Shown in pieces: positions 1 to 64,000 of a stretch of DNA of 64,000 nucleotides. The position numbers and the translations under genes are program-made. Positions within the stretch are counted from its first letter, which is position 1, and each line of letters opens with the position of its first letter. The stretch covers positions 1 through 64,000 of the forward strand of contig JAIVFH010000072.1 of the NCBI GenBank assembly GCA_025765595.1. The letters run 5' to 3'. The notes under the pieces were generated by a model. That model was given only the letters and a program-made list of their open reading frames with translations. It was not told where the DNA came from and made no database searches. The DNA comes from Obelidium mucronatum. Taxonomy: Eukaryota; Chytridiomycota; Chytridiomycetes; Chytridiales; Chytriomycetaceae.

Positions 1-186
1 GATGGTGCCTTCCCCTTGATCGTGTGAATCGCTTGAGATTGTGTCTTTCGGTTGCGGTCTGCGTTATTACACACCCTGTGTCAGATTCTTACGACCTAAA
101 ACACTCGTCCCTCGCTCAACCATTAGAAATGGCGACAAGCAGATGAAGTGAAACCTCATAGGCGGATATGTAATAATCGAACAAGT

Positions 187-262
187 GCAAAGAGGCAGGT
201 CTTGAACCTGGGTTTGTCTTGGTAGCAGACTTGCGCCTATGACCATTGAGCTAACTGGGTTG
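187..262 (-). other. tRNA-like Pol III promoter sequence (degenerate tRNA or SINE head)
   Basis: On the minus strand an A-box-like TAGCTCAATGG (243-253) and a B-box-like GGTTCAAGACC (198-208) lie about 34 nt apart, as in tRNA genes. A four-pair T stem and a four-pair anticodon stem can be drawn. The acceptor stem does not pair and position 33 would not be T, so this is not an intact tRNA. It is more likely a tRNA pseudogene or the head of a tRNA-derived SINE whose body would run toward position 1. Confidence 0.4.
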
Positions 263-449
263 GTTTTCTTGTGTACTTTTGAACTTGAATAATAGTTGAA
301 TTGTTCTATATGAGTTATATGTTAAAGTTTAAGTTTTCTAGTTCTAGAATCGAAATCAATTGAATTGAATAGAGTTGACTTAGCTTATTGGGGGCGAATC
401 ACGACTAGCCCCAATGCGATCGCGGAAGTCAATCTTGAATCGTGAATTG

Positions 450-1294
450 TTAAATTGTAATTGCGGTTAGAGACATCATGCCAAATCGGGCACGAAGTTT
501 CTTGAATTGATCGCGTCCAAGGCACTTGGTGAGTAAATCGGCTGGCTGGTCAGCGGTCTTGATCCAAGTGACCTTGACTTGCTTTAATTGACCAGTTCGC
601 GGATGTAGTGGTATCGAATATTGATGTGTTTGATCGATGTGAGAATACATCGTTATTGCATTGATGAATTGTAGACTGGTTGTCTTCGAATACTTGAATT
701 GGTTTTTTCGAGTGGTATGTTGAGTGTATCGTATAGCTGAATAAAAGACTGTAGTTCGCGTCCTAAGTTCGCTGATAGACATGTATTCGGCTTCTGTAGA
801 TGATAGTGGTGTGACTGGAGTCTTGGATGATTTCCAGCTGATGACGCCATCCGCGAGAACAACCATGTAGCCAAGCTGCGACTTAGCTTTGTGGTGGATG
901 TTGTACGCGGCGTCGCTGTAGCCGATAGGACTTGAATTGCCTTGTTTGGAGTAGAAGATACCGTGGTCTTGGGTGTCATGGATGTAGCGGAAGACGCGCA
1001 TGAGGTCTTCCCAGTGTTGCTGTGATGGTTTGCTGGAGAAGATAGATAGAAAGAGATAGCTGTAGAAATGTCCGGGCGAGTGTTGATAGCTGCGTAGTTG
1101 AGGCATCCGATGGCTTCAAGGTAATAGGGATGGGTTGTTGAAGAGGGGGGTGGTGTCTGATGCTGGAGTTGGTGAAAATGAGCTTGGCAAGGGAGTGGAA
1201 ATTGGATAATGCGAAAAATGCCCCGTACATCGCTCCAAGATTTCCTTGATGTATTTTGATTGGTGGATGAAGATTCCGGAGGGCACGTGTTCAA
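450..1294 (-). pseudogene. copia RNase H domain, frameshifted from RT
   Basis: The translation holds the characteristic copia RNase H core, with ISWKSSK followed by PLSSTEAEYM, and the terminal KTADQPADLLTK motif that normally ends copia polyproteins. This domain degrades the RNA strand of the RNA-DNA hybrid during reverse transcription. The linker to the RT domain (LEAIGCLNYAAINTRPD) is in another frame near 1,050-1,140, and the upstream RT frame also ends there. Two indels therefore separate the domains, and the product cannot be made as one chain from this copy. Confidence 0.8.
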
Positions 1295-2273
1295 CTTGTA
1301 TTCCGATTGTGTAGGTAATTTTTCCTAAGTCTCGCATTTTGAATTCCTTCCTTAGAGAAATCACGCCCTCATCGATGAGTGCTTGGTCACCAAAGAAACA
1401 CAAGTCGTCGACGTAGATAGCCAAGTACACCGTCTTGCCATCCACAGTCTTAAAGAAGACGCACGGGTCCGCTTTCGACTGAGTATATCCTGTTTCTTTG
1501 AGGTGAGTTGTCAACTTCTTATACCAAATACGACCCGCTTGTTTTAATCCATAAAGTCCTTTTAGGAGTTCATAGACCCTGCCGGTTCCATCGTCGTATC
1601 CGGGAGGCTGCTTCATGTAGACGGGTTCGTCAAAGTCACCATACAAGTACGCGGTGCTCACGTCGCACATGCGGGTGTCCCACCCGTTGATTGCTGTGAG
1701 CGATAAAAGCCATCTGAAAGTTGCTGCGCGCATAACCGGTGAGTGAGTCTCCGTATAATCCAATCCGAATTGTTGTGTGTATCCCTGAGCGACTAAACGC
1801 GCCTTAAAACGTTCAACAGATCCGTCGCTGTTCAACTTGACCTTGTAAACCCATTTGCTGCCAACGATGTTGATGCCGTCAGGAGCTTTGACAAGTCTAT
1901 AGGTCTTGTTGTCCACGAGCGCGTCAAGTTCGGCTTTTTCGGCTGCAAGCCATTCTTCTTGGAATTTGCTCTTCATGGCTGCGTTCCGTGTCTTCGGTGA
2001 TTCAGGAGTCTTTGAGACGGGCGTTGAGGTGAGTGGTACGTTGTGTAGTTTGTCTTCGATTGTAGCTGATGACCATTCTTCACCAAAAACATGTGTTTCC
2101 TCTTCGTCGAGTGTCGGTGAGCACAGCAGCGTCGTCGCAAGCAATGTCCGTGATTTGCTGAGTCTCTGAGATATTCGTCGCGGCGCTGTTGCTGGTTTTG
2201 GTACTGTTGGTGGTGGCTGCGGCGGCGGTCGTACCGAAGTGCCAAGACCTTGGCTGGTTAAGGTACGTTTCAT
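1116..2273 (-). pseudogene. copia reverse transcriptase domain
   Basis: A 385-codon open frame carries the RVT_2 (copia-type) reverse transcriptase. The N-terminal block WLAAEKAELDALVDNKTY is followed by GSKWVYKVKLNSDGS, FKARLVAQGYTQ, the long palm block ending in LYGLKQAGRIWY, and the catalytic YVDD box. Key residues appear present, so this is the best preserved part of the element. The frame ends without entering RNase H. Upstream, about 400 bases (2274-2684) between RT and integrase have no convincing frame and look like decayed linker. Confidence 0.85.
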
Positions 2274-2684
2274 CGCACTTTTGAGTGGTTTGGTGGTTTT
2301 ACTAAGTGTTATTCGTATTGTGATTAGTGTATCGTCGTTGATTTGAGCGATTGAGGTGAGATAATATGTGTTTTTGTAATGATGTGAGTTAAAAGTTGTT
2401 TTGATTTTTGTAGTGATATTGTATGTGGAGAGTTTCCTCTCTTAGAGAGTACTTCCAATTGTATGTGGCTACCGTTGATATAGGTGATCAAGGTATGTAA
2501 TTTGTTTATGTGTTGGGGATCCCTGGATCAGGGCTTGGCCCTTATTAATTAAGTTTTTGTTTGTGTATTGTAGCTTCCCCTCAATCCGTTCCCGTTAAGT
2601 CTTACAAGGCGTCCCCCGCAAGTTCCAAACAAGATGAATGGTAGGGAAGGATTGGGGTTATTGTTGTTGTATCTTACGTTTTTG

Positions 2685-4281
2685 TTAAATGTTGATTTGT
2701 GTTTTGTAGTTCAAGTCTCGCGGCGTTTGCCTTGAGGACGGTGTGATGTAGTTTTGGCTGCTTGCGGTTGGTGCGCAAAGCTTGAAGTGTCTCCGCATCA
2801 AGAGGTTTGTGTGTTTGACTTTTTCCATTATGTCGAGGTAGTTTTTAACATTTGTATCCACAGCAACGTTGTCTTGATTGGTAACTCTGGTAAACTCAAG
2901 ACCAAGTTGCGTGGAGGTGGCGAATGTTGGTTGCGGCCACGACGGGTATATAGTGGGCTTGAAGATGCAATCTTTGAATCGAACGAGGTGAACGCGAGCG
3001 GTTTCCAAGTCGAGGACGATAACTTGGGATGGAGTCTTGGATCCAAGGTAAATCCCCTCTTTCCGTGTTGGCTCCATTTTGCTCACGATTTGTGTTGAAA
3101 CAGGGAGATACTTGACAGCACACCCGAAGGGTTGGAAATGAGACGTTCGAGGACGAATTCCGGAGCTGGCATATTCTGGACTATCAATATCGCTCGAGAT
3201 AACGGGTAAGACATTGTTGATTTCTGATGCATGTTCAAACGCGTATCCCCAGTATTCTAACGGTGCTTTGCATTGATATAGGAAAGTCCTGGCCATCTTG
3301 CTCAAGGTTTGAATTGTCCGTTCGGGTCCTCCATCCATTTGGTGCTGTTCCGGTATTCCTGGCTCGAATGAGATATTGTTGAGTTCGCAGTATTTCATGA
3401 ATGCGGGAGATCTTCCTAGTTCTCCTGGATCCATTCGCATCCGTTTTGTGGTAAGTTGGTATTTTGTTATTGTCTTTTGATGAAGTCGAATAGCCCAAAC
3501 TAAAGCTTCATCTTTGTGTTCAAGTAGCGCGACGTCAGATCTTTTTGAACCATAGTCGTTCATCACAAGCGCGTATGGGTATTTTCTGAGATGCGGCAGT
3601 TTGATTTCAACGACGTCAAATCCAAGTTGTTCGCCAGGTAAATGTTTCTTTGGATCTGACTTAAACGGCTTGCTTATTTGTTTTACAACTTTCGCAGGAA
3701 TCACATGGCATTGGCTTCAGCGGAAATTGGATTGGATGCAAGTCGCTTGACGTATGATGACGTTGCATATATCTGAGTCTCGCGTCACTGGCATGTCCAA
3801 ATATACGATGTCGGAGTTCATAATCCAGTAAGTCATTTAACATTTGACGCAAAGCTCTTTCTAACTGTCCTTTGCTCAATTCCCTTAGACGCATATTTTG
3901 AAGTTTGGCAGAAAGTAGCGAATGGAACTGACGCGACTGATTGGATGGAATGGGATGATTGCGTACTGGAAGAAAGTGGAGTCCATTACGTTTGATGCAT
4001 TGGAATAGTGGTTGATGCGGTCCCAAGTCAGACGATGGATGGGACTTAAAGATGTAACCGGGGAGTCCTCTTGAAGATTGGAAATGAAGTCCAGCGTCTT
4101 CAAGGTCATTGGTCCCAATGAGGTGAGTTACAATCTTTGGAGTGAGGCACGCGTCTTTGATTAATAACGCGTATCCATTTTCCAGAATAATGACTGCGTC
4201 TCCAGTTCCAGTTATCTGAAGCTGAGTGCCATCTTCGTCAGCAGTACCAGAGGTTCGGCTACACGGGAGTAAAAGAGACAA
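2685..4281 (-). pseudogene. copia GAG-pre-integrase and integrase core
   Basis: The right part (3661-4281) carries the GAG-pre-integrase/zinc region: HRIFGHA followed downstream by CDSCESCK, the HHCC-type finger. The left part (2685-3704) carries the integrase core, with candidate acidic residues in LGFDVVEIK, in VMNDYGSKRSDVA and in GGPERTIQTL, then a copia-type C-terminal block (FGCAVKYLPV, KEGIYLG). The two parts overlap in different frames near 3,660-3,704, so another frame break separates them. The usual PxxNGxxER pattern before the third acidic residue is altered to MDGGPER. Confidence 0.75.
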
Positions 4282-6360
4282 AATAATCCGTGGTCTTCAA
4301 GCAAGTCTTTCGGCAACCTCCATCAATGACGAAGACAAACTTTGTGTTTGTTGGCTGAAACTGGTACAAGAGTTTTGGTGTTTCCTTGATACTGGTAAGT
4401 GTTTCAGTGTTGTTGTATAATGTAATGAATTCTAATGACTTATCATTCGCAGGGGGGACTGCGTCTGGCTGTGACAAGACCGTGTTCTCATCACAGGCCC
4501 CCCCCCCCCGGTGCGGAACACCCTCTTTACTTTCGTCATAGAGTTGATTGTAGTTGTTTGAATCCAGAATATCTTCGGGAGCTGGGTCAATCCTCGAAGG
4601 TAAACTGAATTTGGTTTTTGATGTTGTTGTATTTGTTGATTTTGCTGATTGTTTCCATTGTAGGGTACGTTCAGCTTTGCGGAGTTGCGGTTGAATGTTT
4701 TGATGAATGATAGAATCAGGAACGGCTTTATCTTTCCGTCGCTTCTTCTTAGTGGTAGTAGTAGTAGTTGAAGGTATTTGATTTTCATCTTCTTCCATTT
4801 GATGTGACGCTGATGTATTGATGACTTGAGTTATAGGTGGCGCGTCAACTTCAAGTCCATCTTTCGGCCAACTTAGTGCTGGCCCCGGTAAAAACCCGCA
4901 GGAACCATAGTACCAGACCCAGAAGCTAAGTTATTTGCCTGGGTATTTATAGTATTTATGGTTTGCTGATCATTGATAACTGTAGGTTGCTGCTGAAATG
5001 TGACTGTAGGTTGTTGTTGAGCAGCAGGCGGTGGTGGAAGTTGTTGTTGTGGAACCATCAGTGATTGTTGTTGGTAGTAGACGGGTTGCTGCCATTGGTA
5101 GTTATCGAAAGGAGCATTGAACAATGCGTTTTGCGGTTTCGATAGTAGTTGCTGGATCAGCGGATGTTTGACAATGTCGTTGCGGATCCTGTTTGGTGGC
5201 AGCAGCGGCTTTCCCCTGAGGGAATGGAAGTAGCGCGTTGAATGCATAGTCCTGGGACTTGAAGCATTGAACGTGAAAGTGATTGCCCCCGCAAGTTTTG
5301 CAAGGACTTGGAGGTTGTTGAGTTGTAAACTCTAAGGCGTGTAAGCGGTGAGTGGGTTGGTTACTATTAACAGGAAATTGTCTTCCCTGATTAACGTATC
5401 CTCCCCTATTAGAGTTCCCGCCTCCACGATTCCACTGGGTGTTCTGAGCTGGATAAGGTCCGGGGCGACCGCTCGCGTTGTTGTAACTTCCGCGACCACG
5501 GCCTCTACCACGCCCACGGAAACCTCCTCGCCCAGTCCCATTGGAGTTGAAAGTTGCTGCTTCCGTTGGGTTGTCCACTTCCAAGGAGCAAGGCAAAATC
5601 AGTTGCGGTCTTCTTTGGTTTGAAGCCGATGTTCTTCTCAGTCTCCAGGAGTTCTTTCAAGAGATCACTGAGGTTTGTAATTTCAAGACTTTTGATTCTT
5701 TGAATTTGATGACCAAAAGACTGTTTGTAGAGTGCATCAATGACATGGTTGAATGACTTCAGGGAGATTGACGAATGGACGAAATGCGGCATTGGTTGGA
5801 TCAGCACGCATCTTGGTAAGAATATTTGAGAATCGATTGTAGTATTCGCTAATTGATTCATGTGACAGATGTTGAAGTGTGATCCACTCTTTGATAGGTC
5901 TCCTTCGTATCGGTCCTAGTTTGTGCATTGTAGTATGTCTGGAGGTTTCGAATCCAGGTACGTGCACATTTGGTGTTTTGCTGACATATGTTCAATAGGG
6001 CAGCTGAGATATTCCACTTGATGATGCGTTGCATCATCTTGTTGTTTGCGATACGACCCTGGACAAGTATTTGGGACATCAGTCAGTTGAAGAACCCATG
6101 GATCGTTCGGGTCTTCAGGATTATCCCAGACTGCAAGTTCAAGGAAGCTGTGGATCAGCCGTATTGCACCATTTGGACCATAAGGAACCAAGTAGTTGTT
6201 GATGTTGTCATCGTGGGATTCTTGGTCGAGACGAATAGTGTGGAGAACGTTGTGTTGGGCTGCAACACCTTCAATATCATCAACCCACTGGTGGAAATCG
6301 CTGATGTTATCATGATCAAGCGTAAAAGTTAGTTTTCAAGTTGTTGTTGGTTGTCATTTT
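4259..6360 (-). pseudogene. copia Gag and protease region, frameshifted
   Basis: Gag is recognisable by NISDFHQWVDDIEG near its start, by YNAQTRTDTK and HESISEYYNRFSNILTKM in the capsid-like core, by an Arg/Gly-rich stretch (about 5,470-5,540), and by a CCHC-like knuckle CKTCGGNHFHVQC near 5,290. These pieces fall in three frames, so at least two indels have occurred, one near the first codons in an A run and one near 5,900. A Gln/Pro-rich tail follows. The protease motif appears at about 4,310-4,330 as FVIDGGC instead of the usual D-S/T-G, suggesting an inactive protease. Confidence 0.65.
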
Positions 6361-6728
6361 TAGTTGAAGTCAGAAAAAATTTTGAGGCGTAGTAGTTGGG
6401 GGTTGGTTGAGTTTCAAGTGTTTCAAGTAGTAGAAAGTTGTAGTTGTTGTAGTAGAATAAACTGGTTTTAATAAGTAGTTTTAGCTGTTTGTAGTAGAGT
6501 TAGAAGCTGTAGCGGCTTTGGTAGTAGCGGCTGAGGTGCTTGTGTAACAGTAAATGCTTGAACGTTCCGGCTTTTTAAGGGTTCCCTGACTAATTGGTAC
6601 AGGAAAATTTAACAGATGTTGAGTAATAAGACTTCTTAATCTGTTGTAGAGGGACTGGAAGCGGTGCTGGTTCTGTAGACAGGTGAGCTGATCGTTCTGG
6701 ACACTAGAGAGATTTTGGAGAGAATTTC
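6333..6728. other. Non-coding flank of the copia remnant
   Basis: About 400 bases without a convincing gene. On the plus strand the first two thirds are rich in short GTAGT/TTGT repeats. On the minus strand a TATA-like CTTAAAAAG occurs near 6,575, so this could be a remnant of the element's upstream LTR or leader. No partner copy was found at the other end, so that reading stays tentative. Confidence 0.3.
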
Positions 6729-8289
6729 TTAAACTTTATTTCCAAACATGGAGCTTGCAACATGAGTTTCATGTGCCTCCAACAGGAGCTGACGCTGTGA
6801 CTTCATCGGGTACTGGAGAAAACACATAATGCACCGTAGACTCCTCAGCAGCAACTTCAGTGGTTCCAGTGATGTAAGCGGAATGCTGCATGAGTCAACA
6901 AAGCCTTTCATTGACAGGTGCATCCCCAGAAAGAGATCAATCCACAAAAACTAGAATTATTTTATCCAATAAGTAAAAATTATTGGATAAAGAAGTCATC
7001 CAATAATCAACTATTATTGGATGCAATCTTACCATCAGTAAGAGGCTCCTCCTGGGAAGGTCTCGGCAATTTCAGGAGGGGTCCAGGCACCAACAAAAGA
7101 GAAACGGAAAGTTGCACCAATGTCCGCTGGCACCTGCCGAAGGACAGGTTCACTGTTTTTAGTGGTGTGATTTGATGGTTTTTCGGCCGTTTTCGGATGT
7201 TGATCCAAACATGGTAGAGAGGAACAAGCAGGGCTGCATCAAAGAAACAACATTCTAAGTTGTCCTAGATATATCACCAAAGCTTGATGAGCCTGCCAAT
7301 ATTGCTTCAGGTGGCATACGTTGAAAAGTAGCTTCTTCCCTTTCAGAATCAGAAGAATCTGCAGAACGCCGGCGAGTACCTTCAAAGCAGTCGGGGCAGA
7401 TTGCCACTAGAAGCTTTTCTCTGGGGATATAAACAAACTGCCCTGGAAGTTGCTCAAACTGTAACTCAGAGGCGGCAACACGGACTGGGTGGTACAGCTC
7501 ATTGCTCTTGTAGTAGAAGCTGTTTGGGCTGAGAAACAGATTTGCTAATTTGACATCAAATCCAGAAATGTTGTACTGTGACACGAGAAGTGGATCAAGT
7601 GCGTCTCTGATTGATTTATTGACATGTAGGACTCAACGGAAGTTCTGAAGCCCAGATTAATATGATTGGCAAGCAAACCAATATGCTATTCACTCACCAT
7701 ATTCTCAGCCGCAGCTGACCAATACACAAGCTCTGATTTTGCGTAATTGCAGTCGCAAACAACACAGCAATGTTTTGTCATTGCATTCAATGACAGTTGA
7801 TCCGCACATTTGGTGTAGATCTCTTCCTGAGTTGACTTCAAGCCAAATGGCAAGGAAGCATCCATGTCGGCCAGTTCTTCTTCGCTGTAGACTTGCTTCA
7901 GGTGCTCTTCCATGAGCCTTGCATTGTAAAGAAAGCGGTGTTGCGCCGCATCCTGTGCCCGGGTGGCCGATGCCATTTCGGAACTGCGTGCAGCTTGTAA
8001 TGCACGCATCCGAATTACTTCCTTCTTGCGGATTTCATCCAGCTCTGCTGCAGATTTCTTTGCGTGCACATTTCTTTTGCTGAGTGCTTTCCTCGATGAA
8101 CTAGGTATCTGTTGTATTCGTGTCCATGGCAGCAGAGGCTGCCGAGGAGGTGCTGTTGCTTCTGGGGGGTATTGAACCAAGTGGGGAACCATAGAAATCC
8201 CTTGATGTTGCTTTCGGAAAGGCATGTACATTCCGTGGAGCTGATGAAGACGGAAACAGAGGTTTAGGTGGCATGTGGCTGTCTTCCAA
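6729..8289 (-). CDS. Unrecognised multi-exon gene, possible mobile-element protein
   Basis: Several coding-like segments lie on the minus strand. The first, near 8,289-7,690, starts Pro/Ser-rich, then has a Lys/Arg-rich helical stretch and a cysteine pair (CCVVCDCNY). The second (7,584-7,255) holds VAICPDCFEG followed about 25 residues on by MPPEAILAG. Further segments lie at about 7,180-7,030 and 6,950-6,730. A paired CxxC arrangement followed by a 'xPPxAxA'-like block recalls the N-terminal DUF6570-type region of fungal Helitron-like helicases. That is a faint resemblance only, and I see no helicase or Rep motifs. Exon joins are unresolved and the copy may be broken. Confidence 0.35.
6960..7021. 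repeat. Cluster of CCAATAA/TTATTGG inverted repeats
   Basis: Three short inverted repeats with arms TCCAATAA(T) and (A)TTATTGGA occur within about 60 bases. The same motif pair recurs at 9,530-9,620, 10,776-10,799 and 10,872-10,895, always inside the 6.7-11 kb block, often in presumed introns. Confidence 0.6.
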
Positions 8290-8674
8290 TAGAGCCTGAT
8301 TATTGGATGGGGTTGGCAGATGAAAAAAAAAAAATGAAGAAAAATTTACCGTTCATATTTAAATTCCGATGTTTCCTTAAATAGATATTTAAATTCCTAT
8401 GTTTCCATAAATAGATATTTAAATTCCGATGTTTCCTTACTTAGATTATTATCCTATTTCTGTAAAAAAAGTCATTCTTCTTCAACAGACTTTTTAATGC
8501 TTGTCTCAATTAAAAAAGGATAAAAAAGAATAAAAGGAATAATAAAGAATAACAAGGAAACACATCAACAAACATGCTACTCTTCCCCAGTCAGATTGAA
8601 TACAAAAATTTCATCTTTCTTGATAATCTTGACATTCAGTTGATTCCCGTTCAGTTGCTCTGCAAAGAGTCAAA
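8290..8674. other. AT-rich spacer with 30-bp tandem repeat
   Basis: No coding sequence recognised. The spacer separates two unrecognised minus-strand genes, contains an A12 run near 8,323, and carries the 30-bp tandem repeat listed separately. The remainder is AT-rich and structureless by eye. Confidence 0.5.
8357..8446. repeat. Three tandem copies of a 30-bp unit
   Basis: The unit begins ATTTAAATTCCGATGTTTCC and ends TAAATAGAT. Copies are 8357-8386, 8387-8416 and 8417-8446, differing at only a few positions. Being exactly 30 bp the array is in phase with codons, but no gene was recognised across it. Confidence 0.9.
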
Positions 8675-10077
8675 TCACTTTGTCTGGGACAATGTAATCA
8701 CGTAATCACCTTCCTTTGTTTTGTGCACTTTTTTCCTGTCCTGATTCTCCTTTGCATGGCCTTTTCTTTTACTACCCGTCTTTACATCAGAAGCTTCATC
8801 TCCTTTGTCAGAGTCGTCTTCTAGAACTTCATCATCTTTGGCGGCATCATGTTGAAGTTGCGAATTCAGCTTTTGGACTTCTTGTGGGGTGAGCAGTGGA
8901 GAGAGTGCATGTCCACGTGTTGCTTTTCGGACACCACGTAAAAAGGTTGCAAGTTGATCCAAAGTACCAATGGCAGAGGGTTTCTTTACATTGTCTGCAA
9001 TGTAAAGGTAAGCCATTTACAGGTCTCCAGGAGAAGTGATATTCCAAATGTTCCATGTTTGCTTGTGCGCCTTTGATTGCCATCACATCTCCCAACGTAT
9101 AATCCAGCACAAATATCATTGAATTGTCTAAAGAAATTATATAGTTTCTTATTAAATATCTGTGAACAGATAACAAGTATTACACACTCTCACCTTGTGC
9201 ACTGCGTCAAGATTGCATTGCACTTGAGGCCAACACTAGGTTCCAATTTAATTGACTCCCATGCTTCAGCAATGTCCTTGAATGCTGATAATTTGAGTAT
9301 CGCCTCTATTTTCTTCACCAACTGGATCGTATTCTTTACCACTTGCTTTGGGCCAGGGCCAGACACTGATTTACGGTGTTGTTTCTTTGCTGGCTTTCCT
9401 GAAGTGTCCTCCAGCAGTTTGGGAGGAGGGAATGCTTCATCATATTGTTTGACCAAGTACTCCTCCCACTGAACGTCTGTTTTCGCTGTTTCGACAAGCA
9501 ATAAGAAAGAATAAATAATCCAATAAAACAGACTTATTGGATGGAGCTTTTACCTGATCCAATAAATAAATATTTTTGGATGGAGGTTTTACCCGATCCA
9601 ATAAATAAATATTATTGGATGGAGGTTGAAAGGAAGACAAAAAAATTTTAAATGAATTCATGCATACCTGTTCATAGCTTGTGATATATAGAAGCAGGAC
9701 TGACCCTGTGCTGCTGCAACTAAAGACAGTTCAGTGCCAAAGTCAACGGTGCTGGTGTACACACTTAACAATACGATCTTGAACGCAGCAGCCATTCCCT
9801 CCCTTTTGTCAATGTGGACCACGGCAAGTTGCTTCATCATGGCATCTACTAAGGCTGATGCTGAGCGATTTGGATTTTGACTAACTTCCTGTCGGTCAAT
9901 TACAAGCTTGTTCTTCTTCCACATTGCCATACTGATGGCTATAGCTTGTTCCTCCTTCTGCAAGTTGTCCACATCAGCGGTTGCTGCGGAAGTACGTCGC
10001 ACTGCTGGTGAGTCCATTACTGTTGGCAGGCCAACTTCTTCGGTGGTCGCTTCTTCAGGTGACACACTGTTTTCCAC
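8675..10077 (-). CDS. Unrecognised three-exon gene in repeat-rich block
   Basis: A possible gene starts with ATG at 10077 and reads through an acidic/Thr N-terminus, then a helical stretch ending in GQSCFYISQAMNR near 9,665. A donor-like GTATGC follows. A second segment (about 9,500-9,190) contains VQWEEYLVKQYDEAFPPP and a Lys-rich helical part. A last segment (9,016-8,675) ends in a Lys/Arg-rich tail (KRKGHAKENQDRKK, a likely nuclear localisation signal). No family was recognised. The intron between the first two segments contains the 9,533-9,622 tandem palindromes. Splicing is inferred from GT/AG sites and frame only. Confidence 0.4.
9533..9622. repeat. Tandem palindromic repeat (CCAATAAATAAATATTATTGG type)
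   Basis: About 2.5 imperfect copies of a roughly 38-bp unit. Each copy contains an inverted repeat whose arms are TCCAATAA and TTATTGGA, joined by GGAGGTTTTACCCGA-type linkers. It lies in a presumed intron of the 8,675-10,077 gene. Confidence 0.75.
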
Positions 10078-10494
10078 TCTTTGAATATCATTAAAAACTA
10101 GTCAGACAAGTAACTACCTTGCTGCATCTGGTGATGCACAGGATTTGCCGTTGCTTGACAATGGCTCCCTGTTTCCTTTTTAAGGGTTTTGGCATATGTA
10201 AAACATGAGTTGTGGCACTTACAATGTGTTATTGTGGCAACATCATTTACCGTTGCTTCCAGCGTTTCCTTAGCTTCGTTGTCTTCAGATCCTCAGGGGG
10301 GGCTTTGAGTGGCTCATGCATGTTTGTTTTTTTGCAACTGAAATTAAACAATTTTTCTTGCTGCTTGGTTCATGCTTGGGGGCAGGCGGGATCTTCGGCA
10401 TCTTTGGCTTGACAGCCAAGGACTAAATAATACCTCTCAATTCCCCTCCTTTCCACCCTAAATCCAATACCCTTACTCTGCAATCGTACTCAGA
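10078..10494. other. Spacer between divergent unrecognised genes
   Basis: About 400 bases between the minus-strand gene starting at 10,077 and the plus-strand gene starting at 10,495. No RNA gene or clear motif was seen. The segment just before the plus-strand start is C/T-rich (10,436-10,490), as expected for a fungal core promoter. Confidence 0.35.
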
Positions 10495-11876
10495 ATGCTT
10501 GGAAACAACTGGGATGAAACACCAAGAAAAGCTCCTGCTGACGAAACCAACCCAACTCTGAAAGACTTCTTAGATGGCAGTTCTTACGCTATCCGACTCC
10601 CTCAAAACCTTGAAGAGGTCATCAGTTTGCTGGAGTCAAAAGCTGGTGTTGTTAAAACGGATTGGGAATTCGAGACCTTGCTCAAAGTGAGGAATGTTAT
10701 GGGCGGCACTTCTTCTCCAATCCAGGTAGCCTTTTTCTGTTTATTGTTTTTAATGCTGATGACTCTTTCCTTCCAATAATCCACTATTATTGGACACTTT
10801 GCCTCTGATCAAGGTGAACATTTATTTTCTATTATTCTTTGTATTGATTTTTGTCTAATATCACACTCCTTCCAATAATTCTTGGATATTGGATACTAAT
10901 TATTCTTAGCTGGATACCATCTGTCTGTGCAAGTAGTAGGCAGTCAGCCTCTGCCAGCTGCATTCCTGTTCCCCTGCGAGGTCCTGAATCACAGTGATGG
11001 TGTTTTTCATGCACCTGTTCCAAATGCAGGTTTCCTTGTTGCAAGCATTTACTGCCGGTCTCTCCTGGACTCCGAAGCTACCAATGGTCTCCTCTCTTTC
11101 CTTCAAAAGTGTCGTGGGAGAGGCTTGAATGGCGGAATGGGGCCTTCCATTATCCCAAAGTCCTTTGACTTTGGTTTCACTGCCTCTGGAACTCCTTGGA
11201 TTTGTTTCACAAGAGCATATTGTATGCTACTTTATTTTTCCCCCTTCTCTTTCTTTACTACGTTACGTTCATAGTAAATCTATGCTTTTAGGGCTGCCTT
11301 CGGCCACTCCTTTCACTCCAACCAGAGTGTATGGAACTCCCAGTAAACCAAAGCCGGCTCCCGCCAACAGATCTTACCAGTTTTCAAGGGACAGAATTCC
11401 TTACATTCCTATGTACGGCTGCCAAGGAAAGATGTTTGACTTAAAGCATCTTCAGCATAGCAAGGTTGCTTCGTTGGCTCCTGGCGACAAGGTATTAGTG
11501 TCAGCCACAGTGAAATTTGAAAAGACTGGGGAAGTGTCTCTTACCTTGTTTTCATTCCCTTAAGTGAGTTGCTGTGCCACCAAACGTCGCCGTACAGAGA
11601 AAAAGGGGTATTAGCTTTTAGCTAGCTAGCTAAAAAGGACTCAGTATTGCCACCATGGCGGCTGGGTAGATTTCTGCGATGAAGACACAAATTCTGGGAC
11701 GTGGGATGCTAAGCTTATGCCAAACGCGCGAAGATTAAGGGTTCTTTTCCGCACCAGTATCTTGTACAGGAGGTCTACGGAGCAAACAAGTTCAATGGGC
11801 TGTTCCATGTTATCAATAAAAACTCAGAGACTTTTTATGGAAAAGAAAAAAAAAGCATGCATATAATAGATGAGAA
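10495..11876 (+). CDS. Unrecognised multi-exon gene in repeat-rich block
   Basis: The start at 10,495 opens a 76-codon segment (LPQNLEEVISLLESKAGVVK) that ends at a GTAGCC donor. A second coding-like segment (about 10,911-11,216) includes LPAAFLFPCEVLNHSDGVFH and GGMGPSIIPKSFDFGF. A third (about 11,290-11,563) includes RIPYIPMYGCQGKMFDLKHL and a beta-rich end, PGDKVLVSATVKFEKTGEVS. A fourth candidate near 11,765-11,876 reads VYGANKFNGLFHVINKN. The beta-rich third segment could be an OB-like fold, as in single-strand DNA-binding cargo of some transposons, but this is inference. Two of the joins are not phase-consistent, so the gene may be broken or mis-modelled. Confidence 0.35.
11616..11635. 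repeat. 20-bp perfect palindrome
   Basis: TTTTAGCTAGCTAGCTAAAA is identical to its reverse complement. It lies near the right end of the repeat-rich block, between the third and fourth coding-like segments of the preceding gene. It could be a terminal hairpin of a mobile element or an intronic fold; no diagnostic end sequence beside it was recognised. Confidence 0.9.
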
Positions 11877-11909
11877 AAAAAAGATAGATGAAATAAGGAA
11901 ACACTTTGT

Positions 11910-13058
11910 TCAAACAAACAACGCAGCTCCAACTCCAACTCCAACTCCAACTCCAGCAATTGCCTTGCTCCAACCACCGTCAGAGCCGCTGCTCTTCAGG
12001 TTGTTTGACAAAGGTTCAGCTGCAATAGAATAAGAAGGAGAACCAGAAGAAGAGACTTGGAATCCGGTTTGTAAAGTATATGTGAATGAAGCTGTTTGCA
12101 CTGCGTCTCTTTTTTTCTTTGCGTTCAAGTCTTTGAATGTTCCTGTTATTGTGAATGCCATTTCGATCGTGTTGATTCCGTCTGCATTTGATAATGAATC
12201 CAATCCAGTATCGTAGCAATTAGCAGGTTCAGGGGTGGCAGCTCCAGCCCATTTGGATCGAACTTCGCACAACTGCACAGAAAAACAGTAGAAATCAGGA
12301 GTACCAGAGGTTACTGTAACAAAATTGCTTGTGGGATTGTCTTTGCATTGTGCGTTTAAACTTTGGTCAGACTTTGCTGCTACAATCTGCGCAGACCCTT
12401 GTGAGTTTTTAAGTAGACTTTTTATGTCAACTCTTGTGATTTGGAATTTAAAAGTATTCGGGAGGTCAATTACTCCTGCTTTGCTGACCCCCACCTTTAT
12501 GTCAATAAAGTCTTTTGGGTGTGCGGACTCAGCTCTTAAGGTGGTATGATCTGAGGCGTAAATTTTTGGCTCAGTTGGAACCGTGAGGGCAAACACACGT
12601 TCGTAGAGTGAAACGCTGGACCAACAGTTTGTGTTTGAGAGTCCGTCGATGGTCAAGGAGTAAGTTTTTGCGTCGTCGGTGTAAATAGTTGAAGATTCAA
12701 TAAAGTTTGGAGTGTACGCTGGTGAAAATAGGGGTTTAAGGTGAAAGTTGCTGCACCATTGGAGCCACTTACTTAAACTCGTTGCTTTGCAATCCGTTAT
12801 CGTGATGGTGCAGCATCCCTCACCGCAGGTTGCAGGGGCGACATTGGCATTATTCGGATCTGTTACAACACCAGTAACACTATCCAACGGGAGACTATTT
12901 TTCGTTTGTCCACAAATTTTTACTGCGTACTTGTCTGTAGCCCCGTCGGTGAACGAGTGGGCTGATATAAAGTATGCCGCTGGACCCTGGGCCCCAGACA
13001 GAACTGCAAAAACCAAGTTCCCCGTTGCAAGAAAACACAGCACGACAAATCGAATCAT
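11910..13058 (-). CDS. Secreted, probably GPI-anchored surface protein (paralogue A)
   Basis: This single-exon gene encodes 382 residues from the ATG at 13058. That start gives an immediate signal peptide (MIRFVVLCFLATGNLVFA); the frame is open further upstream, but without such a signal. The body is Cys- and Thr-rich, with YAVKICGQ, a CGEGCC cluster, NCWSSVSLYERVFAL and LPNTFKFQ. A dibasic KKKRDA near residue 325 could be a Kex2-type cleavage site. The C-terminus is a Gly/Val-rich hydrophobic tail after a Ser/Gly region, as in GPI-anchor signals. YxxKICG, NCWxxxSLxExVFAL and LPNTFK(F/Y) recur in the divergently transcribed neighbour at 13,299, so the two are paralogues. The molecular function is not recognised; a cell-surface role is inferred. 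Confidence 0.75.
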   Translation of the reverse strand: MIRFVVLCFLATGNLVFAVLSGAQGPAAYFISAHSFTDGATDKYAVKICGQTKNSLPLDSVTGVVTDPNNANVAPATCGEGCCTITITDCKATSLSKWLQWCSNFHLKPLFSPAYTPNFIESSTIYTDDAKTYSLTIDGLSNTNCWSSVSLYERVFALTVPTEPKIYASDHTTLRAESAHPKDFIDIKVGVSKAGVIDLPNTFKFQITRVDIKSLLKNSQGSAQIVAAKSDQSLNAQCKDNPTSNFVTVTSGTPDFYCFSVQLCEVRSKWAGAATPEPANCYDTGLDSLSNADGINTIEMAFTITGTFKDLNAKKKRDAVQTASFTYTLQTGFQVSSSGSPSYSIAAEPLSNNLKSSGSDGGWSKAIAGVGVGVGVGAALFV

Positions 13059-13298
13059 GACTAACAATCTTTGAGAAAGCAAATAAAACATACACCATCC
13101 TAAAAAAAAAACAAATCGCCACGAGAACAATAGGGAGAAAAGGCCAATTGTCCGATCCCCATTGTTTGAATCCAAAACATCCAATCGAAAACACTTCAAG
13201 TCATTGTATTCCCCGCCCATTGTGTAAGTGGCAAAATGCAAACAAACAACTAAAAAAGAAAAAGAAAACGCAAGACAGGAGCAGTCACGACTTTCCTG
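13059..13298. promoter_or_regulatory. Shared divergent promoter of two surface-protein genes
   Basis: 240 bases separate the start codons of the divergent paralogues. No other gene fits. Such a layout would allow co-regulation; no specific operator motif was recognised. Confidence 0.5.
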
Positions 13299-15384
13299 AT
13301 GTCGCTTCTTCCCTTTGTCGTGCTCATCCTGTCAAGTCCGTGGCTTGTGTGGGGAATTGGACCTGAAAAATTCACCTACAAAAATTTCACACCAATTTCC
13401 GTCAAGTCCTTTCTTAACTTTCCCTCCGGCGGAAAAGTATCCTTCAATAATCCAGCATTATCCAGCAGTCAAATCGAGTTACCTTCGCAAAATTCAATAT
13501 TCGCTTACTACGATGGAACTGCCAAAGCCATTTCCATTGTATTTGGGGTTCGAGGTAAACGAATATTATCTAGCCAGGAGATGCTTTGTTAATACGAAAA
13601 CAGTGACAAAGAATCAGAATGGGGAAGTCAGTTCCATTGACAGTACGTATTATGCATATCAGAAATAAGAAGTAATATTTCTCTTTTTTTAAGATGTAGG
13701 AGTACGGTATTACGATCTTTCAAACACTGGATTGGCTAGTCCTGGAAACGACGTCGATGGCAAACCACCCCTTGAAGGATTTCAATCAATCATTGAAGTT
13801 AAACCAACGATCCAAGTACCCGCAGGCTGCGTCTGCGGGAGCGTTTTTTTATATCAAGGAACCCTAACTGGTGATCAAACAGTTTTTAACGGAGTAAAAT
13901 ACGACCCTTGTTGTTTCAGCGATACCCAAGCTGCAGGATCAATCTCCAAATCCATAGACCTCATATACACGGTCACATTCGGTTCTCGTTCAACCTACAG
14001 CGATGGAACAGCAAAACCCTACATTTCAGCATCAAAAAAATTCACCCTCAATCTGAACGTGTACAATACAGCCATCACCACTTCTCTGTCGAAAGCAAGC
14101 GCAATCAAAGCACAATACACTGTTGGTGTCAGCAGTTCAAGTGAAACGGATGGAGCGATTGTTTATCCTGTTTATTCCATCAAGATTTGTGGAACTGCGC
14201 AAGGTTATATCCTGAATGGTCTTGAAAATACTCGTCTTTCGTTTAAGGGTGGCGCGTCTGTGGTTGCTCCGGCAGGCAATGGGATCTCGATCGGTCTATC
14301 AGATGGCTGCCAAGTTTTCAGAATGACGAAAAAATCTTGGTCGTTCAATAAATGTGATACTGCTGGATCGTCGTTGGATACACAAGGCAATGCTTGTGAC
14401 ATCTGTCAAGTGACATCTTTTGGTTTGAAACTCCCCACCACCACCACCACCCTAATTACATTAGAACTGAATTGAAAAACTCCAACAGGATTCCAAGGCG
14501 TCTGGGCGCCTCAGGCGACGGGTGTCGTTTCCCTTACAGATACCCTTTCACACACAATCGGAATCACAGACATTGGAGGAAACTCAAACTCTCAATGCTG
14601 GACACAAATCAGCCTCACTGAGCAAGTATTTGCCCTCCAATTCGCAAACGCGCAAGTTGAAACCACCACCGCCGGCAGCACTACCAGTTTTACAGATATC
14701 TCCACGTCCGCATTTGCGATTCCAGGAGCAAAAATTCGTTTCCCAGTGAATGTTGTTTCGTCTTCTTTTACTGGGTTACAGAATACGTTGGATATGCTGC
14801 CCAATACTTTTAAATACTATGCGACAAGTGTTTCTATTGGGTACAAGGCCGCAACTATTAATCCTGCAGCTGGAGCGACAGGACAAAACGATGTCAAAGT
14901 GTTGAAGAAAATAGATGGCACCAGCGCAGTGTCGAGCACCGCATTGGCTCTCCGTCCTAATGACAATGGTGGTTCTCCACCAACGCCTGGTCTCTATATC
15001 CAGTTAACTCTATGTCAAGGCGGACCAGACGGTAAAGCGATTACAAAGAATGGTGCCACGTTCCTCGGATGTTTCGATTGGACTGCCACCCAACAAGGCG
15101 AAGTCAACAACGCCATCAAAACCTTTGTGATCCCAATCACAGCCACATTCAGTTTCTCTGACATCAACGGTGTTCGACGCAAGCGAAGAGCGGGAGTAGC
15201 CTCGGACTTAACTTCATCGTCCTCCATTGCAGCCAACTTTACAATCTTGTTCAACCCGAATGGAACCAGCAGCACGGTTATCAACCCGCCAACAGCAACG
15301 AACATCAAGACCAGCGATGCAAGAACCAAGCTCAGTTATTTCAGTGGTCTCTTTGCTGCCCTTCTCACGTTATTCTTTATCTGA
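13299..15384 (+). CDS. Secreted, probably GPI-anchored surface protein (paralogue B)
   Basis: Four exons give a consistent frame: 13299-13554, 13604-13642, 13694-14422 and 14489-15384, with introns of 49, 51 and 66 nt. The product is 639 residues. An N-terminal signal peptide (LLPFVVLILSSPWLVWG) starts the chain. The body is rich in Ser/Thr, with YSIKICGTAQ, CDICQ, QCWTQISLTEQVFAL and LPNTFKYYATS; the last two match paralogue A at 11,910. A dibasic RRKRRAGV segment near residue 570 lies at the same relative place as KKKRDA in A. The C-terminus (LSYFSGLFAALLTLFFI) is a hydrophobic GPI-signal-like tail. The N-terminal 200 residues have no counterpart in A. Exact function unknown. Confidence 0.75.
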
Positions 15385-15566
15385 TTTCTATAACATCTGA
15401 AAACTCCTTTCAACATCCAAAACATGGTTTTTTTTTCTACTTGATATCCAATCCAATAATACTTTTTGACTAAATTGACGGAATAAAATCCCCACATGGA
15501 AAAAAAAACGATAAAATATAGATGACAAAAAACATTGCTTTAATTTGTTATGTCATGGTTTGCCAC

Positions 15567-17653
15567 TTAGGTACTTCCACCACCCCTCGAACTCTCTGCT
15601 AAAGCCGTATAAATTAAATTCCTCATCCTCCCAAACAACTGCCGATCTTTCACAATCCGCCCAATATTCTTGACAGCTTCATCCGCAGTTAGACTCCCGG
15701 AATTGAATCCCGCCACATATCCCGCAAACGCTTCAAACTCGGGCTGTGAAAGCGCATCTCGAATTTGTTTGTATAATGTCGGTGCGTCAACTGCGGCTCC
15801 TCCCGCATCTGCTGTTGGCGTTCTTGTTGCCTCGGAAGACGATGAAGATGATGAAAATGATTGCTGCTGTTTCTGATTCGATGGAATGTTTCGGGATTTG
15901 GTAGTGGCCGCCATCGAGGCGGTAGTTGTGCTGTTGGTGGGATTCCCACTTGTTGTTAGTGGTGTGGGGGGTACTGCTGCTGCTATCATTTTCGGTTTCT
16001 GTGGTTCTTCGATTCACGCGGTCTAGAGTTTTTTGAATCTGATTACCAGCCATCTTTGAGCCTGCAAAAGAACCAGTCTGATGCTGTTGTTGACTGTTGT
16101 TCCGCGAACCCTTTCCACTTCCAAGTTGTGATAGGTTCGGTGTGCTCAAAGACGAAAGTTTCAGGTTGTTGCTATTGCCGGGTTGCAGTTTTGGTGGCAG
16201 TGCGAGTGATACATCAGTCTGTCCTTGTTGTTGTTGTTGTTGCTGATGTTGCGGTTGCTGTTGCGGTTGCCGATAATTCTGTAGCTCTTCTTGTTCAGCT
16301 TCATACGAGTGATTCTCGTGCTGAACTGTTTGTGGTTGTTGTTCAGGCTCCTCAGTTTGTTTAAGTCCAATGAAGGATAAATCGGAATTATTTGTTGCCT
16401 GCCGTGGTGCATTAGAAGCAAGATGGGCAGAGTTCATATGAGTATGCCTATCGGGAAACGCAAGTGAATAGTCCAGTGTTTGAGAGGTCTGTTGGGATTT
16501 TTAATTGAGTGTAGTAAAACAAAACATGGACGACGCGTACCAGCTCAAATGACTTTAAATCGTTTGCATTTAGAAAGCTAGGCCCTTCTAAATAGGAAAC
16601 GTTTGTATTATTGTTGTTGAAAGTGTTTCGTGATGGCATCCGCTGGTAGTCTCCACTGTTGCCACCGCTGGCGCCTCCAACAATCGGATTTATCAACCGG
16701 CGAGGAGAAGTGGGAACACCATTTGCTGAATGAGAGCTATGACTTCCATGATACGGGATTGATTCCGTATACGAAGATGGTATGGCATTTTGTGGTGACG
16801 ATCTAGCGGGGTTGCTGTTCATACTAAATTGGCGAGAAGTTGGCGAGTATCTGGCAGAATTCGCAAGAGCGGCAGGAGTTGTAGAAGACAAAGGAGTCTC
16901 GCTGTGTTCGTTTGTCAAATTAAAGGATTGATTCAAGTCCATAGCATTCAACGCTGAAGCCATGGCTGGACCATATTCCACCATGCTTACAATACTCTGA
17001 TAAATATGATATCAGTTGGTTAGCCACAAAAGAGAGGAAGAGAAAGCTTTCTGCCCATACCTTGCGAAAAGAATCCAGTTGTGCAGCACTCTTTTTGAGA
17101 ATATTGTATTTTTCTGTTATCAAGTTCTTTGAGTCTGACAGCGTCAGTAAGTCTGTTCGCTGAGCTTGGACAATAGATTCGAGTTCATTTAGTTTTTGGT
17201 TGAGCGACTTGTTTTCGTTTTCGAGATTGATGATCTGGAGAGTGCGTGAGTCACGGAATACTGCCACTTGAGAGTCAGTCACCTGTTCGCGCTGAGCCAG
17301 CGAGTTCTGGCGCCATTCGAGCAGTTCGCCCTGCAGCACGGCGGTCCTGCGGTCGAAGGCCTCCTGGACAATGGCGAGGCCCTCGTTGAGCTGCGGAGTG
17401 TTTTAGGAGAGACTCAGAGAGACGCGAGGCGCCGCAAACCAAAACCAACCAGCCGCTCGGACTCGTCGTTGTTCATCAGCAGCGCGCTCGTCTTCGCCGT
17501 GTTTGCAAACAGCGCGCGCGGCTTCGCGGGCGACTGCGGCTGCGCCACGAACGCGCGCGGCGTGAGGCGGCTCGCCGCGTGGCTGTGCGCGTGCGCGTGC
17601 GCGTCGCCGGGGCCGTCGGCCTGCGTCTGCGTCTGCGTTGTTGGCGAAAACAT
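15567..17653 (-). CDS. Coiled-coil protein resembling plant At4g15545 family
   Basis: Spliced from about five exons, starting at ATG 17653 in a GC-rich, His/Ala-rich first exon. After the first intron comes a helix LNEGLAIVQEAFDRRTAVLQ and a roughly 90-residue coiled coil (LENENKSLNQKLNELESIV). A long Ser/Asn/Gln-rich disordered middle with polyglutamine follows (about 16,230). The C-terminal 60 residues (LYKQIRDALSQPEFEAFAGY, FNSGSLTADEAVKNIG, DRQLFGRMRNLIYTAL) form a compact helical domain. The N-terminal coiled coil plus the C-terminal 'LS...F..F...I..LN...T.EE......I' helical module resembles uncharacterised plant At4g15545-type proteins. Function unknown. A 64-nt intron near 16,000 is needed to join the last two frames. 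Confidence 0.6.
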
Positions 17654-18072
17654 TTGCCGTCCGAATCTTGTTTTGTTTGGATGCTTTATTGAAGTTTATT
17701 GAACAAGGATGAATAACCATCACAAAGCCATACAACTGCAACTTCAGTTTTCAAGGATTGGCTGGCGTCGTTGGAGGCCGAAGTGTCTAATATTTGCAAT
17801 GAATATCGCGACACACACACGCACCTCTCCATCTCACGGTCAGATCTACCCACTAAATTTTATTGTATCTGCAATCTTGCTCTCAAATGCAGCCTCATAG
17901 GACCTTTCTTTTCCAAGTGAATTTTGCTACAGCCCAAAATGAATGTCAACAAAATGCTGACAAAATGCTGTCAAAAATGACAGAAAAATGATGTGTATCA
18001 CTTTTATTATTGATATGATGTTTGTTTTTAGAAAAACAACAACAAAATAATTATCAAATATAAATATAACAA
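17654..18072. other. Intergenic region
   Basis: This lies between the 5' end of the coiled-coil gene and the 3' end of the mucin-like gene. It contains a short imperfect repeat of CAAAATGCTGACAAAATGCTG near 17,949-17,975. No gene recognised. Confidence 0.4.
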
Positions 18073-19889
18073 TCATGCAAACCACGCCATAAATAGTCCA
18101 AGGAATGCCGAGAATACCTCAGTGTATGTTCCAGCAGATACATAAAGGTTGCTTGGTTTTGAAACTGTATACTCAGTCTTATCACTTGCCTTGGTGGTGG
18201 TGGTGGCGGTGGTGGTGGTGGCTTTTCCGGCAGTGTACTCGGTCTTGTCGCTTGACTTGGTGGTGGTGGTGGCTTTTCCTGCATTGTACTCAGTATTGTC
18301 ACTTGTCTTGGCGGTGGTGGTTTTTGTTGTGGTGTACTCAGCTTTGGTTGTGGTAGCTGTAGTGGTAGTAGTTGATTTTGTAGTCGTAGTCGTTGTCGTA
18401 GTAGTAGTTGTAGTCGTAGTTGTAGTCGCAGTAGTAGTCGCAGTAGTAGTAGTAGTCGTTGTAGTAGTCGAAGTAGTAGTAGTAGTACTAGTCGTGGTCG
18501 TCGTCGAGGTGCTGGTTGTTGTTGGTTTAATTGGTGCCACGATTTGCAAAAGCGTAACATCGCCATCAGCACGTCGCCTAGCTGGACCAGCTAAAGTCAC
18601 GGAGAAACTCAATGAGCCCAATGGCGTCTTATCGGCGTTGATGATAATCGACAAAGATGTAGCGGCTTCATTGAGAGAGAAAGCATACCAGACAGATTTG
18701 ACAGTACTCTTGATCAAATAAGTAAACGAGATTCCCTTGGCGTCTTTTCCTGTGGCTGTGATGTTCAAGTTTCCTGCGGTACCATAAGTCTCAACTGTTC
18801 CGACTGCGCCAAACTTTTTTTTTTTAAAAAAAAAAAGTCTTTTAGTCAGCAATAAACAAAAAAAAACATCACTTACGATATACTTAGAGCTTCCTAAAGT
18901 AACAATGACAGCATTGCTCGCGTCTTTCGCACCCTCCAGTGCCGCCGGGAAATCTCCCGCCAAAGCTTGAATGCTCTTTCCAGGCGCGATTGCTAATGGC
19001 GCTTCCACAACGACTGCCTTGGATTGATCGACTGTACCTGCCGAACTTGGGATCGAGTTGGATACAGCTTGCTTAATTGTAGTTGAGTCGCCAGTAAATG
19101 CTACTGCTTTGGTTGCAGTTTCGGATGCTCCTTGGGCTGCAGCTTCTATTAGGTTGCTTGGAGCGGCGGCGACGGATGTGGGAGTAACAGACACGAAAGT
19201 TACACTGCTTGTTGTTGTTGTGGCGGTGGTGGTGGTAGGAATAACTGCTGGAGTAGTAGCCGCTGGGGTAGTGGCAGCCGGGGTTGGGGTAGTTGCAGCT
19301 GGGGCTGGAGTGGGAGTAGTTTCAGCTGGGGCTGGGGTAGTTGCAACTGGAGTGGGAGTAGTAGCAGCTGGGGCTGGGGTGGGAGTAGTTTCAGCTGGTG
19401 CTGGGGTTGTTGCAACTGGAGTGGGAGTAGTAGCAGCTGGGGCCGGGGTGGGAGTAGGAATAACTGCTGGAGTAGTAGCCGCTGGGGTAGTGGCAGCTGG
19501 GGTTGGGGTAGTTGCAGCTGGGGCTGGAGTGGGAGTAGTTTCAGCTGGAGCTGGGGTAGTTGCAACTGGAGTGGGAGTAGTGGCAGCTGGGGCTGGAGTG
19601 GGAGTAGTTTCAGCTGGGGCTGGGGTAGTTGCAACTGGAGTGGGAGTAGTAGCAGCTGGGGCTGGAGTGGGAGTAATAGCAGCTGGGGCTGGGGTAGTTT
19701 CAGCTTGAGCGGGAGTAGTAGCAGCTTGGGCTGGGGTTGGAGTGGGAGTACTAGCAGGTGGGGGTAAACTTATTGGAACGTCAGCACTGGTATTTATACA
19801 AGGACAAAAGCAGAGCAATAAAGACAAAACACTTACTCTTGTGCGAACGTAAGAACGGCGCACAGAATAACAACGACAGCTGCTCTCAT
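18073..19889 (-). CDS. Mucin-like Thr/Pro-rich secreted protein with GPI-type tail
   Basis: Exon 1 (19889-19837) encodes a signal peptide, MRAAVVVILCAVLTFAQ. A GTAAGT intron leads to exon 2 at 19786, and a third exon follows an intron near 18,800-18,885 containing T and A runs. The mature chain begins with about 180 residues of Thr/Pro/Ala repeats (ETTPTPAPAATTPTPVATTP), a dense O-mannosylation target. A globular part of roughly 220 residues (VVEAPLAIAPGKSIQALAGD, FTYLIKSTVKSVWYAFSLNE) ends at GPARRRADG, a possible Kex2-type site. A long poly-Thr stalk follows, then EYT-type repeats and a hydrophobic C-terminal tail (VFSAFLGLFMAWFA). The layout suggests a cell-wall or adhesive surface protein; the ligand is unknown. 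Confidence 0.75.
19238..19675. repeat. 219-bp direct duplication inside the Thr/Pro repeats
   Basis: Two adjacent 219-bp copies (19238-19456 and 19457-19675) both begin GGAATAACTGCTGGAGTAG and are nearly identical. Each is 73 codons, so the duplication keeps frame. Shorter 12-, 30- and 66-base periods are nested within each copy. Confidence 0.85.
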
Positions 19890-20177
19890 TTTCGAGGAAG
19901 ATTTAATAATTTCTAGAAATCTCCAGTATCAAAACAATGGGGGGATTTTATGCTTCGGAATTGCGCGATGATTGTTTTTTTAAAAAAACTACATTGTTTG
20001 AAAAATGTTGTTTTCGGCCGAATTCAAATGTTGCAAAAATTGATTTGAAGTGGAAAATTCTGGAAATCCCCCAATCAATTTACATAAAATTTTTATTTTC
20101 AACCTGCCGTAAATACAAAAAACGAGTTATCCACACACATGGCCGACACAACATTCTGGCTTGAATTTGAATGAAGC

Positions 20178-23156
20178 TCAGTCACCCGTTTTCCCACCTC
20201 CATCTCCAAACAACATTCGACGCGCACAGACTGGATAATCTAAAACAGAAATATAAGGACCAATGACCAAATTATAAAAAATTATAACAATTAAACTCAC
20301 ATCAATCTCAGAAACCATGCTGCTATGATCTACACTACTCGTGGAATTAATAAATAAATCTGGACAAGGTTGATATTCCAATTCAGAACAGTCAAGCTGA
20401 AGCAACAGTGTTTTTTCTGTCATAGCGAAAGGGATTTCCAAAAAAAAAAAAAAACACCCATCAGCGTCATCACCCCAAAATTTTTTTTCTCTCTCTCACG
20501 GATTCCATACCTGAATCCCAAATAGCAACAACAACATCTGTATTCAGAAACGTAAGCGCCACAAAATTCCATGACGCCTTGGAGACACTGCTTTCATCGA
20601 TCGATACTTTTACTTTTGAAACTGTCAAGTAGGTATTTGAGGTATCAACCGATTTGCTCAATTCGTAGAGCACAACTGAAAGAAGAGGTGGGATTAAAAG
20701 AAATTCGCAAAACGAGTGAGGAATTTAGTTCTTACTGTGAGATGCATTAGGCAATGTGACCGCAATCATGACACTCTACATCACGCACATTTTTAAAAAA
20801 AAAAAAAAAACGGTCAGCAGTTCAGAAACGCGTGGGGACACAACCCCCCCCCCCCAACTCATATATCACCCACCTCAACATCAGCCGATATTCCCACAAA
20901 CGGTTTCCATCCATTTTCAAGGAAATCATTTGAATCAATTTCATCCTTCTCCATGGACCCAAGACACATTTCACCCACAAGTTTGAAGTTGGATTCCACT
21001 GCTTCCCACACTCGATCGAAAACCTGCTTCAGCCGCAGTTTTAGAGAGTTTGATATTTCCGGTGCAGAATAGGCGGTGGGGCGGGCAGACGAATTCTATC
21101 AAAAAAAAAAATTAACAAAACGAACAAAACGGTTTTTAACACAAAACAACCTTTCCAAAAAAGCCCCCAACAACTGAATCCACGTTATAAAGTTTATCCA
21201 AAGCCGCAAATACTTTAATCATATCGAAATTTGGGGTTGCCAACTCGTCCGCTCGCTCCAAAGTTGAAATTGCTTCAATGGCTGGGTCATAAAAAAACAA
21301 AAGCAATTAAGATATTCCTTGTTCCACAGATCACCAAAAGAGAGAGAAGGAGCTCACAAAATGTCAGCCACAGAAAGAACTCATTGAAATCCGATAAATC
21401 GCGTTTCAACTGAAGACGGACTCTTTGCAGATTTTGGGCAAACTCCAAGACAGATTCAATGCACTCTTCAATGAGTGTCGGGGACAGGCCAATATCGTGA
21501 TACTTTTCACCCCTTAAAATTGGTGGCAATAGACGTTAACACAGTTTGATCCATACTTCTTTTATCCCCATTACATACAGTTTGCTACATTCTAGAATCT
21601 CTGTCAAGTGTACCAAGATTCTCTCCAAAAGAGGGACAACAGTTCCATGAATGATTGCCTCAATATTTTTGTATCCGGTTTGAAAACTTGTCTTCCATTT
21701 TCGAAGGCCCTATTTCGCCGCCGATATTCCTTTGTCAAGATGGCAATTCAACAGAAACCAAGCCAAAATACCTGATTTCCAAGCGAATGACCACATAAAT
21801 AACTTTCTAATGGTGGAATGGCATTTCCAGTCGCCAGTAACATGTGTAAACTCTCCAACGGAGGCATAGTTTCTAAGTCAATAGGTTAGAATTTGTTAAA
21901 AAAAAAAAAAAAAAGGAAACAAGCAAACAAATAAAAAAAAATAAACCTTCTTGTTTCATCAATGTTTCGGCTAGGTTTGCAATTTGTTTTTGACTTGCTT
22001 CGTAAAACGAATCAAAGTCTTTTTGTAATGCAGTCATACAACTTCCCAACTCCTGACCCACAAGATGATATATTTTCAAAGCAGTGAATGCAGCAATGCT
22101 TATTTCTATATGGTGGGTGGAAAGAATAGACGTATCGATGGAGTATAATTTACATGTGCTGAGGTCTGAATGTGGGTTTTAAAAACCAAAACCAAATGAA
22201 TGAACAATCAATCAATCACTCAACGGCTGTCTTCCTCTTGAAGGATCATATGAAATACAGAAAAATCACGAGAAAGACACGCGTTGATGGCTTTGATCTG
22301 AATGGAATATGGAAAGTATATAAAAACCATCTGGAGCAACAAAAGAATCTTACCGAGGAAGTGGCGTGCTCTGTTTTGGGAAGAGAAAATTGCCCCAGAT
22401 AAAACAATCCCCAGAGACTGAATGAATTTGTGAGCTTGGAATACAATGAAACAGCCAAGCCAAGTCTACCTGAATTCAACACTAGCATCTTCACGAATCC
22501 AATAGAGCATATCTGAAGGATCGGAAAACATCTTCCCACATCGAACAAATCGGTCAAAAGCATCAGGCCTTTTGCACGTCAAAGATTAAGAGTAAATCAA
22601 TTGTGTGGATATATCATCTTTTTCATTCGGAACACATACGCTCTTTGATTCGAGGATGCAGACTTGAGCATTGGAAGGGCTTCCATGATTGCCAACGAAT
22701 GCTTGTGATTCGCGAGCGACAGCGACAGTAAATCCGGACTCAGCACCAGCTGGTCCCACGCAACATGGATAATTTTAGACTTTGACTGGTTGATGGAGCG
22801 GACGGCGGCCAGGGCAATCAGCTTTCCCTGTTCGGCGTCGAGCAGATGCAGCGCGTTCGACTGGCGGCGCACGACGGCGAGCATGCGGCCTGCGTTTCTT
22901 TCCGGTTCAGCCGCCGAACGCAAAAGCAAAAAGAAAACAGAAAAGCAAAAACAAACAAAAGACAAAACACACCCGCGTGCTGCCACGCGGCGCGGGCGAC
23001 AGCGTTGCCGAGGTTGAACGGCTGCGTCCACACGCGCGCCAGCGAGAGCCGCGCGACGGCCGCGGCGTCGGCGGACAGCAGCAGCACGAGGTCGCGGTGC
23101 GGACACCACGCGGCGGCGGCGGCGGCGGGCTGCGCGGCGGCGGCGGCGAGTTGCAT
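20178..23156 (-). CDS. Anaphase-promoting complex subunit 4 (APC4)
   Basis: APC4 is a scaffold subunit of the anaphase-promoting complex, the nuclear ubiquitin ligase that triggers sister separation. Exon 1 starts at ATG 23156 and gives the APC4 WD40 opening: AWCPHRDLVLLLSADAAA then LARVWTQPFN. After an intron comes GRMLAVVRRQSNALHLLDAE, the next blade. Later exons contain SLHMLLATGNAIPPLESYLC, GLRKWKTSFQTGYKNIEAII and a helical HLVGQELGSCMTALQKDFDS, matching the APC4 helical domain. The last exon ends YPVCARRMLFGDGGGKTGD, reached through an intron at about 20,241-20,302. Roughly ten short introns are present, several with A runs on the plus strand. The gene diverges from the G3BP-like gene with only 62 bases between starts. 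Internal exon joins are only partly traced. Confidence 0.75.
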
Positions 23157-23218
23157 TCGACGACGGAATAAAATAAAAACAAAAGAAAATAAAATATATT
23201 ATTTAACGGAAAAAACGA
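23157..23218. promoter_or_regulatory. 62-bp bidirectional promoter (APC4 / G3BP-like)
   Basis: An AT-rich segment between two divergent start codons, flanked on both sides by strongly GC-rich first exons. The short distance implies overlapping 5' untranslated regions or a shared core promoter. Confidence 0.6.
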
Positions 23219-25390
23219 ATGACGCACCCACACCAGCACAACCACGCCGCGCACCAGGCCGCCGTCAGCCACGCCGCCGACGCCGTGTCCAAGCCGCAGC
23301 AGCAGCAGCAGGCGCAGCAGGCGCAAGACCAGCAGCAGCAGGCGGTGCGTGTCCCCCCCGCTAGCCAGCCTTCTTATTTATTTAAATTGCCCTTCCACAA
23401 TCCAGGTCAACGCATACGAAGTCGGCTGGCTCTTTGTCCAGGAGTACTACACTTTCCTGAACAAGGAACCACAGAAGCTGTACTTTTTCTACAACTCAAA
23501 GTCTTCGTTTATTCACGGAACTGAGTGTGAATCGCTCGACACCCAAACTGGCCAGAAGGTATTAGACACGCCCTTCTCTCTCTCCATCTCAACATTCGCA
23601 TGCGATCAAAACTTATCCGAGCTTGGTGGTGCGCTGGAGTTGCGTTTGTCGCGGTGCTGGGTTCATTTGCTTTGTTTGTTGCCAAGCAAATTAGTGGTTG
23701 GAGTAAAAAGTGCAAACTACTGTTCTTGGGGACTGTTTGGGCATTTATCCACGAGAAGTTGCGGCGCCTTTTTCATTCAATTTGTTTTGATGAGGCCGGT
23801 TTTGCTGTTGTTCCTGTTGTTGTGTCAAAAGTGTTGGCGCATCTATCTCAGATGTTCTCATCTCATCGTATTGCATGCATGCATTACTTTCTACAATTTC
23901 ATCGTCGCTCTTAACCATGTCTTTTTGTCCTCACAACTCTAATGCGTTTGTAATCCCAGGAAATCCAAAACCGCATTCTTGAACTTGATTTCCACGATTG
24001 TAAGGTTCTTGTGTCCAACGTTGACAGTCAGTTATCACACGGTGGATGCATTGTTATTATGGTCTTGGGAGAAATGTCCAACAAGGGGGGTGCTTCCCAC
24101 AAGTTCTGTCAATGTTTTGTTCTCGCTGAACAACCATCCGGATACTTTGTTTACAATGACATGTTCCGTTTCTTGAAGGAGGATATTGACAACGAATATG
24201 AAGATGCTGCTGATCCAATGTACGAAAACGACTACCTCAACAGCATCAACCACTCCAACCACATCAACGAAGTTCAATCTATTCAACCAACCGCTGTGGC
24301 TGCTGCTGCTGTCCCTGCTGCAGCTGTGTCGTCTCTTTCTCCAACTCCGGCATCGGCTGTTCCTCGCGGACGCAGCCAGTCTCCAAAGAAGGTTCCAACT
24401 CCAACTCCAGCTGCAGCCCCATTGCGTGCGCGCAGCCCTTCCCCAAAGAAAGAACCTGTTGCTGCCGCTGCTGCACCCGCCAGTGCACCAGGCCCAATTG
24501 GAAAGCCCAGCCCAGTTGCTCCATCGGGATCCCTTTCTGCCGCAGCCGGAACGGCTACACCACCAGCCAAGGCTCCTTTAACTCCAGCTAAAACCGGTGA
24601 TGTCGACCGCGAGTTTATTGGATCCTGGGCCGAAAGCGTTCCAACTCCTGCTGCTGCCCCAGCCAGTGCTGCTGCCAATGGAAACCCATCCAGCCCAACC
24701 AAGGCTTCCCAACAAAAGAAGAAGGGAACCACTCCTGCCAAGACCGAAGCTGCTGCTGCATCTGTTGCGAGCGTCGCTGCCCCAGTCACTCCAGCCGCCC
24801 CAGCAAAACCAAAAACTTGGGCAACTCTTGTCAGCACGAACACTGACGCTGCCACCACACCAGCCGCCAGCGTGGTGAAGCCACTTGCTGCCAAGCCATC
24901 TAACGAAGGATTGAAACAACAGCAGCGGCCAGTTTCTTCCCAGGCTGGTAAAGCACCAGCTTCTGCTGCTGCTCAACCATTGGCTGTGAAGCGCGTTCCA
25001 ACCACTCAACAGCCGCCACAAGCGGCCCCTGCTGCTTCCAACGAAGATGGGTCCCAGAATGGTGCCAATGAATTCCTTACCGTGCAGAGAGGGCGCAACA
25101 ACGGTGGTCGCGGTGGTCATGGAAACGGTCAACAACAAAGACCATTTCAAGTTAAAGGAGGTATTATTCGAATTGAAATTCATTGATATAGATTCTTACG
25201 CCCACTATGTGGTTACTTTTGTATATCCAGAGGAATCATACCCTCGCAGTATCTTTTTCCACCTGTCTGATGAACTCAACGAAACCAACATTCGCGACTT
25301 TTTCAGCAAAGATGCCGGACCAGTTGTTGATGTCATTATTCCAAAGGGAAAGGTGCGATAAAAAAAACACAAAACGAAAATTTTTCTTTC

Positions 25391-25429
<39 letters not shown>

Positions 25430-25710
25430 CAAGCTGACCAACCAAAAACCCCCCCCTTACTTAGAACGTTGTGTTTGTGGAATTCGAAGACGCTGCCACT
25501 GCATCTGGTGCCATTGGCAAATCCGTAACCATCAATGGAAAGACTTTCACACCGCTCCAACGAAGACCACTTAACAGATTCCCATACCAACAAAACAACA
25601 ACAACAACAACAACAATAACCAGTCTAGAAATGGTGTCGGTGCCGGTGGTAGACCACACAGCAGCCAAGGTTCTGCTCCAAAGGGAAATGCCGTTGCAGC
25701 TTCTTCTTGA
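23219..25710 (+). CDS. G3BP/Nxt3/Bre5-like NTF2-RRM protein
   Basis: Exon 1 encodes a His/Gln-rich leader. Then comes a full NTF2-like domain: VGWLFVQEYYTFLNKEP, SFIHGTECES, EIQNRILELDFHDCKVL, VIMVLGEMSNKGG, QPSGYFVYNDMFRFLKED. An acidic segment (DIDNEYEDAADPMYENDY), a long Ala/Pro/Ser/Lys-rich disordered middle, and an RRM follow. The RRM has RNP2-like SIFFHLSDELNE and RNP1-like NVVFVEFEDAATA. The end is Asn/Arg/Gly-rich. This is the G3BP layout: cytosolic RNA-binding, stress-granule-associated proteins; yeast Bre5 partners the deubiquitinase Ubp3. Introns include one of about 400 nt within the NTF2 domain (about 23,560-23,960), one of about 70 nt at 25,164-25,230, and one holding T36 at 25394-25429. 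Confidence 0.88.
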
Positions 25711-26100
25711 ATATAGTTTTTTTTTGATTGGGACTGTGTGTTTTTGTTAGCATTTTTTGGGGGTGTGTGTGTGTGTGTGCGCGTGGGGGGGTAGTACGTA
25801 TTAAGGGGGGGGTTGGGGGGGTTGATTCCGATGATTTGAAAACAAAAATAAATATGCAATATTTCGGGTACTTTGATTTGAGTAGAAACAAAAAAAAATT
25901 AATGTGGTTGACAGTTTGATATTTTTGTGTTGAAATGTTATTTAACTTTCGATTGTTTCGTTTTTTGGTTGTTGGAATAAATGAAAAGAGAGAAATAAAA
26001 AAAAAGGAAGCACTCAAAATCACATTGGGGTAAAAAAACAGTCTTCTTTTTTTTTTCTCTCTCTCTTTCTTTGTTCTTTCTTCCTTGTTGAAGTGGTTAT
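25711..26100. other. Convergent 3' intergenic region with G runs
   Basis: This lies between the stop of the G3BP-like gene (plus) and the stop of the ATP synthase subunit gene (minus). It contains a GT repeat and plus-strand G runs of 5, 7, 8 and 7 (25,759-25,821), then AT-rich sequence with T runs near 26,048. No gene recognised. Confidence 0.6.
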
Positions 26101-27173
26101 TTAGTGGTGGTCACCAGAGTAGTCAACAGGCTAAATATAAAAAAACAAACGCGGTTGATGTGTGGTTTTTTTTTAGTATCACGGAACTGCTTTACAAAGT
26201 TTTGGGGGAGGCCTCACCTTCAATCTCTTTGGCAAAAGAACACCTCCATCGTTGGCATCAGTAACAAAGTCCCACTCGTCTAATTCAAGAAAAATTGAGG
26301 GCGAGTGAGCAAATAATATCCCCTTCCTCACACCCAGATTTGAAGGATTGAATCGCTTTTTTCTCTCCATTTCCCTCGCACTTTCATATCCGCTTTCTCC
26401 TTTCCCTCCTCCCGCCATTATTTTTACCATTGTAGTTGTGGTGATCATCGATTGGAGACTTGAGAACTGGCCATTCGGCTTCAGCAACCGCAGCACCACC
26501 GTCTTCGAAAGCAACAGCGCCTTCAGTTTCAAGCGCTGGAGCAGCAGGGGCCTTTGGTTGGGCAAACGCAGACACGAGGGAGGAGGTGTCGGCGGCGGCA
26601 GAGTTCTTTGGGGCCTTGTAGTTGCGGATTTCGTTCAAGTACATGTCCTGGACGAGATCTAACCGGTTAAAAAAAAAGAGAAATCGTCCCAGTGTTGGTA
26701 AGTTTTTTTTGGATTGCATTCGAAGTGATGTTTTTTTTGGACATTACCACGACGAGCGAAAGCAGCAGCAGAGAAGCTACGGGTCTATAAGAACAACAAA
26801 AAAAAAGGTGTTGGTACAACGGGTTTCGTTGCAGTGTTGATGGGCAGAACGAGCTGATAACTCCAAAATCGCTTTTTTCTCTGGTGTGAATTCGATCGCA
26901 TCTACAGACGGTGCCCACCCCCATTTTTCCCGAAATCCGAAAGTAGGTCGAAGATTCAAAGTATTGACATGCCCCCGCCTCTCGCCTTTCTTTTTTTCGA
27001 TAAGCAAATCTAGCGGCCCAATCGTTCCTGGCGAGCCCGGGGCTGCCGATCCAAGAAAAAGGAGAGAAGCTCGATCCAGAAACTAGCCCCGCCCGCTTCG
27101 ATCTCAGGAGCTACTCAACTGGCTTCAACGCAACGACAGAGGCTCTCTTTGCAAGGGCGAATCCACGGAACAT
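26101..27173 (-). CDS. Mitochondrial ATP synthase subunit h (Atp14-like)
   Basis: Subunit h is a small peripheral-stalk component of fungal F1Fo ATP synthase in the inner mitochondrial membrane. Exon 1 (27173-27120) starts with a basic presequence MFRGFALAKRASVVALKP. The next exon begins TRSFSAAAFARR and, across another intron, continues DLVQDMYLNEIRNYKAPK, the family hallmark (yeast DVIQDLYLKELK). An Ala/Pro-rich middle and an acidic DEWDFVTDANDGG tail (yeast EEDWLVLDDA) follow; the last exon encodes PVDYSGDHH. All joins are phase-consistent. Intron 1 (about 335 nt) uses an unusual GTTGAG donor, so exon 1 is the least certain part. The subunit is largely restricted to fungi, which supports the taxonomic call. 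Confidence 0.72.
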
Positions 27174-27509
27174 TTTTGGGTTAGGGAAAAAAAAGCGAAA
27201 AAATGAGTTGAGCAAAAAGGAGAAATAAATTAAAAAAAAGAACTATGTAGATATAAAAAAAAGACAATATATTTATTACAACTGTCATCGTTCCTGTTAA
27301 CAAAAAAAAGCAGCAAGCTGCACTTATTTGTCTCAAAGTCTTGGGGGTGCAAGATGCGAAATACAAACAATCCATTGTTCCGCGTTGTAACGATCACTGG
27401 AATGATACACAATCATGACGCTCAGCCGATAAGCGATTCTGCGACATTCTATGATTCTTCACGAAAATCGGTTTCACATCCCATGGCTGTTTTGTCTCGT
27501 GTTCCATGA
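27174..27509. other. Intergenic region
   Basis: About 340 bases upstream of the subunit h start and downstream of the hypothetical gene at 27,510. It is A/T-rich with several A runs near 27,185-27,260; no gene or RNA was recognised. Confidence 0.4.
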
Positions 27510-28030
27510 CTAATGACGGAAGGGTTGACAAACTATCCAGAGCTTAAACTGACACCGTTGATAACTTGGTGATTGATACATTCCACGATCACTGAGTTCA
27601 TCGAAGCCAACTGTTGCGTGGTGGGAATGATCTCTGCTGATTAGCGGTGATTCATCAGAGATGCTTTCTTTGATCTGGTTGAGCTTCACGCTCGGTCGTA
27701 AAGGAGTTCCATTGATGGAGGTGTGGGACAGACTGGGGTGTTGAGTTCGACTTTGGCTCTTTTGATCGAGCCGTCCACATTCACACATCCTTTCGTCGTC
27801 ACTTGCGGGAGCCGACTCTCGTTTTCCTTGATCCAAAAGGCGTCGATCTTGGGGGCGGATGATTCGCTGTGCCAACGATTCTCAATCAATTCATCAAAAT
27901 TAATCTGTAAAACAAACAAATCCCATTTATTCAACAATAGAAGTTACTTCCATTCTTTTTTTTTTTTTAAAAAACCGAAAAATCGAGTGTAAATAACACT
28001 GATATTGATGTTGGAATCATGTGGCTTCAT
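27510..28030 (-). CDS. Small hypothetical protein
   Basis: A phase-consistent model starts at ATG 28030 (MKPHDSNINIS), splices at GTTATT to an acceptor before INFDELIENRWHSESSAPK, continues through WIKENESRLPQVTTKGCVNV and splices again near 27,740 to IKESISDESPLISRDHSHH, ending at 27510. Product about 130 residues; no family recognised. It sits tail-to-head with RidA, whose stop codon is only 8 bases upstream of this start, so either the model is wrong at its 5' end or the genes are packed extremely tightly. Could also be a pseudogene. Confidence 0.35.
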
Positions 28031-28037
28031 TCCTTTT

Positions 28038-28491
28038 TTACAACTTGACTGCCGCAGAAACAACAAATTCAACAAGGAACTTCTCGTTGACCAAGTTGGC
28101 TTGAACGCATGCACGGACTGGGGCGTGTCCCTCAGGAACCCATGAGTCCCAAATCTCGTTCAACACGGGAACATCGCTATAAGGGGGCCGATTTAATTAA
28201 GTTCAACTCTTGAAGAGGATCACAAAGTGGGACAACAACATTGAAAAAAAAGGAAGCCCGCCTTTACCTCAAGTGCTTGACGTAAATAAGGACCTGGAGA
28301 AGGTGGTGCTTGTCGCTGGATGCCAATGCAAGAGTGCTCTCAACTTGGTGGAGGCATTGCTTCACTTGTTCAGCAAACCCAAGAGTTTCGTCGTCCGCAA
28401 CTTCGACGAGGTTGATCGTTCCGTTGTGAACAACAGCCGAGGCATAGCGACGGGTGACGTTGATTCTGCGGATGTGTGCGGCAACAGACAT
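28038..28491 (-). CDS. RidA/YjgF/UK114 family protein
   Basis: RidA enzymes hydrolyse reactive enamine/imine intermediates from PLP enzymes (2-aminoacrylate to pyruvate). From ATG 28491 the chain reads INVTRRYASAVVHNGTINLV, then EVADDETLGFAEQVKQCLHQ, the RidA 'Q...al.n...L' helix. An 83-nt intron (GTAAAG...TAG) joins to DVPVLNEIWDSWVPEGHAPV and RACVQANLVNEKFLVEFVVS. The PVRACVQ block carries the conserved arginine that binds the substrate carboxylate in this family. Length about 120 residues, typical of the family; no clear mitochondrial presequence, so probably cytosolic. It diverges from the receptor-like gene at 28,875. Confidence 0.82.
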
Positions 28492-28874
28492 GTTTTTTAA
28501 GGTGTTTTTGGAAAGAGACACAAGCCACACCGAAAACATTCCTCATACACACGCCAACCACGTACAACAGCGTACAACAACGACTGATGCGTACAATACG
28601 ATAGTTTCCTAAAACTCAGTTACGCCTTTTCTTTGCAACTTAGTCCCTTCAACAACTCTTTCTCACCCACGATGAGCATCGAGGAAAGTTATGCCCCATT
28701 AACCGCAGTCAATTATTTCGTCCTTTCTATTATTAAATCTGAAATAGGAACAAGTGATTTTCGTTACAGATGTTCCGACAATCCTAAAACCAAAAACACA
28801 AAAAGAACTAGAAAAGGCCTTTTTCCTACTGCTGCAGAGGAAGAATCGCGTTTCAGAGCACCGATTTTTCAAAT
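28492..28874. promoter_or_regulatory. Divergent intergenic region (RidA / receptor-like gene)
   Basis: 383 bases between divergent starts. It presumably holds both promoters and 5' leaders. A short frame starting at 28,633 could be an upstream peptide but has no supporting feature. Confidence 0.4.
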
Positions 28875-31800
28875 ATGCAGCTACTTGCTTTGGCGCTTTC
28901 TGTGATCGTCTCCTCGCCGCTTATTCTTGCAGCTACAAATTGGACACAATATGGCTACTTACCTGATCCTAGGGCCAATGGGCCACCATGTCCAATTGCA
29001 AACAACTCATATGGATGGAATAAACTCAAAAACGCGGATGGATCGCTATACACCGCGTCGAAACGGCCAATTGTTGTCACTGCCCAGACTTGGGACAGCT
29101 TTTTTATCAACGCTCATGTCATGCAGTATTTGCTTGAAATTATGGGATATCAGTGAGACAAATTTCATTTAATAATCGTTATTTAAATCTAACGCATCTC
29201 CTCTTGTTGTTTCTTTCAGAGTCTTGGTAGCAAAACAGGTGTGCTATTCTTGTGTATTATTCTTAAGCAATAATTTATTATTCACACAAAAACAAGGCTG
29301 TTGGTTATGCTCTCGGTCCCGATATGTATGCGAGTGTGATTGACTTGTTCCTAGAATCTTGTAAGAAATTGAATTGATTGCTGTTGGTACCTATAAGTAA
29401 AACGTTGGCATTTTATTCATAGGGCCAGAAGATCAAGCAAACTACGTTCAAATGACTCAAGTTGATCGCGTCGCTATAGACTTGGGTGCAACGGGATATT
29501 CAGGAATGATTGGTCTTTACGTACCCACTTCGTTGGTCAACCGATATCCTGAATGGGGTTTTGATTTCTGGAGATTTTTGCTGCATCCCGAAGCCAGAGC
29601 ACTACTTCCTCAAAGCGGTAGTACCCCGCCTTTCTTAGTTGATGGTAAACCGCAATGTGATGGAAGACCAAAACAGTGTATGAATGGAGTGAGTACGGCC
29701 AATCCCGTCAAAACTAGCTTAACCAAATATTTTAGACATATACTCCAGCACAGTGTAAAGTACCGGGCGCTAAATGTGTGGAGCTTTGGGCTTATGACCC
29801 TGGCTATTCACCAAGTAACTTCCAACGAATCATCGATAGCATGAATCTGATGGTAACAATGAAGTTTATTGGATGGTCTGCGGATAAAGAGATGCAAGCG
29901 GCTCTTGACGCCGGGAAAGACGTTTTTGTGTATAATTGGTCACCTAGTGTGTTTGTTGCCTCCAATGATATCACCAAAGTACTCTTTCCAGCAACAGATC
30001 ACGAGCAATACATGCACTTGATCAAAGGTGTGGTGACTTTAATTTGTAACGTCGAACCGTTATTTGGCTTAAACAACAAACAGACCGAGACAATGCATTC
30101 GTTAGTACTGATGTACCCACCATCATCATTCACAAGGTATTTTGTATACTCTCTGCGTCCGGTTTCTAACTTTCAAGAAAATAGCTTTCGAGTCATAAAT
30201 TCCTCACAGACTTTCCCGAGCTGCAATCATTTGCAAACAAATACCAGATTCTCGATGCTCATATGAACGAAATGCTCAAAAGCACAGTTTCTCAGAATCT
30301 TAATTTTAGCCAAGCTGCATGTCATTGGATCCAACACAATGAAGATATCTGGAGTCCTTGGATTCCAAAGCCCCCAAAATCTGTTGGTGAGCTATATTTA
30401 TTGTTTGATTAGCGGTTTTTTCCTAAATATTTAATACCAGATTCGTGTGGAGTGGGATTCGGGCGCTATTTTTCAGGTGTCATTTATTCATGTATTTCAT
30501 GTCCACCTGGAACATTTAATTGGGCATCAAATAACACTGGAGTCTGTGAGGTGACCATAATATTTTGGCTAGACTTAAGCACCATTTTTAACTCTTAATA
30601 CCTTTTTTCTTTCGAAGCTTTGCCCACCAGAGCTTGACTGTCCCGGTGGCGCCGAGGTTAATGCTAAAAATGGAATATGGATGCCCAGTACTGTGGGATT
30701 GAAACATCCGGACTTTTACATTTGCCCTATTTCGTCGACGTGTTGTTCAAATGGCACATGTCCTCCAAACACATGCTCTCCTTCATTTACGGGGACTGTA
30801 TGTCTCGACTGTAGCGAACCTGACCACTACTTGTGGCATGGAAAATGCACAAAGTGCAGTGCTGCAGGTGGAATGAGCTTCTACTTTATTCTCGTTGGTG
30901 CATTCTTTGGAGCGGTCTTGCTGTTGTACTTGCCATATGAAGAGGCTCCCACAGTTGAAATCCTATTCTTTTACTTTCAAGTAACTCACTACATATTTGA
31001 AGACCAAACGAATGGCCTTCTCAGCGTTCCGGGATTGAGTACTTTCCTGAACATTGCTGCCTTGAATATTGATGGCATGGTATCAGACTGCACTTTGCCA
31101 ATCAAAGGACTTTCAAAAATGACATTCCGATTCTTTTTACCATTGTTGATCTTATTCTACATTGTCGCAATCTATTTTTTAATGAGAATTCTCCAGTCAA
31201 CTGGAATGGTATCAGGGGAGTCTGTTGGCAGATTTACCCCTTACTATATGCGAGGACAAAGCTTGAGTTTAATTTGCTTCAGGGCAACAATTGTTGTCTT
31301 AACTTTTGTTGTGATGCCATTGATTGACGCTAGTTTGATTCTGTAAGTGAAAGGTCTTTTCAAAAGTTGTTCACTGATCTTTGTGAATAGCTTGCAATGC
31401 AAAGACATTCTTGGAAAGTATGTCTTGACCCGAGCACCCGAAATTCAGTGTTTTGGCTCGACCCATGCTCCAGCAGCTGCATTGGCGGTTATCATTCTCA
31501 TAATTTTTTTGGGCATTGTACCTCTTCTCACTGCTGTTATTTTGCGTTACCTTGCAAAAGGCGATAACATTCGTTATGAAGAAGAAGGAATCTCAAACAT
31601 TCAAAAGCTATTTCAATGTCTCTACATTGTCTTTAAGCCTGAAATGTATTGGATGATGCCAGTAACGATTATTGAAAAGGGTGTTGTCTCAATTTTGTTC
31701 ACAATGCTTGTGAAGTACGAAGGTAAATGCTAGCGCATACGATGATCTATTTGTATTGAATTGTTGAAATTAGAAATGATCAAAATCAATGTGTACATTC

Positions 31801-32390
31801 TATTTTTGGGATTCCTCTGTGCTACAAGAATCTATTGGCAGCCTTATCACAACCACCTCGAAGCTTACTTGGTAAGCTCGAATTATCAAGCCTTAAATTA
31901 AAACCAGAGAAGTATCTTACTCGTTTATCTTTCTCTTTCACAGAATCGTGAGATTAGTCTTGGTATTCTCATTATGATCGCATTTCGGCAATTCACAGAT
32001 CATTATGGAGTGACTACTGCCTCTCTTGTTCAGATTGGAGTTGTTGTTTTTCTTCCAGTAGTATTGCATATCATTAGATGGACTCGTTCCAACTTTGAGA
32101 AACACCAAGATGCTATTGCAGATGTCATCAATAGTGCGAAACTCACCAGCAAAATGTCTGCCTCAACATCTCAGAAAGGAGGTTTAGGATCTCAGAATTC
32201 TCTTTCTAGATCCCAATCCCAGCACGGAATTAAACCGTCGGGATCTCACAAAAAGAAGATGCGCGGCTCTGTAGAAAAACTTGGAACAAGCAAGTTGAGA
32301 ACCGCATCAATGCTGGATCGTTCTCGCAATAATATTGCAAATCCCAATCCCAGGGAAGGAGATCCACTAAATAGCACCCAAGCTCCATAA
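28875..32390 (+). CDS. Membrane protein with OpuAC-like binding domain, Cys-rich segment and 8-9 TM helices
   Basis: About ten exons encode roughly 985 residues. A signal peptide (LLALALSVIVSSPLILAA) is followed by a type II periplasmic-binding fold resembling OpuAC, the glycine-betaine/choline binding component of ABC importers: IVVTAQTWDSFFINAHVMQY with LLEIMGYQ, LDAGKDVFVYNWSPSVF, and a terminal helix pair ending ACHWIQHNEDIWSPWIPKP. Residues about 400-520 are Cys-rich (CISCPPGTF, CPPELDCPGGAE, CLDCSEPDHYLWHGKCTKC). Then come eight or nine hydrophobic helices (for example FYFILVGAFFGAVLLLYL, FFLPLLILFYIVAIYFLM, ALAVIILIIFLGIVPLL, LVQIGVVVFLPVVLHII) and a basic Ser-rich cytosolic tail. This layout suggests a ligand-gated surface receptor or channel rather than a transporter; the ligand and signalling mode are unknown. 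Confidence 0.72.
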
Positions 32391-32465
32391 ATTTGCAATC
32401 AGATATTTTTAATCCACTTTCGACTTAATAAATTTAATTCATAATGCTTGTGCATGCTTGTAATG
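32391..32465. terminator. Short convergent 3' region
   Basis: Only 75 bases separate the stop codons of the receptor-like gene (plus) and ATR (minus). An AATAAA-like AATAAATTTAATTCATAA stretch near 32,427 could serve plus-strand polyadenylation. The two transcripts probably overlap at their 3' ends. Confidence 0.4.
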
Positions 32466-42435
<9,970 letters not shown>

Positions 42436-42482
42436 CGCGAGATTCGGACTCTTTATTCGGTCTGCAAAAAATAAAATAAATA
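42436..42482. promoter_or_regulatory. 47-bp bidirectional promoter (ATR / OTUD6-like)
   Basis: An AT-rich gap between two divergent start codons. Its ATR side abuts a GC-rich first exon. There is too little space for separate promoters. Confidence 0.6.
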
Positions 42483-43749
42483 ATGATGGACAAAGAAACG
42501 CTCGACGAGATCCTGGCACGGCACCGCAAGGAAGCGAAGGAGCTCCAGGGGAAAATAACTGGTCTCAAAAAGGCCGTGGGCAGCGACAAGAAGAAGGTCG
42601 GTAGCTGTGGTTGAGATTGCAAAAGCTCAACTTCAACTGGCAAAACAGAAAAAGGAGCTTCCGGATCAGATTGCAGCTCTTGAAGCGGAGCTCAAGCAGC
42701 GACAAGATGCCGAAGTACAGGCTGCAAAAGCTCGAGTTGAAGAGCAGGGTCAAGATGATCCTGACGTTGAATCTATCAGTGAAGGGCTTACGTCGACATC
42801 TATCGACAACAGTAATGAGCAGCAACACCAAACAGCAACAAAGAAGCCAAATCGTCAACAGCAGCGAAAGGTGAATTCCTGAATGCTGGAGTTTGGCTAA
42901 CATGACCGCCCAAGGCCAGGAAAGCGGCAAACTTTGAGGAAGAACGCAAGAAGGCCGAAGAAGAAGCCGCCAACACTGTTAATATGAGAGAAGTGGAAGA
43001 TGAAGCTATTCGGAACATTGTTGTACCTTGGAAGCTGCGTGTGAAACAGGTATGCTCTTTCACAGCCAATGTTTCCCACCAACTCACTTTCATTGCAGAT
43101 CATTGCGGATGGCCATTGGTACCTTTTCATCTTGCAAACCCTTGTGTGGATATACTATTGATTGACTTATCTTATTTAAGTTTGTACAACGCCGTTTCTG
43201 ATCAAGTTGCTCTCCAGTCTAACTCAGATCCCTTGGTATAATCCAATCAAGAAGCCTGCATATCGAAATTTGAAACTTAATTTCACGTTTGTAATTAGGG
43301 ATACCAATATTTCCGTAAGACGGCAGCAAGTTTTATGCGCTCACATCCAGATGAATTCCTGCCATATTTGGTAAATGACGATGGAGACATGTTGAATGAT
43401 GATGAATACGCCAAGTACTGTGATGATGTGGAAGCTTCTGCTACTTGGGGTGGCCAACTCGAAGTAGGTGTGATATTTTGACCCCCTCAGTTCCAAACAG
43501 TTCTTGCCTCCAGATCAAAGCCATGTCCTCTGCACTGAAACGCGAAATCCACATTGTTCAAATGGGGAGTCCCGTTGTTAAAATTGGGGACGAATTTAAA
43601 TCAAACACGGCAAAACCGCTGATGCTGTCGTAAGTCCAATGTATTTGGCCAACTGGGTGTAATTCTCTTTGTTTTGTATCAGATACCATCGCCATCATTA
43701 TGGACTTGGTGAGCACTATAATTCACTGGTGCCGTTGTCACAACAATAA
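42483..43749 (+). CDS. OTUD6-like OTU deubiquitinase
   Basis: This cysteine protease removes ubiquitin chains; OTUD6 members act in the cytosol, with reported links to translation. Seven exons are joined in consistent phase. The N-terminal coiled coil reads ILARHRKEAKELQGKITGLK and, after an intron, LPDQIAALEAELKQR, as in OTUD6A/B. A linker (ARKAANFEEERKKAEEEAAN) leads to the OTU domain: IIADGHCLYNAVSDQ (catalytic Asp-Gly-His-Cys block), SFMRSHPDEFLPYL, EYAKYCDDVEASATWGGQLE, then YHRHHYGLGEHYNSLVPL with the catalytic His in HYNS. The catalytic cysteine codon is split by the intron at 43,118-43,180. The stop at 43749 lies 75 bases from the convergent neighbour. Confidence 0.9.
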
Positions 43750-43823
43750 ACAAATCGATTTTTTTCGAACTTTACTTTCTTCGCGAAAACTGTGACAACA
43801 AATGCAAATCTAACGCGTTTTTT

Positions 43824-46800
43824 TTATTGAGTTTTGGAGATATCTGGAACAACAACAAATGTCCTTTCTGATTCTTGTTTTTTGCTTTCCGCTCTCTCAT
43901 CCACATAGTTGTCATCGTCCGATGATTCGCTATCGGCTTCCTGATTTTCATTCAGGGCGAGTTCTTCAGGCGGTCTTGATGAACGCGGAATGGTTTTCAG
44001 GGCAATGTCAAACAGGTTGAGCACATTTGGTTTCTACAAGAAATTCAACCTTTTAGACACACATCGAGTTTCGACTGGCACTCACATTCTCCCACTTCTT
44101 CATGGATTGGAACCTCGCCCCCCAAGGAAGAGTAACACCTGAATCAAAGGGAGAAGTACAAATTAATATAATGCTTATTTGTTTGTTTGATTATCAGTGT
44201 ACCTTGATCGATCCAAGCTTTCCTCATTTTATGAGTGGGTACGTGGCCTGGATATGGTACAAACTCTGCATCACGGTACATGGAGTCTGCAATGACAGCT
44301 CTCTAAGTGTATATTTTGACTACAAAAAAAGTTGTTGTCTGGTTACCTTCAATGATATTCTTATGCCGGCGAATAAGCTTAAGTTGATTGAGCCTCTCTT
44401 CATTGGCTGCGATTTCCTGACTAGTGAACTTGTCTTGGAGCTCTCTCATTTTCTTCAAGCGTTCTTCAGTGAACCAGCGGAGACGTTCCATAAACTGAAA
44501 CCCACGTAAGTAAAGAGTAAAAATCAGCACTTTCAAACTTACATTCATTGAGAATGGAGCACTCGTGAAAACCTTCTTCTTAACCTGTTTCAAGAGACAT
44601 TCTCAGTTAGAATGGTAATAGAACTCGGCACAAAACTTACCACATGCTCATGTTTGTGCAATTTGATGACCGGTTTGATCACAGGAGCTTTAACTTCCTT
44701 ACTATATAGACTGCTCTTCACCTCCTTCACTTTCGAACTTGTCTTCTTTTTTTTATCTTTTCCAGCCTTACCCTTCTTTTTCCCATCTTCACTGTCAGAA
44801 CTACTTCCGTCATCACCGCCAGCACCACCACCTCCTTTCGTCCCATGAGCGCCTTCAGCCGCCTTCGCAGTATTCTCTGTACTTCCTCTATGATTCATAT
44901 ACTTTTGTGCCAACCGTTGAGCTCGCTCATTCGCCTGCTTCATACGGTTCTCATATTCCAAATCAGCATCAGCCAGACTTTGCTTCAAAACTTCCATCTG
45001 CGCATCCTGCGATCTAATTCGGTCTTCATATTCTTTTTGCATGAGGTGCATTTGTTGCGCATGTAACAGCGTCAGTTCCATCACGTCTTGCATTGTGAAT
45101 GTGTCTTTGGCGGATTCATCCTCTGTTGCGTTGATGATATCTGTCTCGTTTGGAAGACTATATTTATTTAAGTGTGGTTTGAATTTGGTGAGGTAATTAA
45201 GGGTTCATGTTTATGGTTTGTTTTTGCCACACACACACACACACAAGAAAAAAAAAAGGTTTACATACTCTGCTTTGTCTTTTGCGTATGGGTTCATGTA
45301 TTTGTCAATCATTTCATCCACCATTTCTGAATCAAAGTCTCCAAAATACTATTTTGAATTGTTTAACAATTAAGGTGTTGAAAGAATAGAAAAAATGGGC
45401 GGGCACATACATTAATATCTGAAAGCCCTTCGCCATCTTCGATATATTCTTCGTCCAATTCATCTTCACTCATTGCCCTCGATCGATTCGGGTCATGGTT
45501 AAAATCCCGTTCCAATTCATCCACCATATTGATTCCCAACAAAACTTCTGGATGCTTCAAAGAACTGAATTGCAGTTCGCTAAAGAGATTGAAACTGTTA
45601 CTCCTTACAATAGAGTATCTACTTTTTCGGATTTGCGATATTAGTTGTGGGTTTGTCAACACATTGCCGTGCCCGATATCACTCGTCCCGGCTTCAATTC
45701 CCTTCTTTCCAAATCTTTCTGTATCAATCAAGGACCAACATCGCGGCATATTCGGTTTCCGAAGTTTCCGCAATATCAATGTATCAGAACGCTGAGAAAC
45801 GTATTTCAGGACGTTATTTCGTTGAACGTAGGGATATCGATGTAACCGCGTCAGTTTCTCAATGTATTTTGGGTGATGTTTGAGTAACACTTTGGTGAAT
45901 TGATTTGCTTTCGATTTTGCTTTTTTGAACCATGATGGGTTCTTTTCACTGATGACAGCTTTGATTTCCTCTGAATTTTTTGATACAAAATTTAACACAA
46001 GGGGTTATTCCAACAAAAACAAATAGAGCGTGGGTGGGGGCAAAGAAAAAAAAATCGGTTTACGTTTCTCGTTCAACCCGCTTCCATGACGATCATTGAA
46101 AGACCTCGTACTTCCATGTGGAGAATTACGTCGCATATTGGGATCGAGGGTACGACTTCGTGATCGACTCAAGCGAGCGTGAGAATTACTGTGCAGCAAA
46201 TTACTTGATTGATGAAGTCTTGAGGATGGTTTCAATGTTGGGTTTTCCCGGGGCGTGCGTGGTGGCGAGTCTGGTTCACATTCGGCTCTGTTCAAATGTA
46301 GGGTTAGTTTTTCTGGCAACAGTTTGAATTTAAGTTGGAAATAATTTGATGTCGTACTCCTTTTCTGGTTCATCTATATATACAGCCTTGATAAAACATA
46401 AAAAAAATGAAAAAACGACAGTAAAAAAAATGCAAAATCAGTTTTTGATGAAAGTGAAGTAGACAAATCGAATAAAAAATACAAACAAATATTTTGTGGC
46501 ACAATCTCTCCCACAAGGCAATTTTCTTGTCACTCCTCAGTCTTTGAATTTGAATCTGCAATTGCTCCAGTTTTCTGATGGCGACATCAAGAACGTGTCC
46601 TTGTCTGTACTTTGTGAATTTTTTTAAGTTAAATCATGACATTTCCACACCTCCAAAATAAGTAGGTGGGGTTTGTTTGTTTTTTTGCACCTTTGGTAGT
46701 CTTTCTCTAATTCAAGCAAGGCATGTCGTTTGTTCATCCACGGCCGTGAATATAGTCGAACTTGACGAATCAGTTCAAACGTTGGTTCATGCATGACAGA

Positions 46801-47805
46801 TTTGCTAATTCCACATTATTCAGGCAACCAAAAAAAAAAAAAAAAACTCTTTTTTTTCTTGTACCTCCGAAACAACCGTGCAAAAAGCATAGTCAACTGC
46901 AACTTGATAGTACTAGGAACACTCTGAGTCATGAAATCATCCTTCCAAATCGTCAATTCTTCCAACGCGGCTTCAAAGTCTCCTAGATTCGACAAGAGCT
47001 CGTTGCAGAGGTGATCAAACTCTGTGAATACGTGTCTGTCAGTTTCTTCGGCAACGAGGTTTAAAACGTTGGCGGGGTGTGCGATTTCGTCGTGAAACGT
47101 TCTTTGAGAATCAAAAAAAAAATCTATGAGAGACTCTGTCAAAAAAAAAAAAAATAGCCGAACCTGAATTCTTCTACTTCGCTATCGACAGAGAGAGAAG
47201 TGAGTGGTTTCACGGATGTATAACTATTCGAAGACATGGTTGTCATTCCTGTGTCTTTTCCACTCGGTGCCGGATCAAGAGCGCGAATTAATTGCATCGC
47301 TCCTACACGGCCTGGAAGGACTTTTTTCAAAGAGTCTATAAATTAAAAAAAAAAAAAAGATGTGAAGGGTCTTTTTTAATATAACGAGCGATGATTTGAT
47401 GACAAGACTCAACTCAAAACGCTTGTTTCATGCGCCTGTGGATCTATTTCATTGTCTTCTTTTCCCCCTTCCTCTTCTTCAACGACTTGTGTGATGGCAC
47501 TGGCTAATCCAAGACCTGACCGCAAAAATAATATCTTCACGCCACTTGATGGGGGAGGAGACAAAAAAAAACATACCAGTCGAATTTGTCGTGCTGCTTA
47601 ATCGTTGCTGATTGCTATTGCTGCTCTCTGATGACATGCGACGGCCTGCTGGCGTTGTGGGGCCGCCGGATCCCGCTGAAGCCGCCGCTGCTGCTGCTGC
47701 TGCCGCTTGATTCCCAGCAAACAATTGAACAAGACTCATGCGTTTACTTGCGTTGGGAGTGATCGGTGGCTGCGGTGGCGCCAGTGAGCTGTTTGGTTTC
47801 TCCAT
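43824..47805 (-). CDS. Large coiled-coil protein of unknown function
   Basis: A multi-exon gene, proposed start ATG 47805 (MEKPNSSLAPPQPPITPNAS). It has an Ala/Ser-rich leader, then helical segments (HDEIAHPANVLNLVAEETDR, FEAALEELTIWKDDFM, KLEQLQIQIQRLRSDKK). Next are an Arg/Ser-rich stretch, a basic region (WFKKAKSKANQFTKVLLKHH, PKYIEKLTRLHRYPYVQRN) and an acidic EDELDEEYIEDGEG. A coiled coil follows (MHLMQKEYEDRIRSQDAQME) with a Gly/Lys-rich insert. The C-terminal region has FMERLRWFTEERLKKMRELQ and EFVPYPGHVPTHKMRKAWID, then an acidic tail ending DISKTQ. I recognise no family. The short conserved-looking motifs and neighbouring ciliary genes make a cytoskeletal or ciliary role possible, but this is a guess. 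One gene is assumed; several exon joins, especially around 46,000-46,600, are not traced. Confidence 0.55.
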
Positions 47806-48007
47806 CTCTTCAAAAAAAGAATTGTCTAATAAAATCACACTGAGAAAAAGCATGCATCGTGCAACTCAGTACAATTGGTGTTCATTCTATATTCACAGGA
47901 ATATTTTCATTTTGAAAAACAGCGGCAAACAACAATAAGTATAGCAAAGTTCAAGCAAAAATACACACACACACACACACACGCACACACACATCATGAT
48001 TATCTCC

Positions 48008-48579
48008 TCATCCTTCCAAAGACCTCTGTGCACTTCTTCGACAATTTCGGTTATAATCTTTTTTCCCCTTCTCCCCTTCTAAAAACATTTTCGAAGCACG
48101 AAGGTTGACATGCGTTGCAGGACTTGGATCCGGAACCCCGAAAAATAATTTCAAAAGCGCTTTCAAATGTTGTCGAATTTCTTCCGGTTTCTTGACGCTT
48201 GAAAAAAAAAAAAAAAAAAAAAGAAGCATTAAAATCATTTTAAAAAAAACTGCCACACACACACACACATACCTATAAAACGGAATCCCATCTTTCGTCA
48301 CATTTGGATGAAACACATCAACAGTAAACTGAACTCTCGGCAAAATCTCAGGAAACCCGTCATGGAACACCATTTTACAAGCAAACATTCCATCTTCATA
48401 AACAGTCCCGTGAAGATTCGTGATTGTAATCAACCACACAAATGGATTCCCGTCATTCAAGTCCAGCATAATGTTTTCCGAAAACTCGCCTGATGTAGTG
48501 ATTTGCTCGAATTGATTCTTGAGGTTTGAACTGATTAGAGTTTCATTTTCGATCCAAAGTTTTGAGCTCCTGCAGGAAC

Positions 48580-48677
<98 letters not shown>

Positions 48678-50231
48678 ACGAAATTAATTTTAAAAAAAAC
48701 AAGTAATATTTAAACAATAAATATAGATATACAAGTCCACTTACGTGATCCAAGACTCAGTTTCATTACTCAAAGCAACTCGAATCCGTTGCAACCGTGT
48801 CTTCAACGCTGAATACTCAAAATGCCCATCCATACAGTTTCCAGCACCCTCAAACCGCGCTTTCACAAAACGAGTTCCATCCTTGATTCCTTTTGCAACT
48901 TCCTTGTCGATTGTATCAAGGTAAATGTCATGGTACAGCATAAACAGCCGTTTGCATAAATCTTCAAACGGACTTTTTTCGCGACAGGTGCAAAACGTGC
49001 CCAGCAGGTGTGTGATTGATTCGGTGCTTGATGATGCACTGCTTCCAACATCGCCCGTGTCTTCTGTTGACGTGTTGTTTCCGCCACCGGTGGTGGGTGA
49101 GGTGGAGGTGTCGGCTGATGGTGGAGTTGTGACGTTTCGTGGCGTTGTGGTGGCGGGAGGGAAATCTGGATCAAGTGATAGATATTTCTCAAGTCGATCA
49201 CAGATGGTGACTCGGATGGTTTCTAAAAGGTAGAATGAACGGTATAGGTGTGAGCTATTAAAAAAAAAATACAAAAAAACGATAAAGAAAAAAAATAGAA
49301 ACAAACCGTGGGTAATTTTTCTGTTGTAGTTTTCAATTACTGCTTCGTCTTTTGTGTTTTCGTAGCTTGGCTGTGATTCATTGTGAAAAGAATAAGCCAC
49401 AGTGTAAAGCGGAAAAAGATAAAAGCAATGGTTTATACCTCATTCAAGTATGGCTTATCACTCAGTAAGGATTGAATTGAAATAAGAATCGAAGAGACTC
49501 CGTGTGCTGCAGACCATTGTTCCCCAGCTTCACCGCGCCTTACAAACATTTTCTTTTCAGTACTGTTTTCATACTAATACATTTGAGTCATTATTACCAA
49601 GTTCCAAGAATACTCAAACAGACTTTTCCAGTTGCGTATATATTTGGGTTGAAGCGGACTCGCTTGTTGATTGATCCTGTAGTCAAGGCAGTGACTAGAG
49701 GAAACAAAAAACGGTAAGTGATATTAATAAAACAACAGAATGATGGATTGATTGGTATTCAGTTCATTGGATAAAGAACTACTAGTAGTGTATTTGAAGT
49801 GCGCAGCTGTTCACTATGCCTCCTCTTTCTTTGCGAACGTCTCAAGAAACCAAAATTCATACCTTTGGGTGGATTTGTCGGATAATCCGCAGGAAAGGAA
49901 AACAAAAAGTCCTGGATTTGTGGAATAGCAATTGGTTGAGACTTGAGAGGGAACAACACAAAGACACCCAGCGCAGAACTCATACTCCTCCATCACCCGT
50001 CGACACTTACAAACATTCCAAGACAATACACGGACATTGCTGGACCAGTTATCAATGCATGCATGTGTGTGAGGTTTGCGTCGTCGTAGGCTATGGACAG
50101 TTGGGTATCTGGATTCCGCGATATGTCCAAGAACTCGCGTTGCAGCCGCAGCACTGTTGTTGATTGTGCTGTTGGGTAAGAGAGGGGTTTGTTGTTGGAC
50201 GCACAAGAAACACACCGCTTGAATTTGACAT
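48008..50231 (-). CDS. UBE2Z-like E2 with a second, cysteine-less UBC-like domain
   Basis: E2 enzymes carry ubiquitin as a thioester; UBE2Z also charges FAT10 and is loaded by UBA6 in animals. From ATG 50231 the spliced chain gives [69 protein letters not shown] (active-site Cys in VCLSILGTW), [20 protein letters not shown] and the UBE2Z-type extension [38 protein letters not shown]. An intron with a 96-base homopolymer then leads to a further UBC-like domain: [73 protein letters not shown]. It has the HPN block but no cysteine at the catalytic place. The exact C-terminus is uncertain. Confidence 0.8.
48581..48676. repeat. 96-base poly-A (poly-T on the sense strand) in an E2 intron
   Basis: An uninterrupted A96 on the plus strand. 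On the transcribed sense strand it is T96, ending about 9 bases before the CTGCAG acceptor, so it forms an extreme polypyrimidine tract. Its exact length may be unreliable because such runs are hard to sequence. Confidence 0.95.
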
Positions 50232-50272
50232 TTTGTTGATTTTTCCGTTTTTTCTTTTATTTTTCGCAATCG
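50232..50272. promoter_or_regulatory. 41-bp bidirectional promoter (E2 / uS5m)
   Basis: The shortest of five divergent start-to-start gaps in the window; T-rich on the plus strand. Confidence 0.6.
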
Positions 50273-51045
50273 ATGCTGGCGACACTGACTGGACGGATGC
50301 CGCGTGGATGCAGCGGCGGCGCGCGTGCGCTCGCCACGGCGGCAGCGGCGGCGGCGGGCGAGGCGGCGCCGCGCCGCAGCAGGAACGGGCGCCCAAACAA
50401 CAACGGCGCAAACTCAAACAACAACTCGAACAACTCCGACACCTTTGAACCCAGAGCGCCGCCGCCGCCCGCGCTGCACACGCGCGTGCTGCTCATGCGG
50501 CGCGTCGCGCGCTCGACCAAGGGCGGCAAGGTGCGCTCGCTCGCCGCGCTGGTCGTCGTCGGCAACGGCAACGGCGTCGGCGGCTTCGGCGAGGGCCGCG
50601 CCGTCGACTCCGCCCAGGCCGTGGCGAAGGCGACGGCCGCAGCCACAAAGAACATGATGCCCGTCAGCCGCTTCCAGCAGCGCACTGTCTTTGGCGACAT
50701 TGTGCACCGCTTCAACCAGTCGCGCTTCGACATCAAGACCGCTCCGCCGGGTGCGTTGGGTTTTTTCTTTTCTTTCTTTCTTTTTTTTTTTTTTTTTTTT
50801 TTTTTAGTCTTCTGACAACCTATCCAGGCTTCGGAATCGTCGCAAATAACCCAATCCACGAAATCTGTCGCTGCGTCGGAATTCGCGATCTGTCGGCAAA
50901 AGTTAGGGGCTCGCAGAACCCCCTCAATGTAGTCAAGGGAATGTTTGAAGCCCTCCAACTGCAAAAAACACCCGTCGAAATTTCTCAAGCGAGAGGGCGA
51001 AAACTGGTTGACATTGCAGATGCATATTATGGGGGGAAAGTTTAA
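50273..51045 (+). CDS. Mitochondrial small-subunit ribosomal protein uS5m
   Basis: uS5 sits in the small ribosomal subunit and helps set decoding accuracy. Two exons (50273-50750 and 50828-51045) give 231 residues. The N-terminus is Arg/Ala-rich (RMPRGCSGGARALATAAA), suiting a mitochondrial presequence, followed by an Asn-rich linker. The S5 double-stranded RNA-binding-like domain reads RVARSTKGGKVRSLAALVVV with GNGNGVGGFGEGRAVDSAQA, and the C-terminal domain has FGIVANNPIHEICRCVGIRD, RGSQNPLNVVKGMFEALQ. Codon use in exon 1 is extremely GC-rich, while exon 2 is ordinary. The intron carries T25 at 50781-50805. Confidence 0.88.
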
Positions 51046-51235
51046 TTGATGAATGGAGGGATGCTGTTTGTTATAAATCAAAAAAAAAACCCTTAAACTA
51101 TTGGAAAAAGTCTATCGAGGCAACCACGGAACTATTTTATAGTTGTGGTTGGCTAAAAGTTTTCAAGGAAAAAGTGTAATGGACAAAAACTGTATTTACA
51201 ATAATAACTGATGCAATAATAACAAAAAAAAAGAC

Positions 51236-54200
51236 CTATTTCCTTCGAGGAGATAACTTTTCTTTCCACCAATCAAGGGCCTTTCGAGGAGCCGTAGCAG
51301 TGTCCACATACAGCTGCGGCTTCTTTTCCTCACGCGTTGTAGATGTGACCTTGTTACGAGGAAGCGAGTTATTAGACTCACTACCCAATGCATGATGGTT
51401 TGCGGGTATATGTGGCGGTTGCACAGAAGCTGGTGGGTTGGTATTTTGACTTTGTTGTTGAGAATGATGCAGTTGCACTGTAGGTCGAATTGAGAATTGA
51501 GTTTCCCTCCCATTTCCTGATGGACTGCGTCCATGACGAGTCTGAGTTCCAACCTTCAGTAGGAGAGATTTTTCCGCTGCTGGCGTTGTGGGCATGGACA
51601 CTGGCGAACCATTGCCTGCTTTCTCAGAAAGCCTCTGCATTTGGCGCGCAGGTGGCGATTCCGAACTTTCATATATGGCAAACGAAGTACGACGATTATT
51701 CACGACAAGCGATGCACTTGCGTCTTTGTCATTATCGATGCTACCGCTGTCGCTTTGAGGACTCGCCCAACTGATACTGCTGTGCTTGCTTGTACTCGAG
51801 AAACTCATGCTACTGTTGCTACCACTCATGCGCACCATTTGCCCCAATGAACCCGATATACCGCCATTATTGAGTCTGGGTGAAGTTGTTTGATCTTTGA
51901 GTGTATTTGTTGGGCTTCGAATTAACAATGGAGCTCTTGCTTGAACAATTGACGTGGAGGTTTTCGCGACTGGGATCTTGGATTCTTTACTGCCGCTGCT
52001 ACTACTGTTGTTGCTACTAGTATTGGCCCATGTGTTGGACACAAGCATTTTCAGCGATTGCAGTCGAAATCCAGTGAGACTCGGCGATACAATTGAGTTT
52101 CTCACTTTTGTTTAAAAACATGTTTAAGATTTCAACCAAAAGAAAAACTCTTCCGAGAAAAAAAAAAAGAAAGAAAAGCTTTACCAGGTGTTGGAAGTTT
52201 GCTTGGCGAAACAGAATTCCTATCCGCCAGACTTTTGTTGGAGGATTTTGTTGTTTCCACTGGTTGTCTAGTGCTTTTTTGTCTGGCAAGTTTGTTGCTT
52301 GCAGTATCAGAGCCTGATTGCAGAGACCCTGAATCACTTGTTTGTGCACTTGAAATCGAGCTTCTTCTGGACGAGCTTCGACGATTTACGGAGGGGCCGG
52401 TAGTTAGACGCTTTGAGAAGTGATCTGGTAATGGCCCTAAAATGGAATATTGGGATCGAGACCTCGAAATAGAGCTATGCGTGCTCTTTGAACCAATTAA
52501 TGAGTTGAGACTTCCCGAACCTATTTCATATATATTAAAAAAAAGAAAGGTTGATTTAATGTGACATTTCGAATTTTACACATTTTATATATATTTTTTT
52601 ACCTTGGTTTTTAACTGACTTTATACTTCCTGCATCTGGCTTCTCTGCTTTTCCCCACATATTTCGTAACAGACTGTTGGATTTCAAGTCTATTTCGGGG
52701 CCATTTGATTGCATTCCAGTTATCGGAAGGGAAAGCCGTCTTTGTCGCTCTGATGCATGTCTTGGTAATGGTTGCCTTTCATTTTTGTTTTCTTTTAGAA
52801 ACAAATGGTCTCGTTCAACTATATTACTCACGGAAGAGAGCCGGCATCAGGATTCGTAGGATTCTCAAAAAGAGTTTTATCCCGATTCAAGGCATTTTGA
52901 AGGAGTGCCGTTGTAAGCGTCTCTGCAAAGTTATCTGCGGTGCCATATTTTGGACTTATTGACTTTTCACTGCTGCAAAAAAAAAAAAAAAAAAAAAAAA
53001 CGAAAAAAGAAACGGAAAAAACGGGTTTAGTCTTTCTTTTGTTATTTTGTTCCGGTAGGAGGGGGCTGAATGTTAACTCAACTGTGACTCAGGTTTCACG
53101 ATAAAGTCCAACGAATCCTCTGCCACCGGAGGCGGAGGATCACCATCTTTCAGGACGTCTTCTTTCCTTCCATTGTTATTTTTCTCTGCGTCTGGGATTT
53201 CAGCATCATGCGTCGACAATTTATCATACATCTTGTTTTCAGTGTTTGGTAAAGGCGACAGGTCTAGAGCATTTGTAGCAGAAGATTGAAGGGCAGTACT
53301 CAGTATTGTTCTACCAAAGCTACTGGTATCAGTTGATGATGTTTCAGTGACTTCTTCAATTAACGGGAGAGTCCCAAAGAGGGTTTCCGTATCCTCTGCT
53401 TGTTGAAGTTGGGCGGCACCGGATATTTCAACCACACGGTTTTCGATAGATGTAGGAGCGGAAGAGCTTTCATCGAACGAAACATCTTGCTGTTGCAAGT
53501 GTTCTTCAGCTGCTGCTGGCTCAACTCCTCCGTCTCGACCGGTATCTGCAATCAAACTACTGGAGGCATTCTTCCCGTCGTTTTTTGCGGGAGAGTTCCG
53601 AGAAACAGTGCTTTTGTCAGCCATAAGCTTGACTGCTGCCACTGGTGGTGTCAAGTCGATTGGCAATGAATCGTTCTTGACCGTTGCTATTGGGTCATCC
53701 CCAGTATCAATCGTTTCTTTTTCGGATTCCGTGGAGTCTCTGTTTTCATCGGGTGGTCTTTCTGGGTAGATGCAGTTTTCAGGTTCATTATCAGTGTTGG
53801 CAAACCCTTGGTGTATGAAGCTGTCGAAAGTTTCTGCTGACTCTGAAGATTCTGATGCTGCCGTTATTATTATTTCTGCTGCTGTTGTTGTTGTCGTCGT
53901 CGTCGTTGCTGTTGTTTCTGCCATTGGAGTTGATGTCGAAGCCTCAACTTCAGAGTCCTTAAAGTTTGCTGATGGCATTTCTTGCGTATCCTCTATTCCT
54001 TCTTGAAAGAATTTAGACGCTTGTGTTTTTAATGGAAGCTTTTTCGGTTCAACATTGGCGTGTTGTTGTTGTTGTTGTTGCTGTTGTTGATGTTTCTCTT
54101 TTCGCGAGTTCTGCTTTGACAGTGAAGATATAGTTGGTTCAGTAATTGAAGAAGCTGTTGTCTTTTTTTCTGTTTTCTTCGGTTGTGGAGTCATTATTCG

Positions 54201-56036
54201 GGGAGATGCTGACTGTGGGGACGTTATTACGGATGATTCAGCTGTCGAAGTTGGAGTAAAGAATGGGGTGGTGTCGGCGGCTGAAGATGCTGTGAAGCTT
54301 GGTATTATTATTTTAGGGGTGGGTGGGTAATTTGACGGTAGCGGCGGTGAAGGTTCCGACGAGGATTGAAGGTTCGTTTCAACGTTGGCGATTTGCGGCT
54401 TACTTTGCGGACTAGAAGGCTTCTTCCGTACTGGTATCGGTGGTTTCCGTGGTATTGTTGCATTAGAAGCAGTAGAAGACAAATACGGGCTCGGACTTTG
54501 TGGTGACTTTGGTTTCGGACTTGAATTGACTGATGAACCGATGCTTGTTACAATCGATGAAGTGGATTGATTGCTTCGTGGAGTTTTTGGTTTTGTGAAC
54601 GTTGGTATTGGCGGTTTTTTAGGCAAGGCAACTGGTTTATCTGGACTGGATGATAAAAACTGACTGGAACTGCTGCTGGTTGAAGTTTTAGGTGGCGATA
54701 AAGGTGTATTTGAGCCTTTTCGTTTCGATTTTACTAAAAAGTCTGTGGAAACGGTTGCAGTCTGTTGAATCGATTGGGGACTTGTTGGTTCTTTTGGCGA
54801 GGACGGTTTTCGGAACGTGGGTATAGGCGGCTTCTTTGGAAGCACTACAGCGTCTTGCGATGTACTCGATAAGTATTGGCTTGTAACTTGAGGCTTTTTA
54901 GGCTGCAGCGGACTCCCTGCAGGTAAAGTTGGTTTCCGTGTCATACTCTTTGTTTGGAACTCGTGCATCATCGTAAGGGGCGAGGATAAATGATTTACAG
55001 CGTGATTTTTTGGGGAAACAGAATCCAGAGAACTTGAATGGTTTTCATGGTCTTGAGAGTTGGGGATTGATGGTTTCTGGGCTGACTTTCCATGAGCATT
55101 TTCTGCCGGGATTTCATCTGTCGACGAAGAATTCGATAGATATGAAGTTGATACCAACGGTGATTTTGGTTTTAAAGGAAATCCTTTCGGTGAAGTCGGC
55201 TTTCTCGACATGCTCAGAGTTTCATATTGTTCTTTGGGCTTTATTTGGGCTAAATGCGAGCTAGACTTTGCCGGTGACTTTGCTGCTTGCTTGTTTTCTT
55301 CTACTGACAGGGAGAGATTGGTTTTTGAACTGATGGATGTTGGCGGTGTAGGCGCGATAATGTTGATGACAGGCGACTTGAGCTCAATCACAGAGTCGAA
55401 GCACGATAAATCCCTCGGAGGAAGAATATTAATCAAATCGCTTGACGTATATTCGTTTCCAAAAAGCGCAAGAGAATCGGTTGTCCCCAGGTTGCCAGAT
55501 CGCATATCAGCAACGCCTCCTGGAACCTCAGGCAACTCGGCCACGACAAGATATTCGCTGATTTTTGAAATCGTTTTTTGGTTTGATTTATTCCCAGTGT
55601 CGATCGGTGGTGGGATATTCCTTCCTTTTGCCTCAAGAAAACTAGATTCATCAGGTTCGTCATCCAAGTGCACAAAATCCGGAACTCCTTCCAAGCAGAG
55701 ACTGCTGTATCCATCAAATGGGCTTATAATATCAGGTATTGGTTCGATGGTTACGTCCCATCTACTTTTCGGTGGCGGCCTGGACTCTCCCAAACGCGGT
55801 ATTTTAGAGGGTTGCGAATAGAAATACATCCGTCGGGACGACAGTTGGAGTTTCTCTGATTCTGGTAAATAATCCGCAAGGCCATCTTGGGTGGGGAGCG
55901 GATCGCGGTCCCACATTTCGCCCATTGTGTTTAAAATTTCGAATACCATCCATGTACGCGAGCACGATCCCCTTTTCATCAAACTTTTCAAATACATATT
56001 TTCTCTACAATCGCTATTTATTGAATTACCGCTCAA
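51236..56036 (-). CDS. Very long Ser/Pro-rich protein with KKPPIP repeats
   Basis: The first exon is open for 987 codons (56036-53073). Its N-terminal 150 residues look most ordered (MGEMWDRDPLPTQDGLADYL, DGYSSLCLEGVPDFVHLDDE). The rest is disordered, with four to five imperfect repeats built from YLSS, KPxSP and KKPPIPTFxKP, then polyglutamine and Thr/Glu-rich parts. A GTTGAG donor just before the stop is phase-compatible with SEKSISPKYGTADNFAETLT after a T24 intron, and further exons continue to 51236 (KALDWWKEKLSPRRK). I therefore model one gene of about 1,600 residues. Proline-rich KPPIP motifs are typical SH3 ligands, suggesting a cortical or cytoskeletal scaffold. The true start may be the internal Met at 55925, because the 56036 Met is only 31 bases from the kinesin stop. 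Confidence 0.55.
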
Positions 56037-56067
56037 ATACTTTTTCTATTCCTTCACCTCCATTCGT

Positions 56068-58477
56068 CTAATTGAATGGATGCTCAGAATACGTGCCGGG
56101 CGTGTTAGTATGGTTCAAGTCAATTTTAAGACGAATGATGTTCTCAGGATAGTATCGAAAGTTCCCTTCATTGGCCATCATCACAGTTCTTGCGTATTGT
56201 GAGAGCGGTCGCTTCGTTCCCTTGAGGGCGCAAGGTCGTTTTACTTTGTTTGATAAGTTGATACTGGTTAGCTTGTGTAGTTTCCAGTCATTTGTTTCTT
56301 CATCATAGACTGCACGAGTTTCAATTTTCCTTCCTTCTTCTATGGGTATGAAGTTTTCAATAACAGAGACTTTCAAACTGAGCTCCCGAGATAGTTCACG
56401 AATGGTATCGAGCAAATCTTCACGCTCATTGCGAAATTCGTCGTGAAGATCGCTAATTTCTGCTTTTGCTGCTTGAACCTTTGCCCACAATTTTTTGAGC
56501 TTTTCTGACTTTTTGTCGACTTCTTCTTGCAAGGATGCATAGTTTTCTTCCATTTGAAGCTGCAGCTCTTGCTTATTTTCAACTCTTTGCTGGAGTTCGC
56601 GTTCTGCGCGCTTTCTTTCTCTGACTGCCAGTTGGGCCAACTCCAACTCCTTCTCCTTTTCAGCAACACGATCAATTATATTCACTCCACCAACAAGTAG
56701 TTTGTCTTCCATGGCCGCTAATTTTTTTGCGATGTGCTCTCTGGTCTAACAAATGTTAGACTGTCGATTCTGAAATTAATTAAAGTATATTCACCTGTCT
56801 TTCGGCTTCAAGCTCCTGTGCCCTCTTTTCCAACTCTGCTGCAATTTTCTGCTTTTCTTCAATCACCATATTCTTTGACGCAAGCAATGCTTTCTTTTCA
56901 GCATCAACTTCAGCTTCCAACCTTGCAATAGTCTCCACATCCAATCCAGACAATGTATTACCAGACCCCTCACCATCACTACCTTCACTACCATCATCGC
57001 TATCATCAGAGCTTTCCGATTCATCATCAGATGCAGCGCCGCCATTTGCACCCCTCAATTGAGATGATTCTGAAGGTTTTTTCACCTTTTTCATAATCTT
57101 TTTCCGAACAACCTTCTTTATGACAGTTGTTCCTTTTTGTTTCGCCTCAAGAGCCTGCTTAAGTTTATTGATTTCTTCTTGATATTCGCGAAGCATGGCG
57201 TCTTTCGGATCTTCGTTGACCTTTGGTTTGTTTTTGATGTTTTTGGCGCGGTTTGCGTAACGTAATGTACTCAAGGTCTCGTCATAGTTGTAGCTTGCTG
57301 GGCTGAGGGTTGCGATCATGAGTGTTTTCGCGTTTCCTCCAAGGGAATCTTGCAAAAGACCTTGTTTTACTCATTTTTTAGCACTCCTTCATTTTTTTTG
57401 AATTCTCAATAATGGATAATCACGTACGTGTCAGTTTCGAATCACGATAAGGAATATGCGAGCTCTTTCCATCGACAAGAGCCGAAATACAGTTTCCCAA
57501 AGCACTCAATGAGAGATTAATTTTAGTAGCTTCCTTGAGTCGATCACCAGAAGCCCCCGTTTTAGACTGCCTTTCACTACCAGCCAAATCAACCAAGTGT
57601 AATTTCCCCAGGACAAATCTGTCTTCTCCATCGACACCTCCACCCGCCTCAGAGCTTTCAATTGTGATTGTGAAAATCGAATGAGACCGCGAACTCGTTT
57701 CATTCATGAGCGTAGCTCCAACACTCCTCGCGTTATTCCCCACAGTCATGAGTTGTTCCATTTCTGCAACGCTCTTGACAACGTATCCGGACAAGTCCTT
57801 GACGTAGACACCTGTTTCAGGGTGTTCCTTCAGTTCTAGACCGCCTTTACTCTTTTTGACGAGGAGGTCTCGGATTTCTTCGTTGTAGATTTCGAGGAAG
57901 GATACACGGACCAAGAACTTTTTATGTTTGGATCGGGCAATGTGATCGAAAATGTGGTTGAATGCGTTGGGGATGATGCCTCTGAGGTGGGGGACGTTGC
58001 TGATTCCTTGCATTGAGAATGTTTTTCCTGTTCCCGTTTGACCTTTTTTTTTTGTTGTTGTTGTTGTGGTTATTTGTTTTTCACTGTTGTGTTCATTATA
58101 AAAGTCAACCAACCATAGCAAAACACAGTTCCATTGAATCCATTAAGTACAGCATCAACAATAATACGCGCCGTTGAATTGTATACTTCAATCTACCGAA
58201 AACCCCGCAAACAAACAAAAAAGAAGGAAGATTAATTGGAAAAATGAACTGAACAGAGAAAAACCATAAAAACATTAAGTACCTGTGTACAATTTTCATC
58301 AAACGCAGCATCGAATGTGAAATTTTTGATATCTTCTTCGCTTTTAGGGCTTTGTAGGGAAACAGCGCCTCGATCTGGTTGGATCTGAACACACTTTTTG
58401 GCTCCAGAAACGCGTTCCTTTTCCTTTTCGCTGAATGGACGGCATCTCACGCATACAATAACGGCTTCAGCTGGCAT
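56068..58477 (-). CDS. Kinesin-2 motor subunit (KIF3/FLA10-like)
   Basis: Heterotrimeric kinesin-2 drives anterograde intraflagellar transport. The motor domain starts at once: [33 protein letters not shown], then [19 protein letters not shown] with the P loop GQTGTGKT. Switch I is [11 protein letters not shown], switch [17 protein letters not shown], and the microtubule-binding loop [12 protein letters not shown]. The neck [20 protein letters not shown] and the charged [14 protein letters not shown]/acidic segment are kinesin-2 features. A coiled-coil stalk follows, and the tail ([51 protein letters not shown]) matches the KIF3 globular tail. Few introns; the join before QTGTGKT and the one after SKLTR are in phase. 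Its presence implies a flagellated life stage. Confidence 0.93.
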
Positions 58478-58560
58478 AGTAGGAAGAAATTGTCAGATAT
58501 TTTTTTCCTTCTCCACAGTTATTCTGACATCCCACTGTTTTCCTTCGAAATAAAAAAAAA
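58478..58560. promoter_or_regulatory. 83-bp bidirectional promoter (kinesin-2 / CEP83-like)
   Basis: This joins the divergent starts of two cilium-related genes, so they could be co-expressed during zoospore formation. An A10 run directly precedes the plus-strand ATG. Confidence 0.55.
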
Positions 58561-61231
58561 ATGGACGACCACTTGGTCGCATCTCCAGCAGAGACTCTCC
58601 AAGTTGCGTTACGACTCGTGGACGCCTTAAAGTATGAAAATGAAACATTCCGTAAAGACTATGAAAAGGTTTTTCAAAGTTTTGTTAATGGTAATATGCG
58701 GAATCGCTAAAGATCCTTCACAGCTCAACGAAGCACATGTCCAGCTATTGGAAACATATGAAAAGCAGTCACAGGATTTTGTCGCTGAGAAGGTGGGGGG
58801 TTGTTTCTTTATTCCGTAGTTTATATCCAAGTAAACATGTCATCTCGATAGACTGCATTCCAAAACCAAATTAATGAAATGGATCTATATTGGAAAAATC
58901 AAATGGAAATCAAAGCATCAGAGCTTAAAAAGAAGCGCGTGACTGATCCAAAGTAACAACACTCATAACAAATTCCCGAACTTTAGATCTCACAAAAACC
59001 AAAAAAAAAAAAAAAAAATAATGAAAGGGAGCTGGATATAATGCGGCTTCAGATAGCTACAGATCTCGAATCAACATATACAAAGAAGATTGAAAAGATG
59101 GAAAACGTAACGAAAAAAAACAAAGGGGTCATTTTTTTTTTGCGAAACTGATTTTCCCCACTCGTTTAATTAGGAATCCGAGAAGCTAAAGCATGTCATA
59201 TATTCTCTTAAAAGAGAAAACGAGTTAATGCGGGAAGACGCTCAAAACAAAGTCACGACGAGCGTCAACGTGACAAAGGATGTTCATATCGAGCACGCGG
59301 AAGAAATAGCTGCGTTTGAATCTAAAATCAAGGAGCTTCAGGGGTGCCTTGGTAATCTAATCCCCTTTTTTTGAGCTTGAACACCTTTGAACTCAATACA
59401 AACTTCGTGCAGATCTATTAGCCGACTCTGATCAAATCCGAAACCTCCAGCGCGAAAATACAGAACTCACACTACAACTACAAAATGTGACTTCTGAGCT
59501 GGAAGAAGTGAGAAGCCGAAAAGAACTAGCCACGATTGAGTATGAACAAAAAGAGCGATTGGTTCATCGACGACTTTTGGAAGAAACCGCGAATGCAAAA
59601 ACCATTCGAATCGAAAAGGATGCATTATTGATTAAGGTTTGCGTTTTTCTCCGGCTGTTCATAACAACCTTTTTTCTAATCCTTGTTTTCCCCCACTTTT
59701 GCAGGTCAATGCCTTGCAAGATGAAATTCGAAGCCTCAAAAAGCTTCACGAAACTGCATCTGAAGAGGCAACGATATCTAAAAAGGAAGTGTTGAAAGTC
59801 AAAAGCCTTTTGGAGGAAACCAAGCATCATTCAAGGTGATTATAATATCACTTGGACTTCAATGGAGTGGTTCGAAACGATAAACTAAATTCTTTTTTTT
59901 TTTCGGTCAGTGTCGAGTTGAATGATCTTAAAGTCAAGCACCTGAAAGAAATCAAAAACTTGGATATACAAATCAATGACCTTAAATCGAAGATTCTGGA
60001 TGCAGATATGTAAAGTCATCGGACTCTGAGTTTTAAAAAAAAATAGCTTAAACATTTTGAATGATTGTAGAAATTTGAAAAATGCTACTGCGACCATAGC
60101 TGACTTGAGGACACGACTTGGTACCAACGAACAGGAAAAAATTGACAAAGTTCGCGAAGCCCATGAACAGGAATCCGCCAGAATTAATAAATTGCATGCC
60201 GAGAAATCTGCGGTAACAGCGAAAAACAGTTTTTTGGAGAGAAAGGGGTTCACACAAAGCTAAACCGTTGTTTGTTTCACTCACAGCTGGAACATCAAAT
60301 CAGCGAACTACAAAAACTGATGGATCAGTTTCACAAAACAGAAGAAAACAGGAAACGTGACTTGGAAGAAGTATATCCTGAGTGACTTTTTCATATCTCT
60401 CGTGAGAAACAACAGCAACCAACCACAAACACCAAAACCTTAGGAAATCACACGGTTGAAACGAACAAACAATGCACAAATATCAACAAATAACACTCTG
60501 ACATCTGAAAACAAAGCTCTTTCATGTGAAGTGCAATCGCTAGCTGGCCAGCTATCAAGCGAGCAATCACGTTTAAAGGAAATGGCAGACCGACTACAGG
60601 TAGCTTTACTGGAAAAACAAGATGCAGATCACGAAGTCGACACTCTCAAGTAAATCAACTCATTTAGAAATATTGCCAGCTCTAATATTCTTTCAGTGAT
60701 CGAATTGTTCACTTGGAAGAGTCTTTGCAGGGAACAAGAATGGAATCTGTTCAAAAAGATGAGAACTTAGTAAAAGAAGAGCAGGCGTTCAAGCACAATC
60801 TTGACCTTTATCGAGTGAGTGCTATCAGTGTATTTTATTGGTGGTCCATTTTTAATCAATGTTGGTCAGAGCACATGGGCCTCTGAAAAAGAAAAACTGC
60901 GGGCGCAAGTAACAATGCTATCAACAGACAATATACGGTTATCGGAGAATGAAGACGCGCTTCGAAAGGTGTTGTGTTTGATCTCTGTGAAACATCCTTG
61001 TGTTTCAGGATACCATTTAACCAAGTCAATTATGCACAGAATCAAGACTTATTTATTACAAAAACGACCCAAATGAAGAGGAAGTTGAACAGCTTGAAGT
61101 TGGAGAATCAGAAAATGGCGGCGATGCTGGAGGCTAGTCAAAAACAGGAACAACAAAGGCAAGCTGAAGTAGCGCGAAAGCACCAAATGTTTGTATCTCT
61201 GCTTGCAGAGGAGGGCGCATTGAGTTATTAG
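58561..61231 (+). CDS. CEP83-like coiled-coil basal-body protein
   Basis: CEP83 is a distal-appendage protein that anchors the basal body to the membrane in animals. About a dozen exons code almost entirely for coiled coil, starting at ATG 58561 (ETLQVALRLVDALKYENETF). The most telling stretch is ELDIMRLQIATDLESTYTKK, then IEKMENESEKLKHVIYSLKR, similar in order and spacing to CEP83's 'LE.L+.QI..ELE...+.++..L..E.EKY+..Y..L+YE' block. Later parts include ELTLQLQNVTSELEEVRSRK and LNSLKLENQKMAAMLEASQK; the end is SLLAEEGALSY. Coiled coils mimic each other, so another centriolar or filament protein is possible. The location beside kinesin-2 supports a ciliary role. Confidence 0.5.
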
Positions 61232-61288
61232 AATAGATAATTGGGGTCTTGTAAATAGTGTCACTGCTAACCAAGTGCACGGTATCAA

Positions 61289-61590
61289 TCATTCCACAAC
61301 CTTTCCTTGTTCGAGCAGCTGTTTTTCTAATCGTTCCTGCTCCTCGCGAAGCTCCTTGATGTATTCGATGCTACAGAAACGCATAGAGCGAGTCAGTAGT
61401 CTGGGTTACCCTGAAACACGGAGTTCTGTTACCTGCGTTGTAGAATGGCCACCTCTGACTTTGGGGTCGAGCTCGCTTCGTCAGCCCACGCCAGTTCCTC
61501 GCTCAGCTTGCGGAAGCCGTCTTTGATGTGTTGCCGCCGCCGCTGCTCAGAAGCAATGTGAGTTTCCCGCTTGCGGATGGGACCAGCCAT
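61289..61590 (-). CDS. 79-residue bHLH protein, MLX/Mondo-like
   Basis: Two exons (61590-61433 and 61370-61289, 62-nt intron) encode only 79 residues. The basic region KRETHIASEQRRRQHIKDGF has the His-Glu-Arg arrangement that reads CACGTG-type E-boxes, and ends in the 'IKDGF' turn into helix 1 typical of MLX/Mondo proteins (HISAEQ-RR-NIKxGF). Helix 1 is FRKLSEELAWADEA, the loop SSTPKSEV, helix 2 AILQRSIEYIKELREEQ, running into a short Leu heptad (ERLEKQLLEQ). There is no activation or repression domain, so it may work as a Max/MLX-like dimer partner or a dominant-negative partner. The divergent neighbour GcvT starts 70 bases away. Confidence 0.8.
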
Positions 61591-61660
61591 CAGTCTTTCG
61601 TTTATTAATAATCTTTTATAATTCTTTCTTTACTTTTTCTTCTTTATTCAACACCAGAAA
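61591..61660. promoter_or_regulatory. 70-bp bidirectional promoter (bHLH / GcvT)
   Basis: A T-rich 70-base gap between divergent starts, flanked on the right by a strongly GC-rich exon and on the left by a moderately GC-rich one. Confidence 0.55.
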
Positions 61661-63174
61661 ATGCTTGCCGCCCTCCGCACCCGCACGCCCACCCGCGCCC
61701 TCGCGACTGCCGCCGGCGCCGCCGCGCACAGCCGCACTGCGCTGTACGACTTCCACGTGGCGCACGGCGGCAAGATGGTCGAGTTCGCCGGCTGGGACAT
61801 GCCCGTGCAGTACGCCGGCCTGGGGGTGCTTGCCTCGCACGAGTGGACGCGCAAGAAGGCGTCGCTGTTCGACGTGTCGCACATGCTGCAGACGAGGTGC
61901 GTTTTGTCCGGCGCGTGCGGCGCGTGCGCTAACGTGTCCAACCTGCGATGTCCAGCTGGGTCGGCAAGGACCGCATCAAGTTCATCGAGTCGCTCGTGGT
62001 CGCAGACGTCGAGGCGCTGCCCGTCGCCTCGTCGACGCTGTCGGTCTTTACCAACGACGCCGGCGGCATCATCGACGACACGGGTGCGTTTGACTTTTCG
62101 TGTCTCCCGGATGCTTCCGATCTCTTCCGGGTCGTGATGCCCCCAAACTCTGGCGCGCCACACCCACAGCGGCCTGGCGATGTTTATCTAACTGTGTTGC
62201 ACCTCTAGTCATCAACAAGCGAACTGCCGAATCCCTCTATGTTGTGTCGAACGCGGGATGTGCCGAAAAGGATTTGAAGCACATTCGCTCCCGTCTCGCT
62301 GATTTTCAAAACAAAGGGGGGGATGTTGACGTCAAAGTAATTGACGACATGTCTCTGGTTGCTCTGCAGGGTCCAAAGGCCGTCGACATCATCAGTGATT
62401 TGGCGGGTTCTACCAACGGATTGAAGGACTTTAAGTTCATGAGTGGTCGTGAATTGAGTCTGAAGGGTATTCCAGTTTACATTTCGCGTTTGGGATACAC
62501 TGGTGAAGATGGATTTGAGGTAATGGCTGCTTGTTTGAGTATTCCTTTTGTACTTTTTTTTTAAGTATGGGGGTTTTTTTTTCCAGATCAGCGTTCCTCA
62601 CAGCGAAGCAGTTAACTTGAGCAACTTGATTCTTGAGAACTCCGACGCCAAGCTGGCTGGCCTTGCTGTCAGAGACTCTCTTCGTTTGGAAGCCAGTCTT
62701 TGCCTTTATGGTCACGATTTGGATGAGACTGTCACTCCAGTCGAAGGTGGATTGACCTGGACTATCGGTAATTACAAGCTTAACATGGTTTTTTTCTTTT
62801 TTTTTTTCAATGCTGAAGTTTTTTTTTTATCAGGCCAAAGACGCAGAGCTGAAGGTGGATTCCCTGGAAGCGAGAAGATTCTCTCCCAAATCGGAAAGGG
62901 TGCCAAAGTTCCCCGTCGCCGCATTGGTTTGATTGTCGAGGGAGCCCCAGCTCGTGAGCACGTCGAAATCTTGAACCCAGCGGATGGATCAGTGATTGGT
63001 GCTATTACATCTGGATGCCCAAGTCCAGTGTTGAAGAAGAACATTGCTATGGGTTATGTGCCTTCTGGATTCCACAAGGCAGGAACTGCGCTGGAAGTTA
63101 AAGTGAGAGGAAAGGTGCAAAAGGCGACTGTTGTCAAGATGCCATTTGTTGAACACGCTTACTACCGCGGTTAA
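61661..63174 (+). CDS. gcvT: Glycine cleavage system T-protein (aminomethyltransferase)
   Basis: The T-protein transfers the methylene group from aminomethyl-H-protein to tetrahydrofolate and releases ammonia in the mitochondrial matrix. Exon 1 begins with an Arg/Ala presequence ([20 protein letters not shown]), then [27 protein letters not shown] and [10 protein letters not shown], the folate-binding N-terminal block. Later exons give [105 protein letters not shown] and the C-terminal barrel [31 protein letters not shown]. Five exons, all joins in phase; the length of about 400 residues is typical. Exon 1 and 2 are GC-rich, the rest ordinary. Two introns contain T runs. Confidence 0.92.
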
Positions 63175-63234
63175 TAAAGACAGACTTTGGGTTAGCTTGT
63201 TTCTTTTTCTTACTTTTCAGAGCGATCGGCGAAA

Positions 63235-64000
63235 ATGGCAGCAGACCGGGACCAGCTCCGCCAGTATTGGGAAATTGGTACTTCGGATGACTCGGCCAAT
63301 GCGTCTTCACGGTACAAGACGCAGCCAGCACTGGCCATCAATATCAAAACCAAGAACACCAGACCTGGTTTCTCCGACTTTGCTACCGACTTCCGGATCA
63401 CGCCTGAGCCATCAACGAGTGCGCCTGTGCGAAGTCTTGTAACTCCGATCCCCATTGTTCCAATGGCGCGAACGAGGAGTGATCGAGGAGATAGTGAGTG
63501 TCTTCCAAACTCTTTGCCATCGACGCCAAGACTTGGCCAGAAGCGAATGGCTGCATTTGGAAGTAATGGAGGAGCAAGCAACGGAGGAGGATTGGTGGGC
63601 ACTCGGACTGTGAGAGGTCGTTGGAGTTGGTTGGGTGCCCTATGGACCAAGAAGGATGCGACAGCTGTCAAGGAGAATTCAACACAGGAGCGCTCTGTGG
63701 GAACTCCGCCAAGTTCGGTCCGACTCAAGAATTCGATGGGTCTTGGTACAGGCGGAAGTGACGATGATGTCATCCAGAGGGACTCTCTGACTCCAACACC
63801 AATTGAACCATCTTCTGCAACTGCTGCTACTACTCCAATGCCTCCTGAAATAGATGTGAAAAGATTCACCAACGGCTCATTGCCTGATCGCGATGCTTAC
63901 GATTACAAATCGGATTCGGTTTACAATTCTATGCAAAGACCCGAATCGTCAGCAGAAGGGTCTTATTTCAGCTTTGCAATTGGTCCTGATGAGTTACAAG
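63235..64000 (+). CDS. N-terminal part of a disordered protein (cut by window end)
   Basis: The frame opens at ATG 63235 (MAADRDQLRQYWEIGTSDDS) and stays open to the window end, about 255 residues. It is Ser/Thr/Pro-rich and probably disordered, with MARTRSDRGD, VRGRWSWLGALWTKKDA (a hydrophobic patch) and repeated SP/TP sites that could be kinase targets. A TTTTCAG acceptor-like site lies just before the start, so a 5' untranslated intron is possible. No family is recognised. It is only about 60 bases downstream of the GcvT stop and in the same direction. Confidence 0.55.
   Translation, partial: MAADRDQLRQYWEIGTSDDSANASSRYKTQPALAINIKTKNTRPGFSDFATDFRITPEPSTSAPVRSLVTPIPIVPMARTRSDRGDSECLPNSLPSTPRLGQKRMAAFGSNGGASNGGGLVGTRTVRGRWSWLGALWTKKDATAVKENSTQERSVGTPPSSVRLKNSMGLGTGGSDDDVIQRDSLTPTPIEPSSATAATTPMPPEIDVKRFTNGSLPDRDAYDYKSDSVYNSMQRPESSAEGSYFSFAIGPDELQ

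What the first reader, a model, noticed from the sequence alone, without database searches (positions are those of the whole stretch)
28875..32390. OpuAC-like solute-binding domain built into a multi-pass membrane protein
The extracellular part reads like the bacterial glycine-betaine/choline binding protein OpuAC, a family normally paired with ABC importers, but here it is joined through a Cys-rich segment to eight or nine membrane helices and a basic Ser-rich tail in a fungus. It resembles the logic of class C GPCRs, which use a different binding fold. It could let zoospores sense betaine, choline or another osmolyte. The fold and layout are read from sequence; the receptor role is inferred.
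Basis: partly seen in the sequence, partly recalled or inferred. Interest (0 to 1): 0.75.

Follow-up and report, generated by a model that had tools for sequence, protein, structure and literature searches.

The report
Bacterial-type solute sensor on fungal membrane protein
In a swimming-spore fungus, a bacterial-style pocket for betaine-like molecules is fused to a many-helix membrane protein that does not look like the usual receptor family, so it is probably a surface sensor of an unfamiliar build.

Summary
A 12-exon gene (28875-32390, +) encodes 961 aa, identical to the public prediction BDR26DRAFT_937957 of the chytrid Obelidium mucronatum: signal-like start, OpuAC domain (Pfam 7.6e-14), segment with 15 cysteines, membrane part, Ser-rich basic tail. 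The order recurs at 12 of 12 loci found in the same genome (9 after merging near-identical pairs) and in other chytrids. Four aromatic pocket residues of TMAO/DMSP-binding proteins align (W73, W121, Y275, W277); the pocket Glu does not. That supports a methylated-onium ligand without proving it. New here: the membrane part is not a detectable class C GPCR domain (profile comparison 0.1-0.2%, control 99.9%). It has about nine membrane-length helices. The same Cys-rich and membrane unit carries a type I flytrap domain in three other chytrid proteins, so ligand domains appear swapped on one membrane engine. A moderate model resembles giant-virus proteins, one named TRP ion channel, but no solved fold. 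OpuAC-bearing fungal class C receptors are already in print (PMC3251606). Ligand and output are unproven.

The parts
28875..32390 (+). whole gene, 12 exons (28875-29152, 29220-29238, 29297-29360, 29423-29688, 29736-30027, 30084-30136, 30185-30386, 30441-30550, 30618-31342, 31391-31722, 31774-31871, 31944-32390), 961 aa plus stop
   Evidence: identical to public protein P0001
28875..28934 (+). signal-peptide-like hydrophobic start, residues 1-20
   Evidence: hydropathy, (inference, no signal-peptide program)
29052..30442 (+). OpuAC-type (type II) solute-binding domain, residues 60-392, introns included
   Evidence: Pfam PF04069 7.6e-14; PDB profile hits 4xz6, 7yle
29091..29093 (+). W73, aligned with TmoX Trp55 and DmpX Trp35 (pocket)
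   Evidence: alignment; residue lists in PMC8918994 and PMC10030565
29360..29424 (+). W121 (codon split by intron 29361-29422), aligned with TmoX Trp102 and DmpX Trp84
29931..29939 (+). Y275 and W277 (with N276 between), aligned with TmoX Phe220/Trp222 and DmpX Tyr200/Trp202
30443..30869 (+). Cys-rich linker, residues 393-512, 15 Cys
   Evidence: sub-cut-off Ephrin_rec_like in 14 of 19 and NCD3G in 3 of 19 family members at E up to 1
30870..32102 (+). membrane part, residues 513-866, about nine membrane-length helices
   Evidence: not 7tm_3 by profile
32103..32387 (+). basic Ser-rich tail, residues 867-961
   Evidence: composition; cytoplasmic side inferred from an odd number of helices

Best explanation
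It is a cell-surface sensor. Shown by sequence: an OpuAC-type two-lobed binding domain, then a Cys-rich linker, then a membrane part of about nine helices that is not a recognisable class C GPCR domain, then a basic Ser-rich tail. Inferred: a small methylated ammonium or sulfonium compound (betaine, choline, carnitine or DMSP type) sits in the aromatic pocket, the lobes close, the disulfide-stiffened linker passes the motion to the membrane unit, and that unit changes state and signals inside. Among outputs, a TRP-like ion-conducting unit is slightly favoured over a G-protein-coupling one.
For: OpuAC 7.6e-14. Four pocket aromatics are kept in the window protein and in two distinct paralogue types (C9/C288 loci) that are only 34-38% identical to it. 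Domain order at 12 of 12 genomic loci found. The same Cys-rich and membrane unit carries ANF_receptor in P0019, P0021 and P0022, that is 3 of the 22 proteins (Pfam). Membrane unit against six of the organism's own class C 7TM domains: 0.1-0.2% probability, control 99.9%. Foldseek against viral models: ranks 1-3 are Megaviridae proteins at probability 1.00, rank 2 named Transient receptor potential ion channel.
Against: No ligand, localisation or signalling data. The pocket Glu of DmpX aligns with I150, and the fourth pocket Trp (TmoX W177) lies in an unaligned stretch. The pocket is not kept in all relatives: W277 is Y or F in 3 of 16 rows with a letter, and W73 is T or K in 2 of 9. The TRP-like match rests on a model of moderate quality (pTM 0.62) with poor superposition (rmsd 8-12), a database label, and no PDB support; Pfam TRP PF06011 does not match. 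The first PDB row is PNS1 (E 0.26, probability 0.08), by recall a choline-transporter-like protein.
Confidence: 0.55

Rival explanations
1. A class C GPCR whose seven-helix domain has diverged beyond recognition, with an OpuAC domain in place of the type I flytrap, as reported for Allomyces.
Against: No 7tm_3 match at E up to 10; no C72 row among the 150 scored matches in the genome, though 25 of 175 candidates were not scored; profile comparison 0.1-0.2% against a 99.9% control, with shallow profiles of 7 and 3-6 rows; nine rather than seven membrane-length helices. GPR156 is tied with unrelated rows.
Confidence: 0.2
2. A transporter or uptake protein: the tethered binding domain hands its solute to the membrane part, as binding proteins do for bacterial importers.
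For: OpuAC proteins normally feed importers, and some bacterial systems fuse the binding domain to the membrane subunit (recalled). The first PDB row for the membrane model is PNS1, by recall a choline-transporter-like protein, but at E 0.26 and probability 0.08.
Against: No transporter family in Pfam; every PDB match has E above 0.2; the same unit also carries ANF_receptor domains, which are known from receptors.
Confidence: 0.15
3. The binding domain is a worn-down or repurposed module for adhesion or for wall or peptide contact, with no small ligand.
For: Pocket Glu not kept; R. globosum rows have Y or F at W277, and one has T at W73.
Against: All four pocket aromatics are kept in 7 rows from five genera and in two distant paralogue types.
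Confidence: 0.08

Closest known systems
OpuAC-bearing glutamate-family (class C) GPCRs of Allomyces macrogynus, six sequences (PMC3251606, passages)
   Same: OpuAC domain outside, multi-pass membrane part, zoosporic fungus.
   Different: Those were placed in the class C 7TM family; the membrane part here is not detected as 7tm_3. Their sequences were not fetched, so identity of kind is not excluded.
Gut-fungal class C GPCRs with type II binding domains (PMC5168858, passages)
   Same: Type II binding domain on a fungal membrane protein; for their separate type II binding proteins the authors mention a role in directing zoospores as a possibility.
   Different: Sugar-type binding domains; class C 7TM; the authors found no ANF domain and no aligned nine-cysteine domain.
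TmoX (4xz6) and DmpX (7yle), bacterial TMAO- and DMSP-binding proteins
   Same: Both lobes match by profile, the first lobe weakly, and four pocket aromatics align.
   Different: Bacterial solute-binding proteins of importers; DmpX Glu113 aligns with I150 here (TmoX Glu131 is outside the aligned stretch).
Tetrahymena malaccensis P0025
   Same: Cys-rich plus multi-pass layout; profile comparison 97.2%, five shuffles 0.1-0.5%, reversed 8.8%.
   Different: No OpuAC by Pfam; the membrane part alone gives only 3.1%.

Membership tests
OpuAC (PF04069) solute-binding domain | sequence match over the curated cut-off | tested here: met
   52.4 bits against 21.2, E 7.6e-14, two stretches
OpuAC (PF04069) solute-binding domain | aromatic box for the onium group | tested here: met
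   W73, W121, Y275, W277 aligned with pocket residues of 4xz6/7yle; the fourth Trp is unaligned; binding itself is not tested
TmoX/DmpX-type binding proteins | pocket Glu (Glu131/Glu113) | tested here: not met
   DmpX Glu113 aligns with I150, in a weak first-lobe match (stretch E 3.2); no Glu at this column in the 13 rows of A3 with a letter; TmoX Glu131 is outside the aligned stretch
OpuAC (PF04069) solute-binding domain | two-lobed type II fold | tested here: inconclusive
   both lobes match solved structures by sequence; the AlphaFold model is too poor
class C GPCR | 7tm_3 membrane domain | tested here: not met
   no Pfam match at E up to 10; hhalign 0.1-0.2%, control 99.9%
class C GPCR | class C bundle in the solved-fold comparison | tested here: inconclusive
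class C GPCR | nine-cysteine linker (NCD3G) | tested here: inconclusive
   3 of 19 family members match at E up to 1, best 0.00068; the window protein does not
class C GPCR | G-protein coupling | not testable with these tools
   needs an assay
TRP-like channel (PF06011) | Pfam match | tested here: not met
   no match at E up to 10; the genome search was silent, controls included, so it proves nothing
TRP-like channel (PF06011) | fold resemblance | tested here: inconclusive
   Megaviridae models, probability 1.00, E 9e-4 to 1.5e-2, one named TRP ion channel; no PDB match at E up to 0.001
ionotropic glutamate receptor | binding lobes split by the pore helices | tested here: not met
   the OpuAC part is contiguous and N-terminal to the helices; the defining feature is from general knowledge, with a passage in PMC5168858

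The most novel reading that the evidence does not exclude
A chytrid receptor class in which a TRP-like channel unit is gated by interchangeable extracellular flytrap domains (OpuAC type II or ANF type I), a non-GPCR counterpart of class C receptors and ionotropic glutamate receptors.
Probability: 0.27. Interest if true: 0.82.

Novelty: new variant of a known kind. Interest (0 to 1): 0.58.

Why it matters
If right, fungi joined prokaryote-type binding domains to a second membrane engine besides the class C GPCR, and swapped the ligand domain on it. That gives an evolutionary parallel to class C receptors and ionotropic glutamate receptors, and a concrete candidate for how zoospores could sense methylated osmolytes. 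One study tested glycine betaine and homarine among zoospore attractants for other chytrids; all standards gave positive responses, but its abstract classes everything except host extracts and the carbohydrate mix as weak triggers (PMC5334607, passages).

Full report
What is there. The window lies in the chytrid Obelidium mucronatum (Chytridiales, Chytriomycetaceae): the gene's protein is identical over 961 of 961 residues to BDR26DRAFT_937957. Twelve exons from 28875 to 32390 are joined by 11 GT-AG introns of 47-72 bases. The protein reads: hydrophobic start 1-20, OpuAC domain about 60-392, a segment 393-512 with 15 Cys, a membrane part 513-866, and a Ser-rich basic tail 867-961.

The binding domain. 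Pfam OpuAC matches at 7.6e-14 (52.4 bits, cut-off 21.2), in two stretches. A profile of seven relatives' OpuAC parts (seven of the ten rows longer than 300 residues) finds 4xz6 (5.7e-13), 7yle (1.9e-9) and 2b4l, the OpuAC protein itself (3.7e-5). The first two match in the same lobe order as the window protein; 2b4l matches in swapped order. Stretch E-values are 0.0021 and 4e-6 for the two lobes of 4xz6, and 3.2 and 8.9e-6 for 7yle, so the first lobe of 7yle is a weak match. Published pocket residues are Trp55, Trp102, Phe106, Glu131, Trp177, Phe220 and Trp222 in TmoX (PMC8918994, passages) and Trp35, Thr64, Trp84, Glu113, Trp152, Ala153, Tyr200 and Trp202 in DmpX (PMC10030565, passages). Read against the alignments, W73, W121, Y275 and W277 stand at Trp55/Trp35, Trp102/Trp84, Phe220/Tyr200 and Trp222/Trp202. 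DmpX Glu113 stands at I150; TmoX Glu131, Phe106 and Trp177 fall outside the aligned stretches. The fourth Trp could be replaced by W227 or Y233 (inference).

How well the pocket is kept (18 rows, gaps set aside). W121 is W in 11 of 12 rows with a letter (the other is G, near the start of the short row P0005). W277 is W in 13 of 16 (Y or F in the three R. globosum rows). Y275 is Y or F in 15 of 15. W73 is W in 7 of 9 (T or K otherwise). All four are together in 7 rows from five genera (Obelidium, Rhizoclosmatium, Podochytrium, Chytriomyces, Entophlyctis). No row of 13 has Glu at 150. In own-genome paralogues, two distinct types with two near-identical copies each keep W73, W121, Y275 and W277 at 81-94 identities over 237-245 positions; W227 is also kept in all four, Y233 in two of four. 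So the onium box is under constraint in the window type, and some relatives have probably changed ligand (inference).

The family. The first protein search gave 19 hits including the window protein, from six genera (Obelidium, Rhizoclosmatium, Podochytrium, Siphonaria, Chytriomyces, Entophlyctis). Obelidium mucronatum, Chytriomyces hyalinus and Entophlyctis luteolus are Chytridiales by look-up, the other genera are chytrids by recall. The two Siphonaria rows, P0004 and P0005, bear the source's mark UNVERIFIED_CONTAM. OpuAC matched in 16 of 19 at E up to 1; P0016 and P0019 are misses, and the third is by inference P0013, which starts after that domain. In the own genome the query matches 12 loci and each has both binding-part and membrane-part matches in order, one of them (C288b) cut by the contig end. 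Three pairs are 94-98.5% identical in DNA (C301/C5b, C288a/C9a, C288b/C9b) and may be haplotype copies, leaving 9 distinct places. All four direct OpuAC hits in the genome fall in this family.

Domain swap. Searching with residues 500-870 gave 22 proteins, and three of them (P0019 of Chytriomyces hyalinus, P0021 and P0022 of Irineochytrium annulatum) carry ANF_receptor, a type I flytrap, in front of the same Cys-rich and membrane unit at 54, 45 and 44% identity. P0019 bears the public name GABA type B receptor subunit 1; P0021 is marked partial. Two ligand domains of different fold class on one unit is the best sign that the unit takes its input from a ligand domain. None of the 12 own-genome loci is of the ANF type by this query. 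The direction of the swap is unresolved.

Wider kin. A ciliate protein, P0025, matches the Cys-rich plus membrane profile (search E 5.7e-7; hhalign 97.2%, five shuffles 0.1-0.5%, reversed 8.8%). The membrane part alone gives only 3.1%, so the Cys-rich part carries most of the signal.

What is known. Krishnan et al. 2012 (PMC3251606, passages) list OpuAC in six Allomyces proteins that they place in the glutamate GPCR family, and say that NCD3G is absent from all their new non-metazoan members. PMC5168858 (passages) reports class C GPCRs with sugar-type type II domains in gut fungi, and separate type II binding proteins with membrane helices of unknown function. So an OpuAC or other type II domain on a fungal membrane receptor is not new. 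A membrane unit that fails the class C test and takes both flytrap types was not found in the searches made.

Mechanism and limits. Shown: gene, domains, pocket aromatics, recurrence, swap, and failure of the class C sequence test. Inferred: surface location, ligand class, lobe closure, relay through the Cys-rich linker, and output. PMC5334607 (passages) tested glycine betaine and homarine among standards on zoospores of other chytrids; all standards gave positive responses, but the abstract calls everything except host extracts and the carbohydrate mix weak triggers. That neither supports nor excludes the betaine idea here.

Noticed in passing
own genome G000: 150 exon-level class C GPCR (7tm_3) matches, many in tandem, suggest a very large class C receptor repertoire; gene number not worked out.
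   Followed up: partly
own genome G000: 147 exon-level G-alpha matches, clustered on contigs such as C1, C7, C66, C249 and C488, suggest an expansion of G-alpha genes; gene number not worked out.
   Followed up: no
own genome G000, C9/C288 and C5/C301: Contig pairs 94-98.5% identical in DNA over 2-4 kb, perhaps haplotype copies in the assembly.
   Followed up: partly
window 33497-35985, - strand: PI3/PI4 kinase and FAT domain matches: a PI3K-like kinase next to the gene.
   Followed up: no
window 28264-28542, - strand: Weak, sub-cut-off match to the L-PSP (RidA-type) family upstream.
   Followed up: no
P0011 (Entophlyctis luteolus), N-terminal part: The public model carries a polynucleotide kinase/phosphatase (PNK3P, AAA_33) in front of this family's parts; possibly a gene-model fusion.
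   Followed up: no
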